Shown: piece by piece, positions 1 through 64,000 of the stretch
How positions within the stretch are numbered: the stretch's first letter is position 1
Layout of the letters: every line of letters starts with the position of its first letter
Assembly (NCBI GenBank): GCA_011960625.1
Contig: BLMJ01000232.1
Location: 1-64,000 of the forward strand
Origin: Lachnospiraceae bacterium
GTDB lineage: Bacteria > Bacillota > Clostridia > Lachnospirales > Lachnospiraceae
Length of the DNA stretch: 64,000 bases
Direction of reading: 5' to 3'
Position numbers and translations under genes: made by a program
The notes under the pieces: generated by a model
Told to the model about the DNA's origin: nothing
The model's input: the letters and a program-made list of their open reading frames with translations, nothing else
Database searches by the model: none

Positions 1-765
1 AGTAATGTGCTGGGGTCTAATATTTATAATCTGCTGGTGGTTCTGGGATGCTGTGCGCTGGTGAATCCGGTTCAGGCAAAATGGTCTTTGCTCAAGAAAG
101 AATTTCCTTTCTCTATATTTATTTCAGTCATTTTACTTTTGCTTAATTCTGATTTCTCAATAGCAAAGGTTTTAAGGGGCGGGGGAAAGTTCGTCCTGGG
201 AAGAGGGGGAGGAATATTGTTTCTTGTTCTGTTCATGATTTTCCTCTATGCGACTGTGACGGACGCACTTGCTGCAAGAGATGGGCAGGAGGCGGAAGAG
301 GGCGAGGAGTATAAGGTTTTAAGCCCTGTGAACAGTGCGCTTTATATCGGAGGCGGTCTTGTGGGAATTATTTTGGGTGGGAATCTGGTCGTGGACAGCG
401 CCAGCGCCATTGCGCTGCGGTTCGGCCTGAGCCAGACATTTATCGGACTTACAATCGTGGCGTTGGGAACGTCGCTGCCTGAGCTGGTTACATCTGTAGT
501 AGCGGCGGGCAAAGGGGAGAATGATCTTGCTGTGGGAAATGTGGTTGGATCGAATATTTTCAATATCCTTCTGATTCTGGGGACGTCAGCGTCGATTACT
601 CCGATTGTGATGGATATTTCAGCAGTATATGACACGGTGATTCTGATAGCGGCAAGCCTGCTTGTTTATTCTGCAGCGTTGAGAAAACGTGAGCTTCGCA
701 AGAAAGAAGGTATCCTCTTTTTGCTGGCGTATCTGGTATTTTTTGCATATATTTTGGTGCGGTAA
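1..765 (+). CDS. Calcium/sodium antiporter (CaCA family), 3' part
   Basis: The gene is cut by the left edge; the reading frame is open from base 1 and ends with TAA at 763-765, so the visible 254 codons are the C-terminal part. Two copies of the CaCA alpha-repeat signature are visible: [10 protein letters not shown] at the extreme edge (first residues partly outside) and [19 protein letters not shown] near residue 178, the latter preceded by [16 protein letters not shown]. These lie in several hydrophobic membrane segments, as expected for YrbG-like K-independent Ca2+/Na+ exchangers. The family exchanges cytoplasmic Ca2+ for Na+ or H+ across the plasma membrane. An acidic linker (about residues 95-103) separates the two homologous halves. 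No terminator is evident before the next promoter at 792. Family call is secure; the transported ion is inferred. Confidence 0.9.
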
Positions 766-791
766 GGAGAGAGAATTACAAATTTTCCCCC

Positions 792-820
792 TTGACAAAT
801 ATAGTTCCATCCATTAGAAT
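792..820 (+). promoter_or_regulatory. Sigma-A promoter of the proS T-box leader
   Basis: TTGACA at 792-797 and TAGAAT at 815-820 are separated by exactly 17 bases. The promoter lies just upstream of the T-box leader and predicts transcription starting near 827. Confidence 0.8.
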
Positions 821-826
821 TACATT

Positions 827-1082
827 CAAACTTAAAAACTCGCTGGCAATGATGGTTGCAGAGGCGGGTCTTGGCTGTGAAGAGGAATAGTAGTTGCATA
901 TGTAGTCCCACAGAGAGAGAATCCATTGGCTGGAAGATTCTTGGATTGACTTGTATCGAACCTACCTTGGAGCCGCTGTATGAAAATGCAGCGTGACGTC
1001 AGCGTTAATGGCGATAAAGAGAGAACTGCGAAAGGGTCGCAGTTAACTAGGGTGGTACCGCCGAGCTTTTCGGTCCCTTTTA
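827..1082 (+). promoter_or_regulatory. T-box riboswitch (proline specifier) upstream of proS
   Basis: The canonical T-box bulge AGGGTGGTACCGCC is at 1049-1062, followed by a competing GC-rich hairpin (GGTACCG with CGGTCC) and TTTTATTT at 1078-1085, the usual antiterminator/terminator switch. Upstream, the stem I specifier loop reads GAA-CCT-ACCTTGGAG with the codon CCT (Pro) at 961-963. Uncharged tRNA-Pro would pair with the specifier through its anticodon and with the T-box bulge through its CCA end, allowing readthrough into proS. The specifier agrees with the gene downstream. The 5' boundary is taken from the promoter and is approximate. Confidence 0.92.
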
Positions 1083-1163
1083 TTTATGATGGGGAGTCGA
1101 AGGTCCGGTGTTTTTTTTATTATACGCTTACCGTGACCAGGGATACTTCCGACAGACGTATGT

Positions 1164-1194
1164 GTTCCCAGGATAAGACCATGAAGCTGGGAAC
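1164..1194 (+). other. Stem-loop in the extended proS leader
   Basis: GTTCCCAG at 1164-1171 and CTGGGAAC at 1187-1194 form a perfect 8-bp stem between the T-box terminator and the proS start. It has no T-run, so it does not look like a terminator. The leader continues about 165 bases beyond the T-box switch, which is longer than usual. Function unknown. Confidence 0.4.
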
Positions 1195-1249
1195 GCTGAG
1201 AATATGGTGGAGCAAGGGCTTTGCCGGAAAAGAAAAGGAGAAGAGAGAC

Positions 1250-2689
1250 ATGGCAAAGGAAAAACTGGTAAAAAATATCACATCCAGGGATGAGAATTTC
1301 GCACAGTGGTATACGGATGTGGTTCGCGAGGCAGAGTTGTGTGATTATTCAAGCGTTAAGGGCTGTCTGAATTATCTTCCCAACGGATATGCAATCTGGG
1401 AGTTGATTCAGGCAGATTTGGACAAGAGATTTAAAGAGACGGGAGTGGAGAACGTATCTCTTCCGCTGTTGATTCCGGAGGCGCTTCTTGAGAAAGAGGC
1501 GGACCATGTAGACGGTTTTGCGCCGGAGGTGGCATGGGTAACACACGGCGGTATGGAGAGGCTTCAGGAGAGGCTGTGTATCCGTCCGACGTCCGAGACA
1601 TTATTCTGTGATTTGTGGGCAAGAACGGTCAAGTCCTATAGAGATCTTCCGAAGGTTTGGAACCAGTGGAATTCCGTACTGCGTTGGGAGAAGACCACAA
1701 GACCGTTTTTACGTTCCAGAGAGTTTTTGTGGCAGGAGGGTCATACGATCCATGCAACCTATGAGGAAGCAGAGGAGCGTACCATCCAGATGCTCCATGT
1801 TTATGAGGATTGTTACAAAGAGACGTTGGCCATTCCGTTTGTATCCGGAAGAAAGGCTGAGCATGAGAAGTTTGCCGGGGCGCAGGATACTTATACTATC
1901 GAAGCATTGATGCATGACGGTAAGGCATTGCAGTCAGCGACCAGCCATTTCTTCGGAAGCGGTTTCCCAGATGCATTTGATATCAAATATGTAGATAAGA
2001 ACAATGAGCTTCAGAGCGTATATGAGACTTCATGGGGATGGTCCACCAGAAGTATCGGCGCGCTGATCATGGTTCACGGCGATGATGACGGGCTGGTATT
2101 ACCCCCACATGTTGCACCTGTAGAATGTCGGGTGATTCCGATTGCGCAGCACAAGGAGGGCGTCCTTGACAAGTCTTACGCACTTCTGGATGAACTTAAG
2201 AAAGCCGGATACAGAGTGAAGATTGACGATTCTGAGAAGAGTCCGGGATGGAAGTTCTCTGAGCAGGAGATGTTAGGTATCCCGACCCGCATTGAGATTG
2301 GTCCTAAGGATCTTGAGAAGAATCAGGTAATCGTGGTACGCCGCGATACCCGTGAGAAGATTGTGGTTTCCATGGATGAGATTGCCGTTAAGCTTCGGGA
2401 TATCTTAGAGACAATGCAGCAGGATATGTACGACAGGGCAAACGACTTCTTGAAGAGTCACATCGACACAGCGGTTACAATGGATGAGATGACAGAGAAG
2501 TTTACGAAAAACCGTGGCTTCGTGAAGGCATGCTGGTGCGGAGATCCGGAGTGTGAAGGCGAAGTGAAGTATGTGACAGGCGGCGCGGCGACCAGATGTC
2601 TGATCGAGGATGAGGATATGATTTCAGACAAATGTATCTGGTGCGGCAAACCTGCAAAACATATGGCGTACTGGGGCAAGTCATATTAA
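1250..2689 (+). CDS. proS: Prolyl-tRNA synthetase, type 2 (short, archaeal/eukaryal-like)
   Basis: 479 residues, charging tRNA-Pro with proline in the cytoplasm. The start ATG at 1250 has AAAAGGAG at 1233-1240 and gives the family N-terminus MAKEKLVKNITSRDENFAQW. The reading frame stays open upstream to 980, but that stretch is the T-box leader. The class II catalytic core is visible (RPTSETLFCDLWA; motif 2 region SVLRWEKTTRPFLRSREFLW). There is no bacterial INS editing domain between motifs 2 and 3. The C-terminus has the short-form zinc cysteines CWCGDPECEG and CIWCGKPAKH and ends WGKSY. This short form occurs in many Clostridia. It is monocistronic: the T-box lies upstream and a strong terminator follows at 2720-2750. 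Confidence 0.95.
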   Translation: MAKEKLVKNITSRDENFAQWYTDVVREAELCDYSSVKGCLNYLPNGYAIWELIQADLDKRFKETGVENVSLPLLIPEALLEKEADHVDGFAPEVAWVTHGGMERLQERLCIRPTSETLFCDLWARTVKSYRDLPKVWNQWNSVLRWEKTTRPFLRSREFLWQEGHTIHATYEEAEERTIQMLHVYEDCYKETLAIPFVSGRKAEHEKFAGAQDTYTIEALMHDGKALQSATSHFFGSGFPDAFDIKYVDKNNELQSVYETSWGWSTRSIGALIMVHGDDDGLVLPPHVAPVECRVIPIAQHKEGVLDKSYALLDELKKAGYRVKIDDSEKSPGWKFSEQEMLGIPTRIEIGPKDLEKNQVIVVRRDTREKIVVSMDEIAVKLRDILETMQQDMYDRANDFLKSHIDTAVTMDEMTEKFTKNRGFVKACWCGDPECEGEVKYVTGGAATRCLIEDEDMISDKCIWCGKPAKHMAYWGKSY

Positions 2690-2719
2690 TCCGTACAAGT
2701 CTATACAGTTGTTATTTAG

Positions 2720-2752
2720 AAAGGTCAGGCATAAGAAGTGCCTGACCTTTAT
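2720..2752 (+). terminator. Intrinsic terminator of proS
   Basis: AAAGGTCAGGC (2720-2730) and GCCTGACCTTT (2740-2750) form a perfect 11-bp stem with a nine-base loop, ending in a short T-rich tail. Confidence 0.85.
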
Positions 2753-2775
2753 TCGATAGGAAATGGATTTAAGAG

Positions 2776-2802
2776 ATAAAATGCATACTGCCTACATACA
2801 AT
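2776..2802 (+). promoter_or_regulatory. Sigma-E-like sporulation promoter of spmB
   Basis: ATA at 2776-2778 is followed after 16 bases by CATACAAT at 2795-2802. This matches the Bacillus mother-cell sigma-E consensus (ATA, 16-18 bases, CATACAnT). In Bacillus, spmAB belongs to the sigma-E regulon, which fits the gene downstream. A 9-bp inverted repeat (TACATACAA at 2793-2801, TTGTATGTA at 2814-2822) overlaps the -10 and start region and could be a control site. Confidence 0.6.
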
Positions 2803-2836
2803 AAGAATAAGCTTTGTATGTAAGTGGGGAGGTCGC

Positions 2837-3367
2837 GTGAAATTCTTATTGTATATGACTGACTTTATCGTGCCGCTGGTAATATTTGGAATCATAAGTT
2901 ATGGCATCTTGATGGAGGTAAATGTATACGATACCTTTATCAAGGGCGCCAAAAGCGGTTTTTTTACAGTAATTAAGATAATGCCGACTTTGGTTGGACT
3001 GATGGTAGCGGTGGGAATCCTGCGGGCATCGGGCTTCTTGGGCTTTATATCAGATATAATCGGAAATTTTACGGGGGCTTTGGGATTTCCAGGAGAGCTG
3101 GTTCCTCTTACAGTAGTTAAGATGTTCTCATCCTCGGCGGCCACCGGGCTATTGCTGGATCTGTTTAAAGAGTTTGGGACGGATTCCTACATAGGTCTGA
3201 TTGGGTCCATCAGTATGTCCTGTACCGAGACTATATTCTATACAATGAGCGTGTATTTTATGACGGCAAAAGTGACCAAGACACGGTATACACTGATGGG
3301 TGCATTACTATCTACCTTGGCTGGACTTATTGCCAGTGTGATATTGGCGGGGATGATATATTATTAA
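2837..3367 (+). CDS. spmB: Spore maturation protein B
   Basis: 176 residues, almost entirely hydrophobic, with about five membrane segments, the usual SpmB length. In Bacillus, SpmA and SpmB are mother-cell membrane proteins needed for spore-core dehydration and heat resistance. The recognisable nucleoside-recognition (Gate) region includes PTLVGLMVAVGILRASG and KMFSSSAATGLLLDLFKEFG. The start is GTG at 2837 with GGGGAGG at 2826-2832, closer than usual. A sigma-E-like promoter lies directly upstream. Oddly, spmA, normally immediately upstream in the same operon, is not here or elsewhere in the window. A strong hairpin follows. Confidence 0.9.
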   Translation: MKFLLYMTDFIVPLVIFGIISYGILMEVNVYDTFIKGAKSGFFTVIKIMPTLVGLMVAVGILRASGFLGFISDIIGNFTGALGFPGELVPLTVVKMFSSSAATGLLLDLFKEFGTDSYIGLIGSISMSCTETIFYTMSVYFMTAKVTKTRYTLMGALLSTLAGLIASVILAGMIYY

Positions 3368-3389
3368 GTTTAGAACAGGAGGCGGCAAA

Positions 3390-3429
3390 GAGGCTGCTGC
3401 TAAAAGAAAAAACTTCAAGCAGCAGCCTC
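3390..3429. terminator. Bidirectional terminator between convergent spmB and the 3452-4291 gene
   Basis: GAGGCTGCTGCT (3390-3401) pairs perfectly over 12 bp with AGCAGCAGCCTC (3418-3429). It sits between two convergent genes. A-rich and T-rich flanks are weak on the plus side, so it is called mainly from stem strength and position. Confidence 0.7.
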
Positions 3430-3451
3430 CCATGATTAAAGCTTCATATAC

Positions 3452-4291
3452 TTACTTCTTTGGGCGGCCCTTATCATGTGGATTCTTCCACACATTGAGA
3501 GCGGCGACAATCCCTACAATATAAAGAATACTAATAAGGATAGTCGGATTGTCCTGCAATAGATAGGTAATCGCTACGATAGCAGACAGTGAAATCAAAA
3601 GCTGAAAAGCAATCAGGAAACGCTTTTCTTTGGCCTCCTTTGCCTGCTGTAAAAATTCTAACCGTCTCTGCTCTAAAGCAAGATAATCCATAAGATCTTC
3701 ATCCTTGATTCGTGACAGGATGAGCTTATCCCGGGATTCCTCGTCATTTGAAGAACGAATACGGAAGAAGCGCTTCTTTGGACGTTCTTCTTCATCGAAA
3801 TCGAACTCGTCGTCTTCGTTAGAAGCAGAAGCCATATCGCTGGTTTCAGATATTGTGGGCTGCTCGGCAGTCTGTGATGTGGCGGCAGCAGACTGAGCCG
3901 CTGTTTGGGCGGCAGCCTGAGCGTTAGGCTCTGGTACAGACTGAGCCGAGGCTTGGACGGCAGGTTGTTCGGCTGACAAGCCGGCTGACTGAAACGCCAA
4001 CTGTGCCTGTGCCTGGTCAGCGGCCTGAGCCATCTGCGTGCCGGAAGCCTGAGCGATAGCTTGCAATACAGGCTGGCCGACTACTTGGGCTAAAGGCTGG
4101 GACGCATACTGAGCCACTAGCTGAGCCGCTATTTCGGCAGTTGATACTTGATTCTCTGATGCTGCAGATTGCGTTTTATTTATAATGGGAACGATCTTAT
4201 TCTCCTCGGTAACCCCTTTGTCCTCCCCAGAACGTGTTTCTGCACTGTTATCCTTCGCTTCTTCATTGACATTATTCCATTCATTAGACAC
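3452..4291 (-). CDS. Ala/Gln-rich C-terminally anchored membrane protein, unknown function
   Basis: 279 residues from a GTG start at 4291 (AAGGAGGG seven bases upstream). Roughly residues 40-150 are low-complexity Ala/Gln/Ser/Pro sequence with irregular AQ-rich repeats. Next come an acidic patch (EDDEFDFDEEE), a basic stretch (RPKKRFFRIR) and a probable short coiled coil (residues 185-220, rich in E, K, Q, L). Two hydrophobic segments (about 222-240 and 245-265) end in a basic tail, KNPHDKGRPKK. There is no signal peptide, so the long N-terminal part probably faces the cytoplasm. I do not recognise a family. It has its own promoter (4333-4361) and stands alone. The low-complexity region may be a disordered linker or an interaction scaffold. 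Confidence 0.75.
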   Translation of the reverse strand: MSNEWNNVNEEAKDNSAETRSGEDKGVTEENKIVPIINKTQSAASENQVSTAEIAAQLVAQYASQPLAQVVGQPVLQAIAQASGTQMAQAADQAQAQLAFQSAGLSAEQPAVQASAQSVPEPNAQAAAQTAAQSAAATSQTAEQPTISETSDMASASNEDDEFDFDEEERPKKRFFRIRSSNDEESRDKLILSRIKDEDLMDYLALEQRRLEFLQQAKEAKEKRFLIAFQLLISLSAIVAITYLLQDNPTILISILYIVGIVAALNVWKNPHDKGRPKK

Positions 4292-4332
4292 AATTACTCC
4301 CTCCTTTTGTGTATGAACATCTTTCCATACTT

Positions 4333-4361
4333 ATCATAACAATTTTCGACATAAAATTCAA
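4333..4361 (-). promoter_or_regulatory. Sigma-A promoter of the A/Q-rich membrane protein gene
   Basis: On the minus strand TTGAAT (4361-4356) and TATGAT (4338-4333) are 17 bases apart, upstream of the GTG start at 4291. Confidence 0.65.
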
Positions 4362-4404
4362 GGAATCCGCCCCCATTGAATAGGAGAAATTTTCAAGTCG
4401 TGTT

Positions 4405-4587
4405 TTGGCGGTTCTTATGGAAAATGTGAATGGGGTATGTTATACTTGTGGAAACGGCGCCGGAATCCTTACAGGGGATCAGGCTCGGACTGCGGTTTAT
4501 GTAGTTTTGGGAATGTTATCCCTTGCGATTATATTTGTGACAGCCCAGATATATAATCTTGAGAAGAAGAAGGTTAAAAAGAAATAA
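4405..4587 (+). CDS. Small membrane protein resembling a free-standing sorting-signal tail
   Basis: 60 residues from TTG at 4405, or 56 from ATG at 4417; neither has a well-spaced ribosome site (AGGAGA lies at 4383-4388), so the start is uncertain. The protein has a CYTC pair near its N-terminus, then ILTGD, one hydrophobic segment (about 20 residues) and a lysine-rich tail (EKKKVKKK). That order resembles a Gram-positive wall-sorting signal (LPxTG, hydrophobic span, positive tail) without the proline and without a preceding secreted domain. It lies 20 bases upstream of a secreted protein gene and may be co-transcribed. It may be a genuine small membrane protein or the tail of a decayed surface protein. 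Confidence 0.5.
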   Translation: MAVLMENVNGVCYTCGNGAGILTGDQARTAVYVVLGMLSLAIIFVTAQIYNLEKKKVKKK

Positions 4588-4607
4588 GATAAAGAAGGAA
4601 CATGTAT

Positions 4608-7151
4608 ATGAATAAGAAGAAAATACATATGAGGCGAAATCTGCTCGGAATTGCCGCAGTTACATTCTTCCTATGGGGAGGAACGACGGCATATGCTTCC
4701 GATAATGTAAATCTAGACTTGTCGAAGGGCCACATCGAGATTGGCAAGGACGGCTATCGGCAGAACAGTGACGAGTGGAAAGACGGTCCTGAGGATGGAA
4801 GTTATGTGATTACCTCAGACGGTAAAGAGACTGGAAATGTTATAACCGTAGTAAGCGGCAAGGGACATGATATCATATTAGACGAGGTCAGAATCCATAC
4901 TGCCGCAGATAAGGGATACAATCCCCTATACATAGCGCCGAAGGCAAAAGTCAGCCTTACCTTGAAGGGCACGAACGTACTGCAGTCTGACGGATATGCG
5001 GGAGTTGCAGTACCAGAGAATGCTTTTTTAACGATTGAGGCGAAGGCAGGCGGCACCTTGAATGCATGGGTGGGAGCCTCATCCTCAAGTGCAGGAATCG
5101 GAGGCACCTTCAAGGATAATCAAGGAAATAATATGGAGAATGCGAATTGCGGAACCATTGAAATTAACAGTGGTGTGATTAACGCGTCGTCCATTGGCAA
5201 GGGCAGTACAGGAACAGAGAGCGGAACACTGGCTTCTGAGGATGACGGAACAGCCTGGGTTGATGCGGGAAGTGTAAGCGCAGGAAAGAGGGAGTTTGTA
5301 TCAGGAGTTTTGTTTGACGGAGCTGATGGGCAGGTTTATGGAAGTTATACTTTGAATAGGGAAGGGATGATGGTTCCTTTTGGCAAGACGCTGACAATCT
5401 CAGAGCGGCGGATACTGACGGTTCCCAGTAAGTATCCCTTGACCCTTGAAGGCAATCTGGTGAACAATGGGACCCTCAAGATTGGCAGTGAGAAGAGTCT
5501 TACCGGAAGCGGAGGGCTTAGCGGCGAAGGTGATTTTTATATACTCAGTGGAATCACGGCAGACATGTTCCAGGTGCCGGACAGGACCTTATATGGGACG
5601 GGCGAGGACCATACAGAGTATGTGAAGAAATACGTTCAGGACAGCATCCAAAAGAGCGGCTCAAACGTTATCGTCCATGGACAGGTGTTCAGTCGGGCGC
5701 AGGGGAGCGACTGGGAGATGGAGATTAAGCCGTCAGAGGTCATTGAGAAGGGGACTTATACGGTTACATTTACCGACCCGGAGGACGATTCAAACAAGGC
5801 AAGCAAGACTTTTGAGGTCCTTGATGCCGGCGAGCTGACGTCTCTGGTGCTTACCACACCTCCGGAAAAGACGGAGTATACCTATGGAGAGCGTTTCAGC
5901 AAGAAGGGCATGGCAGCCAGCGTCAACTATAGCTCTGGAGCTACGAAGACTCTGGCTAATGATAAGGTCAAGATAAAAGACGGGAACCTGAAAGTGGGGC
6001 AGGAGTCGATTACTTTATATTATAGAGAAAATGGAAAAGAAGTAACATGTACGGTAAATATTCAGGTATCCCCTAAAGAGATTGACGTGTCCAAGGTCAA
6101 TTGGGAGGAAAAGAGTAAGTCATCTTTTGTCTATGACGGCACAGAGAAATCCTTTGATTTTCGCGCGGATATGCCGGACGGTTTAAAAGTGACCGTTGGC
6201 GGTGTGAACAACGCGACGAATGTAGGAAACTATACGGCCTCCATTGATTTTTTCTTAGATGAAGATTATACGGATAACTATGTGCTTACAGGCAATACAT
6301 CTGTGACGAAAGAATGGAGCATTACGCCCATACAGCTGGAATGGAATATCGGAGATCTTGAGATTGCCGGAAATACGAGAGATAAGAAGGTCTATGTCTA
6401 CGGCGAACTAGGAGTAGAGGGCATTCTTCCGGCAGATGCAAAGAGCGAGAAGCTAACTACGAGATTTCCTGTGGATAAGATTACTGGAACCCACAACGGG
6501 CTGGCAGGCGAGGAACAGGAGATTACCCTTGCATGGGTAGATGAAAATGACCGATACTCTCTCGGAACAGATGGGGCGGCGGGGAATTATGCTCTGCCAG
6601 AGGAACTACCGATTCTTCCGGCTGCAATTAATGATGTTAAGATTACAGTCGCACCACCGGAGTTGGAATTTGGAGGCGGTTTGGCTTACCGGCTGGATAT
6701 TGAGAGCGGGATATCTTACGTACCGGATGGGCTGAGGCTTGAGCCGGAGTATGATTTCCCAAGTGAGATTCAGAAAGGGCTGATTCAGGCGGTGATGAAG
6801 AAAGGGATTAGACAGACTTATGTGAATACCTATGATGTTACCCTGATGCGAAAGGAAAAGGGTGAGTCAGAGTGGAAGCGGGTCAGGGCAGATATTGATC
6901 CCTCAGAAGGAATGACCGTTACCCTAGCATATCCCAAGGGAATTACACAGGAAGCTAACGACGCGGTGGTCGCCTATATTTATCCCAAAGATATAGGAGA
7001 TGAGAAGGCGGGAACCATTGTCTATCCCGAAGTGACAAAGACGGAAAAGGGAATCCAGTTTGTTGTACCGGAAGCTGCGCCTGTGGCTGTAGGCTGGAAG
7101 GAGGCCGAGGTTTCCAAAGGCTTTAGTTTCTGGAAGAAGAAAAAGAATTAA
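4608..7151 (+). CDS. Large secreted protein with Ig-like/MBG-type modules, no wall anchor
   Basis: 847 residues. ATG at 4608 is preferred over 4602 because AAGGAA at 4596-4600 is then properly spaced; the signal peptide is MNKKKIHMRRN plus a hydrophobic stretch ending TAYA-S. Residues 30-240 are a carbohydrate-binding-like or beta-helix region containing SSAGIGGTFKDNQG. Later segments look like bacterial Ig-like domains (TPPEKTEYTYGERFSKKGM) and MBG-type repeats (FVYDGTEKSF...GNYTASIDF). The C-terminal 250 residues (LEWNIGDLEI..., GVEGILPAD..., VTLAYPKGI..., AVGWKEAEV) match, segment by segment, the end of the wall-anchored protein at 51213-54596. Unlike that paralogue it ends in FWKKKKN without a sorting motif or membrane span. 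It probably acts outside the cell; the ligand is unknown. It leads directly into jetA, 15 bases downstream. Confidence 0.8.
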   Translation: MNKKKIHMRRNLLGIAAVTFFLWGGTTAYASDNVNLDLSKGHIEIGKDGYRQNSDEWKDGPEDGSYVITSDGKETGNVITVVSGKGHDIILDEVRIHTAADKGYNPLYIAPKAKVSLTLKGTNVLQSDGYAGVAVPENAFLTIEAKAGGTLNAWVGASSSSAGIGGTFKDNQGNNMENANCGTIEINSGVINASSIGKGSTGTESGTLASEDDGTAWVDAGSVSAGKREFVSGVLFDGADGQVYGSYTLNREGMMVPFGKTLTISERRILTVPSKYPLTLEGNLVNNGTLKIGSEKSLTGSGGLSGEGDFYILSGITADMFQVPDRTLYGTGEDHTEYVKKYVQDSIQKSGSNVIVHGQVFSRAQGSDWEMEIKPSEVIEKGTYTVTFTDPEDDSNKASKTFEVLDAGELTSLVLTTPPEKTEYTYGERFSKKGMAASVNYSSGATKTLANDKVKIKDGNLKVGQESITLYYRENGKEVTCTVNIQVSPKEIDVSKVNWEEKSKSSFVYDGTEKSFDFRADMPDGLKVTVGGVNNATNVGNYTASIDFFLDEDYTDNYVLTGNTSVTKEWSITPIQLEWNIGDLEIAGNTRDKKVYVYGELGVEGILPADAKSEKLTTRFPVDKITGTHNGLAGEEQEITLAWVDENDRYSLGTDGAAGNYALPEELPILPAAINDVKITVAPPELEFGGGLAYRLDIESGISYVPDGLRLEPEYDFPSEIQKGLIQAVMKKGIRQTYVNTYDVTLMRKEKGESEWKRVRADIDPSEGMTVTLAYPKGITQEANDAVVAYIYPKDIGDEKAGTIVYPEVTKTEKGIQFVVPEAAPVAVGWKEAEVSKGFSFWKKKKN

Positions 7152-7166
7152 AATAAGGAAGTAAGT

Positions 7167-8528
7167 ATGCAGTTACGCAGTGAGATCCCGGACACGTTTT
7201 GGAGTTTATTCCGAAGCGTGAACCGGGAGATTTATATAGAAGCACTTTTGTGCATCAATGATGAATATCAGTTCAGCAATTATTTCCTCACCCGAGAAGT
7301 CTGCCTCCAGGTATTAAGTGATATGAACGCAAGGAAACGTTTTGAGCTTAAATCAGAGGAGAGCGAGACAGAGACGGATATGATGGAGACGCCCTCTTTA
7401 AGGATCTTAAGCTGGCTTCTGAAAACCGGTTGGTTAAAACGAATTGAGGACTACCATACTCTGGTGACGAATATCGTAATTCCAGACTATTCGGCAGTAT
7501 TTATCGAGGCGTTTGAACGGCTGAACTCGGATGAGCTGGAAGAGACGGATATATACATTCAGAACGTCTACGCTACGCTGTTCTCTTTTCGTAATGACCC
7601 AAGATCCAGCCTGAGTATGTTAAGGACGGCGCTGGTCAATACCCGTAGGCTTAATAAAGCGCTCCAGGACATGCTTCACAACATGGACAAGTTTTTCGCG
7701 CGGCTTCTGGACCAGGAGTCATACGGGGATGTGCTTCGGGAGCATTTGGAAGGATACGTGGAGGAGATTGTGCGCAAGAAGTATCATATCCTGAAAACCT
7801 CCGATAATTTCTATATTTATAAGATGGATATTAAGAAGTTTATTCGAGAAATGCGGGAGAATGAGGAATGGATTGAGAATGTTCGCAGGTGTGCCCGGGC
7901 GATGGGGGATACGAGGGATGACGTGGTGGAGCTTCTGGATTTGATTGAAAGAGGCTTCGACGATATTGAGCATCGAATTTCTAACATGGATAAGGAGCAT
8001 ACGAAGTACGTGCGGGCGACTGTGACAAGACTTAATTATCTTTTAAGCGGTGAGTCGGACACCAAGGGGCTGGTGGTTCAGCTGCTGAACAAGATGTCGG
8101 CGCAGGAAGACAAAGAAGAGATATTTCAAAAGACGGCAGAGAAAATGAACCTTTCACTTATAGAAATATTGTCGGAGAAATCCTTGTACAAACGCCGAAA
8201 GAGCCGAAAGGATTTTGTAAGCCAGTTGGAGGCGGAGGTGGAAACGCCGGATTTGAATAAAGAGGATGTGCTTAAACTGAACCGGATACAGATGCGGTAT
8301 AGTAAGGAGCAGATTGAGGAATTTATTGAAGCCCATATGAAGGATGAGATTATGGAGGTGTCGGAGTTAGAAATACAGAATGAGGAAGAGTTCGAGAAGC
8401 TGATTCTGGCATACGATTACAGTACAAGGAAGAATAGCAGATATGGGGTTCTTGAAGAGGAAGCGGGGATTGTGGAGAAAAATGGATATCGGTATCCAGC
8501 CCTTAGCTTCGTACGCAAGAGTGTGTGA
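7167..8528 (+). CDS. jetA: JetA-like subunit of a Wadjet (SMC-type) anti-plasmid system
   Basis: 453 residues, ATG at 7167 behind AAGGAAG. The N-terminal region (IPDTFWSLFRSVNREIYIEALL) and middle region (NTRRLNKALQDMLHNMDKFF, YHILKTSDNFYIYK, MDKEHTKYVRATVTRLNYLL) match my memory of the JetA family (former DUF5716) of Wadjet systems. It is a MukF-like kleisin subunit that joins the SMC heads of JetC and binds JetB. The C-terminal third is charged and helical. Wadjet complexes extrude plasmid DNA, which is then cut by JetD. Here jetA is not with its partners: it follows a secreted-protein gene by 15 bases, a strong hairpin follows it, and jetBC lie 6.6 kb downstream. The call rests on remembered family features and should be checked by profile search. 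Confidence 0.75.
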   Translation: MQLRSEIPDTFWSLFRSVNREIYIEALLCINDEYQFSNYFLTREVCLQVLSDMNARKRFELKSEESETETDMMETPSLRILSWLLKTGWLKRIEDYHTLVTNIVIPDYSAVFIEAFERLNSDELEETDIYIQNVYATLFSFRNDPRSSLSMLRTALVNTRRLNKALQDMLHNMDKFFARLLDQESYGDVLREHLEGYVEEIVRKKYHILKTSDNFYIYKMDIKKFIREMRENEEWIENVRRCARAMGDTRDDVVELLDLIERGFDDIEHRISNMDKEHTKYVRATVTRLNYLLSGESDTKGLVVQLLNKMSAQEDKEEIFQKTAEKMNLSLIEILSEKSLYKRRKSRKDFVSQLEAEVETPDLNKEDVLKLNRIQMRYSKEQIEEFIEAHMKDEIMEVSELEIQNEEEFEKLILAYDYSTRKNSRYGVLEEEAGIVEKNGYRYPALSFVRKSV

Positions 8529-8592
8529 CGGACACACAGTATAATTGTGAATATGAGGCGGATATGCTAATTTTCAGTATGTTGGAAACAAA

Positions 8593-8641
8593 AGCAGAAC
8601 ATGGGCGTCGGAGGTTTTCTATCCGGCGCCCATGTTCTGCT
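8593..8641. terminator. Strong hairpin between convergent jetA and the PilZ gene
   Basis: The arms 8593-8611 and 8623-8641 pair over 19 bp with a single G-T wobble. Read on the minus strand the hairpin is followed by TTTTGTTT, so it is a good terminator for the PilZ gene. It also closes the jetA transcript. Confidence 0.85.
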
Positions 8642-8658
8642 GACTGCAGGAAGGAGTT

Positions 8659-9015
8659 TTACTGCTGTGAACCTTCATCAATTCGATTCATCAAATCATA
8701 GATTTCAATCCGTTTGGCGTTCATTTCTGGCAGACCGATAAAGATTGTTCCACACATATAGCGCTCATCTTCGGTCTGTTCGATTCTAACTATTTTTAAA
8801 AATGCATGGATAATCTCATCTGTCCAGATCTTGAGATCAGCTTCATACACTTCTCCGATTAACAGAGGGGTGTCGCAGATAAATCCTACGCCTGTCTTGG
8901 ACACGTTCAGTACGTCAATATCCACGTCCTCGGGCTTTGCTGAACTGTCGCTCATATTCTTAATCGCTAACCGTGCCGTCAGGCTGATTCTTCTGTCGCG
9001 TCTCTTCTCTTCCAT
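8659..9015 (-). CDS. PilZ-domain (cyclic-di-GMP-binding type) protein
   Basis: 118 residues, ATG at 9015 with AAAGGTGG upstream; a GTG four codons earlier is a less likely start. A single PilZ domain fills the protein. The c-di-GMP loop motif is seen as KRRDRRISL at the N-terminus, and the second motif, usually D/NxSxxG, as NVSKTGVGF about 40 residues on. PilZ domains bind cyclic-di-GMP and pass the signal to motility, exopolysaccharide or surface functions. No diguanylate cyclase is present in the window, so its effector partner is unknown. It has its own promoter (9055-9083, minus strand) and is monocistronic. Confidence 0.85.
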   Translation of the reverse strand: MEEKRRDRRISLTARLAIKNMSDSSAKPEDVDIDVLNVSKTGVGFICDTPLLIGEVYEADLKIWTDEIIHAFLKIVRIEQTEDERYMCGTIFIGLPEMNAKRIEIYDLMNRIDEGSQQ

Positions 9016-9054
9016 ATTCCGTACCACCTTTCATTGCAAATCTATCTATCTGTA

Positions 9055-9083
9055 ATTTTATCGCATTTGTTCATATTTGTAAA
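9055..9083 (-). promoter_or_regulatory. Sigma-A promoter of the PilZ gene
   Basis: On the minus strand TTTACA (9083-9078), a 17-base spacer and TAAAAT (9060-9055) precede the PilZ start by about 40 bases. Confidence 0.65.
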
Positions 9084-9220
9084 GTTATTCAGAGTAGGTC
9101 AAATAAAATTCAGATAAATTCTATAAAATTATGTAACGAATCCTAAGGTTATGCGTCTAATATATAAATTATATGTTGCCGAAATAGCGCATCAGGATAT
9201 AGACGGAGGGAGGAGAATTT

Positions 9221-10243
9221 ATGAAGAAAAGAGTAAGGTTAGGCGTGTGTTTCTGTGCGGTAGTTTTGTGTGCGGCGGGGTGCAAAAAGAGCGATAACTA
9301 TAAAATTCTGGAAGCATCTCGGAATCAGACACTCCCCATGTATGAAAGTAATGATGAGGAATTAGACAGTGATAAGAATGCGTTGAAAACGTTGGAGGAT
9401 GTCTATACGTCGGGATATGAGACAGAAGAATGGAAGGTAGAAGGGGTGACGAAACCAGCAGGCATCCTATGCAGGAAGGAAGACCTCCTGATTGTTGATT
9501 GTGCTTCCGACAGTGTGACAGTGGTGGACGGCTCCGGAAAGGTTTTACAGAAAATCGGAAGAGAGGGAAGCGGCGCGGGAGAGTTCAGAAATCCTACGGC
9601 AATTACGGAATACGGCGGAAACGTATATGTTTTAGATAGGGGAAATCAGAGGGTGCAGATCTTTGACGAAAATATGGATTATGTAGATGAGATTCCGTTA
9701 AAAGACTTCAAGCTGTCAGATCCCAATTATGTTCCTGGGATGCTTGCCGTAAATGCTTCCGGGGTGTATATCGCCGGCTTATCTTTGAGACATTCTGTGG
9801 CAGACCGATATGCTCAGGATGGGAGGGAAGAGATTGGGCAAAATTTCCTTGGAACAATTTGTAGTTATCAGGAACAGATTTACCTGATTAATTCCGTGGT
9901 ACGGACGTACGACAAGGAAAGCGATAGTTTTGGCACTACCAGCAGCGGGCCGGAATGGCTGTTTACGGCAGAAGGGTCGGAATTAGTCGAACAGTGCAGT
10001 CTGCCCCATGGATTGTTCATCACAGATTTTGTGGCAGAGGACAGGGGAATCACCTGTATCAGCGTTTCGGGGTATTCTGTGTTTAGGATTGGGTGGAACG
10101 GAGAATACCAGGAGACGATTTCACGGATTGACGGGCTTCAGGATGAGGAGTACCCGAAAATATCTGTAAATGCACAGGGAGATTATTTTATTGCAATGCC
10201 TGAAGCGGGTAAGATTTTCCGGTGCCATAAAGGGCGGGAGTAG
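9221..10243 (+). CDS. Lipoprotein with 6-bladed beta-propeller (NHL-like)
   Basis: 340 residues, ATG at 9221 behind GGAGGGAGGAGA. The signal peptide ends in the lipobox LCAAGC, so the protein should be lipid-anchored on the outer face of the membrane. From about residue 75 it has NHL/6-bladed propeller repeats: VTKPAGIL...LLIVD..., GSGAGEFRNPTAITEYGGNVYVLDRGNQRVQIFDE. Such propellers bind proteins or ligands and have no fixed enzymatic role. It starts a tight cluster with two FtsX-type permeases and an ATPase (9221-13308), so it probably works as an extracytoplasmic partner of that exporter. Substrate unknown. Confidence 0.8.
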   Translation: MKKRVRLGVCFCAVVLCAAGCKKSDNYKILEASRNQTLPMYESNDEELDSDKNALKTLEDVYTSGYETEEWKVEGVTKPAGILCRKEDLLIVDCASDSVTVVDGSGKVLQKIGREGSGAGEFRNPTAITEYGGNVYVLDRGNQRVQIFDENMDYVDEIPLKDFKLSDPNYVPGMLAVNASGVYIAGLSLRHSVADRYAQDGREEIGQNFLGTICSYQEQIYLINSVVRTYDKESDSFGTTSSGPEWLFTAEGSELVEQCSLPHGLFITDFVAEDRGITCISVSGYSVFRIGWNGEYQETISRIDGLQDEEYPKISVNAQGDYFIAMPEAGKIFRCHKGRE

Positions 10244-10253
10244 GGAGGCTGAT

Positions 10254-11396
10254 ATGAGAAGAAAGGGAGCTTCGTTATCACGGTCAGAAAGGTTCTGGCG
10301 GTGGGGATATGGTTATCATCAGGTACGTCTTAAGATATGGCATCAAAAAAAACGGTATCTATTGTATATACTTTCTTTTTACATAGGGCTGTTGTTTCCT
10401 GCATTCTGCATTGCGAATATCCGGTCTGCAGATCAGGTGATTTATTATACCACATTTGACAATATGGAGGATTCTGTTCAGATTGAATGGTTTAGCAGCG
10501 GGTTTGAGGTTCCGGTGGCTGAGGGAACGAAATATTCTGTGAGCGCATATTATCAAGAGGATTTCCCTCAGTGGAATCATCAATATATGGCAGTCAAGGG
10601 AATCGATGAACATTATTTCTATCCATTGCCGGAAATCAGCGGGAGAGACTTTGATAAAGAGGAGCTGCGGGAAGGAGGAAGGGTATGCCTTCTGGATAAA
10701 AAGAATGCAGAAAAGTATAACTGTCGGGTAGGAGACAGGATTTCTGTCTGTGGGGAAAAACTTAGAATTATCGGGATAATGACGAATACAAAGTTTGAAG
10801 GAATTATTCTGCCCTTTGGGACGATGAAAGAAATCTGCCGGAACAAACAGAACGTACAATTTACCGGTATATTTAAGGCAGATACAAAGGAAGAGAAAGA
10901 GATGCTTGCCGCTTTTATCACGGAAGAATTGGAGAAATACGAAGACGTTGAGGTTCTCGGAGTTATGGACGGCAGAACGCTCTATGAAAATGCACTTGCG
11001 ACGAAGTGGCAATGGCGGGCAGTCAGGGGGATTTGGGCTTTCGTATCGGCCCTGTTTTTTCTGATGAATGAAACGGTGGTGCTTATGGGAAAAGCAAAGA
11101 AGGAGAGGCAGATAATCGGAATCCATATGGCGTTGGGGGCGACGGAAGGTGAAATGAAGGGAATGATGTTTTTCGAAACGCTGCTTGTCACCTTTTTTTC
11201 TGCCATGCTGGTATTGGCCACACTTCTGCCATTTGCAAGACTGGCGGCGCTTGAGAGCGCAGTGCTGCTTGACCGTACAGCGGTATTTTGGTTTCTGACG
11301 ACAGCATTTTTTATGTGTGAAATATTAACGGTAGTTGTCATGAAACATGTATTTACCGGAGAGTCTCGGCATGTGTACTTGAGAGAGTGTTTGTGA
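10254..11396 (+). CDS. ABC transporter permease, MacB/FtsX type (first of two)
   Basis: 380 residues, ATG at 10254 with GGGAGG at 10243-10248, ten bases after the lipoprotein stop. The layout is of MacB-like permeases: one N-terminal membrane segment (LLYILSFYIGLLFPAFCIA), a long extracytoplasmic domain (about residues 60-240, including VGDRISVCGEKLRIIGIM) and three C-terminal segments with the coupling-type sequence KERQIIGIHMALGATEGEM. MacB-like systems are mechanotransducers for peptides or lipoproteins rather than classical pores. It is paired with the permease at 11490 and the ATPase at 12628. The N-terminus is unusually basic and aromatic (RRKGASLSRSERFWRW). Confidence 0.8.
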   Translation: MRRKGASLSRSERFWRWGYGYHQVRLKIWHQKKRYLLYILSFYIGLLFPAFCIANIRSADQVIYYTTFDNMEDSVQIEWFSSGFEVPVAEGTKYSVSAYYQEDFPQWNHQYMAVKGIDEHYFYPLPEISGRDFDKEELREGGRVCLLDKKNAEKYNCRVGDRISVCGEKLRIIGIMTNTKFEGIILPFGTMKEICRNKQNVQFTGIFKADTKEEKEMLAAFITEELEKYEDVEVLGVMDGRTLYENALATKWQWRAVRGIWAFVSALFFLMNETVVLMGKAKKERQIIGIHMALGATEGEMKGMMFFETLLVTFFSAMLVLATLLPFARLAALESAVLLDRTAVFWFLTTAFFMCEILTVVVMKHVFTGESRHVYLRECL

Positions 11397-11489
11397 ATAA
11401 AAGCGGGAGGGCGGCCTTGGTGGTTATGTGAGAGTCCAGAGTGGGGATAGACATAGACAGTGTTGTGGTAGGTGTAAGGGAGATTTGGG

Positions 11490-12596
11490 ATGGAATATGT
11501 AGTCAGAAAAGCAATAAGGATGCTGTATTGGAATCGATGGATTTCTTTATTAATGGTTGGAGAAATGGCGCTTTGCATGAGCGTATTGGTCTATTCTGCG
11601 AATTTGTCCGCGTCCTTGAAAGCAGAGGAAATGCGTCTTGAAGGGCAGGAAATGGATATGGCGCTGGAAATTTTGGAAAAAAATAACCGAGAGGTTCGAG
11701 ACGAGCCGTCCCTGACGCTTAGGGATTACAAAGAGCTGCAGGAAATAACAGGGGGAAAGACCTTCCTTTTGGTAGAAATTCCCCAATTTTTCGTGGATGC
11801 AGAGACTTTTTATGAGTTTTCCCTTGTCTTGGCGGACTATGAGATATTGGGCTTAGAGGAAGGTTGTTCTTATTGGGGAGCAGAAACAGAAGAAGCTTTG
11901 GCTGTGGGAATGAATCCGGTTCCTGGGCTTCTGGTTCGCCAGATGCCCAAGCAATTCTTTGAGGAATATTTAGGAAGGAGCTATTGGGAAAATTGTGTGG
12001 TGGCGCCGATTGCATATATGGAGGAGATGGCAGGAGAGATTGCGCCTGGATTCATCTATGCGGTATGGGATTCTGCAGAATTTCCGGATGCAGACCGTGT
12101 GTCCGGACAGGTAGAGGAATATTTGCGGAAAGAGCATGGCGAACAGTACGTCTACCGGGTCTATTTGCCGGAAGCGGAGCTGAGAAATAATAGTGAGAAG
12201 GTGAAGGTTTCAATACGGGTATTAAGCCATGGAGGAATTTTAATACTTGCAGTGTTTTTTGTGGGAATCCTGTCCATTTTCCAGTTATTGTTTGAGAGAA
12301 GAAAAAGAGGGTATGGGATATGCTTGGCTTGTGGGGCGAGTCATAAGCAAATTCTGGCTGAAATATTTACGGAGGCTGCCCTAATGAATCTTGCCGGAAC
12401 AGCCATAGGCGTCTTGGCTGGCTGGATTGCCACATATGGGCTGGATGTAGGGATTATGATAGGCGGGATTAAAGTGCAGGGAAGTTTTGCCGCGGCAGGG
12501 ATTGCGCTTGCCGCCTGTGCCGGGGTGACGGCTGTCGTGGTATTGGTAGTCTATGTGAAATTGGCGAGGGGAAAGCTTGTGGAACAGATTCAATAA
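11490..12596 (+). CDS. ABC transporter permease, MacB/FtsX type (second of two)
   Basis: 368 residues, ATG at 11490 with AAGGGAG upstream. It has an N-terminal membrane segment (ISLLMVGEMALCMSVLVYSA), an extracytoplasmic domain to about residue 245, then three membrane segments. ERRKRGYGICLACGASHKQI in the cytoplasmic loop is the usual FtsX-family LGA-type coupling motif. It ends in VKLARGKLVEQIQ. With the 10254 permease and the 12628 ATPase it forms a heterodimeric MacB-like exporter served by the beta-propeller lipoprotein. The 94-base gap upstream has no clear terminator. Confidence 0.8.
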   Translation: MEYVVRKAIRMLYWNRWISLLMVGEMALCMSVLVYSANLSASLKAEEMRLEGQEMDMALEILEKNNREVRDEPSLTLRDYKELQEITGGKTFLLVEIPQFFVDAETFYEFSLVLADYEILGLEEGCSYWGAETEEALAVGMNPVPGLLVRQMPKQFFEEYLGRSYWENCVVAPIAYMEEMAGEIAPGFIYAVWDSAEFPDADRVSGQVEEYLRKEHGEQYVYRVYLPEAELRNNSEKVKVSIRVLSHGGILILAVFFVGILSIFQLLFERRKRGYGICLACGASHKQILAEIFTEAALMNLAGTAIGVLAGWIATYGLDVGIMIGGIKVQGSFAAAGIALAACAGVTAVVVLVVYVKLARGKLVEQIQ

Positions 12597-12627
12597 TTAA
12601 CGGCTTGTTGATGAAGGAGGTGCAGGA

Positions 12628-13308
12628 ATGATACTGTGCAGGGATTTAGAAAAATCATATTTTGGAAAAGGTGTGGAGACAAAGGTACTCAAAGGCGTTA
12701 ACCTTACGATTGACCGTGGGGAATTTGTCTGCATCTATGGCAAATCGGGGAGCGGTAAGTCTACACTGCTGAATATTCTGGGATTGTTGGATGAAGAAAC
12801 TGGGGGAGCTTACGAACTGGATGGGAGGGATGTCAGAAACTTTAGTAAGAAAGCGTGTGCCAGAATCCGAAACCGGAAGATGGGGTTTGTCTTTCAGTCC
12901 TATCAATTAATACCGGAGTTGAATGCGCTGGAAAATATAGCGGTTCCGCTGGGGTATGCAGGAAAAAATTCAAAAGAGCGCAAGAAGGCGGCGCAAAGAT
13001 TACTGTGTGAGTTTGGCATGGAGAAGCTGGAAAAGAAATATATATCCCAGATGTCAGGAGGGGAGCAGCAGCGCATTGCCATTGCAAGGGCGATTGCGAA
13101 TGAACCGGAGATTCTGTTTGCCGATGAACCGACGGGGAATCTGGATCAGGAAAATTCGCGGGTGGTGATGGAGCTTCTAAAGAAGTTGAATCAAAACGGC
13201 ATGACGGTGGTGATGGTGACCCATGATACGGCAGTTGCGGAATATGGGACGAGAGTGATCCATGTGGAAGATGGGAAAATTGTGGAGAAAGGGGGTGTCG
13301 AGAAATAG
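12628..13308 (+). CDS. ABC transporter ATP-binding protein, MacB/LolD type
   Basis: 226 residues, ATG at 12628 with a strong GAAGGAGGTG. Walker A is GKSGSGKST (residues 38-46), the signature is MSGGEQQRIAIARA, Walker B is ILFADEPTG, followed by VMVTHD, all intact. Length and sequence place it with LolD/MacB ATPases that drive FtsX-type permeases. It is last in the 9221-13308 cluster; the terminator hairpin overlaps its stop codon. Confidence 0.9.
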   Translation: MILCRDLEKSYFGKGVETKVLKGVNLTIDRGEFVCIYGKSGSGKSTLLNILGLLDEETGGAYELDGRDVRNFSKKACARIRNRKMGFVFQSYQLIPELNALENIAVPLGYAGKNSKERKKAAQRLLCEFGMEKLEKKYISQMSGGEQQRIAIARAIANEPEILFADEPTGNLDQENSRVVMELLKKLNQNGMTVVMVTHDTAVAEYGTRVIHVEDGKIVEKGGVEK

Positions 13309-13320
13309 ACACCCCTTTTT
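13288..13320 (+). terminator. Terminator of the MacB-like cluster
   Basis: AAAGGGGGTGTC pairs with GACACCCCTTTTT. The ATPase stop codon (13306-13308) lies in the loop, an economical arrangement. Confidence 0.85.
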
Positions 13321-13356
13321 GGTGAATCAGGGGTATCTATTTCCTGATAGTATTTT

Positions 13357-14946
13357 CTATGAATTGCTGCGTTTACATTCTTCAATCAGACAGGAGTGTC
13401 TGCGTCTGTTTTTTACATTATCTTTTTCATAAGAAATACCGACTAACAGAATATCGCCGCCGTAGCCAGAGAGTACAGACGGATATTTTTTTTCTTTTAT
13501 CTGGTGAAGCGCGCCTTTCACGGATTTGTTCCATTTCAACTCAATGACCAGTGCAGGCAAGGGCGACGCTTTTTTCGGAAAATATACAATATCTGCATAT
13601 CCTTGCCCAGAGGGTAATTCTTCAAATTTAAGATAATGGTCTTTATAACTAAAATATGCTAATTTGATTACGCTCCGCAAAGCCTGCTCATTATTATAAT
13701 AAAGAAGGGCGGTTTCCTCAGTGTGGATTTTTTCTATCTGTGCGGCAACAGCTTTGGCATTTTTGCGAACCGTGTCGTAGATAAGCTGCTCGCTTTCACG
13801 GATGCGCCGTATGGTATCGCCACGCTTCACATCACGGATTGTTTTGTTAAATTCCAGCCGGATTTCTTCATTTGGTATGCGTACATTTTTTGTCTCTTCG
13901 TCATAAGCAAGATAGCCAAGATGTATCAGTAATGTAAGGACGTCATCCTGATTTTGAAATGTAATCAAATCATTTGCAAATCCATTGGCGTCCACTAAAA
14001 CCTCAACGCCGCCGAGCAGTTTGGCAAGGGTAGCAGACAGACCGTCAAAGTCCAGGCTGATATATTCCATCAGACTTTTGGCGGCAGAGGTTTCTGTCCA
14101 GTAGGAATGGAATTTCTTGTTGCGTATCGCCTTCATGACGGAATTGGGATTATACACAGAACCGACATGCGCCAGCGTATATCCGTCATACCATTGCTTC
14201 ATCATAGCAAAGTCCATATGATGTTCCATGCATAGTTTTTGCACCTCTGTTTCAGTAAATCCTGCGTACTCGGCAAATTCCATAGGGCATACCATGGAAA
14301 ATTCCTGAAAATCAGAAATGGCAGACTGTGAGCCGTCTTTCTTTATAGGCAGGATTCCGGTCATATATGCAGCGGCAAAGATTCTTGCGGTCGTTCCGCT
14401 GCTTTTGAACAATGTGCGGAGAAATGTCAGATATTGCTTCTGAACTTCCGGCGTTTCTCGGATAGGGGCGTCCCATTCGTCAATAATCGCAATAAATTTA
14501 TTCCCTGTTAATTCTGTAGCGTTAATCAGGGTTGTGGAGAACGAGTCGTCTGTTTTCATGCCTGGATATGCCAATAGCAGTTCTTCTGTGATTTTGCGCC
14601 GGATAAAGGAAGGTAATTCTTCTGTTCCTGCTTCTCCCATGATATTCGTAATATCAAGGTAGATGACATCGAATTTGTTCCGGTATTTTCCGTAGCTTGT
14701 GTTACCGTCTGCGGCGATAGCTAGGTCGTCAAAAAGTCCGGCGGAATCGCAGGTCTTATCGTAATAGGCGCATAACATCTGTGCGGCAAAAGATTTCCCG
14801 AACCGGCGCGGCCTGCTGCAGCAAGTCAGCCTTCGGGGGGTATCGATTGTGTCGTTGATTAGGTTGATAAGTCCGCTTTTATCTACATAAATGTCGTTGC
14901 GGATGCCAGAAAAACCATGATTGCCGGGATTGAGATAGGTTCCCAT
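13357..14946 (-). CDS. AAA-ATPase-like / PD-(D/E)XK nuclease-like protein
   Basis: 529 residues, ATG at 14946 with AGGAGGTG upstream. The N-terminus (YVDKSGLINLIND...RPRRFGKS) is typical of the AAA-ATPase-like family (PF09820 type) with the variant P-loop RPRRFGKS; IAIIDEWDAPI looks like Walker B. The C-terminus carries a PD-(D/E)XK-type core (GYADIVYFPKK...ALVIELKWNK, residues about 455-500) as in PDDEXK_9. These proteins are common in gut Firmicutes and Bacteroidetes, often in many copies, with no established function; a link to mobile elements or defence is suspected. It is monocistronic, with its own promoter, and sits between the two halves of the Wadjet locus. Confidence 0.85.
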   Translation of the reverse strand: MGTYLNPGNHGFSGIRNDIYVDKSGLINLINDTIDTPRRLTCCSRPRRFGKSFAAQMLCAYYDKTCDSAGLFDDLAIAADGNTSYGKYRNKFDVIYLDITNIMGEAGTEELPSFIRRKITEELLLAYPGMKTDDSFSTTLINATELTGNKFIAIIDEWDAPIRETPEVQKQYLTFLRTLFKSSGTTARIFAAAYMTGILPIKKDGSQSAISDFQEFSMVCPMEFAEYAGFTETEVQKLCMEHHMDFAMMKQWYDGYTLAHVGSVYNPNSVMKAIRNKKFHSYWTETSAAKSLMEYISLDFDGLSATLAKLLGGVEVLVDANGFANDLITFQNQDDVLTLLIHLGYLAYDEETKNVRIPNEEIRLEFNKTIRDVKRGDTIRRIRESEQLIYDTVRKNAKAVAAQIEKIHTEETALLYYNNEQALRSVIKLAYFSYKDHYLKFEELPSGQGYADIVYFPKKASPLPALVIELKWNKSVKGALHQIKEKKYPSVLSGYGGDILLVGISYEKDNVKNRRRHSCLIEECKRSNS

Positions 14947-14967
14947 TGGTACTCACCTCCTGAATAT

Positions 14968-14996
14968 ATTATAATATTATCAGGGAGGCTGCGCAA
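14968..14996 (-). promoter_or_regulatory. Promoter of the AAA-ATPase/PDDEXK gene
   Basis: On the minus strand TTGCGC (14996-14991), 17 bases, TATAAT (14973-14968), about 20 bases upstream of the gene. Confidence 0.6.
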
Positions 14997-15041
14997 TATG
15001 TAAAACCCGCATTTCGCCCTATCGCTTTGCGGCATTAGGAG

Positions 15042-15070
15042 TTGATAAAAAGAGTGCGATTTGTTATCAT
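15042..15070 (+). promoter_or_regulatory. Promoter of jetBC
   Basis: TTGATA (15042-15047), a 17-base spacer and TATCAT (15065-15070) precede jetB by about 80 bases. The transcript would start near 15077, so jetBC is expressed independently of jetA. Confidence 0.65.
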
Positions 15071-15150
15071 TCCTTATATAGACTGGAATAGCTATTGACA
15101 AAGGGAGGTCTTTTTACAGATAAACACGGATTGAAACCGGGAGGGAAACA

Positions 15151-15795
15151 TTGATAGAATATTTTGAACAAATCACTCAGGAAGAACAGGAGCGGCTGAC
15201 AGAGGTCATCCAGACCCTTTTCTCCCAGACCTATCTCCTGGAACGTCGATACGACCGGCGTACAGGAAGAATGCAGTACGTTAAGGAATACCAAACCTGC
15301 GGCAAACATCTGGAATTTCTGCGGGAGTATTTTGCCATAGCAGGAATTACGCTGAAAGAAAATGCACATATGGGTGTCGTCTATATCCAGGGCGGACAAG
15401 TCTGGGCAAAGAAGCTGTCAAGGCTTGGGACTATCTATCTGCTGGTACTGAAACTCATCTATGACGAGCAGATGGCGGCCGTATCCTCAAGCAGCCATAT
15501 AGTGACCACTTTGGGCGCCGTCAACGGCAAGGCAGGCGAATTTCGTGTGCTGAAAAGCCTGCCGTCTGTCACAGAAATGAGGCGCACAGTCGCGCTTCTG
15601 AAAAAATACCAGATGATTGAACCGCTGGAGGCGTTGGAAGAAATGAACGAGCAGACGAGAATCATCATTTACCCCTGTATTAATGCGGTACTTTTGGGGG
15701 ACGAAATTCGAAAACTGCTGGCAACATTCGGGGAGGAGGACAATTTTGGAGACGAAACAGCCATTCAAAGCACTATCGAGGATATGCCTGAATAA
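15151..15795 (+). CDS. jetB: JetB-like (MukE-like) Wadjet subunit
   Basis: 214 residues from a TTG start at 15151 with GGGAGG at 15140-15144. The sequence (IEYFEQITQEEQERLTEVIQ, YDRRTGRMQYVKEYQTCGKH, LRSLPS-type segment FRVLKSLPSVTEMRRTV) looks like the DUF4194/DUF6063-type JetB proteins, which are winged-helix MukE analogues that bind the kleisin JetA. The acidic tail (EEDNFGDETAIQSTIEDMPE) overlaps the start of jetC. No catalytic residues are expected. Its adjacency to an SMC-like ATPase supports the assignment; the exact domain name is from memory. Confidence 0.8.
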   Translation: MIEYFEQITQEEQERLTEVIQTLFSQTYLLERRYDRRTGRMQYVKEYQTCGKHLEFLREYFAIAGITLKENAHMGVVYIQGGQVWAKKLSRLGTIYLLVLKLIYDEQMAAVSSSSHIVTTLGAVNGKAGEFRVLKSLPSVTEMRRTVALLKKYQMIEPLEALEEMNEQTRIIIYPCINAVLLGDEIRKLLATFGEEDNFGDETAIQSTIEDMPE

Positions 15796-18700
15796 TTGGC
15801 ATTACATAGACAGAAAGGTTCTGACGTTAAGCGAGGGAATCAATTTCTTTACCGGACATTCCGGCAGTGGGAAATCCACGGTCATCGACGCTTTGCAGAT
15901 CGTGCTGTACGCCAACACAGACGGCAGAGGCTTTTTTAACAAGGCCGCGGCTGACGACTCAGACCGTACCCTGATTGAATATCTGCGCGGCATGGTCAAT
16001 ATCAGCGAGAACAACGAGGCCCAATATTTAAGGAACCAGAATTTTTCCAGTACCATTGTGTTGGAGCTTGTGCATACAAAAACAAGGGAAAAACAGTGTG
16101 TGGGTGTAGTGTTTGACGTGGATACGGCGTCCAACGACGTGAGCCGGCTGTTTTTCTGGCATACAGGGGAATTACTGCAAGAGAATTACCGGATTGGGAA
16201 ACGGTGCCTAAGCGCTCTCGAATTGCGTGAATATCTGCAAAGAACCTTTTCTCCAGAACAGTTCTACTGCGGTGCAAGCAACGAACGTTTCCGCCGCCAG
16301 CTCTATGACATCTATCTGGGCGGGCTGGATATGGAGAAGTTTCCTAGACTATTCAAGCGGGCGATTCCCTTCCGCATGAATATCAAACTGGAAGAATTTG
16401 TGAAGGAATACATTTGCATGGAGCAGGATATCCACATCGAGGATTTGCAGGAGAGCGTCATGCAGTATGGACGTATGCGGGGAAAGATTGAGGAAACCTT
16501 GGAGGAGATCCGCAGGCTGATACAGATTCGGGAACGCTATCAGATTTACGACGGAAAACGCGAGGCTTCCAAGAAGTGTGCCTACCAGATTGAGCGTCTG
16601 GAAATGCTAAGGCTTACGGCTCAGGTGCGGGAATGTCGGGACAAGATAGTAAGCCGCAGGGAGGAGATTGCCGCAGGGGAAAGGCAGAAAGCCAAGCTTG
16701 AGGAAGAGCAGAGGGGAATCCAGAGGGAATATGAGGAGATCATCCTGAGGATTGCAGACAGCGGCTGCTCAGGACTTGAAGCAGAGCAGGAGGCTGTGGA
16801 TACAAAGCTTCGGCGTCTGGAAAACAGCCACAGGAGGTGGCAGCAGACGGCAGAACGGCTGAAAGGCTGGAGGAACAAAGACGTAACACCCAATCAAGTG
16901 TTGTGGGATATTGATAAATTTGCGAAGGAAGATATTTCGGAAGAAGAGCTTGAGAGGCTGATAGGAAGCCTTAAGGACCTTCAGACTGATTTGGAGGAAC
17001 AGAGGCAGGAGGCGGATGCCGACCTCCGCAAAATCAAGAAAGAAGAACGTGAGGCAAGGGATGAGCTGAAAGCCTTGAAACAGGGGAAGAAGGCGTATCC
17101 AAAGGAATTGGAGGAGGCAAGGTATAAGCTTAGAGGACGCCTTTTAGAGCGCTGCGGGAAATTCGTCAATGTGCAGATTCTTGCGGATCTCTTAGACCTG
17201 AAAGATGAACGATGGCAGAATGCGGTCGAAGGATATATGGGAAACAACAAACTGCTGCTCATCGTAGAACCGGCATATGCGAAGGCAGCCATGGACATAT
17301 ACCAGGAGATGGATAAGAAGAAATTCTTTCGGGCGTCTGTGCTGGATACAGAGAAGGTCATGAAGGAAGCACGCCCAGCGAGGAAAGGCTCGCTGGCGGA
17401 AGAGGTACTGGCGAAAGAGCCGTATGTACAGGCATATATTCATTTTTTCCTGGGAAATGTAATAAAATGCGAGACTGTGGAGGAATTAAGGGATAAGCAA
17501 ATCGGCATTACGCCGGACTGTGTCCTGTACCACAGTTTCCGCATGCAGCATATCCACCCGGATAACTATACTCGGTGCGCTTACATCGGTGAGGTTAGTA
17601 TGCGGCAGCGAATCCGCCGTCTGGAAGAGCAGTGCCAGAGGCTGCAGGAAGAACGGCTGCCGCTGCAGGAGCAGCTAGAGGAAATCCGTCAAACGATGGA
17701 GTTAGAGCAGCTTGGCCAGCCCATAGAGGATTATCTGGGGTGGCTTGGGGATATTCGGGAGATTCCGGACAAGCTTGGGCAGAAGAACCAGCTTGCAAAA
17801 AAAATACAGAAGTTAAAGAGTGAGTCTGTAGATGCCTGGGAGGAGCAGAAGCATAAGCTGCAGGAAAAGCAGGAGGCAAAGAAAGCTCAGGTTGTCAAGG
17901 TACAGGAGGCTGTCTGGAATTACCAGAAGGAGATTGAGAAGCTGAATGAAGAGCTTTTGCAGGCAGAGGCTTTCATTGTGGAGCAGCGTCGTAAGCTTTG
18001 GGGTGAGTCAGGAGAGAGGGCGGGTATATCCGGCGGAGACATCGGTAGTTTAGCGCCGTATGAGGAGGAATTTCAGCAATACCTTGCAGGCAAAAAATCT
18101 GTGAATTACGATTACCTTAAGCGTCAGAGGTTATCAGACCTCTACTCGATGCGGGAGGCCGAGGAAGAGGCTTACCAAAACTTAGTGGAGGAACGCAGCA
18201 GTTATGTGCGAAATTACCCGAATCGGACCTTCTCCACAGCCATTCGAGATAATAAACCTTACGAGGATTTATTAGAAAATCTCAGATGCGACGAGCTGGA
18301 GGCGTTTCGGGAGTCAGCAAAAGAGCAGGCGCGTTCTGCTGTAGAGCATTTTAAGGACGACTTTATTTTCAAAATCCGAAGCGCCATCCGGGAGGCATAT
18401 CAGAGGAAGGATGAGCTGAACCGGATTATAAGTGGGCTGGACTTTGGGAAGGATAAGTATCAGTTCGTGATTACGAAGAATAAAGGGGCGGACGGAAGGT
18501 ACTATAAGATGTTCATGGACGACGCATTACAGCTGCATCCGTCCCAGCTTACGGATACCATGGAGAACCAGCTCGACATGTTTACCATGGAACATGAGAA
18601 CCAGTACAAAGAGCTGATGAACGAGCTGATTCATGTGTTTATCCCGCCGGACAATGCAACTTCGGAGGAGCTTAATGAGGCGAAAAAGAATATGGATAAA

Positions 18701-19135
18701 TACGCAGATTACCGTACTTATTTGTCTTTCGATATGCAGCAGATTATAAAAGGGCAGAAGGATATGGCCATCGGGCTTGGCAGGATGATTAAGAAAAATT
18801 CCGGCGGTGAAGGACAGAATCCATTGTATGTTGCTCTGCTGGCGAGCTTTGCTCAGGTGTATAAGATCAACACTTCGGCGAAGATTAAGCGGAATCCGAC
18901 GATTCGCCTGGTAGTGTTGGACGAGGCGTTTTCTAAGATGGATGCGGAGAAAGTGGCAAGCTGTATTTCCCTGATTCGGGGACTTGGATTTCAGGCGATC
19001 ATCAGCGCCACTAACGATAAGATACAGAATTATCTGGAAAATGTGGATAAGACTTTTGTATATGCCAATCCTAATAAGCGGCATATATCGATCCAGGAGT
19101 TTGAGCGGAAAGATTTTGGAGAATTGAAAGAATAA
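15746..19135 (+). CDS. jetC: JetC-like SMC/MukB-type ATPase of the Wadjet system
   Basis: 1129 residues from TTG at 15746, with GGGGAGGAGG at 15730-15739; it overlaps jetB by 50 bases, pointing to coupled translation. Walker A is GHSGSGKST at residues 37-45, the ABC signature region SGGEGQNPLYVALL is near 1017, and Walker B LVVLDEAFSKMD is near 1055. Between them lie two long coiled coils (about 240-470 and 630-760) flanking a hinge-like region (VQILADLLDLKDERWQNAVEGY...). This is the SMC layout used by JetC and MukB to extrude DNA loops. All ATPase motifs are intact, so it should be active. The partner nuclease JetD, usually the next gene, is absent: a DUF6440 gene and a two-component system follow. 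Confidence 0.88.
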   Translation: METKQPFKALSRICLNNWHYIDRKVLTLSEGINFFTGHSGSGKSTVIDALQIVLYANTDGRGFFNKAAADDSDRTLIEYLRGMVNISENNEAQYLRNQNFSSTIVLELVHTKTREKQCVGVVFDVDTASNDVSRLFFWHTGELLQENYRIGKRCLSALELREYLQRTFSPEQFYCGASNERFRRQLYDIYLGGLDMEKFPRLFKRAIPFRMNIKLEEFVKEYICMEQDIHIEDLQESVMQYGRMRGKIEETLEEIRRLIQIRERYQIYDGKREASKKCAYQIERLEMLRLTAQVRECRDKIVSRREEIAAGERQKAKLEEEQRGIQREYEEIILRIADSGCSGLEAEQEAVDTKLRRLENSHRRWQQTAERLKGWRNKDVTPNQVLWDIDKFAKEDISEEELERLIGSLKDLQTDLEEQRQEADADLRKIKKEEREARDELKALKQGKKAYPKELEEARYKLRGRLLERCGKFVNVQILADLLDLKDERWQNAVEGYMGNNKLLLIVEPAYAKAAMDIYQEMDKKKFFRASVLDTEKVMKEARPARKGSLAEEVLAKEPYVQAYIHFFLGNVIKCETVEELRDKQIGITPDCVLYHSFRMQHIHPDNYTRCAYIGEVSMRQRIRRLEEQCQRLQEERLPLQEQLEEIRQTMELEQLGQPIEDYLGWLGDIREIPDKLGQKNQLAKKIQKLKSESVDAWEEQKHKLQEKQEAKKAQVVKVQEAVWNYQKEIEKLNEELLQAEAFIVEQRRKLWGESGERAGISGGDIGSLAPYEEEFQQYLAGKKSVNYDYLKRQRLSDLYSMREAEEEAYQNLVEERSSYVRNYPNRTFSTAIRDNKPYEDLLENLRCDELEAFRESAKEQARSAVEHFKDDFIFKIRSAIREAYQRKDELNRIISGLDFGKDKYQFVITKNKGADGRYYKMFMDDALQLHPSQLTDTMENQLDMFTMEHENQYKELMNELIHVFIPPDNATSEELNEAKKNMDKYADYRTYLSFDMQQIIKGQKDMAIGLGRMIKKNSGGEGQNPLYVALLASFAQVYKINTSAKIKRNPTIRLVVLDEAFSKMDAEKVASCISLIRGLGFQAIISATNDKIQNYLENVDKTFVYANPNKRHISIQEFERKDFGELKE

Positions 19136-19144
19136 ATGAAAAAG

Positions 19145-19171
19145 GGGGAGGCTGCGGTAAACAGCCTCCCC
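19145..19171. terminator. Hairpin between convergent jetC and the DUF6440 gene
   Basis: GGGGAGGCTG (19145-19154) pairs perfectly with CAGCCTCCCC (19162-19171). On the minus strand it is followed by CCCCTTTTTC, so it terminates the minus-strand gene well and probably also stops jetC transcripts. Confidence 0.65.
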
Positions 19172-19187
19172 TGTCCGGTTGTTCTCC

Positions 19188-19367
19188 CTATTGGTTGGTA
19201 ACTGTAGAAATAATAGGCTTTCCATCGCGGTCAAGCAGCGGTGATAATCCGCCTGCGCTGCCGGTGTGATGGTATAAATAATTCACTCCAGTTACTTTAT
19301 CTACCCAAATTTCCATAATATTCAAGGTGCCTTGTGAGTAGACTATTTCAAACCTGTCTTTTTTCAT
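19188..19367 (-). CDS. DUF6440-type small protein
   Basis: 59 residues; ATG at 19367 with GAAAGGAGAGAC upstream and TAG at 19190-19188. The protein begins MKKDRFEIVYSQGTL and contains VDKVTGVNYLYHHTGSAGGL and PLLDRDGKP, the pattern I associate with DUF6440 proteins of Clostridia. These are short, soluble and uncharacterised. A near-perfect promoter (TTGAAA, 17 bases, TATAAT) drives it, and a hairpin lies in its leader (AAGTCCC/GGGAACTT around 19384-19405). It stands alone between jetC and the two-component system. Confidence 0.8.
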   Translation of the reverse strand: MKKDRFEIVYSQGTLNIMEIWVDKVTGVNYLYHHTGSAGGLSPLLDRDGKPIISTVTNQ

Positions 19368-19417
19368 TGTCTGTCTCTCCTTTCAAGTTCCCGAAAAAAG
19401 GGACTTTCATATTTTGT

Positions 19418-19446
19418 ATTATACTAAAAAAGTCTCAGCATTTCAA
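19418..19446 (-). promoter_or_regulatory. Strong sigma-A promoter of the DUF6440 gene
   Basis: On the minus strand TTGAAA (19446-19441), exactly 17 bases, TATAAT (19423-19418). Confidence 0.85.
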
Positions 19447-19515
19447 GTATCTTACGAGGGCTGCCATGCAGGTAAAAAGTTACTGCGCTGTTTTGGGAGG
19501 AATCAGTTTAGATAT

Positions 19516-19544
19516 TTGATTGCGGACGTAGGATGTGTTATCAT
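19516..19544 (+). promoter_or_regulatory. Promoter of the two-component system
   Basis: TTGATT (19516-19521), 17 bases, TATCAT (19539-19544), upstream of the response regulator start at 19577. Confidence 0.6.
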
Positions 19545-19576
19545 AAGCCCAAAGATTTTGGTGAGGAGGTTCATCC

Positions 19577-20284
19577 ATGAAGGTAGAAAGAATGTGGTAT
19601 GATTGTCTGATTATAGATGATGAGAAACTTCTTGCGGATAGCACAGCGGAATATTTTAATCTTTTCGGAGTCAAGACGAAGGCAGTATACGGTGTTGCGG
19701 GATGCCGAGAATTTTTTGAGAGAAATACGGCCGGGCTTTTGCTTCTGGATATCAATCTAGAGGACGGCAGCGGTTTTGAACTATGTAAAGAGCTCAGGGA
19801 GAAGACGGAGATTCCCATTTTATTTATCTCCGCCCGTACCAGTGATGATGACAAGATTATAGCCTTCCATATCGGAGGGGATGATTACGTTCAGAAGCCC
19901 TATTCTTTGAGCGTCCTGCTTGCAAAGGTTAAGACGGTACTAAAACGTTTTGGACATAGTGGGACACCAAGAGATACCGTATATTCCGACGGGCGGCTTG
20001 CCGTAGACTTTCAGGCAAAGCAGGTATCTGTCGCTGGAAATGTTGTCAAGCTTACAGCGCGGGAATTTAAACTTCTGGCATATCTAATCAAGAATGAAAA
20101 TAGGGTACTCTCCAAACAGGAATTGTTTGAAGAGGTCTGGGAGGACAGGTTCACTGCCGATGGGACATTGAACGTGCATATCCGTAAGATCCGCGAGGCA
20201 ATCGAGCGAAATCCCGGCAAACCAGAGTATATTATTACAGTCTGGGGTGATGGTTATAGATTCTGCGGAGGTTCAAACTCTTGA
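19577..20284 (+). CDS. OmpR/PhoB-family response regulator
   Basis: 235 residues, ATG at 19577 with GAGGAGG upstream. The receiver domain carries the acidic pair IIDDE (14-16), the phosphoacceptor D58 in LLLLDINL, and the switch residues in FISAR and the lysine of QKPYS. The winged-helix DNA-binding domain follows (VKLTAREFKLLAYLIKN...LNVHIRKIREAIE...VWGDGYRF). It binds DNA as a dimer at direct repeats. Its TGA overlaps the TTG start of the kinase by four bases. Candidate targets are the nearby flagellin and ABC exporter genes; a tandem direct repeat lies upstream of the latter (24851-24869). Confidence 0.93.
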   Translation: MKVERMWYDCLIIDDEKLLADSTAEYFNLFGVKTKAVYGVAGCREFFERNTAGLLLLDINLEDGSGFELCKELREKTEIPILFISARTSDDDKIIAFHIGGDDYVQKPYSLSVLLAKVKTVLKRFGHSGTPRDTVYSDGRLAVDFQAKQVSVAGNVVKLTAREFKLLAYLIKNENRVLSKQELFEEVWEDRFTADGTLNVHIRKIREAIERNPGKPEYIITVWGDGYRFCGGSNS

Positions 20285-21591
20285 AAAGAGAAGGGAAAAA
20301 TACTTTTTTGATTGGATTACTGATTCTTTTTGCAGTAGAAGTGACGGCTGTGTTCCTGTTTGCCTTTAGGGAAACGGATGAACGGCAGGATTCTGTTCTG
20401 GTAAACGAGGCAGTCCAGACAGTCCAGGCAGACTGGGAGAGTCTCGTTGGCGGCAGGAAAGAACACGAAAACCAGACAGAGCTTGCGTATGTCGTGCTGG
20501 ATATGGACGGAAGGGTTTTGTTTCGAACCGCACCAGGGCTTAGCGAAAGTATCAATAGGGCTGTGCTTCACAGAGATACCATTCTCGATCTCACGGTCGG
20601 CGGCCAGATTGTGGGGAAGCTTATCATTGAGAATGACAGCGGCCAGATTTACAAGAAGCAGAAACAGACGTTTACCCTCGTAATGTTGGCGGCTATGCTC
20701 CTGCAATGCGGTATCTGTATCGGATATTTTGCTTATATAAAATGTGTGATCATAAGACCCTTTCAAAAACTAAAGGGCTTCGCACAGCGTGTTGCCGGCG
20801 GCAATCTGGATATTCCGCTTACAATGGACAGGCAGAACCTTTTCGGCGCATTTACGGAGAGTTTTGACATCATGCGTTCAGAACTAAAAAAAGCGCGGAT
20901 TGCGGAGGCGAAAGCCAATGCCAGTAAGAAGGAGCTTGTTGCGAAGCTGTCCCACGACATCAAGACGCCTGTCGCTAGTATTAAGGCAGCGTCCGAAGTA
21001 GGGGCGGCGCTGGCTGACAGCGAAAGGGTTAAGGATAACTATACACAGATTATCCGCAAGGCAGACCAGATTAACGAACTTATTACCAACCTGTTTACGG
21101 CAGCTTTGGAGGAGCTTGAGCAGCTTGCGGTGACGCCTGTGGACATGGGGAGCGCAGCCCTTCAGGAAATGCTTGAAAGTGCGGATTATCTTCATCGCGG
21201 GGCGGTTCCGGAGATACCAAGCTGTATGCTGTATGCAGATCCTCTCCGGCTTAACCAGGTGTTCGACAATATTTTTGCAAATTCTTATAAATATGCTGAT
21301 ACGAAGATTGAGGTTACGGCACGCAGGGAAGGAAGGCGGCTAATGATATGTATGGAAGATTATGGGGGCGGCGTCCGTGAAGAAGAGGTGCCGCTTTTAA
21401 AGGAGAAATTTAAGAGGGGGAGCAATGCGGGAAATGTGGAAGGCGCTGGGCTTGGGCTTTATATTTCGGATTATTTTATGAAGGAGATGGGGGGAGAGCT
21501 TGTGATAAAAAATGGCGGGCATGGATTGGAGGTGACTGTGGGAGTTCTTTTGGACCCTAAAAATTCGGCAGATCCAGAAAGCCACTTTTAA
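20281..21591 (+). CDS. Sensor histidine kinase
   Basis: 436 residues from TTG at 20281, overlapping the regulator stop (TTGA). It has two membrane segments (about 9-28 and 127-150) around an extracytoplasmic sensor domain of roughly 100 residues, then a HAMP-like linker (IRPFQKLKGFAQRVAGGNLD). The H-box is KLSHDIKTPVAS with H225; the N-box is NQVFDNIFANSYKYA; the G-boxes are EDYGGGV and EGAGLGLYISDYF. All catalytic motifs are intact. The signal is unknown; similar kinases beside MacB-like exporters often sense antimicrobial peptides, which is inference here. Confidence 0.92.
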   Translation: MKREGKNTFLIGLLILFAVEVTAVFLFAFRETDERQDSVLVNEAVQTVQADWESLVGGRKEHENQTELAYVVLDMDGRVLFRTAPGLSESINRAVLHRDTILDLTVGGQIVGKLIIENDSGQIYKKQKQTFTLVMLAAMLLQCGICIGYFAYIKCVIIRPFQKLKGFAQRVAGGNLDIPLTMDRQNLFGAFTESFDIMRSELKKARIAEAKANASKKELVAKLSHDIKTPVASIKAASEVGAALADSERVKDNYTQIIRKADQINELITNLFTAALEELEQLAVTPVDMGSAALQEMLESADYLHRGAVPEIPSCMLYADPLRLNQVFDNIFANSYKYADTKIEVTARREGRRLMICMEDYGGGVREEEVPLLKEKFKRGSNAGNVEGAGLGLYISDYFMKEMGGELVIKNGGHGLEVTVGVLLDPKNSADPESHF

Positions 21592-21684
21592 ATTGTATCT
21601 TTTTATAGTATAATATAATTTAAATAGTTCCAATTAGCTGCGGTTTCTTCCAAGGATAAGGCAGGAAGGAAGGTTTAGAGCAAT

Positions 21685-24600
21685 ATGATAATCCAAACCA
21701 ACATACCGGCTATGTTTGCGCTGCGGCAGAAGAAGAGTACTGACAATTCAGTTGCAAAGAATTTGGAAAAGCTCTCTTCGGGTTTTCGGATTCGGAATGC
21801 GGCGGATGATGCGGCAGGCCTTGCCGTATCGGAAAAGATGCGCGCTCAGATTACCGAGCTGGAACGCTGCGAAATCAATGTTTCCGAGGGAATCGACATT
21901 GCACAGAGCGCAGACGGTGCACTAGAAGAGGTAGACGAGATGCTGCGCAGGGCCAGAGAACTGTGTCTGCAGGCGAGCAACGGCACCTACACCGACCAGG
22001 AACGCCTCTACATGAGTGAGGAGATTAACCAGCTCTTTGGCGAGATTGACCACATCACGTCGACCAGCAGGTATAATACCATTCCCCTCTTCCGCAGTAT
22101 TCCCACTGACTCCAACGACCCTGTTTATCTCTATCTGGAAGAGTTCAACAAAGTTGCGGATCAGCAATTGTGGGGCGAGATGGACTTTGTGAAAGACGAG
22201 AAGTTTGGCCCGCCCGCTGATCCCACCCCCGCAACCGTTACATTCCAGCTGGAGGACGACATAGGAACGAGCTATGCGTCAGTGCTGGACAAAAGATCAA
22301 TTAAAATCGGCAGCACTATGTACACTTTCCGGGCAGACGTCGATAGAAACCTCTCTGGCAACCCAAGTATCATTTCAATCAAGAATATCCAGACGGTCAA
22401 GGAGGCGATGGAGAAGCTTGCCGACTTCCCTCATATCGACAAGGTAACCGTAGATGCAACCACTAACAAGGTAACCCTTACGGGAAGTTTGGACGACCAC
22501 TATTATACTGTTCAGGCGAATGGAACCTCTTCACAGTATCGGGCGCCGAAAGGAACAGGGGAAGGTAAAAATGGCTGGGTAGTACAGAATCCGGCGGGAG
22601 TGGCGTCCCTCGGAGAAGTGGACGGTAATGGTATTACAAACAACCAGCCTGTGTATGGAACGGATTTATCCCTTTCCTTTGATATGTCCAATGTCAAAGA
22701 GCCGATCGACATTGCTAATTTGAGAAGGAATACACTAAGTATTTACATAGAGGGAGTCACTACTCCACACAGCTTAGATATTCCTTACAGCCAGATTTTT
22801 ACTCAGACCACAGGTACGATTACGAGAGATGATTTCGCCAATGCAGTTATAAACAAGCTTAAAAGCACGGCTCCCCTTGACGGCGCCAATACGACGATAA
22901 ACTATACGCCGCCCAATCTGGAGATTCACACACAATTTCCCGCCTCCGCTTCTGACGGTTCGAAGCGTTCGGCGTACATCACGGAATCGACAGAGGGCAG
23001 ACAGGAGGATCCTTTGGGACCGAAATGGCAGACTAGCGCGCCCACTTTCACTACGAGTACCACCCCGCCCTCCGCAGAGGTAGGAGGTACCTTTACTGTA
23101 AATATTCCTGACGCCAGCTCCTTACATGTACCGTTCTCCTTCCAGTTGGGATCCTTTTATCATGTTTTTTATGACAGCACAAACCCGGACACCCAGATAA
23201 AAACAGACGGAACAACGATATTCAGCACCGGAGACTACTACACGAATAAGTATGATATAAGCGGCAAGACACCGGCTCAGATTCGTGAAATAGTGGTGAA
23301 TATGATCAAGAATAAAGGCGGCGGTTCTGTAAAAGAGCAGGGTAATTCGTTGATTTTCACCTCGAATCCGAACACCTCCGCCCCTAGTTTTACAATCCAG
23401 GGGAGCAGCGTGGTGGTTAAAACCGCGATACCGTCCAGTAAGCCTGTGCTGACGGGAAGCACCATTCTTTTTAGCCAGGAAGTGTCCGTTCCTTTTTCTG
23501 TAGAGAAGCCTTTTGACGCCTCCAAGCTCATCGGAAAAGGCTTCGGTCTCAGCAACGGAAACAGCGACTACGTCTACAAGTGGGAATTTACCGACGGAAC
23601 GAGCCTGCGGTCAGACTACCGTGATATGGATATTTCCGGCTGCACCAGCATTTCGGATCTTGCCGCCGCTATGGAAGCAGCCCTCCGAGCGACAAACGAG
23701 TTCAACGACTGCAAAGTTGAAGTGGATGAAAGCCAGACTCCCGCAGCCTTATCCATAAAGTGGCAGCGAAAATGCAATTACAACAAAGTATCGGTTACCG
23801 ATGGCGCGGAGGGCGTGTCGGGGATTATGAAGGGAGGCCCCGAGAAGTTTTCCGGCGGAACTACCGTGGGTCACGAGCAGAAAATTCTGGATTTCTCCTC
23901 GATTAATACCAATAACTTGGATACCCTGTTGGGCAAAGGATTCCGGGTTAATTGTGCAACCTGCGAGGGGGAATATATCAACGTATACTTTTGCTGGAAA
24001 AACGACGGAAGCGCGCCTCCGTCCTTCACCCATGACGTCGTCATCAACGGGCAGACTGTGACCCGTACCATCCACAATATCCCGGTAGAGCTGTCTAAAA
24101 TCACCAGCGGGGATCAGATTGTGAAGAGCATCGTCGATCAGGTGAAGCCAAGCCTCAACCATTATACGGATATGGAAGTGGGCGACCCGTCCACCTCCCT
24201 GGTCATTCAGGACAAACGTCTGGGCAAGATCTTTGACGTTACGACAGGGCAGGAATACATCGGTTCTGTGGAAAGCGGCGTGTTTACGAATTTTACCTAC
24301 AAGGTAACAAAGGAAGAGATTGCTCCGTCTGAGCCGGGCGAAGGACAGTTGTTGGATTTCCGGATCAGCGAAGTCTCTATCTATGCGGGACATAACCCGG
24401 AGCCTGAGTTAATTCCCATCCACCTGCCCTTCCTGTCCCTGACACAGTTAAGGCTGAATCCGCCAAAGCTGGTGGATCTTACAGATAAAGACCAGAAGCC
24501 TTTAAGCCTGCTTAAGAAGATCGACTGTGCCCATGACAGCATCGCAGACATCAGGGCGGTTATGGGGGCAGACTACAACCGTTTAGAGCACGCTTATCAA

Positions 24601-24774
24601 GCTTTGACCAATACTACCGTCAACTTAAAAGATGCAGAAAGCCGCATTCGGGATGCGGATATGGCAGGCCTTATGATGGAAAAGATTAAAAACGACATCT
24701 TAAGGGAGCCCCAGCAGAGCATCATTGCCCAAGCCAGCAAACGTCCTGAACTTGTGCTTCAAATGCTTCGTTAA
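21685..24774 (+). CDS. Very large flagellin with cysteine-containing insert
   Basis: 1029 residues against 270-500 for usual flagellins. ATG at 21685 with GGAAGG upstream. The D0/D1 N-terminus is canonical (IIQTNIPAMFALRQ, NLEKLSSGFRIRNAADDAAGLAVSEKMR, to about residue 140) and the C-terminal D1/D0 is present (AESRIRDADMAGLMMEKIKNDIL, IIAQASKRPELVLQMLR, from about 945). Between them are about 800 residues of hypervariable, beta-rich modules. At least two modules share a GKGF motif (LIGKGFGLSNG, LLGKGFRVNCATCEGEY). I count nine cysteines, including one in each of D0/D1, though flagellins usually lack cysteine. There is no HExxH motif, so it is not a flagellinolysin. No other flagellar gene is in the window. 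It may be a filament subunit of an otherwise distant flagellar system. Confidence 0.9.
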   Translation: MIIQTNIPAMFALRQKKSTDNSVAKNLEKLSSGFRIRNAADDAAGLAVSEKMRAQITELERCEINVSEGIDIAQSADGALEEVDEMLRRARELCLQASNGTYTDQERLYMSEEINQLFGEIDHITSTSRYNTIPLFRSIPTDSNDPVYLYLEEFNKVADQQLWGEMDFVKDEKFGPPADPTPATVTFQLEDDIGTSYASVLDKRSIKIGSTMYTFRADVDRNLSGNPSIISIKNIQTVKEAMEKLADFPHIDKVTVDATTNKVTLTGSLDDHYYTVQANGTSSQYRAPKGTGEGKNGWVVQNPAGVASLGEVDGNGITNNQPVYGTDLSLSFDMSNVKEPIDIANLRRNTLSIYIEGVTTPHSLDIPYSQIFTQTTGTITRDDFANAVINKLKSTAPLDGANTTINYTPPNLEIHTQFPASASDGSKRSAYITESTEGRQEDPLGPKWQTSAPTFTTSTTPPSAEVGGTFTVNIPDASSLHVPFSFQLGSFYHVFYDSTNPDTQIKTDGTTIFSTGDYYTNKYDISGKTPAQIREIVVNMIKNKGGGSVKEQGNSLIFTSNPNTSAPSFTIQGSSVVVKTAIPSSKPVLTGSTILFSQEVSVPFSVEKPFDASKLIGKGFGLSNGNSDYVYKWEFTDGTSLRSDYRDMDISGCTSISDLAAAMEAALRATNEFNDCKVEVDESQTPAALSIKWQRKCNYNKVSVTDGAEGVSGIMKGGPEKFSGGTTVGHEQKILDFSSINTNNLDTLLGKGFRVNCATCEGEYINVYFCWKNDGSAPPSFTHDVVINGQTVTRTIHNIPVELSKITSGDQIVKSIVDQVKPSLNHYTDMEVGDPSTSLVIQDKRLGKIFDVTTGQEYIGSVESGVFTNFTYKVTKEEIAPSEPGEGQLLDFRISEVSIYAGHNPEPELIPIHLPFLSLTQLRLNPPKLVDLTDKDQKPLSLLKKIDCAHDSIADIRAVMGADYNRLEHAYQALTNTTVNLKDAESRIRDADMAGLMMEKIKNDILREPQQSIIAQASKRPELVLQMLR

Positions 24775-24789
24775 GAATCCACTCATCAG

Positions 24790-24818
24790 AGAACCGCAGG
24801 ATACTTTCCTGCGGTTCT
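24790..24818 (+). terminator. Terminator of the flagellin gene
   Basis: AGAACCGCAGG (24790-24800) and CCTGCGGTTCT (24808-24818) form a perfect 11-bp stem with a seven-base loop; the T-run is weak. Confidence 0.75.
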
Positions 24819-24850
24819 TGAATGTGCGTCTTTGTTTAGGGAGTAAGATA

Positions 24851-24888
24851 TTTAAGGAATCTTTAAGGATTGCCTAAAGACATATAAG
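24851..24888 (+). promoter_or_regulatory. Tandem direct repeats, putative response-regulator site and promoter
   Basis: TTTAAGGA occurs at 24851-24858 and again at 24862-24869, 11 bp apart, the spacing used by OmpR/PhoB-family dimers. A TATAAG -10-like hexamer lies at 24883-24888. The site precedes the ABC operon (24950-28056). Control by the 19577 regulator is inference. Confidence 0.4.
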
Positions 24889-24949
24889 ATTTAAAAAAAT
24901 AAAATAGAACGTGTAATTGATAACTACCCGTAGTAAAGGAAGAGTTGAT

Positions 24950-25711
24950 ATGAAGAAAATATTACTGAAAACCGAGAATCTAAGCAAATCCTTTTCAAGC
25001 GGCGGAAGCCTGCAGCACGTTCTTAGAAATATTGATCTTGAATTGTACCAAGGAGATTTTACCGTGATCATGGGCGCGAGTGGGGCAGGAAAATCCACGC
25101 TTTTGTACGCCTTGTCAGGAATGGATACGCCCACCCTTGGCACGATTACCTTTGGGGAGCGGGTGATCTCCAATCTGAACCAGGACGAATTGGCCGTATT
25201 CCGGCGCGGCCATTGCGGATTTGTATTCCAGCAGATCTACCTGATCGACGGAATGTCCGTGACGGACAATGTCATGGCGGCGGGGCTGCTTGTAAGCAAG
25301 GATAAGAAAGCAATCCTCGCAAAGGCAAAAGAATTATTTGCAGCTGTGGACATCTCTGAGGAAACACAGAAGAAGTTTCCCACCCAGATATCAGGCGGGG
25401 AGGCCCAGCGGGCGGGAATGGTGCGGGCGTTGATTAACAGTCCGGAAATCCTGTTTGCCGACGAGCCGACGGGAGCGCTTAACTCAAAAACCGGGCTGGG
25501 CGTGCTGGATACGCTGACCCGCTTCAATGAGATGGGGCAGAGCATCGTCATGGTGACTCACGATATGCGTTCCGCAAGGCGCGGCAACCGGATACTTTAC
25601 TTGAAGGACGGCATAATTCTGGGAGAGTGCGATTTGGGAAAAGCTGGTTTGCCGGACGACGCAGGCAGACAAGAAAAGCTTGCCGCTTTCCTTGCGGAAA
25701 TGGGGTGGTAG
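24950..25711 (+). CDS. ABC transporter ATP-binding protein (BceA/MacB type)
   Basis: 253 residues. ATG at 24950 is chosen because AAAGGAAGA precedes it and KKILLKTENLSKSF is the family N-terminus. Walker A is GASGAGKST (42-50), the signature is ISGGEAQRAGMVRAL, Walker B is ILFADEPTG, followed by VMVTHD. All are intact. It is two bases upstream of the FtsX-type permease and shares an operon with it. Together with the upstream two-component system it resembles peptide-sensing or peptide-resistance modules. Confidence 0.9.
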   Translation: MKKILLKTENLSKSFSSGGSLQHVLRNIDLELYQGDFTVIMGASGAGKSTLLYALSGMDTPTLGTITFGERVISNLNQDELAVFRRGHCGFVFQQIYLIDGMSVTDNVMAAGLLVSKDKKAILAKAKELFAAVDISEETQKKFPTQISGGEAQRAGMVRALINSPEILFADEPTGALNSKTGLGVLDTLTRFNEMGQSIVMVTHDMRSARRGNRILYLKDGIILGECDLGKAGLPDDAGRQEKLAAFLAEMGW

Positions 25712-25713
25712 AA

Positions 25714-28056
25714 ATGGGGAAAAGTTTTCTTCTTGCCCGGTCTAACCTGAAAAAGGCAAAGGGGCAGACCGCAGCCATTATTGTACTTATATTTCTCGCG
25801 GCTCTCATGCTGAACCTGTGGCTTTGGCTGTCCCTGGATTACAGGGAGAATTTCAAACGCTGTCACGACCGGCTGAACGCGGAACACGTCACGTTAGCGA
25901 TCGACGGCGGCAGCAGGGAGGTAGAGGATTTTCTTGAGGATACCTTAGAGGAGGATACCCGTACGGCGGAATATTTTATGGATTCTGTCATGCATATGGT
26001 GGGAACGTTCGAGTATAACGGCGGTGAAATGAATTCGGAGCTTATTTTCTTTGAGAAAGAAGCCGCCCTATCACGTCCGATAGGCAGGATAGAGATTGTT
26101 GAGGACAGTGAGTATACAAGGGGAGTCTATATGCCCAACCTGTACGAATCAGACGAGATTGCCATAGGAAAGACCATAGAGCTTTCAATTGGGAATAGAA
26201 AGATGTCGTATACTGTGTGCGGTTTTTTCAACAGCGCCATGACAGGCTCTCACAATTGCGGTCTGTGCGGGATTTTGATGACGGAAGACTGCTATCAAGA
26301 ACTTAAGGAGACGGCATGTGCGCCTCAGGCAACGCTTTGCTCCATTCGGCTTAAGGACAAATCAGAAAGTGAAGATTACGACGCAATGCTGAAAGACGCT
26401 GTTTCTTCTCGGTTTGCGGCAGCCCGTACTGTGAGCAATACCTATGATCTGGTATCGCGTTCCCGCTATATTTCCCAGATGATATGTTCAGGGATAATGA
26501 GCGCGATGGCATTTTTGATTCTTCTCATTGCCCTTGTTGTGATTGCGTCCAATATCGTCAACTACATTCAGGAGAATATGAAGAACTTAGGTGCTCTCAA
26601 GGCAATCGGCTACACCAGCCGGCAGCTCGTTTCATCTCTTCTTTTGCAGTTTACAGGAATTGCTCTGGCGGTTGCCCTTTGGGGCGCAGGGATTTCCTAT
26701 GCGCTGTTTCCGTATATCAATAAGCTGATGGAATTACAGACGGGAATCCCCTATGAGATTCGGTTCCTGCCAATCCCGTTTTTTCTGACGCTTGGGGTTT
26801 TAGGCGGGGCGGTTTCGTTTGTGGTATGGATATCTTCGCGCAGAATCCGGAAAGTAGAGCCAATCGTTGCGCTTAGGCAGGGAATAAAGACCCACACGTT
26901 TAAGAAAAACCATGTTCCTCTGGAAACCACACGGGCAGGGCTTAACCTTGCGCTGGCGCTTAAGACGGCGTTTTCCGGCATGAAGCATAATGTGACGGTG
27001 TGCATTACCATGCTTGTGTTATCGCTTGTGGCCGTATTTTCAGGGGTGATGTTTGAAAATATGATTACAGATATGACGCCGTTTTTAAATATGATTGTGG
27101 GGGAGACTGCAGATAGCTGTATCAATGTGGAGGCAGAGGCCGAGAAAGAGTTTCTGGATAAAATGGCTGGGGACCAACGGGTAAGCAAGCTCTATCTTTA
27201 TAACAGCGTCCAGATGCTCCATGTGGGCGGCGACGTTCTGATGGTTACGATTACCGATGATTTTTCCAAGGTAAATAATCAGGAAGTGATAGTAGAAGGA
27301 AGATTTCCCAAGTATGACAATGAGATGGCGATTGCCGCAAAATATGCAGAAGAAAGGAAGCTTAGAATCGGGGATGAGATTAAGCTTACGGCAGACGGCA
27401 AACAGGGCGGATATATCATATCAGGATTTGTGCAGATCACCAATAATCTTGGGAAAGACTGTCTGCTGACAAGAGCGGGCTACGAACGGATGGGGGAAAT
27501 GCAGAATACAAGCTATTACCTCAACCTTACGGACGGTACGGATATAGGGGCCTTCAACACGGAAATGAAAGAAAGTCTTGGGGATAAAGTAAACGCGACG
27601 ATTGATATTGAAGCAACGGTCGAAAGCGCGGCCTCCATCTATGTTCTGCTGATGAAGATGATTGTGTTTGCCGTTCTTGCGCTGAGCGTAGTGGTGATTA
27701 CCTTCGTGCTGTACCTGCTTGTGAGGACCATAGTCAGCAATAAGAAACAGGAATACGGGATTCTGAAAGCCCTAGGTTTCACGACGGGACAGTTGATCCT
27801 GCAGACGGCTCTTTCCTTTATGCCGGCAGTGGTTCTCTCTGCCGTTGTTGGAGTGACTGTGTGCAGCTTTATTATTAATCCTTTAGCCGCTTTGTTTTTA
27901 AAGGATATCGGGATTGTGAAGTGTACGTTCAAAGTTCCGATTGGGTACAATATCCTTGCGGGGATAGGGATGATCGGGGCGGCGTTTGGGATCGCGTGCC
28001 TGTTATCCATGAAGATAAAGAAGATTACGCCCAGGGCGCTGCTTGCGGGAGAGTAA
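25714..28056 (+). CDS. ABC transporter permease with two FtsX domains
   Basis: 780 residues, ATG at 25714 with GGGGTGG upstream, two bases after the ATPase stop. The protein has an N-terminal membrane segment, a large extracytoplasmic domain, an FtsX domain (about 270-410, with YIQENMKNLGALKAIGYTSRQL), a second extracytoplasmic domain, and a second FtsX domain at the end (KKQEYGILKALGFTTGQLI). Both cytoplasmic coupling motifs (LKAIGYT and LKALGFT) are kept, so one polypeptide carries both halves of the transporter. It is of the general BceB/YknZ/Vex class; the substrate is unknown. Confidence 0.88.
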   Translation: MGKSFLLARSNLKKAKGQTAAIIVLIFLAALMLNLWLWLSLDYRENFKRCHDRLNAEHVTLAIDGGSREVEDFLEDTLEEDTRTAEYFMDSVMHMVGTFEYNGGEMNSELIFFEKEAALSRPIGRIEIVEDSEYTRGVYMPNLYESDEIAIGKTIELSIGNRKMSYTVCGFFNSAMTGSHNCGLCGILMTEDCYQELKETACAPQATLCSIRLKDKSESEDYDAMLKDAVSSRFAAARTVSNTYDLVSRSRYISQMICSGIMSAMAFLILLIALVVIASNIVNYIQENMKNLGALKAIGYTSRQLVSSLLLQFTGIALAVALWGAGISYALFPYINKLMELQTGIPYEIRFLPIPFFLTLGVLGGAVSFVVWISSRRIRKVEPIVALRQGIKTHTFKKNHVPLETTRAGLNLALALKTAFSGMKHNVTVCITMLVLSLVAVFSGVMFENMITDMTPFLNMIVGETADSCINVEAEAEKEFLDKMAGDQRVSKLYLYNSVQMLHVGGDVLMVTITDDFSKVNNQEVIVEGRFPKYDNEMAIAAKYAEERKLRIGDEIKLTADGKQGGYIISGFVQITNNLGKDCLLTRAGYERMGEMQNTSYYLNLTDGTDIGAFNTEMKESLGDKVNATIDIEATVESAASIYVLLMKMIVFAVLALSVVVITFVLYLLVRTIVSNKKQEYGILKALGFTTGQLILQTALSFMPAVVLSAVVGVTVCSFIINPLAALFLKDIGIVKCTFKVPIGYNILAGIGMIGAAFGIACLLSMKIKKITPRALLAGE

Positions 28057-28067
28057 GAAAAATATGC

Positions 28068-28116
28068 AAGGGGCTTCTGCGATAAGCAAGATTTATGCTT
28101 AGTGCAAAGGCCCCTT
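28068..28116. terminator. Imperfect stem-loop between convergent ABC permease and sdpI
   Basis: AAGGGGC (28068-28074) pairs with GCCCCTT (28110-28116), and an inner TAAGCA (28083-28088) pairs with TGCTTA (28096-28101). There is no clear T-run; called a terminator from its position between convergent genes. Confidence 0.4.
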
Positions 28117-28145
28117 ATGCAGTGTGCCGATGGAAGGGTGAGACA

Positions 28146-28847
28146 TCAACCGATATCTTTTCTGCTCCTTAGATACAAATTAAGGGAGTAAGCAGCCGGC
28201 AGAATGAGGATGACCGCGATCACTGCCGGCAGTACCCAGCTTAAGCGGAGAAAGGCATTGAGGATACACAGGATTCCGGCCCCGGCGTACAGACGTCCCG
28301 AGAACCGGTGTGTGCAAGTCCAGTTATTTTCATCCGCCAGCGTCCATGGAAGTTTGATGCCCACCGTATAATTCTGGCGGCACTTAGGCAGGTAATTCCC
28401 AATCAGGAAAAAGATAACCCCCATCATCAGGTTTATAAAAAATGCAGAATTTAGCCAATCTGCCATAGAAAGCTCAAGTGCGTACCCATAGACGCCAGCG
28501 CAGCATACCAGTGAGCATACCGGACAGATAAGCAGAACCAGCCGGTACATCTTCGGACTGATATTCTTGTACTTTGGGTCGATTGCGGTACAAAAGGCAC
28601 ATAGAAGGTGGGCCGCAAATATAAATGCAGGAATCCCCAGAACGGCAAAGGTCTTAGAGCTAAATCCGTTGGGCGTGCCGTCGGATGCGAAATGCGTGGC
28701 AATTGTGTCCGGAAGCCGGTTCCAGCATAAGATTCCGATCAGTATGGGCAGTAATGTGACAAGGCTGGTGAGCAGTATCAAAATGCGATGGCTTTGGAGC
28801 ATAGACTGATTCCCCTGGTCCATATTCATTCCGTCTCTTTTATTCAT
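28146..28847 (-). CDS. sdpI: SdpI-type immunity membrane protein (DUF1648)
   Basis: 233 residues, ATG at 28847 overlapping the stop of sdpR by four bases. The N-terminal DUF1648 part has LPDTIATHFASDGTPNGFSSK (residues about 46-66), followed by six or so membrane segments and the C-terminal SdpI motif region (GNYLPKCRQNYTVGIKLPWTLADENNW...HRFSGRLY). In Bacillus, SdpI protects against the SdpC killing peptide and sequesters the repressor SdpR when bound to toxin. Here no sdpABC toxin genes are visible, so it is an orphan immunity gene and may respond to a peptide from another cell. Confidence 0.9.
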   Translation of the reverse strand: MNKRDGMNMDQGNQSMLQSHRILILLTSLVTLLPILIGILCWNRLPDTIATHFASDGTPNGFSSKTFAVLGIPAFIFAAHLLCAFCTAIDPKYKNISPKMYRLVLLICPVCSLVCCAGVYGYALELSMADWLNSAFFINLMMGVIFFLIGNYLPKCRQNYTVGIKLPWTLADENNWTCTHRFSGRLYAGAGILCILNAFLRLSWVLPAVIAVILILPAAYSLNLYLRSRKDIG

Positions 28848-29116
28848 GATTCATTTCCTCCTTTTAAATTAGAAAGCCAGGCCATCAATTCCTCCACCAC
28901 GGAAGTATTCAGTTCATAGTATACAAAATTCTTGTATTTTGATTCATAAACCAGATCTGCTTTTTTCAAAATTCCCAGGTGGTATGAGATGGTGGCGCCG
29001 GTCATGTCAAAATGACTCCCGATTTCTCCGGCTGACATAGCTCCGGATTTCAGCAGCGTAAGGATTTCACGCCGGACGGGGTCGGATAACGCTTTGAAGG
29101 TCTGTCCGAAACTCAA
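28844..29116 (-). CDS. sdpR: SdpR-like ArsR-family repressor
   Basis: 90 residues from TTG at 29116 (AGGAGGG, seven-base spacing). It is a single winged-helix ArsR domain: FKALSDPVRREILTLLKSG, GEIGSHFDMTGATISYHLGILKKADLV. No metal-binding cysteines of the ArsR/SmtB type are present, as in SdpR. It is expected to repress the sdpRI operon; two perfect inverted repeats flank its promoter (29141-29162 and 29196-29219). Confidence 0.9.
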   Translation of the reverse strand: MSFGQTFKALSDPVRREILTLLKSGAMSAGEIGSHFDMTGATISYHLGILKKADLVYESKYKNFVYYELNTSVVEELMAWLSNLKGGNES

Positions 29117-29140
29117 TAAGCATCCCTCCTGTTTAATAAG

Positions 29141-29162
29141 TATTTAGAAATATTTCTAAATA
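29141..29162. promoter_or_regulatory. Putative SdpR operator 1
   Basis: A perfect 22-bp palindrome, TATTTAGAAAT followed by ATTTCTAAATA, just downstream of the sdpR -10. Confidence 0.75.
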
Positions 29163-29163
29163 G

Positions 29164-29192
29164 ATAATAACACTGGCACATGAAAATAGCAA
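29164..29192 (-). promoter_or_regulatory. sdpRI promoter
   Basis: On the minus strand TTGCTA (29192-29187), 17 bases, TATTAT (29169-29164). It is bracketed by the two operators. Confidence 0.65.
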
Positions 29193-29195
29193 GAG

Positions 29196-29219
29196 CTATT
29201 TAGAAAAAAATCTAAATAG
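29196..29219. promoter_or_regulatory. Putative SdpR operator 2
   Basis: CTATTTAGA (29196-29204), six A-rich bases, TCTAAATAG (29211-29219): the same half-sites as operator 1, just upstream of the sdpR -35. Confidence 0.75.
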
Positions 29220-29286
29220 TTAATTATGTTAAATAGATATATAACGGAAAGAAAGTAAGAGATTAAGGGATGACATTTTTAACTGA

Positions 29287-29314
29287 AATATATATAATAA
29301 TTATTATATATATT
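29287..29314. repeat. 28-bp perfect A/T palindrome
   Basis: Centred between 29300 and 29301 and made only of A and T (arms of 14 bases). It lies in the intergenic region upstream of the ABC operon at 29383. It could be an operator, a cruciform or a weak hairpin in the leader. Confidence 0.6.
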
Positions 29315-29382
29315 AAACTGGACGGCCCAGACAGTACATTTTTGCTGAGGCGTCAAAGAGACATGAGAAAGAAGGAGTGTAA

Positions 29383-30099
29383 ATGAGATTTACCATTGAG
29401 CATCTATCGAAACATTTTGAGAAAAAAGAGGTTCTTCGTGATATTGATTTTATATTTGAAAGCGGTAAGATCTACGGGCTTTTAGGACGAAACGGTGCGG
29501 GCAAGACCACGCTGTTTAACTGCCTGAACCGTGATATGAAGGCGGATGGAGGCAGATTTTTTCTGGAGGCGGACGGACAGAGACGGGACGTCGTACCGGA
29601 AGATATGGGCTATGTGCTGTCTACTCCTACGGTGCCGGAGTTTCTGACGGGGCGGGAGTTCTTGAAGTTCTTTATAGATATCCATGAAGAGCAGCTCAAG
29701 GATTTAAGGAGTTTGGATGAATATTTCGATTACATGGGTATTTTCCCTGAGGATAGAGATAAGCTTTTAAAAGATTATTCCCACGGGATGAAGAATAAGA
29801 TGCAGATGCTGGTCAATATCATTACAAAACCGAATCTCCTGCTTCTGGATGAACCTTTGACGTCTCTTGACGTGGTGGTTGCGGAGGAGATGAAGCAGAT
29901 CCTTCGGGAGCTGAAAGAGGATAGAATTATTATCTTCTCTACCCATATTATGGATCTTGCGCTGGATCTGTGCGATGAAATCGTGCTGCTCAACCACGGG
30001 GAACTTGAGAGCGTAGACAAGACGAATCTTAACAGCAATGAGTTTAAAGAGAAGATTCTGGCGGCCCTAAGGGAGCCTGAAGCGCGGCAGACATACTAG
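29383..30099 (+). CDS. ABC transporter ATP-binding protein
   Basis: 238 residues, ATG at 29383 behind AAGAAGGAG. Walker A is GRNGAGKTT (35-43). The signature is the degenerate YSHGMKNKMQ, common in CcmA/BcrA-like ATPases. Walker B is LLLLDEPLTS and the switch is IFSTHI. It is followed by a permease gene 41 bases downstream. BcrA-like ATPases of this class often act in bacteriocin self-protection or export. The locus continues with an Agr-like kinase and regulator, supporting a peptide-related role (inference). Confidence 0.9.
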   Translation: MRFTIEHLSKHFEKKEVLRDIDFIFESGKIYGLLGRNGAGKTTLFNCLNRDMKADGGRFFLEADGQRRDVVPEDMGYVLSTPTVPEFLTGREFLKFFIDIHEEQLKDLRSLDEYFDYMGIFPEDRDKLLKDYSHGMKNKMQMLVNIITKPNLLLLDEPLTSLDVVVAEEMKQILRELKEDRIIIFSTHIMDLALDLCDEIVLLNHGELESVDKTNLNSNEFKEKILAALREPEARQTY

Positions 30100-30140
30100 A
30101 AGCTTACCTGTGAAGCTTGAAAAAGCATGAGGAGAAAGGC

Positions 30141-31712
30141 ATGAATAAAACGTTTAAAATAGCATTTTCCATAAAGAATACTTACCGTGTCAACACGATT
30201 CTCTATTCTCTGAAACAGATTCCACTTATCAAACGGATACTGCCCCAGGAGTTATACCGCGATCCGGATCTTAAGCTCGTTGGAAATATCATATCCGGAA
30301 TCTGGGAGTTCATCAAGGCATTTCTGGGGAAATTCCTGTTTTTCCTGCTGATGGTCACAGCTCCTTTGTTGTTGTATGAGACAGGAGAAAAAAGAGAAAT
30401 ATTTCTTCATATCTTTGTACTGCTTACTCTGATAGGGGCATGGCTGAATACCTATATTTTTAATCCGACCAAGGATAAATACTATGCGCTGATTTTACTT
30501 GGCATGGATGCAAGGGAGTATGCGCTGGTTACCTATAGCTATGAGATGCTTAAGATAGTGGCGGGTTATCTGGTTTTTGGCCTGAGCTTTGGGATTAACT
30601 GCGGACTTTTGGCGTGGCAATGTCTGCTGCTGCCCTTTGCTGTGGCGGGTATGAAGTTAGGGGTGGTCGCATATTCCCTGTGGAATTATGAGCGCACGGA
30701 AATTGCGGTAAGTGAGAATCAGGTGGGGGCAAAGGAGTGGATTATCATCGCCCTTTTGCTGGCGGCGGCGTATGGGCTTCCGTTTCTGGGAGTTGTCATT
30801 CCGGAAACAGTGAGCGTGGGTCTGATGGTATGCGGTATCCTGGCAGGGCTTCTGTCTCTCAGGAAGGTATGGAGGTTTCAGGAGTATAGGGATGTCTATC
30901 AGCAGCTTCTCACGCAGTATATAGGTCAGGTGGAGGATGCCAAACGCGCGGCAAAGCGGCAGAGCGAAAACGTAATCCGGATTGACAAAGGGCAGGGCAG
31001 CAGCCGGAAAGGGTTCGAATATCTGAACGAGATTTTCATCAGGCGTCACCAGAAGATACTCTGGAAATCCTCGGTACGGATTGCAGAGATTTGTTTGGGG
31101 GTTGTGTGTGTTGTGGTTCTGGGAATCTGGTTTATGCCGCAATACAAAGAGATTGTGAACCGGCTTGTGCTGACAAAGCTGCCGTATTTTGTTTTCGTGA
31201 TGTATTTTGTGAACCGGGGGACAGGGTTTACCAATGTGCTGTTTATGAACTGCGACCACAGCCTTCTCACCTACTCCTTTTATAAACGTCCGGAATGTAT
31301 CTTAAGACTGTTCAGGATTCGGCTCTGGGAGATTATGAAGGTCAATCTTCTCCCGGCGGCTGTGATTGGCGCGGGGCTTGCTTTGCTTTTGTATCAGTCA
31401 GGCGGGACAGAAGAGCCGATGAATTATGCCATACTAATCGTTTCGATATTGAGCGTCAGCATGTTCTTTTCCGTACACTATCTGACGATTTACTATCTTT
31501 TGCAGCCTTATAATGCAGGGACGGAGATTAAGAGCGGGACTTACCGTATTGTGGTGACGGGAACCTATTTTTTCTGTTATTATCTCATGAGGCTTGAAAT
31601 GTCTGCGTTAGCGTTCGGGCTTGGAACGGTTATTTTCTGTGCCGCTTATTGTCTCATAGCGTGTGTGCTGGTTTATAAGCTGGCGCCGAAAACCTTTAGG
31701 CTTCGCGCCTGA
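30141..31712 (+). CDS. ABC transporter membrane protein, unknown substrate
   Basis: 523 residues. ATG at 30141 has AGGAGA six bases upstream; a TTG eight codons earlier is less likely. About ten membrane segments are spread over the whole length. The soluble loop at 255-300 is basic and helical (QVEDAKRAAKRQSENVIRI). It contains no FtsX-type extracytoplasmic domain. It looks like the fused permease partner of BcrA-like ATPases. Position and spacing show it is the partner of the 29383 ATPase. An imperfect hairpin (GGCGCGAAA.../...TTTCGGC region near 31683-31722) spans its stop codon. Confidence 0.8.
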   Translation: MNKTFKIAFSIKNTYRVNTILYSLKQIPLIKRILPQELYRDPDLKLVGNIISGIWEFIKAFLGKFLFFLLMVTAPLLLYETGEKREIFLHIFVLLTLIGAWLNTYIFNPTKDKYYALILLGMDAREYALVTYSYEMLKIVAGYLVFGLSFGINCGLLAWQCLLLPFAVAGMKLGVVAYSLWNYERTEIAVSENQVGAKEWIIIALLLAAAYGLPFLGVVIPETVSVGLMVCGILAGLLSLRKVWRFQEYRDVYQQLLTQYIGQVEDAKRAAKRQSENVIRIDKGQGSSRKGFEYLNEIFIRRHQKILWKSSVRIAEICLGVVCVVVLGIWFMPQYKEIVNRLVLTKLPYFVFVMYFVNRGTGFTNVLFMNCDHSLLTYSFYKRPECILRLFRIRLWEIMKVNLLPAAVIGAGLALLLYQSGGTEEPMNYAILIVSILSVSMFFSVHYLTIYYLLQPYNAGTEIKSGTYRIVVTGTYFFCYYLMRLEMSALAFGLGTVIFCAAYCLIACVLVYKLAPKTFRLRA

Positions 31713-31759
31713 GGTTTTCGGCTGTGTATAGGAGTGAGGGAGAAACAGGAGGATAGAAA

Positions 31760-33124
31760 ATGACTTTCTTTGAGGTTTTTTGTGGGAATATGCTGAGTGT
31801 AAGCATGGAAATGATTTTTTATTTGGCTGCGGCAAGACAGCTTTTTGGCAGGATTCCGTTCAAGAACAGAAAGCATCTATGGAATATTATCGGCGCGCTT
31901 TTGGCGTATCTGCTTTATTTTGCGCTGGCGGCTACAATTTTCCTTAAGTCAGGATTATTTTCGTGGCCGCATAACGGTGGAGAAGTCATAATCTCGTACG
32001 CCATCATATTCGGGCTGATGCTGGTTCTTAAGACGTCATATCAGAAACCCTTCAAAGTCTGTCTGGCGACGTCGGTCTTTATGAGGATTTTATATGATGT
32101 GGGATGGAATCTGGCAGATGTATGTACGCCTGACCGGTTTTATAACTTGAGTATTATGTCGGACAGAAGGGCATATTTATTCTTTGAGTGGATTTTGCTT
32201 CCGATGGGTTTTTGTGCGGTAATTCTACTGTTAAATAAAACAAATTCAAGAGAGCTGTTTAGACAGTGGGAGGAACAAAAGCCTAAGACAGGAGTTCTGG
32301 TTTTTCTTGGACTTTATCCGATTCTAAGCCAGACCATACAGGAGGTGGTGGATATTAGTGCAAGGGAGATGGGATATAACCCTGCTACGTCTGTAATTTT
32401 CCTTTTGATTGTATATATGATCTTTATCTATACAGGGCGGGAGGGAATCCAGCAGAAGCGCATTGAAGACCAGAGTGTGAGCCTTAGCCAGCAGGGGGCG
32501 TATATTGAGAATCTTGAAGGGCTGCAGCGGGAGGTGCGCAAGTTCCGCCATGATTTTAAGAATATGATGTCGGGGATGTATCTGCAGGCGGAAGAGGGGA
32601 ACCTTGAGGCTCTCCAGAATTATATCCATGAGATGACGGAGGATTTTGACCTGCAGGTAGGCAGCCAGATACGTCTTATGAACCAGCTTGCTAATATCCG
32701 TGTGACGGAGGTGAAGGGCTTGTTTCTGGAGAAAATGAAAACTATGCAGGAGGAAGAGATTCACTGGGAGCTTGAGGTGTTGAAGCCCTTTGAGTCTACC
32801 AGGATTCGCAGTACGGATCTGTGACGGTGCCTGGGAATCCTTTTGGATAATGCCATGGAAGAGGTGCAGGGCAGGAAGGACGGACAGATACATATCATGA
32901 TCAGCAGTCAGAGTGGATATACTACATTCCGTGTGAAAAATACGCTGTACTCAGCCGTCGATTTCCATAGGATAGGGACGCCTGGCTATTCTACCAAGGG
33001 GAAGGGCAGGGGAATCGGGCTTGACAATTACAAGAATATATTAGGGAAGTATGACAAGACGCTGCCGCTTACGACGATACAGGATGGGTATTTTATCCAG
33101 GAGTTAAAAGTTCAGGAGATGTGA
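31760..33124 (+). pseudogene. AgrC-like (GHKL) sensor kinase interrupted by one in-frame TGA
   Basis: The reading frame runs from ATG at 31760 (ACAGGAGG upstream) for 354 codons, meets TGA at 32822-32824, and continues in the same frame to TGA at 33122-33124; without the stop it would encode about 453 residues, a normal AgrC length. The N-terminal half has six or so membrane segments. The H-box is FRHDFKNMMSGMY (H about 264). The stop falls in the N-box: RSTDL-stop-RCLGILLDNAMEEV, where relatives usually have Cys, Ser or a similar residue. The C-terminal ATP-binding part is intact (GKGRGIGLDNYKNIL). One base change explains it. Truncated before the ATP site, the product cannot be a kinase unless TGA is read through. 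Confidence 0.85.
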
Positions 33125-33239
33125 ATATGGGACCGTTGAGGCATCACAGATGCCAGTTCAGGCATTTTCCGTTTGAGAACGTAAAAAATCGTATAAAATA
33201 AAGCTGTTGAATTGATTTGGAAGTAAGGAGGAGCAAAAG

Positions 33240-34313
33240 ATGGGTTCAAAAACAGAAAAACGGCAGCTTTATATTTTTATTGCGATCGCATACGGGATAC
33301 CGTACTTGTTAGGGCTTTTGATGTGGTATGGAAGTTTAAACCAGTTGGAGCTGAGCGCGTTTCCCTCTACACAGATGTTATATCCCGCGATGGGGGTTAT
33401 GTTCGCGTTTCTTTTGACCCGCAGGGAAGATAGGGAAATGCCGCGGTCATTCTATATCTGTTTTATTCTGACGACGGTTATTTCCATCATATTTACGGTA
33501 CTTTCCGTATGGAAGCCAGATACCGTGGTGACGATGCCGGGAGGGACGGCGCCGTTGTTCAGCTTGGCGGTTCAATATCTGATGGCGGCGGGGAGCATTA
33601 TTTGCCTGATTTGTTTAATTGCGGCAGGGAAAAAGAAAAGGGCCGCTTATGGAATCAAATGGAGGAACTTTAGGGCTTCCGTAGGATGTATCCTGTTGTT
33701 TTTAGTTCTGTATTTAGCGAGGGTGGCGGTTTTTAACGGCTTGGCGGGACAGTTACAGGAGTTTGCCGCGATTATGACAAGCGCGGAGGCGTGGATTTAT
33801 TTTGCAATCATGCCCTTGAATTTTTTGCTGGGATATATCGCCTTCTTTGGAGAAGAGTATGGGTGGAGGTATTATTTGCAGCCCATCCTTCAAAAGAAAT
33901 TTGGTCTGCGAAAGGGCGTGCTGCTTCTTGGCGTGGTATGGGGACTTTGGCATCTGCCGCTGGATTTCTTCTACTATGTGACGCCGGAGTATGGAGTGAT
34001 TATGACAGTGACCCAGATCATTAATTGTGTGACCCTTGGGATATTCCTTGGGTTTGCGTACATGAAGACAGAGAATATATGGGTGCCTGCAATCATACAT
34101 TTTCTGAATAATAATCTGATCATGGTCGTTTCCGGAACGTTTTCCGCAGATGCGGTGGAAAATAACAGTATGTCTTGGATGGATATTCCGGTTACGCTTT
34201 TAATCAATGGGCTTATGTTTGGGCTATTCATCTTTGCGAAACAGTATCGCAGTGAGGAGCCGCTTGAGGTTACCGCCGCGCCGGCTGCGGCCTATAACAC
34301 ATCCGCCTTATAA
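33240..34313 (+). CDS. CPBP (Abi) family intramembrane metalloprotease
   Basis: 357 residues, ATG at 33240 with AAGGAGGAG upstream. About eight membrane segments. The CPBP motifs are all present: EEYGWRYYL (motif 1, glutamates), GLWHLPLDFF (motif 2, histidine), and IIHFLNNNL (motif 3). These proteases act in the membrane, and members next to bacteriocin genes are often immunity or maturation factors (for example the PncO/SkkI type). It lies between the Agr-like kinase and regulator, so a role in peptide maturation or immunity is likely, but no peptide gene was found. Confidence 0.92.
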   Translation: MGSKTEKRQLYIFIAIAYGIPYLLGLLMWYGSLNQLELSAFPSTQMLYPAMGVMFAFLLTRREDREMPRSFYICFILTTVISIIFTVLSVWKPDTVVTMPGGTAPLFSLAVQYLMAAGSIICLICLIAAGKKKRAAYGIKWRNFRASVGCILLFLVLYLARVAVFNGLAGQLQEFAAIMTSAEAWIYFAIMPLNFLLGYIAFFGEEYGWRYYLQPILQKKFGLRKGVLLLGVVWGLWHLPLDFFYYVTPEYGVIMTVTQIINCVTLGIFLGFAYMKTENIWVPAIIHFLNNNLIMVVSGTFSADAVENNSMSWMDIPVTLLINGLMFGLFIFAKQYRSEEPLEVTAAPAAAYNTSAL

Positions 34314-34366
34314 AAGTTGTCTGAAATACCTGCAGCCGCGTAACGAATAAGAGAGGGGATTGGGGA

Positions 34367-35101
34367 ATGATTCCGGTTTATATATGTGAGGATGATGCGA
34401 AGATTCGTGCTGAACAGAAGGAATATCTGGAAAAACAGATTATGATTGAGGGCTATGACATGGAAGTCGTGCTGTGCAGCGGGCATCCCCAGGAGATTAT
34501 TCAGGCTGTGAAGGAGTCGCCGGGGCGGGGAATCTATTTTCTTGATATTGAGCTTAAGGGGGAGTCGATGGACGGCTTCGGACTTGGGCAGGAGATTCGG
34601 AAACTGGATTCCAGAGGTTTCCTGATTTATGTGACGGCATTTTCGGATCTGGCATTTGAGACGTTCCGTTATCATCTGGAAGCATTAGATTATATCGTGA
34701 AGGGAAATCCAAAGAAGCTTAAGAAAGGGCTTTGCCGCTGCCTGAAGGTGATTACTGAGCGTATGCGTAAGGAAAAGGGGGAGGAGAGGGAGTACTTTTC
34801 CGTGAAAGTGATGGACGTGGTTAAGCATATCCCTGTGGATGAGATTGTGTTTTTTGAAACCGCGGGCAGAACCCACAGAATTGAGCTGCATGGGTATCAT
34901 GACCGGATTGATTTTATCGGGAGTATGCAGGAGTTGGAGGAGAAGTTCGGCGAGAGATTTCTTCGGGTACACAGGGCTTATCTGGTGAATGTAGCTCAGA
35001 TTGCCGAGCTTAATCTGAAAGGGCGGGAGATTCTTATGAAAAATGGGGAGAAATGTATGTTTTCCAGGGGAATGAAAGGTGCGTTGCTGGATAGGATGTA
35101 G
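34367..35101 (+). CDS. AgrA-like response regulator (LytTR DNA-binding domain)
   Basis: 244 residues, ATG at 34367. The receiver domain has CEDD (7-10), phosphoacceptor D60 in IYFLDIEL and the T/K switch in VTAFS. The LytTR domain covers about 145-240 (EIVFFETAGRTHRIELHG, FLRVHRAYLVNVAQI). LytTR regulators bind tandem 9-bp direct repeats upstream of exporter and bacteriocin genes. It is intact, while its presumed kinase carries a premature stop, so it may be uncontrolled, driven by another kinase, or out of use. Confidence 0.93.
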   Translation: MIPVYICEDDAKIRAEQKEYLEKQIMIEGYDMEVVLCSGHPQEIIQAVKESPGRGIYFLDIELKGESMDGFGLGQEIRKLDSRGFLIYVTAFSDLAFETFRYHLEALDYIVKGNPKKLKKGLCRCLKVITERMRKEKGEEREYFSVKVMDVVKHIPVDEIVFFETAGRTHRIELHGYHDRIDFIGSMQELEEKFGERFLRVHRAYLVNVAQIAELNLKGREILMKNGEKCMFSRGMKGALLDRM

Positions 35102-35121
35102 GAAACTTTTAAGGTAATTTG

Positions 35122-35160
35122 GGGCAGGGCAGGTACTACACTAACGTACCCGTCCTGCCC
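35122..35160. terminator. Hairpin between convergent regulator and VanZ genes
   Basis: GGGCAGG (35122-35128) pairs with CCTGCCC (35154-35160) and GGTAC pairs with GTACC inside. It overlaps the last codons of the VanZ gene. T-runs are weak. Confidence 0.45.
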
Positions 35161-35713
35161 TTCGCTCTCTTGCGCGGTCAAGTGCCCGTTCCCGCCTTCT
35201 CGCCCGCTCTTCCAAGCGTTTTGCGACGCGGAAGGGCGCCAGCACAGTCCAGCATATGATGCGGACGAACAGGATCCCGAAAAAGGCTCCGATGCTGTCA
35301 ATCATGACGTCTTTTTTCGACGGCCCCCGTCCGGCGACAAAGGACTGATGGTATTCGTCGCCTGCGGCGAAGCCTACGCATATAAGTCCGGCCACCACCA
35401 TGAGCGCAAACCCTCTGAGTCCGTATACGTAGAACGGAAACGATACGGCGACAGCCAGCAGAAAATACTCGGTCATATGGGCAAGTTTCCGCACCGGATG
35501 TTCAATCCTGTGGGCATACCGGCTGATTTGCTCTTGCGTAAATCCCGTCTCCAGCACATCGTTCCCGATTTCGACAAGCTTGTAGCTTACCTTATAACTC
35601 AAATTTCCGGAAACCTCGCCGGTCTGTGCGGAAAAACTGTATATGACGTACATCATAAGCAGGGCGGGGAGAAAAGAAAAGGGTTTCAATATGTTTAATA
35701 AGAATTTGTTCAT
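35141..35713 (-). CDS. VanZ-family membrane protein
   Basis: 190 residues, ATG at 35713. It has four membrane segments; the VanZ core is seen in PVRKLAHMTEYFLLAVAV and DEYHQSFVAGRGPSKKDVMIDSIGAFFG. VanZ-like proteins are linked to teicoplanin and lipopeptide tolerance in some species, but most have no known function. The C-terminus is a very arginine-rich tail (RLEERARRRERALDRARERR) extending 30 residues beyond the last membrane span. It is monocistronic. The AgrA-like gene converges on it. Confidence 0.88.
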   Translation of the reverse strand: MNKFLLNILKPFSFLPALLMMYVIYSFSAQTGEVSGNLSYKVSYKLVEIGNDVLETGFTQEQISRYAHRIEHPVRKLAHMTEYFLLAVAVSFPFYVYGLRGFALMVVAGLICVGFAAGDEYHQSFVAGRGPSKKDVMIDSIGAFFGILFVRIICWTVLAPFRVAKRLEERARRRERALDRARERRAGRVR

Positions 35714-36128
35714 AGGGCACCTCGCTTCCTCGTTATATCCGTATGTATCAATCCTGTCTATCTGTCAATCCTGTATGTAAATTCATTGATATAAGCATGA
35801 GTTTGAAATACATACGGTAAAATATATGGTTAAGTGTGCCATATTTTCATGAATTTGTAAAGAAAAAGGACCCGGAAGCAAGAACTTCGGGGGTCTTTTC
35901 TTGAAAATAATCTGAAGGTTGAAATGAAAACACAAATTTCGGGGGGAAATGCTTTACAGCATGTTTTGTGTTCATAACCAATATACCATGAAGTAAAGTC
36001 TTTTTAAATGGTTTTTGCAGACAGAAATTCACGAAATAATTGTGTCTGAGGCACAAAAATGTTATACTGTATACAAACAGTGGTTGGAAATGAAGTTATT
36101 TTCACAGATAAAAGGAGGGGAAAGTGGG
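35714..36128. other. 415-base intergenic region between divergent VanZ and PucR genes
   Basis: It holds a direct repeat TCAATCCTGT (35748-35757 and 35765-35774), an imperfect hairpin at 35868-35900 (GACCC/GGGTC and GAAG/CTTC, followed by TTTT), and the PucR promoter at 36040-36068. I see no coding gene. The hairpin with T-runs on both sides could end a short transcript. Confidence 0.5.
36040..36068 (+). promoter_or_regulatory. Promoter of the PucR-type regulator
   Basis: TTGTGT (36040-36045), 17 bases, TATACT (36063-36068). A small dyad, ACTGT-6-ACAGT, starts within the -10 (36066-36081) and could be an operator. Confidence 0.6.
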
Positions 36129-37268
36129 ATGGCAGTTGCGTTAAAAGAATTGTATGCGGCAATTTCACCGCAGTATCATGTAAGATTACATACCAAGAGC
36201 TGCTTCGGAAAAATGATTGCATGGACGCATGTGGTGGAAGATATTGAGTTTATCTCCTCCCTGCATGGAGAGGAGCTGGTATTTTTTTCCGGATTAAGCT
36301 GCACTTCCGAAGCTTGGCTGAAAAGGTATATCACAGAGCTTGACAGACATCATGTAGGCGGGCTGATTATGTCATTTCGGGGAAAAGAGACATTTTCCCG
36401 AGAAATCATAGATTACTGCAATGAGATTCATTTTCCTGTATTTTCGGCCTCCTGGACGACGCCGTACATCGACATTATGCGCCTGTTTGCGGAGATACTC
36501 CTTAAAAATGAGCAGCGAGAGACGAATCTGATTGCGGCGTTTAAGAATGCCATCTACTATCCGGAGAATGAAGGTTCTTATCTGAGCCATTTTGAGAGAA
36601 ATGGTTTCCTGAGAGATATGGAATATGTCGTGGTTATCCTAAGCTGTCATGCCTATGACGCTGAGACGGGAAATGAACGGTTGGACAAGATTGAGAAATC
36701 CATGCGTTTTATTCTGGAAAACATGATTGCTTACCAGGAGAAGGGCAGGCTTATCATTCTGACAGCAGGGTTTCCTCGAAAGAAAGTCTTGGAGGAGTTT
36801 CGGAAGCTGTGCAGGAAAGATCCCAAGGTATATGTAGGAATCGGTACGCTGGCAGTGGGAATCAGAGATATCCACAGATCTCATGAGAACGCATACACAG
36901 CGTACAGACTGACTAAGACTGCAATTCCCCGTAATCTGTTAAGTTATGATGAGCTGGGGATTTATAAGATTCTGGCGGATGTGAAAGAAGCGGCGATTTA
37001 TCCGGAGTTTGTGAGCGAGACGGTTGGGGAGCTGATGAAGTATGACAGAGACAACCACACAGACTATATGAATATTTTGGAAGTCTACTTTGCAAATGAC
37101 TGTAGTGCGGTACATACGGCTAGGGCGCTGTACTGCCATAAGAATACGCTGGCGTATAAGCTTAACAAGATTAAGAAGCTTTTGGGATATGATATATTGA
37201 AGAATGAGAACAGGGTCAAGATTATGGTGGCAATCTATATCTTGAGGCTTGGGACAGGGTATTTTTAG
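36129..37268 (+). CDS. PucR-family transcriptional regulator
   Basis: 379 residues. ATG at 36129 has AAAGGAGGGG eight bases upstream; the frame is open for 38 more codons upstream but these contain the promoter. The N-terminal region resembles the PucR purine-catabolism ligand domain (FFSGLSCTSEAW, VGGLIMSFRGK). The C-terminal PucR-type helix-turn-helix (HTH_30) is clear: ILEVYFANDCSAVHTARALYCHKNTLAYKLNKIKKLLGYD. PucR proteins sense purine breakdown. A purine permease-adenine deaminase operon lies 3 kb away and is a plausible but unproven target. Confidence 0.85.
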   Translation: MAVALKELYAAISPQYHVRLHTKSCFGKMIAWTHVVEDIEFISSLHGEELVFFSGLSCTSEAWLKRYITELDRHHVGGLIMSFRGKETFSREIIDYCNEIHFPVFSASWTTPYIDIMRLFAEILLKNEQRETNLIAAFKNAIYYPENEGSYLSHFERNGFLRDMEYVVVILSCHAYDAETGNERLDKIEKSMRFILENMIAYQEKGRLIILTAGFPRKKVLEEFRKLCRKDPKVYVGIGTLAVGIRDIHRSHENAYTAYRLTKTAIPRNLLSYDELGIYKILADVKEAAIYPEFVSETVGELMKYDRDNHTDYMNILEVYFANDCSAVHTARALYCHKNTLAYKLNKIKKLLGYDILKNENRVKIMVAIYILRLGTGYF

Positions 37269-37407
37269 CAATGCTGGAAGCTTAGTGATAACAGGGTGCG
37301 TATAATGGGAAGAATAGGAAAAAATTAAAAAAATAGCGAAATTATATCTTGACTAAATGAAAAGCATTTGTTATACTAAATAAGTGCTTGAGCGTAGCAT
37401 GTAATAA

Positions 37408-37479
37408 GGCGCAGTAGCCAAGTGGTAAGGCATGGGTCTGCAACACCCTGATTCACCGGTTCAAATCCGGTCTGCGCCT
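37408..37479 (+). tRNA. tRNA-Cys (anticodon GCA)
   Basis: 72 bases folding into a full cloverleaf: acceptor GGCGCAG/CTGCGCC, D-arm GCC...GGC, anticodon loop CTGCAAC with GCA, T-arm ACCGG-TTCAAAT-CCGGT. The discriminator base is T and CCA is not encoded. The first pair of the anticodon stem is a T-T mismatch. A strong terminator follows. Confidence 0.97.
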
Positions 37480-37490
37480 CTTTTAAAGAG

Positions 37491-37530
37491 TAGAAGAAAG
37501 GCTTAGAAGTAAGCAGTTCTTCTATTTTTT
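37491..37530 (+). terminator. Terminator of tRNA-Cys
   Basis: TAGAAGAA/TTCTTCTA outer stem and GCTTA/TAAGC inner stem with matching AG bulges, then TTTTTT. Confidence 0.9.
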
Positions 37531-37599
37531 GTATACAAAAAAGTGAAATCTGCTCTGACAATTTTGTCATTTTATCCATATACATACTCCTATACTAAT

Positions 37600-37641
37600 A
37601 AAGTACACCTGATGTACAATATAGTACATAGGGTGTACTTT
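37600..37641. promoter_or_regulatory. 42-bp nested dyad with four phased GTAC half-sites, overlapping a promoter
   Basis: AAAGTACACC (37600-37609) and GGTGTACTTT (37632-37641) are exact inverted repeats; inside, ATGTAC and GTACAT also pair. GTAC recurs at 37603, 37614, 37624 and 37635, spaced by 11, 10 and 11 bases, and TACA-N5-TGTA occurs twice, 21 bp apart. On the minus strand a promoter runs through it (TTAACA 37646-37641, 17 bases, TATATT 37623-37618), followed by AGGAG and ATG at 37579. This is a complete regulated gene start, but the gene it would serve is missing. Confidence 0.6.
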
Positions 37642-37689
37642 GTTAATGGAGTGCATAGATGTCAGCGTCCCCTTTTGAAAGCCGAGAAT

Positions 37690-38292
37690 TTAATCGGGCT
37701 GTTCATCAAAACGTCTGTCTTTAAAGTAATATTCTGCATCGTGTTCGTTGATTTCCCTGTATACTTTGCAAGGGCTTCCAAAGGCCACTACATTTGCCGG
37801 TATGTCCTTTGTCACGACAGAGCCCGCTCCTATTACAGAATTTTCTCCGATTGTAACTCCTGGCAAAACAATAACGTTTGCGCCAAGCCATACATTATCT
37901 TTAATTGTAATGGGAAATGAATACATACCGTCCAAGCGGTGCTTTGGATGGATAGGATGTCCGGTTGTACTCAGAGTAACGTTAGGGCCTATAAGGACAT
38001 GTTTCCCTATCGTTATTTTCCAGTCGTCAATTAAAGTCAAATTCATATTCGCATAGGTACCGTCCCCTATGGATACATACTTCCCAACTGCCGCCGTAAG
38101 CGGCGGAACAATCCATACATCTTTTCCAACCTCTCCGAACATATCCTTGAGAAGTGCAGCTCGTCCTTCCATATCCTCTGGCGGTAAACTGTTAAACTGA
38201 TTCACAAAACGCTTCGTGCGCGCCTGCAAGGCCATATTTTCTTCATCGTCGCCCCAAATATATCCTTTTTTCATTTTTTCTTGTTCTGTCAT
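37690..38292 (-). CDS. Sugar O-acetyltransferase (maltose/galactoside type)
   Basis: 200 residues, ATG at 38292 with AGGAGG upstream. The N-terminal mac domain is MTEQEKMKKGYIWG...MALQARTKRFVNQFNSLP; then left-handed beta-helix hexapeptide repeats follow (VSIGDGTYANMNLTLIDD, ITIGKHVLIGPNVTL, VWLGANVIVLPGVTIGENSVIGAGSVVTKDIP). The active-site histidine is in TTGHPIHP. It transfers acetyl groups from acetyl-CoA to sugars in the cytoplasm. Monocistronic. Confidence 0.93.
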   Translation of the reverse strand: MTEQEKMKKGYIWGDDEENMALQARTKRFVNQFNSLPPEDMEGRAALLKDMFGEVGKDVWIVPPLTAAVGKYVSIGDGTYANMNLTLIDDWKITIGKHVLIGPNVTLSTTGHPIHPKHRLDGMYSFPITIKDNVWLGANVIVLPGVTIGENSVIGAGSVVTKDIPANVVAFGSPCKVYREINEHDAEYYFKDRRFDEQPD

Positions 38293-38357
38293 TTTATACC
38301 TCCTTAATCTCTGCATACTAAAAGTCAATGCAGGTTATAAAACTCATCTGCATTTTT

Positions 38358-39266
38358 TCATAGGTTCTGCTGTGCAATTCGGATAAAATCCTGTGCGTAT
38401 ACCGGAAGGTAGGCGCCCTTACGGTAAGCGATGGTCAGGGTACTGTAGGTCCCTTCATCCCCTACGGAAAAGCACAGAAGCTTCTGGGAAACATCCATAT
38501 TTTTCATATAATTTTCCGGAATAAAACCAAGCCCTAGTCCTTTTTGGCACAGCTTGACACATGTCACGGTATTCCTTGTACGTATGGGAATAGGAGGCAC
38601 AAGCCCGTATTTATCAAACAATTCCAGCGCGATCTGACCGGTAGTCTGTTCCGGAAAATGCAGGATAAAAGGTTCCTGTGCCAACAGCCCCAAGTCCATC
38701 CAAGGATATTCCTTTCCGTCCCTTTTTACGCCAAGCTTCGCCAGAGGATGTCCGGCAGGCATCACAAGCAGCACTTCTTCTTTCAGAAGAGTCTCATATT
38801 CCAGTTTGGGATGCGGTTTTGCTTCATTAAAAATTGCAAAATCAAGCTGATCATCCAACAATAATTTTTCCTGAATCGCGTAAGTCTCCTCCCTTAGATT
38901 CACACGGACACCCGGATACTGCCTATGGAACACCTCCATAATCTGAGGCACCATACAAGAACTGCGCATCAGCGGGAACGCGATGTTCAGCTCGCCTTCA
39001 CTGCAGGAAGTCAGGTCTTTTAACTCCTTCTCCCAGTCCTGGTTTACCTCCAATACCTTTTTGGCATACTCCATATACCGGCGGCCAAGGTAAGTCGCTA
39101 TATAGCTGTTACCGCTGCGGGCAAACAGTTTCCCGCCCACCTCCCGCTCAAGCTTCTGCAAATATTTGGTCAGCGTGGGCTGGGAAATATAAAGCTCCTG
39201 CGCCGCCTTGGTAAGATTTTGATGTTTCGCGATACATAAGATATAATTCATCTCCTTAAAATTCAT
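38358..39266 (-). CDS. LysR-family transcriptional regulator
   Basis: 302 residues, ATG at 39266. The N-terminal winged helix is classical (MNFKEMNYILCIAKHQNLTKAAQELYISQPTLTKYLQKLE), followed by the periplasmic-binding-like effector domain (GELNIAFPLMRSSCMVPQIMEVFHRQYPG...). It is divergent from the purine permease-adenine deaminase operon, with 140 bases between them, so it most likely controls that operon. The effector is not evident from the sequence. Confidence 0.93.
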   Translation of the reverse strand: MNFKEMNYILCIAKHQNLTKAAQELYISQPTLTKYLQKLEREVGGKLFARSGNSYIATYLGRRYMEYAKKVLEVNQDWEKELKDLTSCSEGELNIAFPLMRSSCMVPQIMEVFHRQYPGVRVNLREETYAIQEKLLLDDQLDFAIFNEAKPHPKLEYETLLKEEVLLVMPAGHPLAKLGVKRDGKEYPWMDLGLLAQEPFILHFPEQTTGQIALELFDKYGLVPPIPIRTRNTVTCVKLCQKGLGLGFIPENYMKNMDVSQKLLCFSVGDEGTYSTLTIAYRKGAYLPVYAQDFIRIAQQNL

Positions 39267-39337
39267 GCCCCCTGCCCCCTGTCATGAACCATGCCGCCAA
39301 TATTCCTGTTTGGCATAGTTTTTATGGAAAATATGAA

Positions 39338-39367
39338 TTGGACATTCCATTTCCTACATCATACAAT
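39338..39367 (+). promoter_or_regulatory. Promoter of the purine permease-adenine deaminase operon
   Basis: TTGGAC (39338-39343), 18 bases, TACAAT (39362-39367), 40 bases upstream of the permease start and in the gap to the divergent LysR gene. Confidence 0.6.
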
Positions 39368-39406
39368 AAAACCTGAATAATTATCAAGAGAAAAGGAGTA
39401 TTGCAA

Positions 39407-40711
39407 ATGAAAAACTGGCTCGAAAAACAATTCAAACTGTCAGCATTCCAAACAGACATAAAAACAGAGCTTCTGGCTGGGCTGACCACCTTTGTCACAA
39501 TGGCGTATGTCCTTGCGACGGTTCCTAATATTCTTGGCGGGGCGGGCTTGGATAAGCACGTCATACTCACAGCTATGGTGCTTCTGATCGTCCTGACAAG
39601 CTGTGCTATGGCGCTGTACACCAACCGTCCCTTCGCTCTGGCTCCAGGGCTTGGAAGTGTGGGAATCGTAGCGTCCATGATTTCCAACGAAGGAATCAGC
39701 GCGCCTATCGCCGCAGGCGTTATCTTCTGGAGCGGCGTCTTGTTCATCTTGATTTCCTTTCTGGGGCTTCGGGAAGCGGTAGTTCGGGTGATACCGGTGA
39801 GTATGAAGCATGCGGTCAGCGCAGGAATCGGACTTTTCATCGCTCTGCTGGGCGCAAAGAACTGCGGACTGATTGTGGCAAATGCAGATAAGAACAATCT
39901 TGCATTTGGAGATTTGACTTCCCCATCTGTGATTGTGGCTGTCATTGGATTCATTATCCTTCTTATTATAAAAGTGCGCAGCGTTCCAGGAGGAATGATT
40001 CTGGCAATCCTTGCCGCTACCGTGGTAGGGATTCCCTTTGGCGTGACGAAACTTCCGGAAAGCCTGTTTTCTCTTCCTGCAAATATTGGAAAACAGTTCC
40101 TTCAGGTTGATTTTCTTGGAGCGTTGAATTTTGCATATATTCCATTTTTGATTGCTCTGTTCGTACCGGATTTCTTCTCAACCTTCGGAACCGTACTGGG
40201 CGTGGGCGCAAAAGCAGGGTATCTGGATGAAGACGGCAATCTTCCGGATATTGACAAATGCTTCAAAGTAGACGCGGTTGCCACCAGCTTCGGCGCATTG
40301 TTCACTATGCCCAGCATGACCACATATCTGGAGTCCTCTGCAGGCGTGGAGGCAGGCGGGAAGACCGGACTTACGGTGGTTTTTACAAGTATTTTCTTTG
40401 CATTGTCGCTGTTTTTGGCTCCCTTTGCGCTGATTATTCCATCCGCAGCCACAGGTCCGGTTCTTATTTTTATCGGAATCAATATGTTAAGTGGAATGAG
40501 GAATGTGAATTACTCTGACATCACGGAATATGTACCCGCATTTATCTGCGTCACCTTTACGATTTTTGCAAATAATATTGCAAACGGGATCTGCGTGGCT
40601 CTGCCGGCATACCTGATTATGAAGATTGCCGCAGGCAAAATCAGGGAAATTCAGCCTGTGATGTACGTCCTTGTGGCAGTGTGCCTGCTGTATTTTTACA
40701 CCATCGTATAA
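39407..40711 (+). CDS. NCS2-family purine permease (AzgA/PbuG type)
   Basis: 434 residues; ATG at 39407 has AAAAGGAGT seven bases upstream. About twelve to fourteen membrane segments. Family signatures: LLAGLTTFVTMAYVLATVPNIL at the N-terminus, FALAPGLGSVGIVASM, FFSTFGTVLGVGAKAGYLD, and TTYLESSAGVEAGGKTGLT. AzgA/PbuG proteins import adenine, guanine or hypoxanthine by proton symport. Adenine is the likely substrate because adenine deaminase follows 15 bases downstream in the same operon. Confidence 0.92.
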   Translation: MKNWLEKQFKLSAFQTDIKTELLAGLTTFVTMAYVLATVPNILGGAGLDKHVILTAMVLLIVLTSCAMALYTNRPFALAPGLGSVGIVASMISNEGISAPIAAGVIFWSGVLFILISFLGLREAVVRVIPVSMKHAVSAGIGLFIALLGAKNCGLIVANADKNNLAFGDLTSPSVIVAVIGFIILLIIKVRSVPGGMILAILAATVVGIPFGVTKLPESLFSLPANIGKQFLQVDFLGALNFAYIPFLIALFVPDFFSTFGTVLGVGAKAGYLDEDGNLPDIDKCFKVDAVATSFGALFTMPSMTTYLESSAGVEAGGKTGLTVVFTSIFFALSLFLAPFALIIPSAATGPVLIFIGINMLSGMRNVNYSDITEYVPAFICVTFTIFANNIANGICVALPAYLIMKIAAGKIREIQPVMYVLVAVCLLYFYTIV

Positions 40712-40726
40712 GCGGGAGGATACTTT

Positions 40727-42442
40727 ATGGAAACCGTTTCTTTGCTTATAAAAAATGCAAAAGTATTCAATACATACCTTAAAAAATTCATACCTGCAAA
40801 CGTCTCTGTGAAAGATGGGAAATTCTATTACATTGACCGGAAGCAGGATACAGACTTTTGTGCCGACGCCGTACTTGAGGCGGGGGGGATGTATATGATT
40901 CCCGGGCTTGTGGATATCCACATGCATATTGAAAGCTGCATGCTGACGCCCGAGCCCTTCGGGAGCTGCGTCGCTGCATACGGTGTGACCACGGTTGTAT
41001 CCGAGCCCCACGAGATGGCAAATGTGAAGGGAACCCGTGGAATCCTGGAAATGATTTCCGCCGCAAAAAATGCGCCCATTGACATCTTTTACGGGATACC
41101 AAGCAGCGTGCCCTCCACGGACGAGGGGCTGGAAACCACAGGAGGAATCATTGACTGCAGTGCTATGAAGCATCTTCTTAATGAAGAGGATGTGGTCTGT
41201 GTCGGGGAGATTATGAATTACCGGCAGATTATACGGGAAAATGATTTGGAGATCACAAAGTTTCTGAATTATCTTCGTGAGGAATATCCGGGATATGTGA
41301 TAGAGGGACACTGCCCGTCTCTTTTGGATTTAGACCTTGCCAAATTCTTATATCTTGGAATCGACGGGGATCACACGGAGCACACGCTGGAAGAAGTGAA
41401 ACAGCGGATTGAAAATGGGATGTTTTTTGAGATTCAGGATAAAATGCTGAAACCGGAAATACTGAAATATATATGTGAAAACCAGCTTTATGAGTACTGC
41501 GGATTCGTCACGGACGATACTATGGCGGACGTCCTATACGAAAAAGGGCAGCTAAATTATGTGGTGCAAAAGGCAATAGAAGCCGGTTTTCCTTTGGAAC
41601 AGGCAATCTACTGTGCTACCTACACGCCAAGCCAAAGGATGCATCTTTACGACAGGGGGGCTATCGCCCCAGGGAAACTGGCAGACTTTATACTGTTGGA
41701 AAATCCGGCTGTGATAAACCCAGCCTATGTGTATAAAAATGGGGTTCGGATATTCTGCCCAAAAGACAGGCAGGAGCCTGCAAAACCCTATCAATTTCCG
41801 GCAGATTTTTATCAGAGTGTGTGTATTGCGCCTGTGACTTTGAAGGATTTTCAGGTCATGGCGGATACGGACAAAGAGGAAGTTACTGTGCGCGTAATCG
41901 AGATACATCCTGACCGAACGCAGACCACGGAAAAGCTGGTCACTATGCCGGTGCGGGAGCGTATGCTGGATTGGAAGAACAGTGGATGTATGCTGGCGAT
42001 GGTACTTGAGCGGCATGGTAAGAATGGGAATATTGGATATGGCTTTATCACCGGTTCATGCATGAAGAAAGGAACGGTGGCCACCACGTATTTCCACGAC
42101 CATCACAATCTCTTTGTTGCCGGAGACAGCCCGGAGGATATGCTTCTTGCGGTAAAGCGGGTTACGCAATTGCAAGGCGGGTTTCTGACCGTTCGGGAGG
42201 GAAGGATTCTTGCGGAGCTTGCGCTGCCGGTATGCGGCATTCTTTCCGAAAATGGGATCAAGGAAACGGCCTCCAGGCTGAAAGCAGTTCGTGAGAGCAT
42301 GGAGGAACTGGGCTATCGGCATAACAATCCGATTATGTCGTTGGGAACGCTTGGGCTTCCGGTCAGTCCGGCCCTGAAACTTACGGACAAGGGACTTGTG
42401 GATGTAAAGCTTGGGGCAGTAGTGCCGTTAATTGTAGAATAA
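40727..42442 (+). CDS. ade: Adenine deaminase
   Basis: 571 residues, ATG at 40727 behind GGGAGG. It hydrolyses adenine to hypoxanthine and ammonia. It belongs to the amidohydrolase superfamily; metal ligands are visible in GLVDIHMHIES (about 63-73), EPHEM and EGHCPSL, and the C-terminal Ade domain is seen in FDHHN-type motif YFHDHHNLFVAGDS. Full length with no gaps. Coupled with the purine permease, it forms an adenine uptake and salvage operon controlled presumably by the divergent LysR protein. Confidence 0.95.
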   Translation: METVSLLIKNAKVFNTYLKKFIPANVSVKDGKFYYIDRKQDTDFCADAVLEAGGMYMIPGLVDIHMHIESCMLTPEPFGSCVAAYGVTTVVSEPHEMANVKGTRGILEMISAAKNAPIDIFYGIPSSVPSTDEGLETTGGIIDCSAMKHLLNEEDVVCVGEIMNYRQIIRENDLEITKFLNYLREEYPGYVIEGHCPSLLDLDLAKFLYLGIDGDHTEHTLEEVKQRIENGMFFEIQDKMLKPEILKYICENQLYEYCGFVTDDTMADVLYEKGQLNYVVQKAIEAGFPLEQAIYCATYTPSQRMHLYDRGAIAPGKLADFILLENPAVINPAYVYKNGVRIFCPKDRQEPAKPYQFPADFYQSVCIAPVTLKDFQVMADTDKEEVTVRVIEIHPDRTQTTEKLVTMPVRERMLDWKNSGCMLAMVLERHGKNGNIGYGFITGSCMKKGTVATTYFHDHHNLFVAGDSPEDMLLAVKRVTQLQGGFLTVREGRILAELALPVCGILSENGIKETASRLKAVRESMEELGYRHNNPIMSLGTLGLPVSPALKLTDKGLVDVKLGAVVPLIVE

Positions 42443-42605
42443 TGTGAAATAAACGTTGCCTCTGCTTTTCATTTTTTACAAAAAACCAGGCAGTATCATA
42501 GACTTTTTGAATATTATCTATTATAATGAATTTAGTAACTTTTTTTTGACAGTTTTTGTTGAAAATGACAAAGGTATATTTGAAATGTGAGAGGAGTTTT
42601 TTGTA

Positions 42606-44342
42606 ATGAAACTGAAGTTGCGGGGAAAATTGATTTTAAGCATAGGTATTCTTATCTTTGTGGCGGTTTTGCTGATTTCGTCTTTGTCTTATATGGCTTT
42701 GCAGAGGGCATATGATAAGAATATTGACGCCGAGAATGAAAAACTGGATCAGATTATTGAGAGCCAGGTTGAGTGTATGATAGGGGTATTGCAGGCAGAA
42801 TACGATAAGTTTCAGAATGGTGAGATTACTGAGGAAGAAGCCCTGGAGAATGCCAAGTATATTGTCCGTACCACCCGATACAATAAGGGAAGCGGATATT
42901 TCTGGGCGGATATGGCAGACGGTACGAATGCGGTACATATCAATCCGGATGTGGAGGGCACCAACCGATATGATACCCAGGATGAAAAGGGCAATTATTT
43001 CGTACGGGATACGATTGCAGCCGGAGATAAGCCTGAGGGAGGCTTTATTGATTTCTATTTTGCCAAATCCGGCGAAACCGAAGCCAAGGCTAAGAGAGGG
43101 TTTGTCAAGAAGTTTGAGCCTTACGGCTGGTATATAGGAACCGGAAATTATGAGGAGGATATGCTTCCTATTATTCAGGAAGAGCTGGATGCCGCCAACA
43201 AGTCCTGTTTTATAGCGTTAACGGTTACAGCTTTGTTCGGATTAACGATTTTCGTAATCGGTATTATTATAACCTCTGTCATTGCCAAAAAGATGGCGGA
43301 TCCGATTAAGGCGGCGTCAGAGCGCCTGATTGAACTCAGTCAGGGGAATCTAACAGATGATGTGGAAGAGTTCCCGGCAGAAGATGAGATTGGGGATTTG
43401 ACTCGCGCCCTGGCAAAGACGGTGAAGACCTGGCGCGAATATATTGGAGATATATCTGCGTCCTTGGCGGAGCTTGACAAAGGGAATCTCAGATTTGATA
43501 TTGAGATGGACTATGTGGGGGATTTTGCACCGATTAAGGATTCCTTCCAGCACACCCTATTTAAGCTGAATGAGACGTTCCGAAAACTGAATATGAGCGC
43601 CGAGCAGGTGGCAAGCGGTTCGGAGCAGGTGGCAAGCGGAGCGCAGGCTCTTGCCCAGGGGACCACGGAACAAGCGTCCTCTGTAGAAGAATTAGCCGCA
43701 ACTATCACAGAGATACATAAGCATGTGTCGAATAATGCGGAGAATGCAAAACAGACCAGCGGCCAGGCTTTAAACACGGCAACGGAGATAGAGCAAGGCA
43801 AGAAACAGATGGAGCAGATGACCACTGCGATGAATCAGATTAACGATTCTTCCTCTGAGATCAGTAAGATTATCAAGACGATTGAGGATATTGCCTTCCA
43901 GACGAATATTCTTGCATTGAACGCGGCAGTGGAGGCAGCGCGGGCTGGCGCGGCCGGAAAAGGTTTTGCCGTGGTTGCCGATGAAGTGCGTAATCTGGCA
44001 AGCAAGTCTGCCGAGGCGTCTAAGAACACGGCGCAGCTTATCGAAGCAACCGTTCAGTCCGTACAGGAAGGAACCGGTATTGCAAACCGTACGGCAGAGT
44101 CTCTTGACCGTATTGTTCTTTCGTCAGAAGAATCAGCCAAGTTGGTTCAGGACATCTCAAAGGCGTCACAGGATCAGGCGGCGTCTATTGCACAGGTAAC
44201 GCAGGGAATTGATCAGATTTCCAGCGTAGTGCATACCAATTCTGCTACTTCTGAGGAGAGTGCGGCGGCAAGCCAGGAGCTGTCAAGTCAGGCACAGATA
44301 TTGATGAATCTGGTGAAACAGTTTAGGATTAGAGAAGCATAA
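42606..44342 (+). CDS. Methyl-accepting chemotaxis protein with single Cache domain
   Basis: 578 residues, ATG at 42606 with GAGAGGAG upstream. Membrane segment 1 spans about 10-32, followed by an extracytoplasmic sCache_2 domain (to about 195; [38 protein letters not shown]), membrane segment 2 (198-222), HAMP, a second helical linker, and the conserved signalling hairpin [20 protein letters not shown] (about 437-456). sCache_2 domains bind small organic acids or amines. No che genes are in the window. Confidence 0.95.
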
Positions 44343-44349
44343 GAAAAGA

Positions 44350-44383
44350 AAAACGCTGCGGAAGGATATTTCCGCAGCGTTTT
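44350..44383. terminator. Bidirectional terminator after the chemoreceptor gene
   Basis: AAAACGCTGCGGAA (44350-44363) and TTCCGCAGCGTTTT (44370-44383) form a perfect 14-bp stem with A and T ends, suited to both strands between convergent genes. Confidence 0.92.
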
Positions 44384-44391
44384 GCGCTCAG

Positions 44392-45687
44392 TCATTGCCG
44401 GCGGCTTTGGGGGAATTTAAAGCCGGAAAGAATATGCCCGCACTGTTTGGCCTCTTCTGGCGTACACTCATCTAACCCATACCGCGCCTTTTCATACAGC
44501 TCATGGATTCGCTTTACATCTTCTCCGTCATAACTTGTCAGTCCGGCTTTGGTTTCCAACTCTGTAGGCGTCTCATTGCCATAAGGCTTTTCTTTTAGGG
44601 CGCGCCGAAGCATTTTTTTGTATAACCGACGAATCCTTCTGTCTGCAGAGAGAAAGCTCTCTTTTTTGCCGGATCTAAGGCGCCCTTCTTTTTCTGTCTT
44701 GCTGTCGTTTCCTTTATCAAGAAAAATAATCTCGTCATTGCTGTCGTCGGAAAATGTTTCCATTGCCTTTCTAATTGCCATGAATATAATCTTGATTACC
44801 GCAAGAATAACCCCAAGCAATGTAAAATTATATAGAAGCTCAGAGGCGAGCTTAAGCCATTCGGGAGTTTTTTTTGCATGGGACTTAAGACGCAGCAGTT
44901 CTTCCATCAGATAATCGGGCTCCGTATTCTCTTGGTAAAGGTCTGCCATCTCTCCTTCCATGTCAAGAGAAGGAAGCCGAAGATTCGCCAAGGGTTCTTT
45001 GTGATAAATGGCCGCGGGCAGCATGAACAGTACAAGCCCGACGATTCCGGCAAGAAGAATTGCGTTCCCGATTTTTTTCATGGTGCCGGCGGGAAGATTC
45101 GCAACACGGATATTTTTCCGAACGAACCCCTCCAGACTTTCCAGATAACAGTATGCCAGACAGACGCAGAACTCAGCCGCCAGAAGCCCAAGCATTAGAT
45201 GCAGAAGTTCAGGGCGGCCGAAAGAAAGCATGCCCAGATACATAACCGTAAGAAGCAGGCAGTGGGGGATTCTGGGAGCATCCAGAAGCGTTGGAACCTC
45301 CCAGGTCGCTTTATCCTCCTGGGCCCCGGCCGCATTTGGCATTTCTTTCATTTTTCGGCGGATTTCCCCTTGTTTCATTTTCACGTAGAAACGGAAGAGA
45401 AAGACAAAAACTGTAAGCCAACTTGTAACAATATTTCCGCTGGCTGTGTGTATTCCCCAGATTGTGACCAGAGAAAAAATGAGGAAGAGCCAAAGGTTTT
45501 TGCATTTAGATACAACGAGATAGGACAGGGCTACAGGAAGAATCATAAAAAGTCCATTGAGAAGGGAAAAAATCACTTCCCACCCTCTAATATTCCATAT
45601 GGCTATTGCAAGTACATAAATTCCTTCAAAAAGCAAGATATCATGCATCCACGAAAGCAGAATCAATGTACGGCTTTTTTGTTTCAT
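44392..45687 (-). CDS. DUF4129-type membrane protein
   Basis: 431 residues from ATG at 45687, which overlaps the stop of the DUF58 gene (TAATG); an ATG six codons earlier lacks a ribosome site. It has about six membrane segments in the first half, a charged extracytoplasmic loop (LPSLDMEGEMADLYQENTEPDYL), another membrane span (LLYNFTLLGVILAVIKIIFMAI), and a cytoplasmic C-terminal domain with DUF4129 features (RIRRLYKKMLRRALKE, KAGLTSYDGEDVKRIHELYEKARYG). In many genomes DUF4129 is joined to a transglutaminase domain; here it is not. Third gene of the MoxR-DUF58 operon. Function unknown. Confidence 0.75.
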   Translation of the reverse strand: MKQKSRTLILLSWMHDILLFEGIYVLAIAIWNIRGWEVIFSLLNGLFMILPVALSYLVVSKCKNLWLFLIFSLVTIWGIHTASGNIVTSWLTVFVFLFRFYVKMKQGEIRRKMKEMPNAAGAQEDKATWEVPTLLDAPRIPHCLLLTVMYLGMLSFGRPELLHLMLGLLAAEFCVCLAYCYLESLEGFVRKNIRVANLPAGTMKKIGNAILLAGIVGLVLFMLPAAIYHKEPLANLRLPSLDMEGEMADLYQENTEPDYLMEELLRLKSHAKKTPEWLKLASELLYNFTLLGVILAVIKIIFMAIRKAMETFSDDSNDEIIFLDKGNDSKTEKEGRLRSGKKESFLSADRRIRRLYKKMLRRALKEKPYGNETPTELETKAGLTSYDGEDVKRIHELYEKARYGLDECTPEEAKQCGHILSGFKFPQSRRQ

Positions 45688-46790
45688 TATCCATTCATCT
45701 CCCATCTAAAAATATTGACTCCCCTAATATTTCCGACGGTACGTTCCGTAGAAAGCGGTACAGGTATTATCCACAAGACCGGGCATCCCTTCTCTGCTAT
45801 GGAAGCGGCAGCTTTAACCGTCTGTGTATCCTGATTCATAGAAATAATGACGTATATGAACCCTGACTGAAGCTTTTCCTGCTCCGTCTTTAGGACCTCC
45901 CAAAGCCTCCTGGCAGGCTTGTGGATATCGATGCGGGAGAGCTCCTGGTACAAGGTTTGTATCTGCCCCGCGCCGTCCTTTAGATAGATTGGCTCCATAC
46001 CGTTTCCGATAACCGTAAGTTCCATTCTCTGTTTTACCATGCGGGAGGCCAAGGAGGCTGCAATGCGGATTCCTTCCTCCGTCAGATCATCATGGCGGAG
46101 GATTCCGGAATCCTCCGTATCCAAAAACATCCTCATTCTGATATTTGTGGTGGAATCAAATTGGTTCACCAGAAGTCCCTGCCCTTTGGCAGATGCCTTC
46201 CAATTGATATGGTTCATGGGATCAGAGGGGTGATAATCTCTGATTCCCGAAAAACAGAACGGGTCGGGGAACAGCCTGTTCTGTGTTATCATCATGCCGG
46301 ATACAGCCTTGCAAAGCAGATTGATACGCTGTGTATCCACCAGTCTTGGATACACATATAGGGCTGTTTTCAGCATCCGATCGTCGTGAAAGCTTCGGCG
46401 GAAGAAAAAATCATATCCGATTACATCTGCTTTGGTAATCTCATAATATCCCCGCTTTTCGCACACAAACGGGAGTCTTCGGATCACCCGCTGGCGCATA
46501 AAAAGTGAAAAAATGTCTCTTCGGTAGCTCTGATCTGTCACATTGGCATTTTCTTTTGCTTCTCCCGAGAACTTAAGCGACCGATCCATGGCAAGATTGA
46601 CCTCCAACGCAGGAAGCGGAAGGCGTTTATCGTTGGTAATCTCTTCTCTGAGATGGCAAATATCCCCCTCGTAGGCAGAGCGTGTTTCAAATTCCGCCGC
46701 AACGCGAAGGCCCCTATTCCAGTATTTCCTGTAAATGATGTGCTGGAGCAGATAGAAAGCTCCTGCGCCGGCAAACAGTAATAACAACAT
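45687..46790 (-). CDS. DUF58-domain protein
   Basis: 367 residues. ATG at 46790 has AAAGGAGA eight bases upstream; a TTG ten codons earlier would overlap moxR. One N-terminal membrane segment, a beta-rich region, then the DUF58 core: FPDPFCFSGIRDYHPSDPMNHINWKASAKGQGLLVNQFD, the family signature. The C-terminal half resembles a von Willebrand A fold. DUF58 proteins accompany MoxR ATPases and are thought to be their partners in assembling membrane or surface complexes. Lies between moxR and the DUF4129 gene with overlapping ends. Confidence 0.9.
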   Translation of the reverse strand: MLLLLFAGAGAFYLLQHIIYRKYWNRGLRVAAEFETRSAYEGDICHLREEITNDKRLPLPALEVNLAMDRSLKFSGEAKENANVTDQSYRRDIFSLFMRQRVIRRLPFVCEKRGYYEITKADVIGYDFFFRRSFHDDRMLKTALYVYPRLVDTQRINLLCKAVSGMMITQNRLFPDPFCFSGIRDYHPSDPMNHINWKASAKGQGLLVNQFDSTTNIRMRMFLDTEDSGILRHDDLTEEGIRIAASLASRMVKQRMELTVIGNGMEPIYLKDGAGQIQTLYQELSRIDIHKPARRLWEVLKTEQEKLQSGFIYVIISMNQDTQTVKAAASIAEKGCPVLWIIPVPLSTERTVGNIRGVNIFRWEMNG

Positions 46791-46804
46791 AAGTGGCGTC
46801 TCCT

Positions 46805-47749
46805 TTACCGCTTTTCCCAATCTTCCACAGGGACCGTGACAAGGCTTAATACCTCCTCAATGATTTCCTCCTCGTACCGAACGCCCTCTGCCGGAACAGA
46901 AAGAGTAAGCCTGTGGGAGAGAACCGGAACCGCCACATTCTTGATATCTTCCGGCACAACATATTCGCGCCCTTCGGTCATGGCGAAGCCCTGTGCGGCC
47001 CGAACAAAAGCAAGAGTTCCTCTGGGACTTACTCCAAGCATGATCTTCGGGTGCTTTCTCGTTGCGTGAACAGTCTCAATTATGTACTTTTGCAAATCTC
47101 TGTGAATGTATATTTCGCGGCACTGTGCCTGGAGCTTTACAAGATCTTCTTTTAAACAGACGCTCTCAAGTGCGGCGAGAGGCTCGTCCACAAGAAAACG
47201 CTCTACCATAGAAAGCTCCTGGTTCAGCGTCATATCCTCCATACTGATTCGCATTAGAAAACGGTCCATCTGCGCTTCCGGCAGGGGAAATGTGCCGAGT
47301 GTTTCTAAGGGATTCTGTGTTGCAAGGACAAAAAAAGGCTCCTCTAGTAAGCGTGTCTTTCCGTCTACCGTCACCTGGCCCTCCGCCATACATTCCAAAA
47401 GGCTGCTCTGGGTCTTCGGCGTAGCGCGGTTGATTTCGTCTGCAAGCAGGATATTGCAGAATACCGGACCTTTCCGAAACACAAATTCGCCCTTTTTGGA
47501 ATCGAAATAATTAAGTCCTGTCACGTCTGACGGGAGCAGGTCGGGGGTAAACTGAACTCTGCCGAACTGGGCCTTTATAGATTTCGCAAGGGATTTTGCA
47601 AGTACGGTTTTGCCGGTCCCTGGGACATCCTCCAAAAGTACGTGGCCTTTGGCCAAAATAGCCGTAAGGATCAGTTTCATTGTTTTTTCGTTTCCAATCA
47701 TGACTTTGGAAATATTGTTCTGCAGATTTTCAAGAAGTTCAAGGTTCAT
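46805..47749 (-). CDS. MoxR-family AAA+ ATPase
   Basis: 314 residues, ATG at 47749 behind AGGAGG. Walker A is DVPGTGKT (41-48), Walker B is ILLADEINRATPKTQSSLLECMAE, sensor 1 is FFVLATQNPLE, and the arginine-finger region is QMDRFLMRI. MoxR proteins are chaperone-like ATPases that activate partner proteins, here probably the DUF58 and DUF4129 products encoded next. It has its own promoter (47786-47814). Confidence 0.95.
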   Translation of the reverse strand: MNLELLENLQNNISKVMIGNEKTMKLILTAILAKGHVLLEDVPGTGKTVLAKSLAKSIKAQFGRVQFTPDLLPSDVTGLNYFDSKKGEFVFRKGPVFCNILLADEINRATPKTQSSLLECMAEGQVTVDGKTRLLEEPFFVLATQNPLETLGTFPLPEAQMDRFLMRISMEDMTLNQELSMVERFLVDEPLAALESVCLKEDLVKLQAQCREIYIHRDLQKYIIETVHATRKHPKIMLGVSPRGTLAFVRAAQGFAMTEGREYVVPEDIKNVAVPVLSHRLTLSVPAEGVRYEEEIIEEVLSLVTVPVEDWEKR

Positions 47750-47785
47750 CTCTTGTATATCCTCCTGTATTTGATAATATAATTT

Positions 47786-47814
47786 ATTTTATCAAATTTT
47801 CAGACAGTTTACAA
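47786..47814 (-). promoter_or_regulatory. Promoter of the MoxR operon
   Basis: On the minus strand TTGTAA (47814-47809), 17 bases, TAAAAT (47791-47786). A TTGATAA/TTATCAA inverted repeat (about 47771-47795) overlaps the -10. Confidence 0.65.
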
Positions 47815-47863
47815 TGGTTTGCACTTTTTAATGTACATGAGGTCAGAAATTTTAACATTAAAA

Positions 47864-47892
47864 TTGATTAATTCTTTGGTATAAGGTATACT
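47864..47892 (+). promoter_or_regulatory. Promoter of the small kinase gene
   Basis: TTGATT (47864-47869), 17 bases, TATACT (47887-47892). Transcription should begin near 47899, so translation cannot start at the TTG at 47893. Confidence 0.7.
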
Positions 47893-47946
47893 TTGGTAGA
47901 AAAGGGAGATCACAGATTTTTAACTAAAATGAAAGCGAAAAGTAGT

Positions 47947-48438
47947 ATGAAGCTAATTATGATAAACGGCCCCATGGGAGTGGGAAAAACAACGGTAGGG
48001 AAATATATTGCAGAAAAATATGCAGGTACGGCTTTTATCGATGGAGATTGGTGTTTAGATCTTCACCCGTTTGTTGGAAATTGTGAAACAAAAACAATGG
48101 CAATCGATAATATTTTACACATGGTTCGTAACTATAAGAATTGTTCGCTGTGTAAAATGATTGTGTTAGTATGGCTGATGGATGAAAAATGGGTTCATCA
48201 AAAAGTTTTTGACGGTATTCATGACTTAGGATTGGAGATAAAAAATGTTACGCTGATATGTGAGAAAGACACTTTGGTAAACAGATGGAACAACGATAAA
48301 AATTGTGAATGGAGAACAAAGGAGTGGCTTGAAATAAGCTTAAAATCCTTACCATTTTTTTCGTCTATGGAAAATTGCATTGATACAGACAAGCTGAATA
48401 TTGATATGATATCCAAGCGAATCATGTGCGAATTATAA
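47947..48438 (+). CDS. P-loop nucleotide kinase-like protein
   Basis: 163 residues from ATG at 47947 (MKLIMINGPMGVGKTT); ATG at 47929 is possible, and neither start has a good ribosome site. The P-loop is GPMGVGKTT at residues 8-16. FIDGDWCLDLHPF and a later arginine-rich lid region (NRWNNDKNCEWRTKEW) fit small AAA_33/shikimate-kinase-like proteins of Clostridia. The substrate is not known. The gene is visibly more A/T-rich than its neighbours, suggesting recent acquisition. Confidence 0.75.
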   Translation: MKLIMINGPMGVGKTTVGKYIAEKYAGTAFIDGDWCLDLHPFVGNCETKTMAIDNILHMVRNYKNCSLCKMIVLVWLMDEKWVHQKVFDGIHDLGLEIKNVTLICEKDTLVNRWNNDKNCEWRTKEWLEISLKSLPFFSSMENCIDTDKLNIDMISKRIMCEL

Positions 48439-48480
48439 TTGAGACAGTGTTATAGGAAAAGTTGAAAGGAGAGATGATTT

Positions 48481-48837
48481 ATGAAAAGAGCAATGTTTTT
48501 TTGGCTGTTGGTTTCGGCAACCGTGATGTTGGGCTTACCGTGGCTTGCGAATAATTTTGTGAGTGCAGACGCAGGAATGGCAGTGTGTTTTCTTCTGTTT
48601 TTTGTCGTGAATCCAATCTATGCTGTTATCGTTGGAATATTTGCAGGAAAAGACATGAAGTGTCTGTGGATGCAGCCCATTGTGACCGTGATTTTATTCT
48701 TGCTTGGCGTGGTGGTATTCCTTGGAGGGGATGTCCGTTCGTTTGTCACGTATGCGATTGTTTACCTTGTTTTGGGAATACTTGCCGCCATGTTTTCAGG
48801 GGTTGCAAGGAAAAAGGAGAGACAGATGCTTTCATGA
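48481..48837 (+). CDS. Small four-span membrane protein, unknown
   Basis: 118 residues, ATG at 48481 with GAAAGGAGAGA upstream. It has four hydrophobic segments (about 6-24, 30-54, 61-82, 86-106) and a short basic tail (KKERQMLS). There are no recognisable motifs. It lies 42 bases after the small kinase gene and 45 before cysK. Confidence 0.7.
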   Translation: MKRAMFFWLLVSATVMLGLPWLANNFVSADAGMAVCFLLFFVVNPIYAVIVGIFAGKDMKCLWMQPIVTVILFLLGVVVFLGGDVRSFVTYAIVYLVLGILAAMFSGVARKKERQMLS

Positions 48838-48882
48838 TTCTGACAGCCATTGAGGCTGAGTGAAAGAGAAAGGGGTGCGGTT

Positions 48883-49818
48883 ATGGCCGGTTATTATAAG
48901 GGAATGTTAGGTCTTATTGGTAATACACCTTTGGTAGAGGTGGTAAATATAGAGAAAGAACTTGGACTTGAGGCGTCTGTTCTGGTAAAGTTGGAATATT
49001 TGAATCCAGCGGGTAGTGTGAAAGACAGGACGGCAAAAGCCATGATTGAAGACGCAGAAGAGAAGGGGCTTTTGAAAGAAGGCTCTGTAATTATTGAACC
49101 TACATCCGGAAATACAGGAATCGGTCTTGCTTCCATTGCGGCGGTAAAGGAATACCGGGTGATTCTAACCATGCCGGATACAATGAGCGTGGAGAGGAGA
49201 AATATCCTGAAAGCTTATGGGGCGGAATTGGTATTGACGGATGGGACGAAAGGAATGGCAGGGGCGATTGAAAAGGCAAAGGAGCTGGCGGGAAAGATCA
49301 AGGGCAGCTTCATCCCGGGGCAGTTTGAGAATCCGGCAAATCCCGCGGTACATAAGGCAGAGACGGGACCAGAGATCTGGAGAGATACGGAGGGGAAAGT
49401 GGACATCTTCATTGCAGGGGTAGGAACCGGCGGTACGATTACAGGAATCGGTGAATATCTGAAGGAGCAGAAGCCGGAAGTGAAGGTTGTTGCGCTTGAA
49501 CCGGCAGCATCTCCGGTGTTGTCAGAGGGCAGGGCAGGGGCGCATAAGCTTCAGGGTATCGGCGCAGGTTTTGTACCGGAGGTTTTGAATACCGAGGTAT
49601 ATGACGAGATCTTTAAGGCGGAAGATGAGGATGCATTTGCGGCGGCGAAGCTGCTTGCAAAGAAAGAAGGTATTCTGGTAGGGATTTCGTCGGGTGCGGC
49701 TCTTTATGGGGCGATTGAACTGGCAAAGAGACCAGAGAATAAAGGGAAGACGATTGTTGCGCTTCTGCCCGATACGGGCGATCGATACTACTCTACGCCG
49801 CTTTTCACGGAGGAATAG
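48883..49818 (+). CDS. cysK: Cysteine synthase A (O-acetylserine sulfhydrylase)
   Basis: 311 residues. ATG at 48883 has AAAGGGG seven bases upstream. It makes cysteine from O-acetylserine and sulfide using PLP. The PLP lysine is in LNPAGSVKDRTA, the substrate loop is PTSGNTGIGLA, and the phosphate-binding glycines are in GVGTGGTITGIG. The C-terminal SSGAAL motif is also kept. Full length. The HD-domain gene follows after two bases, so both are probably in one operon. Confidence 0.95.
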   Translation: MAGYYKGMLGLIGNTPLVEVVNIEKELGLEASVLVKLEYLNPAGSVKDRTAKAMIEDAEEKGLLKEGSVIIEPTSGNTGIGLASIAAVKEYRVILTMPDTMSVERRNILKAYGAELVLTDGTKGMAGAIEKAKELAGKIKGSFIPGQFENPANPAVHKAETGPEIWRDTEGKVDIFIAGVGTGGTITGIGEYLKEQKPEVKVVALEPAASPVLSEGRAGAHKLQGIGAGFVPEVLNTEVYDEIFKAEDEDAFAAAKLLAKKEGILVGISSGAALYGAIELAKRPENKGKTIVALLPDTGDRYYSTPLFTEE

Positions 49819-49820
49819 AC

Positions 49821-50417
49821 ATGTTGCCGACAAGAGAAAAAGCCGAGGCGCTCCTTAAAGAAGGGGAGCGATGTAATCCGGGACCTTGGGGAAACCATAG
49901 CCGTATAGCTGCCTGTTGTGCAGAAAAGATTGCAGAGGAATGTAAAGACATGGATTCCAATAAGGCATATATCTTAGGACTGCTGCATGATATTGGCAGG
50001 AAATTTGGCGTAAGACATCTGGGGCATGTGTCAGATGGCTATTCTTATATGATGTCATTGGGATATGACGAAGCTGCTAAAGTTTGTCTGACCCATTCCT
50101 TCCATGACCAGACGACAGATGGGTATATCGGAAAGTTTGATACGACACAAGAGGAGTTACAGATAATCCGGGACGCTCTGCAGACCCTTGCGGTAGATGA
50201 GTACGACAGGCTGATTCAGTTATGCGATGCTTTGGCGGGTGCGGAAAGGGTGTTGGATATTGAAGAACGCATGAAGGACGTAAAGCAGCGTTATGGCTAT
50301 TACCCTCAGGAAAAATGGGAGAATAATATAAGACTGAAACAACATTTTGAAGAAAAGACAGGAAGAGATATCTATGCTGTTGTGGGGAAGGACGCTGTAC
50401 AGGTAAAGGAAGGATAA
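49821..50417 (+). CDS. HD-domain phosphohydrolase
   Basis: 198 residues, ATG at 49821, two bases after the cysK stop with its GGAGG inside the end of cysK. The HD motif is present: NHSRIAACCAEKIAEE, ILGLLHDIGRKFG, and a later D in CDALAGAERV. HD proteins hydrolyse phosphate esters, often of nucleotides; the substrate is unknown. Coupled translation with cysK suggests co-regulation, though no functional link is known. Confidence 0.85.
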   Translation: MLPTREKAEALLKEGERCNPGPWGNHSRIAACCAEKIAEECKDMDSNKAYILGLLHDIGRKFGVRHLGHVSDGYSYMMSLGYDEAAKVCLTHSFHDQTTDGYIGKFDTTQEELQIIRDALQTLAVDEYDRLIQLCDALAGAERVLDIEERMKDVKQRYGYYPQEKWENNIRLKQHFEEKTGRDIYAVVGKDAVQVKEG

Positions 50418-50437
50418 AACCACGGGGGAGAAGGGAC

Positions 50438-51115
50438 ATGCTTGGAGATAAAAGAGGAAGAAAAATAGATAAGTACGTCAGAGACTATGTTGTCTTTGAC
50501 TTAGAAACGACGGGAACCAGCTGGGCTAATGACGCGGTCATCGAGATTTCGGCAATCAAAGTGCAAAAGGGCGTGGTTGCGGGGAACTTTTCCACACTGG
50601 TAAATCCCGAAAGGCCCATTCCGTTTCGCGCGTCAGAGGTGAACCACATCTATGACCACATGGTAAAAGATGCGCCTGTGTTTAAGAAGGCGTTGGCAGA
50701 TTTTGACGCCTTTGTTGGAGAAGAATATCTGGTAGGACATAATATCCATACCTTTGATATGAAATTTATCTGGCGGGATGCAGAGGAGTTCTGGGGGAAA
50801 ACGATTGCAAATGATTACATAGACACATTGTCTCTTGCCAGACAATGTCTGCCGCAGCTTTCACATTATAAGCTGGTAGATTTGGCGTCGTATTATCATA
50901 TTTCCACAGACGGAGCCCATCGTGCCCTTGCGGACTGCAGCATGAACCAGAAGGTGTTCGAGAAACTGGGAGAAGAACTGGCCTCGCCGGCGATGGCGGG
51001 AAATATGAAGGTCTGTCCCAGATGCGGGCAGTTTCTAAAGAAACGCAGCGGAAAATTTGGCGAGTTCTGGGGCTGCAGCGGATATCCGGCCTGCCGGTAT
51101 ACGGAAAACATATAA
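50438..51115 (+). CDS. DEDDh 3'-5' exonuclease with C-terminal topoisomerase-type zinc finger
   Basis: 225 residues, ATG at 50438. The exonuclease domain is of the DnaQ/PolC-epsilon type: VVFDLETTG (ExoI), HNIHTFDMKF (ExoII), and HRALADC (ExoIII) with the catalytic histidine. Residues 185-225 form a C4 zinc finger like those at the end of topoisomerase I (CPRCGQFLKKRSGKFGEFWGCSGYPACRY). The finger should bind single-stranded DNA. This fusion is uncommon; it points to a repair or processing enzyme rather than a polymerase proofreader. Confidence 0.88.
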   Translation: MLGDKRGRKIDKYVRDYVVFDLETTGTSWANDAVIEISAIKVQKGVVAGNFSTLVNPERPIPFRASEVNHIYDHMVKDAPVFKKALADFDAFVGEEYLVGHNIHTFDMKFIWRDAEEFWGKTIANDYIDTLSLARQCLPQLSHYKLVDLASYYHISTDGAHRALADCSMNQKVFEKLGEELASPAMAGNMKVCPRCGQFLKKRSGKFGEFWGCSGYPACRYTENI

Positions 51116-51212
51116 TATATGGAAATCTTAAAAAAATCCTTTTTTTAAAGATATAGATATGATAGAATAATAAAGAAATAATATAAATGTTTTTAATTAA
51201 GGAGAGACAAAC

Positions 51213-54200
51213 ATGAAGGAGAGGAAAAAACGACTGAAGCGGTTGTTGGCTGTGGCGTTATCCCTTGTTGTGATTGGAGGCTCGGTCAACTTGCCTGTTC
51301 TGACATCCTTTGCAGAGGATGAGGCAGACGGCAGCGTGACTCCGGTGACACAGACAGAGGGACTGGACGTATCAGAGACAGAGCCGGAGATTTCGGACGA
51401 GCAGACGCCAGCGCCGACGGAGGCGACGCCAACCGAGACAACGCCAACCGAGACAACGCCAACCGAGACGGAAGGCCAAGGCGGCAGCGAGGAGGCAGGC
51501 TCTGAGGGAGAGACTTCTACAATCAACGTGGAAGTGAAAGGTACGAATGTAGATCTGCCGGATAACGATGAACTATTTGCAGGTTATGTAGACCAGCTTT
51601 TCTACGCCGGCGCTAACGATGGAATCGCTACGCTTGGAGAAGTGGGTGCGGATAAGCTGACGGATCCCAAAAAGAAGGCGGTTTATGATAACTTAAAAAG
51701 CCAGATAGAGAAAATTGCCGCAGGTACGGTAACATCTACTTCAGGGATTAAGATATCATATCCGGTATCCTGGACCCTGGAAACCTTGGGTATTACCGCC
51801 TCGGATAGTACATCGGTGATTAACGCAGTAAAGAGTAAGCTTGCAGCGGATATTGATCCAATCATATCTTATCTGCTAATGGATTGCCCGTACGATTTTT
51901 ACTGGTTTGATAAGACGGCAGGGTATGCATATAGGTTTGATCTTACATCCGGCGGAGGAAAGTATAATGTATCGCAGCTGACCTTTGAATTTGCAGTTGC
52001 GTATGAGTATCAGGGAGCCGGCGGCTGGACCCAGATTGACGCCGGTAAAGTCAGCGGTGTTAAAGCGGCTGCTGACAATGCGAAGGCGATTGTGGCAAAG
52101 CATGCAGATAAGTCGGATTATGAAAAGCTTGCTGCATATTGTCAGGAGATTTGCGATCTGGTATCATACTATGACGATGCGGCGGCTGACAGTTCAATGC
52201 CTTACGGGAATCCCTGGCAGTTGATTTGGGTGTTTGACGGCAACCCGAATACGAACGTAGTGTGCGAAGGTTATGCAAAAGCATTCCAATATCTGTGCGA
52301 TCTGTCAACCTTCAGCGGTAATACGGTGTGTTATACCATTTGCGGCGAAATGGACGGCGGAACCGGTGCAGGCGGCCATATGTGGAATATCGTCACGTTA
52401 GATGGAAAGAATTATATGGTGGATATAACCAACAGTGACGAAGGCACAATCGGTTCTGACGGTGAATTGTTCTTAGCGGGAACCAAAGCCAATGCAGACG
52501 GAAGTTATACATTTACCATTTGGGGAGAGGATATCAAATTTATCTATGATGATGATCAGCTGAGCCTGTTTGGGGCGGAAGTTTTGAAACTGTCAGAGAC
52601 GAATTATGTTCAGAAACCAAAACTTACAATTAATATGCCTGCAGTATCCGTTACCTATGGCGATGCAGTAAGCGAGAATGTATTGAACGGATGTTCTGTG
52701 ACGGATGAGGACAAAAATGCAGTTGACGGTATAGTTGTTTGGGCAAGCAGCGTTACTTCCTATGGTAATGCCGGACAGAATACACTTAAGGCAGTGTTTA
52801 TTCCGAAAGATATGGATACATATGCATCGGAGACTTTCTCTGTAAAAGTAACCGTAAATCCGAGACCGATTACAGTTACGGCTCAAAAGGCTGAAAAAGT
52901 ATACGGAGAAGAGGATCCGGCGCTTAAGTATGTTGTCGACAGCACAACGCCGTTAGTAACAGGTGAGAGCCTTGCAGGTGCGTTGGCACGTGACAAAGGT
53001 GAAGATGTAAAAAAAGACGGATATGCAATCAATGTAGGAACACTGGCAAGTGAGAATCCGAACTATAAGATTACGTTCACTGGCAATGTTTTTGAGATTA
53101 AGCCCACAAGTAATTATACTGCCAGCGCAGCCAAAGAGCAGAATGTGGTAGCCGGAGTCGGCGCCTTTGCGAAGCCTGTATTTACTGGTGTGAATAACGA
53201 AGAGATTCCTGGCGCTGTTACTTATAGCTATAAGGATGTTTCAGGAATGACTTACGAAGAAGTCGTATCAGAGCTTGCGAAATTAAAGGTTGGCGACACC
53301 GCAAAGGTTACTTATACCTTTGTTCCAGGCAATGGAAACTATATCGGCAGACAAGAGGACATCCTTTTTACAGTCAGAGATATTGAATTTATCGTCGACG
53401 GTCAGCAGGCTACAATTAAGAATGCGGTAACGGTTAAGAGTAATCCGATTTATGGAGATTCCTGGACTGATATCGTAAAGATTAAAAAGCTTACGGCAAA
53501 AGTCGGTGATGAGAGTGACAGTGAGGCCGGACACTTTACATTAGATGTAAGCGGTATGCCCAAGGCAGGAGAAGGACAAGCCTTCCGTGTATTATACAAC
53601 GGAAAGCTCGGCGGCAAGGAGTTTAAGGATCAAGAGGTATGCAGCGGCGTTGTGACAGTTGCTCCCAAGGCTTTAACATGGGATGTAAGCGGATTACAGG
53701 CAGTAGATAGTCAGAAGACGCTTGTAGGTAATACTGCAACCCTTTTTGGAGAATTAAAGGTATCCGGAATCCTTTCTGCTGACGTTTCAGACGTTACTTT
53801 CAGTCCAGAGAGCAGATTAGTAGGTACATATGCGGATACGAAACCAGGCGAGCAGAAAGTAACTCTTGCATGGGAAGATGCGGATTATACCGCAGCGCTT
53901 ACTGGAACGAAGAGTGGAAATTACACCCTGCCTGCATCGCTGCCGGAGATTACCGGAAGAATCAATGCAGTTTATGAGGATACAAACGTTCCGGAATCAA
54001 CGGACGAAGTTCAGTACAAGCTGGTATTCGAGACTGGAATTTCACAGGTTCCAGAGACGTTAAAGGACAATGAAAAGTTAAATACACCAGCAAAGATTGA
54101 AGAACAGATGAAGTCTGAGATTAAGAAGAAACTACCGGAGGCAGGCGATTCTGTTGAAGTCTATGACGTAGTATTGATGATTAAGGATAAGAATGGAAAC

Positions 54201-54596
54201 TGGGAGAAGGCGACACAGGAGAACTTCCCGAAGAATGGTCTTACCGTTACCTTATCATACCCGAAAGGAACCGGAAAAGCTTCCCATGATTTTGCGGCGG
54301 CCCATATGTTTACAGTAGAAATGAATGGACATAAGCCGGGAGAAGTAGAATTTCCGACGGTAGAAAAAGGTGATGCAATCCAGTTTAAAGTAACCAGCCT
54401 GTCGCCAATCTCATTAGGTTGGAAAGAAGTAAAAGCGGTTGGCGGAACTGGAAATAATACGATTACCAATTCTATTCCGAGAAAGTCCGGTGCGCCGAAG
54501 ACCGGCGACACAAACACAATCCTTCTCTACGCTCTCTTCCTGATGCTGGGAGCAGCAGGCGTTGGATATAGTGTAAAACGCAGAACAATGCGGTAA
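51213..54596 (+). CDS. Wall-anchored surface protein with transglutaminase-like and MBG-type domains
   Basis: 1127 residues, ATG at 51213 with AAGGAGAG upstream. Signal peptide to about residue 30. A Thr/Glu/Pro linker (TPTET repeats) is followed at about 110-430 by a transglutaminase-like core: VVCEGYAKAFQYL (Cys near 351), GGHMWNIV (His near 389), YMVDITN (Asp). Then come MBG/YDG-type beta repeats (VTAQKAEKVYGEEDPALKY), and modules shared with the 4608-7151 protein (LTWDVSGLQ..., VSGILSAD..., LTVTLSYPKGT, LGWKEVKA). The C-terminus is a sorting signal: GAPKTGD, a hydrophobic span and KRRTMR. The motif APKTG resembles the (S/P)PxTG sites of clostridial sortase B; a class B sortase is encoded at 59243. 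The transglutaminase domain may cross-link or cleave; its activity is untested. Confidence 0.88.
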   Translation: MKERKKRLKRLLAVALSLVVIGGSVNLPVLTSFAEDEADGSVTPVTQTEGLDVSETEPEISDEQTPAPTEATPTETTPTETTPTETEGQGGSEEAGSEGETSTINVEVKGTNVDLPDNDELFAGYVDQLFYAGANDGIATLGEVGADKLTDPKKKAVYDNLKSQIEKIAAGTVTSTSGIKISYPVSWTLETLGITASDSTSVINAVKSKLAADIDPIISYLLMDCPYDFYWFDKTAGYAYRFDLTSGGGKYNVSQLTFEFAVAYEYQGAGGWTQIDAGKVSGVKAAADNAKAIVAKHADKSDYEKLAAYCQEICDLVSYYDDAAADSSMPYGNPWQLIWVFDGNPNTNVVCEGYAKAFQYLCDLSTFSGNTVCYTICGEMDGGTGAGGHMWNIVTLDGKNYMVDITNSDEGTIGSDGELFLAGTKANADGSYTFTIWGEDIKFIYDDDQLSLFGAEVLKLSETNYVQKPKLTINMPAVSVTYGDAVSENVLNGCSVTDEDKNAVDGIVVWASSVTSYGNAGQNTLKAVFIPKDMDTYASETFSVKVTVNPRPITVTAQKAEKVYGEEDPALKYVVDSTTPLVTGESLAGALARDKGEDVKKDGYAINVGTLASENPNYKITFTGNVFEIKPTSNYTASAAKEQNVVAGVGAFAKPVFTGVNNEEIPGAVTYSYKDVSGMTYEEVVSELAKLKVGDTAKVTYTFVPGNGNYIGRQEDILFTVRDIEFIVDGQQATIKNAVTVKSNPIYGDSWTDIVKIKKLTAKVGDESDSEAGHFTLDVSGMPKAGEGQAFRVLYNGKLGGKEFKDQEVCSGVVTVAPKALTWDVSGLQAVDSQKTLVGNTATLFGELKVSGILSADVSDVTFSPESRLVGTYADTKPGEQKVTLAWEDADYTAALTGTKSGNYTLPASLPEITGRINAVYEDTNVPESTDEVQYKLVFETGISQVPETLKDNEKLNTPAKIEEQMKSEIKKKLPEAGDSVEVYDVVLMIKDKNGNWEKATQENFPKNGLTVTLSYPKGTGKASHDFAAAHMFTVEMNGHKPGEVEFPTVEKGDAIQFKVTSLSPISLGWKEVKAVGGTGNNTITNSIPRKSGAPKTGDTNTILLYALFLMLGAAGVGYSVKRRTMR
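51426..51470 (+). repeat. Three tandem 15-bp repeats in the surface protein gene
   Basis: ACGCCAACCGAGACA is repeated three times (51426-51440, 51441-51455, 51456-51470 with one change), encoding TPTET units in the extracellular linker. The unit is a multiple of three, so changes in copy number would alter linker length without frameshift. Confidence 0.9.
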
Positions 54597-54613
54597 AGAG
54601 TAAGATAGAAAAG

Positions 54614-54644
54614 ACAGAGGAGATATGACTCCTCTGTTTTTTTT
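54614..54644 (+). terminator. Terminator of the wall-anchored protein gene
   Basis: ACAGAGGAG (54614-54622) and CTCCTCTGT (54629-54637) form a perfect stem followed by seven more T residues. Confidence 0.92.
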
Positions 54645-54758
54645 GAGCTAATAGAAAATGTTGATAAATGTCTCCCATACATGAAAAAAAGTGATTGGAA
54701 ATTATTGAGCAGGAAAGATATACTTAAGACAATATATACAATAGAGGAGGTAATGAGT

Positions 54759-55169
54759 ATGTCTATTACAGCGGAAACCGCGAAAGCTCATGCAAATGAT
54801 CCGGCAGTGCTCTGCTGCAGAGCAGAGGGAGGTATCACCATTGAGGCGGCGAATTTAGAGGATCCGGCAATCTTTGACGAGCTGGTTGATTCCGGCTTAT
54901 TGAATCTGGAGGGATGTCTGACAATCGGGCAGGTGTTGGGGGCAAAGCTTACGAAGACCAGTGATTCGCTCTGTCCGTTGACCGTGGATAATGTAGAAGG
55001 ATTCAAAGACGTATCAGAGAGCGCTTCACAGGACGCCGAAGAAGGGCAGGCCGAAGCGCCGGCTGCAGTTGAGATGAATGTACAGGGAGCAGTCACAACG
55101 GTAAAGAGCGGCAAAGTAGTCATTTCTATCAAAGAAGGTAAGGACATCTACTTGGAACTTCCCATATAG
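54759..55169 (+). CDS. Small acidic protein, unknown function
   Basis: 136 residues. ATG at 54759 is favoured by GAGGAGG eight bases upstream; the frame is open for 26 codons further upstream. The protein has no signal peptide or membrane span. It contains CLTIGQVLGAKLTKTSDSLCPLT, a central acidic/Ala linker (SASQDAEEGQAEAPAAVE) and a beta-rich end (AVTTVKSGKVVISIKEGKDIYLELPI). I do not recognise the family. A terminator follows, so it is probably a single-gene unit. Confidence 0.65.
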   Translation: MSITAETAKAHANDPAVLCCRAEGGITIEAANLEDPAIFDELVDSGLLNLEGCLTIGQVLGAKLTKTSDSLCPLTVDNVEGFKDVSESASQDAEEGQAEAPAAVEMNVQGAVTTVKSGKVVISIKEGKDIYLELPI

Positions 55170-55190
55170 GGGGTAGCTGTTACATGAATA

Positions 55191-55230
55191 AAAGACAGAG
55201 GACTTAAAAATCCTCTGCCTTTATTTTTTT
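55191..55230. terminator. Terminator shared by convergent genes
   Basis: AAAGACAGAGGA (55191-55202) pairs with TCCTCTGCCTTT (55211-55222) with one mismatch and is followed by a run of T on the plus strand. It lies between the small acidic protein and the flavodoxin gene. Confidence 0.85.
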
Positions 55231-55731
55231 CAAGATTTTTTCCACAAACACTTTTGCATGTTCTAGGTCCAGACTGTCGGGGTGGGTCAAGGCTTGGTCA
55301 AAATTCCTTAGACAGAGATTAATCTGTGAAGCGTTTTCTTTGGTACGTTTGGATTCATATTTCCGGCGGACCGTCTGAGGCATCTTTCCCTGGCAGATAA
55401 AGGCTCCCAGATATTCATTGTCAGACTCAATCCATGCATTTGCACTGTGCTCAATAGTGCTGTAATATTCGGGAGAATCCCCCATACCGCAGGTTCCAAA
55501 CAAAGCAATCTGTTTGCCGCTTAAGTCATTCAGAAAATCGCTGACTATCATGCTGCAGGAACCCTGATGTACGCAGAAGCCTATGAAGTAAATGCGGGCA
55601 TCGGGAATCTGCTTGTCTGTCATGATATCAATTAGGTCTTTCGAAGTCCCTGGGAGATGGGAAAAGATAGTTGCGGCGACTTTCTTCGTATTTCCGGATT
55701 CACTTTGATATAGTACGAGATATTCCAACAT
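55204..55731 (-). CDS. Flavodoxin-family protein
   Basis: 175 residues, ATG at 55731. The FMN phosphate loop is YQSESGNTKKVA (residues 8-19), and the flavin-ring loops are GFCVHQGSCSM and GTCGMGDSPEYY. The C-terminal 40 residues are helical and charged. These proteins carry electrons on FMN in the cytoplasm. Cysteines around the flavin loops (FCVHQGSCS) are slightly unusual. No partner enzyme is next to it. The gene is monocistronic. Confidence 0.88.
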   Translation of the reverse strand: MLEYLVLYQSESGNTKKVAATIFSHLPGTSKDLIDIMTDKQIPDARIYFIGFCVHQGSCSMIVSDFLNDLSGKQIALFGTCGMGDSPEYYSTIEHSANAWIESDNEYLGAFICQGKMPQTVRRKYESKRTKENASQINLCLRNFDQALTHPDSLDLEHAKVFVEKILKKIKAEDF

Positions 55732-55760
55732 AGCTATGATTCCTTTCCTGTAAGCTTATC

Positions 55761-56429
55761 TTAAATATATCCGCCTGGCACTCCACCGCCGCCGCAGCAA
55801 AAACCACTGCCGCAGCACATATTACAAATTATATTAGCAATACAAAGTTTCGTACACCAGTCGCTTCCTCCCATAAACGTGGTCTGATAAGGGCCTTGCT
55901 GCTGTTGATACCATGTTCCGCCGCTTTCAAAACGCCGGACAAGAAACTGGTATTGAAGATTATCAGGCTCTAATCGAAACGCTTCCTGAGCATGTTGGAG
56001 GGCAGTCGCGTTGTTTCCGATGCCAGAGTTCGCAAGTGCGCTGTAATAATACCAGCATGCATTACGTTTGGTTATTCCGTTCAAAAGGTTCAATGCCTCT
56101 CTGTAATGGCGGCTGTTGATAAAGTTGGAGGCAGCTTTTAAGTGAAGGTCCTCTTCCGTTTGGTCGGCCGACGTCTGCTGGTACTGGGCATTAAAACCAC
56201 GGAAACTACCAAATCCACCGAAAGAGCCGGCTTCCTGATACTCCCGTTCCTGCATGATCTGCTGGTAAGCCTGCTGAACCTCTTTAAATCGGGCTTCTGC
56301 CTGGTCCTTGTTCGGATTGTTGATATTTGCATCAGGATGATATTTGCGGCTTAAGTTACGGTAGGCTTTCTTTATCTCTTCGTCTGAGGCGCTTTGGGAT
56401 ATACCCAAAACGCTGTATGGATCTGTCAT
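55761..56429 (-). CDS. DnaJ-domain protein with Cys/Gly-rich tail
   Basis: 222 residues. ATG at 56429 with AGGAGAGG upstream gives [10 protein letters not shown]; its ATGA overlaps the stop of the DUF5685 gene. The J-domain is residues 1-65 with the HPD triad at 31-33 ([16 protein letters not shown]), which stimulates Hsp70 ATPase. The middle part has a tetratricopeptide-like region ([20 protein letters not shown]...[15 protein letters not shown]). The C-terminal 30 residues contain [21 protein letters not shown], with seven cysteines, possibly a membrane-contacting or metal-binding tail. It is co-transcribed with the DUF5685 and zinc-ribbon genes, so it probably works with them. Confidence 0.88.
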
Positions 56430-57295
56430 TTTTCCTCTCCTAAATCTGTTAATATTAACGTCTGTGATGCTTCTTCTATGCGGCTTTGTACTTGTGTGTA
56501 ACGACACCAAACACCAGAATATAGTATATTACGCAGAATGTCAGTATGCAAGAGGATTGGAAGTTTTTCAAATTCACGGGAACATTCCGCCATCATTAGT
56601 GTCAAAAGCTTTCGGCAGTTTTCCGAAAAATCAGGCTCATTCCGAAAAGCTTGTTTGAAGGGATTATAATTATGAAAACGAATATCTTTTTCCACATCCT
56701 CATAAGCATCCATCAGATAAATAAATTTTCCCAGAAAAAAGCCTATCTTCCGAAGAGAAGCCTCCCATTCATCTTTGCGGTATGCGAAAAGCTCTGCCAT
56801 GATATTCCCGAAAATTCCAGCCATCAAATCAATGTTCTGCTCATTTTTCTTTTCAAGAGCAGACAGACGTTTTAAGTTAGAGGATACAGCGGCGACCTTA
56901 GAGGGATATTGCTCGTAAAGCTTCTTCATCTTAGGGGTGAGAAGTTTTGCCGCAGCATATCCCTTCCGTTGGTGTTCATCCTCCCAGTCGTCTTTGCATT
57001 TATAATACGATAAAATAAGGTTGACTGCGGCGGCATACTCCGTAAATTTATTCGTCCTTGCAGTATGCTTTTGCATCGGGTGTGCAATGCAGTTGACTGC
57101 CTTAATCTTTTCCTTAGGTTCATAGAGGCCGGTCAGAAGCACGATTAGAAAAGTCATATCAAAGGACAGGGTCGCCTGCCCCAAGATGCCGAAACGTTCT
57201 TTCAGACATTGGCACAGGCCGCAGTAGTAAGAGTGATACATGTCGTAATCCTTGAATTTCATCTCAGCCTTGTTGATTGCGATATATCCAAACAT
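56426..57295 (-). CDS. DUF5685-type protein
   Basis: 289 residues, ATG at 57295 (weak GAGGT upstream). The N-terminus [20 protein letters not shown]...[14 protein letters not shown] and helical body ([42 protein letters not shown]) match what I recall of DUF5685. The aspartate-rich helical motifs (DDWED and DAYEDVEKD) recall isoprenoid-synthase-like folds, but that is speculation. The CGLC motif may bind metal. It overlaps the DnaJ gene by four bases and follows the zinc-ribbon gene. Confidence 0.8.
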
Positions 57296-57310
57296 CAAAA
57301 AACCTCGTCT

Positions 57311-57706
57311 TTAACTGTTTTTAATAAAGGTTGAGCTGCACTTGGGGCAGCGAATCTCAATACGCCCTTTGCCCCGTGGGATACGAATCTTCTGGCGGCA
57401 GGTCGGGCATTTGTAGATGTGATGGGTTTTGCGCTGAAGCATCAGATTCTTCTGCTTATAAAACGCTTGACGTAACTTATAAGTCTTGTTCAGATACCAT
57501 TGATTTTCCGAAGAACGCTTGTAGATGTTCTTGGAAAACATACGAAAATAGGAATAAACGATACATGTCCAGGAAACCAGGGACAGGAGCATACTATCAT
57601 TCCAACCCGCCAAAATCATGGTGACAAGACCGGCAATAATTGTAAATTTACCAAATGAATCCATTCCATAACGACCGTACATAAATCGAATAAATTTTTC
57701 TTTCAC
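57311..57706 (-). CDS. Membrane protein with C-terminal zinc ribbon
   Basis: 131 residues from GTG at 57706 with AGGAGG nine bases upstream; TTG at 57715 is too close to the ribosome site. Two hydrophobic segments lie at about 20-55 (FTIIAGLVTMILAGW, LSLVSWTCIVYSYF), then a basic helical stretch and a zinc ribbon: CPTCRQKIRIPRGKGRIEIRCPKCSSTF. It is the first gene of the cluster with DUF5685 and DnaJ proteins. The function is unknown. Confidence 0.8.
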   Translation of the reverse strand: MKEKFIRFMYGRYGMDSFGKFTIIAGLVTMILAGWNDSMLLSLVSWTCIVYSYFRMFSKNIYKRSSENQWYLNKTYKLRQAFYKQKNLMLQRKTHHIYKCPTCRQKIRIPRGKGRIEIRCPKCSSTFIKNS

Positions 57707-57895
57707 GTATATCAACCTCCTAATATAAATTCCATGATACGCTGTATAGAGGGAAAGTCAATAAATTGCCGATAAAAAATATATAAAGTTTTTCGTCCAA
57801 AGTTTTTTATTCAAAGTTTGTAAACGCTTTCATAGATGGATACTTCGTGATATAATATCAGAGGATTTGTATAAAAAGATGGAAGAGTGAAGCTT

Positions 57896-59179
57896 ATGAA
57901 AGATTTAACCAGATTGATAAAAGAAGATATGAAACCAGCTCTTGGCGTGACAGAGCCGGGGGCAATCGCCTATGCGGTTGCCAGCGCCAGAGGTCACATA
58001 CAGGGAGAGGTCAGGAAGGTGCGGGTGGCATTAAATTCGGGAATGTATAAGAATGCGTATACCTGCGGAATCCCCAATTCATCTAACTTTGGGCTTCTGT
58101 ATGCGGCGGCTCTGGGAGCAGTGGCGGCAGATGCGGCAAAAGGATTGGAAGCTCTTGCGGATATTCGTCCAGAGGACGATGCAGAAGCTGCAAGGATGGT
58201 AGAGAACGGTTTGGTAGAGACGGTTCTTGATCATATTGGATCCAGGATAATGATTGACGCAACCGTAGAAAGCCAACAGGAGAAATGCACAGTACATATT
58301 CGGGACAGTCATACGCATATTGTTTCTATAGAGAAGAATGGCGAGGAGATCTATGCAGAGGAAGAGTCTTTTCGGCCAATGAATGACGAGGAGAGCGAAG
58401 AAGCTGTTATCCACCAATATTCACTGCACAAAATTTTAGAATATATCCGGGAAGCTCCCAAGGAGGAGATATCTTTTATAAGAGAAGCCTTTTCCATGAA
58501 TATGGAGCTTCTAGAAGAAGGGCTTGAGTCTGAGCGGGCTGTGATTACTAAGAGTTTGCTGAAAGAAAACGCAGGAGAGGTCATTTCAACGGATGTGCTT
58601 AAAACGGCCCAGTTATTGTGCAACGGAGCCATTGAAGCGCGTGTTCTGGGTCTTGCCAGACCTGCAATGAGTATTACAGGAAGCGGGGCCCACGGTATTA
58701 TAGCGACCATGCCTTTGCTGGCACAATATAAAGCAGCAGGAGAGGGGATGGAAGAGGAAGCGCTTCTAAGAGCCGCTGCACTTAGTTATCTTATTACTAT
58801 GTATATCAAAGAGTACTCCGGAAGGTTATCTGCTTTTTGCGGCTGCGCAATTGCGGCGGGAACGGGAATGGCGTGCGGGCTTGCATTTATGAAAGGAGCA
58901 GACGAAGAAGGGATTGGCAGAGTGATCCGTAATATGGCCAGTGGTATGACTGGTATGATCTGCGACGGTGGAAATCACGGCTGTACCATGAAAGGAATTG
59001 TTGCTGTGGATGCAGCTTTCCGCGCTGTGGATATGGCATTGGCAGGCGTAAGTATTGGGAGTATTCACGGAATTAACGGGAGAACGCCAGAGGATACCAT
59101 GCGCCACATGGGAAGGATTGCTTCTCCGGGAATGGTCGAAACAGAGAAAACGATTGTAGAGATTATGGAGAAGAAATGA
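57896..59179 (+). CDS. L-cysteine desulfidase family protein (UPF0597/CdsB type)
   Basis: 427 residues. ATG at 57896, giving MKDLTRLIKEDMKPALGVTEPGAIAYAV. Conserved family segments: GIPNSSNFG, ITGSGAHGIIATMP, SAFCGCAIAAGTGMACGLAF and CDGGNHGCTMKG; the cysteines are the expected ligands of an oxygen-sensitive [4Fe-4S] cluster as in serine dehydratase. The family releases hydrogen sulfide, ammonia and pyruvate from cysteine. It is related to the alpha subunit of serine dehydratase, which is the alternative. No operon partners are apparent. Confidence 0.9.
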   Translation: MKDLTRLIKEDMKPALGVTEPGAIAYAVASARGHIQGEVRKVRVALNSGMYKNAYTCGIPNSSNFGLLYAAALGAVAADAAKGLEALADIRPEDDAEAARMVENGLVETVLDHIGSRIMIDATVESQQEKCTVHIRDSHTHIVSIEKNGEEIYAEEESFRPMNDEESEEAVIHQYSLHKILEYIREAPKEEISFIREAFSMNMELLEEGLESERAVITKSLLKENAGEVISTDVLKTAQLLCNGAIEARVLGLARPAMSITGSGAHGIIATMPLLAQYKAAGEGMEEEALLRAAALSYLITMYIKEYSGRLSAFCGCAIAAGTGMACGLAFMKGADEEGIGRVIRNMASGMTGMICDGGNHGCTMKGIVAVDAAFRAVDMALAGVSIGSIHGINGRTPEDTMRHMGRIASPGMVETEKTIVEIMEKK

Positions 59180-59242
59180 GCGGTTGATTTAGGAAGGAAC
59201 ATAGACTATATGAGGGATATGAAATATAGAGGAGTTTAGAAT

Positions 59243-60268
59243 ATGGAAGAAATTAGGAGTAAAAGCGGTAAAAGTGTTAGAAAGTCGGCTGATGGTAAGA
59301 GTATCCGCAGTAGAGAGGTAAGCGAAAGGTCAGCGGACGGTAAGAGTATTCGCAGGAGAAATGCCGGCGTAAGGCCAGAGGAGGGCAAAAGCGCCAGAAA
59401 TAGAAGCGCGAGAGGAAGGAGCGGACGTACTGTCGACGATGAGCGCACCAGCCGGACCAGAACAGAAGGCAGGTCGCCTGACGGGAAAAGTATTAACCAA
59501 GGCAGTCACAGAGGACGGAAGAAGAGGAAGAAACAGAAGAATAGCCTGCTTACGAATATAATTCTGATTGTGGCGGCGGCTGTGTTCTGCGTATCTGCTT
59601 TTCAGTTGATTAAGATCGGGAAGGGATACTACGATGGGCGAAGTGAGTATGAGAAGATTCGCGAACTTGCCATTAAAAATGACAAGAAAGAAGGGACGGG
59701 TTTTCAGGTGAATTTTGATGAGCTGCGCGCCCTGAATCCTGACACCATTGCATGGCTGAGGTTTGATCCGGAACCAGCAGTTATCAATTATCCGGTTGTA
59801 CAGGGGAAGGATAACGAGGAATATCTACACAAGACCTTTTCCGCAAATGAAAATACATTAGGGACGATTTTCTTGAATGTGGATAATAATGCGAATTTTT
59901 TGGATGAAAATTCCCTTCTATACGGACATTATATGAATGACGGCTCCATGTTCCGCCATCTGGAGGATTATAAAGATAAGGCGTTCTGGGAGGCAAACCC
60001 GTATTTTTACATCTATACGCCGGACGGTCAGGAATTGGTCTATCATATCTATTCGGTGGGAGAGGTTTTGGATACGGCAGATACTTATCTGACGGATTTT
60101 CCTACCAATGACGACTATCAGAAGTTCCTGAACATGACGAAAGAGGTCGCCCTGTATGACACGGGGATTGAAGTGACGACGGCCGACACCATCGTTACCT
60201 TATCCACCTGTACCAGTGCGAATGATGATCATCGGTTTGTAGTCCGTGGAGTAAAAGTAAAGGAGTAG
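59243..60268 (+). CDS. Class B sortase with long basic repeat-containing N-terminus
   Basis: 341 residues, ATG at 59243. The cytoplasmic N-terminus (1-92) is built of degenerate repeats such as SADGKSIRSRE and SADGKSIRRRN, very rich in R, S and G, ending RGRKKRKKQKNS. A single membrane span follows (LLTNIILIVAAAVFCVSAF), then the sortase domain: NYPVVQGKDNEEYLHKTF, SLLYGHYMND (catalytic His near 229), and TLSTCTSANDDHRFVVRG (catalytic Cys near 323, Arg near 330). Class B sortases attach proteins to the wall or pili. The likely substrate is the APKTG protein encoded at 51213. The DUF951 gene follows after three bases. Confidence 0.92.
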   Translation: MEEIRSKSGKSVRKSADGKSIRSREVSERSADGKSIRRRNAGVRPEEGKSARNRSARGRSGRTVDDERTSRTRTEGRSPDGKSINQGSHRGRKKRKKQKNSLLTNIILIVAAAVFCVSAFQLIKIGKGYYDGRSEYEKIRELAIKNDKKEGTGFQVNFDELRALNPDTIAWLRFDPEPAVINYPVVQGKDNEEYLHKTFSANENTLGTIFLNVDNNANFLDENSLLYGHYMNDGSMFRHLEDYKDKAFWEANPYFYIYTPDGQELVYHIYSVGEVLDTADTYLTDFPTNDDYQKFLNMTKEVALYDTGIEVTTADTIVTLSTCTSANDDHRFVVRGVKVKE

Positions 60269-60271
60269 GTC

Positions 60272-60466
60272 ATGAGAAATGATTATGTATATGAAGTCGG
60301 GGATATCGTGACGCTTAAGAAGCAGCATCCCTGCGGAAGCAGAGAATGGGAGATTCTGCGGGTGGGAGCTGATTTCCGGCTGAAATGCTTAGGGTGTGGG
60401 CATCAGATTATGATTGCCCGTAAGCTTGTAGAAAAAAACACGAAGGATTTGAGGAAAAAAGCTTGA
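60272..60466 (+). CDS. DUF951 protein
   Basis: 64 residues, ATG at 60272. DUF951 signature: YEVGDIVTLKKQHPCGSREWEILRVGADFRLKCLGCGHQIMI, with a CxxC pair. It is a small conserved Firmicutes protein often next to rpsF, as here. Its AGGAG ribosome site overlaps the end of the sortase gene. Function not established; a nucleic-acid-binding or translation-linked role is inferred from context. Confidence 0.92.
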   Translation: MRNDYVYEVGDIVTLKKQHPCGSREWEILRVGADFRLKCLGCGHQIMIARKLVEKNTKDLRKKA

Positions 60467-60491
60467 AACAAGCCGAAGATTATGCTATCAT
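60463..60491 (+). promoter_or_regulatory. Promoter of the rpsF-ssb-rpsR operon
   Basis: TTGAAA (60463-60468), 17 bases, TATCAT (60486-60491), overlapping the end of the DUF951 gene. The leader of about 95 bases before rpsF could hold an S6:S18 autoregulatory structure, which I could not verify by eye. Confidence 0.55.
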
Positions 60492-60594
60492 AATAAACCG
60501 TGATACAATGAATCTGCTAGTCACAGACGGCAGATATCCTTGCTCCCAATAGGAATTGAGGGGCCAAAAGACCAGAAGGAGGTGCAGAGACGAC

Positions 60595-60882
60595 ATGAAC
60601 AAATATGAATTAGCTGTTGTTGTCAGTGCAAAGATCGAGGATGACGAGAGAGCACAGGTAGTCGAGAAGGTGAAAGCGTTAGTAGAGCGCTTCGGCGGCC
60701 AGATCTCTGATGTCGATGAATGGGGTAAGAGAAGATTAGCTTACGAGATTCAAAAGATGAGAGAAGCATACTACTATTTCATCCACTTCGATGCCGAAGC
60801 TGATGTTCCAAGCGAGATTGAACAGAGAATCCGTATTATGGACAACGTTATCAGATACTTATGCGTTAGACAGGAAGCATAG
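60595..60882 (+). CDS. rpsF: Ribosomal protein S6
   Basis: 95 residues, ATG at 60595 with AGAAGGAGGTG ten bases upstream. Family features: MNKYELAVVVSAKIEDDER, GKRRLAYEIQKMREAYYYFIHFDA, and the end IRIMDNVIRYLCVR. It binds 16S rRNA and S18 in the small subunit. Start of the conserved rpsF-ssb-rpsR operon. Confidence 0.97.
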   Translation: MNKYELAVVVSAKIEDDERAQVVEKVKALVERFGGQISDVDEWGKRRLAYEIQKMREAYYYFIHFDAEADVPSEIEQRIRIMDNVIRYLCVRQEA

Positions 60883-60903
60883 GCGGGAAGTAGAGGTAAT
60901 TAT

Positions 60904-61350
60904 ATGAATAAAGTAATTTTGATGGGACGCTTAACAAGAGATCCGGAAGTGAGATATTCTCAGGGAGAAGGCTCATTGGCGATTGCGAGATATACCCTTG
61001 CTGTAGACCGTAGGTTTAAGCGGGACGGAGAGGCAACCGCAGATTTTATCAACTGCGTGGCATTTGGAAAAGCGGCGGAGCATGCCGAGAGATTTTATCG
61101 TCAGGGACTCAAAGTCGTAATCACAGGCAGGATTCAGACAGGAAGCTATACGAATAAGGATGGCGTGAAGGTCTACACGACGGAGGTTGTGGTAGAAGAG
61201 CAGGAGTTTGCAGAGAGTAAGGCTGTGAGTGATGCCAATGCCGGAGGCTACCGTCAAGCTCCCTCACCGGCGCCGGCTCCTGTATCGGATGCAGGCGACG
61301 GCTTCATGAATATTCCGGATGGAATTGATGAAGAATTACCGTTTAATTAG
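60904..61350 (+). CDS. ssb: Single-stranded DNA-binding protein
   Basis: 148 residues, ATG at 60904 with AGAGGTAA upstream. The OB fold (1-105) begins MNKVILMGRLTRDPEVRYS and includes FINCVAFGKAAEHAERFYRQG; the Gly/Pro-rich linker and the acidic tip DEELPFN bind partner proteins. It is in the usual place between rpsF and rpsR. Confidence 0.97.
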   Translation: MNKVILMGRLTRDPEVRYSQGEGSLAIARYTLAVDRRFKRDGEATADFINCVAFGKAAEHAERFYRQGLKVVITGRIQTGSYTNKDGVKVYTTEVVVEEQEFAESKAVSDANAGGYRQAPSPAPAPVSDAGDGFMNIPDGIDEELPFN

Positions 61351-61372
61351 GGAATGAAAGGAGAGTAATATC

Positions 61373-61639
61373 ATGGCTTACGATAAAGGCAATCGTCCGG
61401 AAGGCGGCTTCAAGAGAAGAGGCGGCGGACGCAGAAGAAAGAAAGTATGCGTATTCTGCGGTAAGGAGAATAACGAGATTGATTACAAGGATGTAGCGAA
61501 GTTAAGAAAGTATATCTCTGAGAGAGGAAAGATTCTTCCTAGAAGAATTACAGGTAACTGTGCTAAGCACCAGAGAGCTCTTACTGTAGCGATTAAGAGA
61601 GCGCGTCATATTGCTCTGATGCCGTATGTTCAGGAGTAA
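61373..61639 (+). CDS. rpsR: Ribosomal protein S18
   Basis: 88 residues, ATG at 61373 behind AAAGGAGAG. The core is recognisable: [61 protein letters not shown]. It carries a zinc-type cysteine set (CVFC, C, H), that is, the Zn-containing form. A terminator follows. Confidence 0.97.
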
Positions 61640-61667
61640 TCGATTTTAGAGTTTGAGATGTGAAGAT

Positions 61668-61711
61668 AAAGGCTGTCGCACCGGCTGATTTGGCTGTGCG
61701 GCGGCCTTTTT
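61668..61711 (+). terminator. Terminator of rpsF-ssb-rpsR
   Basis: AAAGGCTGTCGCAC pairs with GTGCGGCGGCCTTT through wobble pairs, then TT. Confidence 0.85.
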
Positions 61712-61883
61712 GCCGTCCGGAACAAGGAAGTGGGGAGGGTGGCTTGGGACATAATTGTTGATTTTTCTTGTATAATTGTACATTTGTATTTGCTGACCTT
61801 GCTTTCCGCTCTTTTTTTTGGTACATTATGTATAAGGTTACAGAGTTTGAATAGTTAGTTACAGAGGTACGAAAGGATTATTT

Positions 61884-62492
61884 ATGATAGTTAAAGTAAT
61901 CGAAAGTAAGAGGGAGCTTAAAGAAGTTGAGCCGTTCTATGTGGAACAGCTTCTGTGGGGAACAGAAGCTATCCCCAAAACCTACGGATATCTGGGATTT
62001 GTTCTGCAGGAGGGATTTTATTTGAAAATGGTATGTGAGGAGGAAGAGCCTCTCCGTACTTACGAGAATGTGCTGGACCCAGTGTACCGCGACAGTGCAA
62101 TGGAGGCTTTTTTTCAGTTTGAGCCTGAAAAGGGAGGCGGCGGTTCGGCAATTTATTTGAACTTTGAGGTAAATGCCAACGGAGCGCTGTTAGCGGAGTA
62201 TGGCAGCGGACGTGCCGGCCGGACATATTTTTCCAAAGAAGCGTTGGAAGAGTTTGGCTGCAGTGCGGCAGTAGAAAAGGGACGTTGGAGTTTCGAACTG
62301 CATATTCCGCTTTGGATTCTGGACGAGGTCTATGGACCTTTGAATATGGGAAAGGGAAGCAGATTTACATGTAATTTTTATAAAATATCTGAGTCAAAGG
62401 AAATCGAACATTATGCGGCGTGTTTCCCCATTCGTTCAGAGATTCCAAGCTTTCATATGCCGGAATACTTCGGGGAGGCAGTCATTGCCTAA
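61884..62492 (+). CDS. Carbohydrate-binding family 9-like protein
   Basis: 202 residues, ATG at 61884 with GAAAGGA upstream. No signal peptide. The sequence has CBM9/DOMON-like features: VEQLLWGTEAIPKTYGYLGFVLQEGFYLKM, VYRDSAMEAFFQFEPEKGG, YLNFEVNANGALLAEYGSGR, WSFELHIPLWIL, RFTCNFYKISE. It is a beta-sandwich usually tied to sugar binding. Being cytoplasmic and next to nagB and a GH112 phosphorylase, it may take part in intracellular glycan use. No enzyme activity is predicted. Confidence 0.78.
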   Translation: MIVKVIESKRELKEVEPFYVEQLLWGTEAIPKTYGYLGFVLQEGFYLKMVCEEEEPLRTYENVLDPVYRDSAMEAFFQFEPEKGGGGSAIYLNFEVNANGALLAEYGSGRAGRTYFSKEALEEFGCSAAVEKGRWSFELHIPLWILDEVYGPLNMGKGSRFTCNFYKISESKEIEHYAACFPIRSEIPSFHMPEYFGEAVIA

Positions 62493-62582
62493 GCGTAGGC
62501 TCAGTGAATAGGCACAAAGTGTATATTCCCCTCATATTGAGGGTAGATATAAAAGAATTAAGATAATCAGGAGGGTATTTCG

Positions 62583-63314
62583 ATGAGGATTTACAAAGCG
62601 GCAGATTACAAGGAGATGAGCAGGAAGGCGGCGAATGTGATTGCAGCACAGGTGACTATGAAGCCGGACTGTGTTCTGGGCTTGGCCACAGGCTCAACGC
62701 CTATTGGAACTTATGAGCAGTTAGTAGAGAAGAATAAGGCGGGAGATTTGGATTTTTCTGAGGTGAAAACCGTGAATCTGGATGAGTACAAGGGACTGCC
62801 GCGTACCAACGACCAGAGCTACTATTATTTTATGCATGAGCATCTTTTCGACAAGGTGAATATTGACCCAAAGAATACGCATCTGCCGGATGGGACCAAG
62901 GAAGACAGCGTGAAAGAGTGCGGGGCGTATGAAGAAGTGATTCGTTCTCTCGGAGGGGTTGACCTGCAGCTTTTAGGCCTGGGACATAACGGACATATTG
63001 GTTTCAACGAGCCGGCAGAGGCATTTGATAAGGAAACCCACTGTGTAGACCTGCAGGAGAGTACCATTGAGGCGAACAAGAGATTTTTTGCTTCTGCAGA
63101 TGATGTGCCGAGGCAGGCATATACCATGGGTATCGGAACGATTATGCGTGCGAAGAAGATTCTGGTGGTAGTAAGCGGGGAGGACAAGGCTGATATTGTG
63201 GCAAAGGCATTCTTTGGGCCTGTAACGCCGTCTGTTCCGGCATCTATCCTTCAGATGCATAATGACGTTACCCTTGTAGCGGATGCGGCGGCACTTTCTA
63301 AGATTCCGCAGTAA
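62583..63314 (+). CDS. nagB: Glucosamine-6-phosphate deaminase
   Basis: 243 residues, ATG at 62583 with CAGGAGGG eight bases upstream. It converts glucosamine-6-phosphate to fructose-6-phosphate and ammonia. Motifs: LATGSTPIGTYEQL, NLDEYKGLPRTNDQSYYYFM (catalytic Asp/Tyr region), LLGLGHNGHIGFNEP (catalytic His/Glu), and FFGPVTPSVPASILQMH. Full length. It feeds amino sugars into glycolysis, fitting the phosphorylase gene downstream. Confidence 0.96.
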   Translation: MRIYKAADYKEMSRKAANVIAAQVTMKPDCVLGLATGSTPIGTYEQLVEKNKAGDLDFSEVKTVNLDEYKGLPRTNDQSYYYFMHEHLFDKVNIDPKNTHLPDGTKEDSVKECGAYEEVIRSLGGVDLQLLGLGHNGHIGFNEPAEAFDKETHCVDLQESTIEANKRFFASADDVPRQAYTMGIGTIMRAKKILVVVSGEDKADIVAKAFFGPVTPSVPASILQMHNDVTLVADAAALSKIPQ

Positions 63315-63341
63315 TTTGGGAGATAGAGAGGTCGGACTTAT

Positions 63342-64000
63342 ATGAGTGATCATTTGAGAGGTCGGGTTACGATCCCGACAGATGTAGATGTGGTTTCGGA
63401 GACTCTTGAGCTTGTGAAACGTTGGGGAGCAGATGCAATCCGTGACTGTGACGGAACGGAATACCCGCAGGAATTGAGGAATGTAGATGCAAAGGTTTAT
63501 TCAACCTATTATACGACCAGAAAAGATAATGAATGGGCGAAGGCACATCCGGAAGAGATTCAGCAGATGTATATCATGACGCCTTTTTATAATGCGGTGG
63601 AGGATACCCTGCGGATTCATTTGATGAATCATCTGTACCCAGATATGCTTGCCGTTAATTCCAGAGATGATATTAAGAAATGGTGGGAGGTCATTGACCG
63701 TACTACAGGGGAAATCGTGCTTGCGGAAGGAATGTACTGCGGCAGAGAGGGAGAGGTTGCCCCAAATGAAGAGTGGCATTATGAAGAAGAGACCGGGGAC
63801 GTGGTAATCACAGGCGCCAAGGCGTTTCATGATTATACGGTAAGCTTCCTTGCGTATATTATGTGGGACCCAGTGCATATGTATAATGCCGTAACCAATG
63901 ATTGGCAGGGCGTAGAAAAGCAGATTACCTTCGATGTGCGCCAGCCTAAGACAAAGGCATTCTCTATGGAGCGTCTGAAAAAATACATTGCTGACAACCC
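63342..64000 (+). CDS. GH112 phosphorylase (galacto-N-biose/lacto-N-biose type), 5' part
   Basis: Partial; ATG at 63342 with AGAGAGG upstream and open to the right edge (219 codons seen of about 720). N-terminus: RVTIPTDVDVV, RWGADAIRDCDGTEYP (with the acidic D that serves as general acid in this family), KVYSTYYTTRKDNEWA, VHMYNAVTNDW. GH112 enzymes phosphorolyse beta-1,3-galactosyl-N-acetylhexosamines (host mucin and milk glycans) or galactosyl-rhamnose. With nagB upstream, the amino-sugar substrate is more likely. Confidence 0.93.
   Translation, partial: MSDHLRGRVTIPTDVDVVSETLELVKRWGADAIRDCDGTEYPQELRNVDAKVYSTYYTTRKDNEWAKAHPEEIQQMYIMTPFYNAVEDTLRIHLMNHLYPDMLAVNSRDDIKKWWEVIDRTTGEIVLAEGMYCGREGEVAPNEEWHYEEETGDVVITGAKAFHDYTVSFLAYIMWDPVHMYNAVTNDWQGVEKQITFDVRQPKTKAFSMERLKKYIADN

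Follow-up and report, generated by a model that had tools for sequence, protein, structure and literature searches.

The AgrC/GHKL-type sensor histidine kinase gene at positions 31760-33124 (plus strand) of the window, the 64,000-nucleotide stretch of a Lachnospiraceae genome bin analysed here, is interrupted once, by an in-frame TGA at codon 355 of the 454 codons obtained when it is read through (32822-32824, plus strand). The interruption is probably a recent nonsense substitution at the cysteine codon of an otherwise healthy gene; the codon is TGC (Cys) in 12/12 nearest orthologues. The kinase frame opens with an ATG at 31760 and reaches its natural end at a TGA at 33122-33124, with the TGA at 32822-32824 as its sole internal stop and neither a further stop nor a frameshift between 32824 and the natural end. 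An earlier note on the same DNA described a single in-frame TGA in an otherwise intact AgrC-like kinase, and both the position and the flanking frame are borne out. Among the explanations offered there, nonsense mutation is the best supported, given the intact frame, TGC in relatives, the lack of downstream decay and the lack of a hairpin conforming to the model of the bacterial selenocysteine insertion sequence (SECIS).

The TGA falls directly upstream of the N-box (context TDL-*-RCLGILLDNA). Open reading frame and domain placement indicate that the truncated 354-residue product (31760-32824, plus strand) contains the membrane sensor part and the H-box (RHDFKN, H264) but lacks the ATP-binding domain. 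The remainder past the stop (32825-33124, plus strand), which should go untranslated, encodes two parts of the HATPase domain, the N-box (LDNA) and the G-box region (GYSTKGKGRGIGL), and bears the imprint of purifying selection. PF14501 (HATPase_c_5) matches residues 350-450 of the read-through kinase at 54.9 bits (cut-off 22), and nearly all of this domain lies past the TGA and is hence missing from the truncated product. When PF14501 was searched genome-wide, the window kinase was recovered as a match with '1 TGA' inside, and the 14 other matches were free of stops. By profile match, the best solved counterpart of the kinase module is AgrC of Staphylococcus aureus (PDB 6e52, E = 2.2e-38), and the H-box (RHDFKN), N-box (LDNA) and G-box (GKGRGIGL) regions are kept in 21 aligned orthologues. 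No close paralogue of the window kinase was seen in the incomplete bin, the best candidate reaching 25% identity.

Comparison with relatives places the change at a nearly invariant position. All eleven congeners (genus Sporofaciens, Lachnospiraceae) have a kinase orthologue without a stop, 68-78% identical and with TGC at codon 355, and the same codon is found in the orthologue of IMSAGC_012 (80% identical). The residue is Cys in 26 of 28 named loci and Leu in the other two, and Cys occupies the position in at least 90% of aligned orthologues. Neither the 11 congeners nor the 28 named loci have a stop in the matched kinase. A sample of the family comprising 397 genomes yielded a strong kinase match in 49, with only the window's own copy reported to contain a stop, and no further copies of the kinase were found in viral contigs. 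The TGA is thus private to this genome among the genomes examined. More distant paralogues carry Cys, Thr, Leu, Ala, Ile or Val at this position and S. aureus AgrC carries Ser, as anticipated by the remark in the earlier note that relatives often have Cys or another small residue. With this range of residues in homologues, the cysteine at codon 355 would not be a required redox residue.

The coding sequence beyond the stop has retained its constraint. Relative to the nearest orthologue, dN/dS is 0.055 downstream of the TGA and 0.102 for the upstream part of the kinase, and of 55 downstream residues that are invariant in ten relatives, only one is altered; both values point to a young stop. The downstream codons appear to be under normal purifying selection, which leaves a very young stop or a consensus error, and, so far as can be deduced from substitutions, the period without constraint is estimated to cover at most roughly 10% of the divergence separating the gene from that of IMSAGC_012. 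An old or decayed pseudogene is ruled out by the downstream dN/dS of 0.055 and the lack of a second lesion. With old decay excluded, the stop is either functionally recoded, an error, or a nonsense allele of very recent origin.

As a nonsense allele, the TGA would be present in the strain or strain mixture represented by the assembly, and translation would end after residue 354. The product would retain its membrane sensor as well as the phospho-acceptor helix bearing H264 and lose the N- and G-boxes with the ATP-binding domain. Since the N- and G-boxes are lost, it should be unable to autophosphorylate and would form a kinase-dead sensor. The probable partner of the kinase, an intact LytTR response regulator of the AgrA type (34367-35101, plus strand; PF00072 and PF04397; synteny conserved), would then lose its normal phosphate source; the orthologue of this regulator is 85.6% identical and the gene has no internal stop.

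The strongest competitor, itself unlikely, is a consensus or assembly error, in which the kinase of the organism is intact and the TGA reflects a wrong base in the metagenome bin. The window derives from a bin of 2.42 Mb in 311 contigs that is 62.85% complete, and an isolated change of a single codon without downstream decay is exactly what such an error would give. However, the assembly is generally clean. Among named organisms, Sporofaciens musculi and other Lachnospiraceae of the mouse gut are closest to the bin, and most of the window aligns colinearly with S. musculi. Among 37 genes syntenic with S. musculi (12,793 codons), the kinase alone is interrupted by a stop within the orthologous frame (the remaining stops from this comparison fall at the margins of stop-to-stop query frames), and no stop was found inside 56 ABC-ATPase matches across the bin. 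Neither a homopolymer nor a repeat occurs at the TGA site. This argues against widespread error but leaves room for one wrong base. Poor assembly as a general cause is unsupported, the region being otherwise clean in the 37 syntenic genes and the 56 ABC-ATPase matches. Global reassignment of TGA is ruled out, as the kinase itself ends at TGA and an internal stop occurs in only 1/37 genes.

Decoding of the TGA as selenocysteine (Sec) in place of the Cys of relatives, creating a new Sec-containing histidine kinase, is very unlikely, though several observations favour it. A TGA aligned with a conserved Cys is the classic Cys/Sec pair, and the sequence downstream has not decayed. Of the single-base changes that could create a stop in the kinase gene, no more than about 3-4% affect a Cys codon, which lends this reading a modest gain in likelihood; conversely, with a nearly invariant Cys and a Sec-decoding genus, the hit on this codon is a mild coincidence against a nonsense allele. 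There is also a precedent of sorts, in that a marine deltaproteobacterium has a histidine kinase listed as a selenoprotein on prediction and without verification (PMC8318568).

The decoding machinery itself is well represented in the genus. The earlier note proposed a search for selA, selB and selC; once run, this returned none of selA, selB, selC or selD from the organism's own 62.85% complete bin, but located selB in 10/11 congeners, tRNA-Sec (selC) in 9/11 and selD in 11/11, with an in-frame TGA in selD of at least nine. A single missing stretch of the bin would explain all of these absences, as one segment of roughly 11 kb carries selB, selD and selC in, for example, congener G001. Moreover, the bin contains grdB (glycine reductase; L075, G000:C279:21642-22685 and beyond) with a canonical Sec-TGA at the site TST-U-GTCTRCGA. 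Given selB, selC and selD in congeners and the Sec-TGA in its own grdB, the organism very probably decodes Sec. Recoding is consequently dismissible only on grounds of SECIS and conservation, and not on grounds of machinery. Two sets of apparent matches in the bin were set aside: candidates for tRNA-Sec (35.6 and 32.8 bits, below cut-off) were identified by ARAGORN as tRNA-Leu and tRNA-Trp, and matches to SelB were below the SelB cut-off, covered the N-terminal GTPase part only and were taken as general translation GTPases.

On the insertion signal, the kinase departs from the selenoproteins of the genus. Bacterial SECIS elements are modelled as hairpins with a loop of 3-9 nt, a stem of 4-16 bp and a G in the first two loop positions, located 16-37 nt from the UGA, though some elements fall outside this model (PMC13188914). 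The scan scored contiguous stems only, took grdB of the bin itself and selD of congeners as positive controls, and gave no candidate downstream of the kinase TGA. In contrast, both controls pass, grdB with a 7-bp stem and GGT loop at 18 nt (-7.5 kcal/mol) and congeneric selD with hairpins of -7.9 to -11.8 kcal/mol. The scan is not highly specific, with some negative-energy candidate at 41% of the window's ordinary Cys codons; for this reason, the complete absence of a candidate at the kinase is more telling. Looser scoring, with loops of up to 14 nt allowed, gives -2.8 kcal/mol at the kinase, a value that is the same in the Cys orthologue L047 and is reached by 19% of ordinary Cys codons. The 4-bp ATCC/GGAT stem mentioned in the earlier note is present (ATCC-TTTT-GGAT, 32837-32848, plus strand; arms 32837-32840 and 32845-32848), but its TTTT loop lacks a G and it fails the bacterial model. 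The doubt expressed there about a SECIS element is therefore upheld by a formal test that is negative for the kinase and positive for grdB and selD. The grdB hairpin is perfect over its 7 bp even though the whole sel locus is missing from the bin, and selD of the genus (L083-L085) has its own in-frame TGA (TAG-U-AAKIG), followed after 32-33 nt by strong hairpins, making it a second good SECIS control.

Conservation likewise speaks against Sec. Just two bases in the 45 nt after codon 355 differ from the Cys-bearing orthologue L047, and with downstream DNA so nearly identical, no insertion signal has been built. No TGA-bearing homologue turned up among congeners or in the family sample, and paralogues and S. 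aureus AgrC tolerate Ser, Thr, Leu, Ala, Ile or Val at the site. Bacterial changes from Cys to Sec occur mostly at the redox Cys of thiol redox proteins (PMC1794560). The kinase therefore resembles the grdB and selD selenoproteins in having an in-frame TGA, aligned with the Cys of homologues, in a Sec-decoding genus, but differs from them in lacking a SECIS hairpin, a conserved TGA and a required redox Cys. Selenocysteine is not favoured, because the likelihood gained from hitting a Cys codon cannot overcome a low prior and the missing SECIS. Slimmer still is the prospect that a gut bacterium able to decode Sec has very recently converted Cys to Sec in a quorum-type histidine kinase, with the help of a SECIS outside the known bacterial model. 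If such a conversion were true, kinase output would depend on selenium supply, and the protein would be a rare selenium-dependent signalling kinase.

Leaky termination, in which a near-cognate tRNA reads the TGA in some ribosomes and yields low-level full-length kinase, deserves as little credence as decoding as Sec. In bacteria, a C after UGA is considered to make for weak termination, and the kinase TGA has this UGA-C context, together with an intact and constrained frame beyond it. However, a very young nonsense allele would look alike, the stop is unconserved and thus gives no sign of selection for readthrough, and no suppressor tRNA was seen within the window. The window's sole tRNA, some 4.6 kb past the TGA at 37408-37480, is an ordinary tRNA-Cys (anticodon GCA). 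That the sensor is switched reversibly in a phase-like manner, a form of loss also raised in the earlier note, is scarcely credible: the idea draws only on the general observation that regulators often get switched, whereas the change is a base substitution, a tandem-repeat search near the site found nothing, and the inverted repeat around the TGA folds differently in orthologues, arguing against a conserved switch. This repeat is imperfect, with 11-nt arms (32801-32811 and 32831-32841) that enclose the TGA, and probably arose by chance.

A recent nonsense allele, the preferred reading, would be an ordinary case. In S. aureus, natural mutants that have lost agr function are well documented; their alleles arose independently through small changes in the sensor or regulator with the rest of the locus intact, and the window allele is like them in this (PMC7479134). 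The S. aureus mutants are backed by phenotypes and multiple isolates, whereas the window allele comes from a single metagenome bin. As a nonsense allele, it would add a gut commensal to the cases of agr-type sensors lost to point mutation. It also serves as a cautionary near-miss, as a pipeline that looked only for a TGA paired with Cys in a host that decodes Sec would predict a new selenoprotein here; the SECIS and homologue checks are what separates the kinase TGA from such a call.

The similarity to S. aureus AgrC (HPK10/GHKL histidine kinase; PDB 6e52 and 4bxi) extends to the membrane sensor, the H-box, the HATPase_c_5 domain and a nearby LytTR regulator, and the residue at codon 355 distinguishes the proteins (Ser in AgrC, Cys in Sporofaciens orthologues, TGA in the window copy). 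The locus differs from agr in organization: a scan of 10 proteins surrounding the kinase (24917-35713) turned up no AgrB, though small peptides may have escaped it. The description of the kinase as AgrC-like therefore holds for its family, whereas AgrB, the agr partner, was not found among these neighbours. In further contrast to agr, an intact CPBP/Rce1-like membrane protease (33240-34313, plus strand; PF02517; syntenic) is encoded between kinase and regulator. Upstream, within the same cluster, is an intact ABC transporter ATPase (29383-30099, plus strand; PF00005; syntenic in S. musculi) followed by an intact membrane protein that is probably its ABC permease partner (30117-31712, plus strand; no Pfam match). 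The cluster spanning 24917-35101, which is colinear with S. musculi, thus contains this ATPase and membrane protein, the AgrC-type kinase, the CPBP protease and the LytTR regulator, and also includes an ABC/FtsX transporter and an SdpI and ArsR-type pair on the minus strand. Collectively, it may constitute a peptide-sensing and immunity locus.
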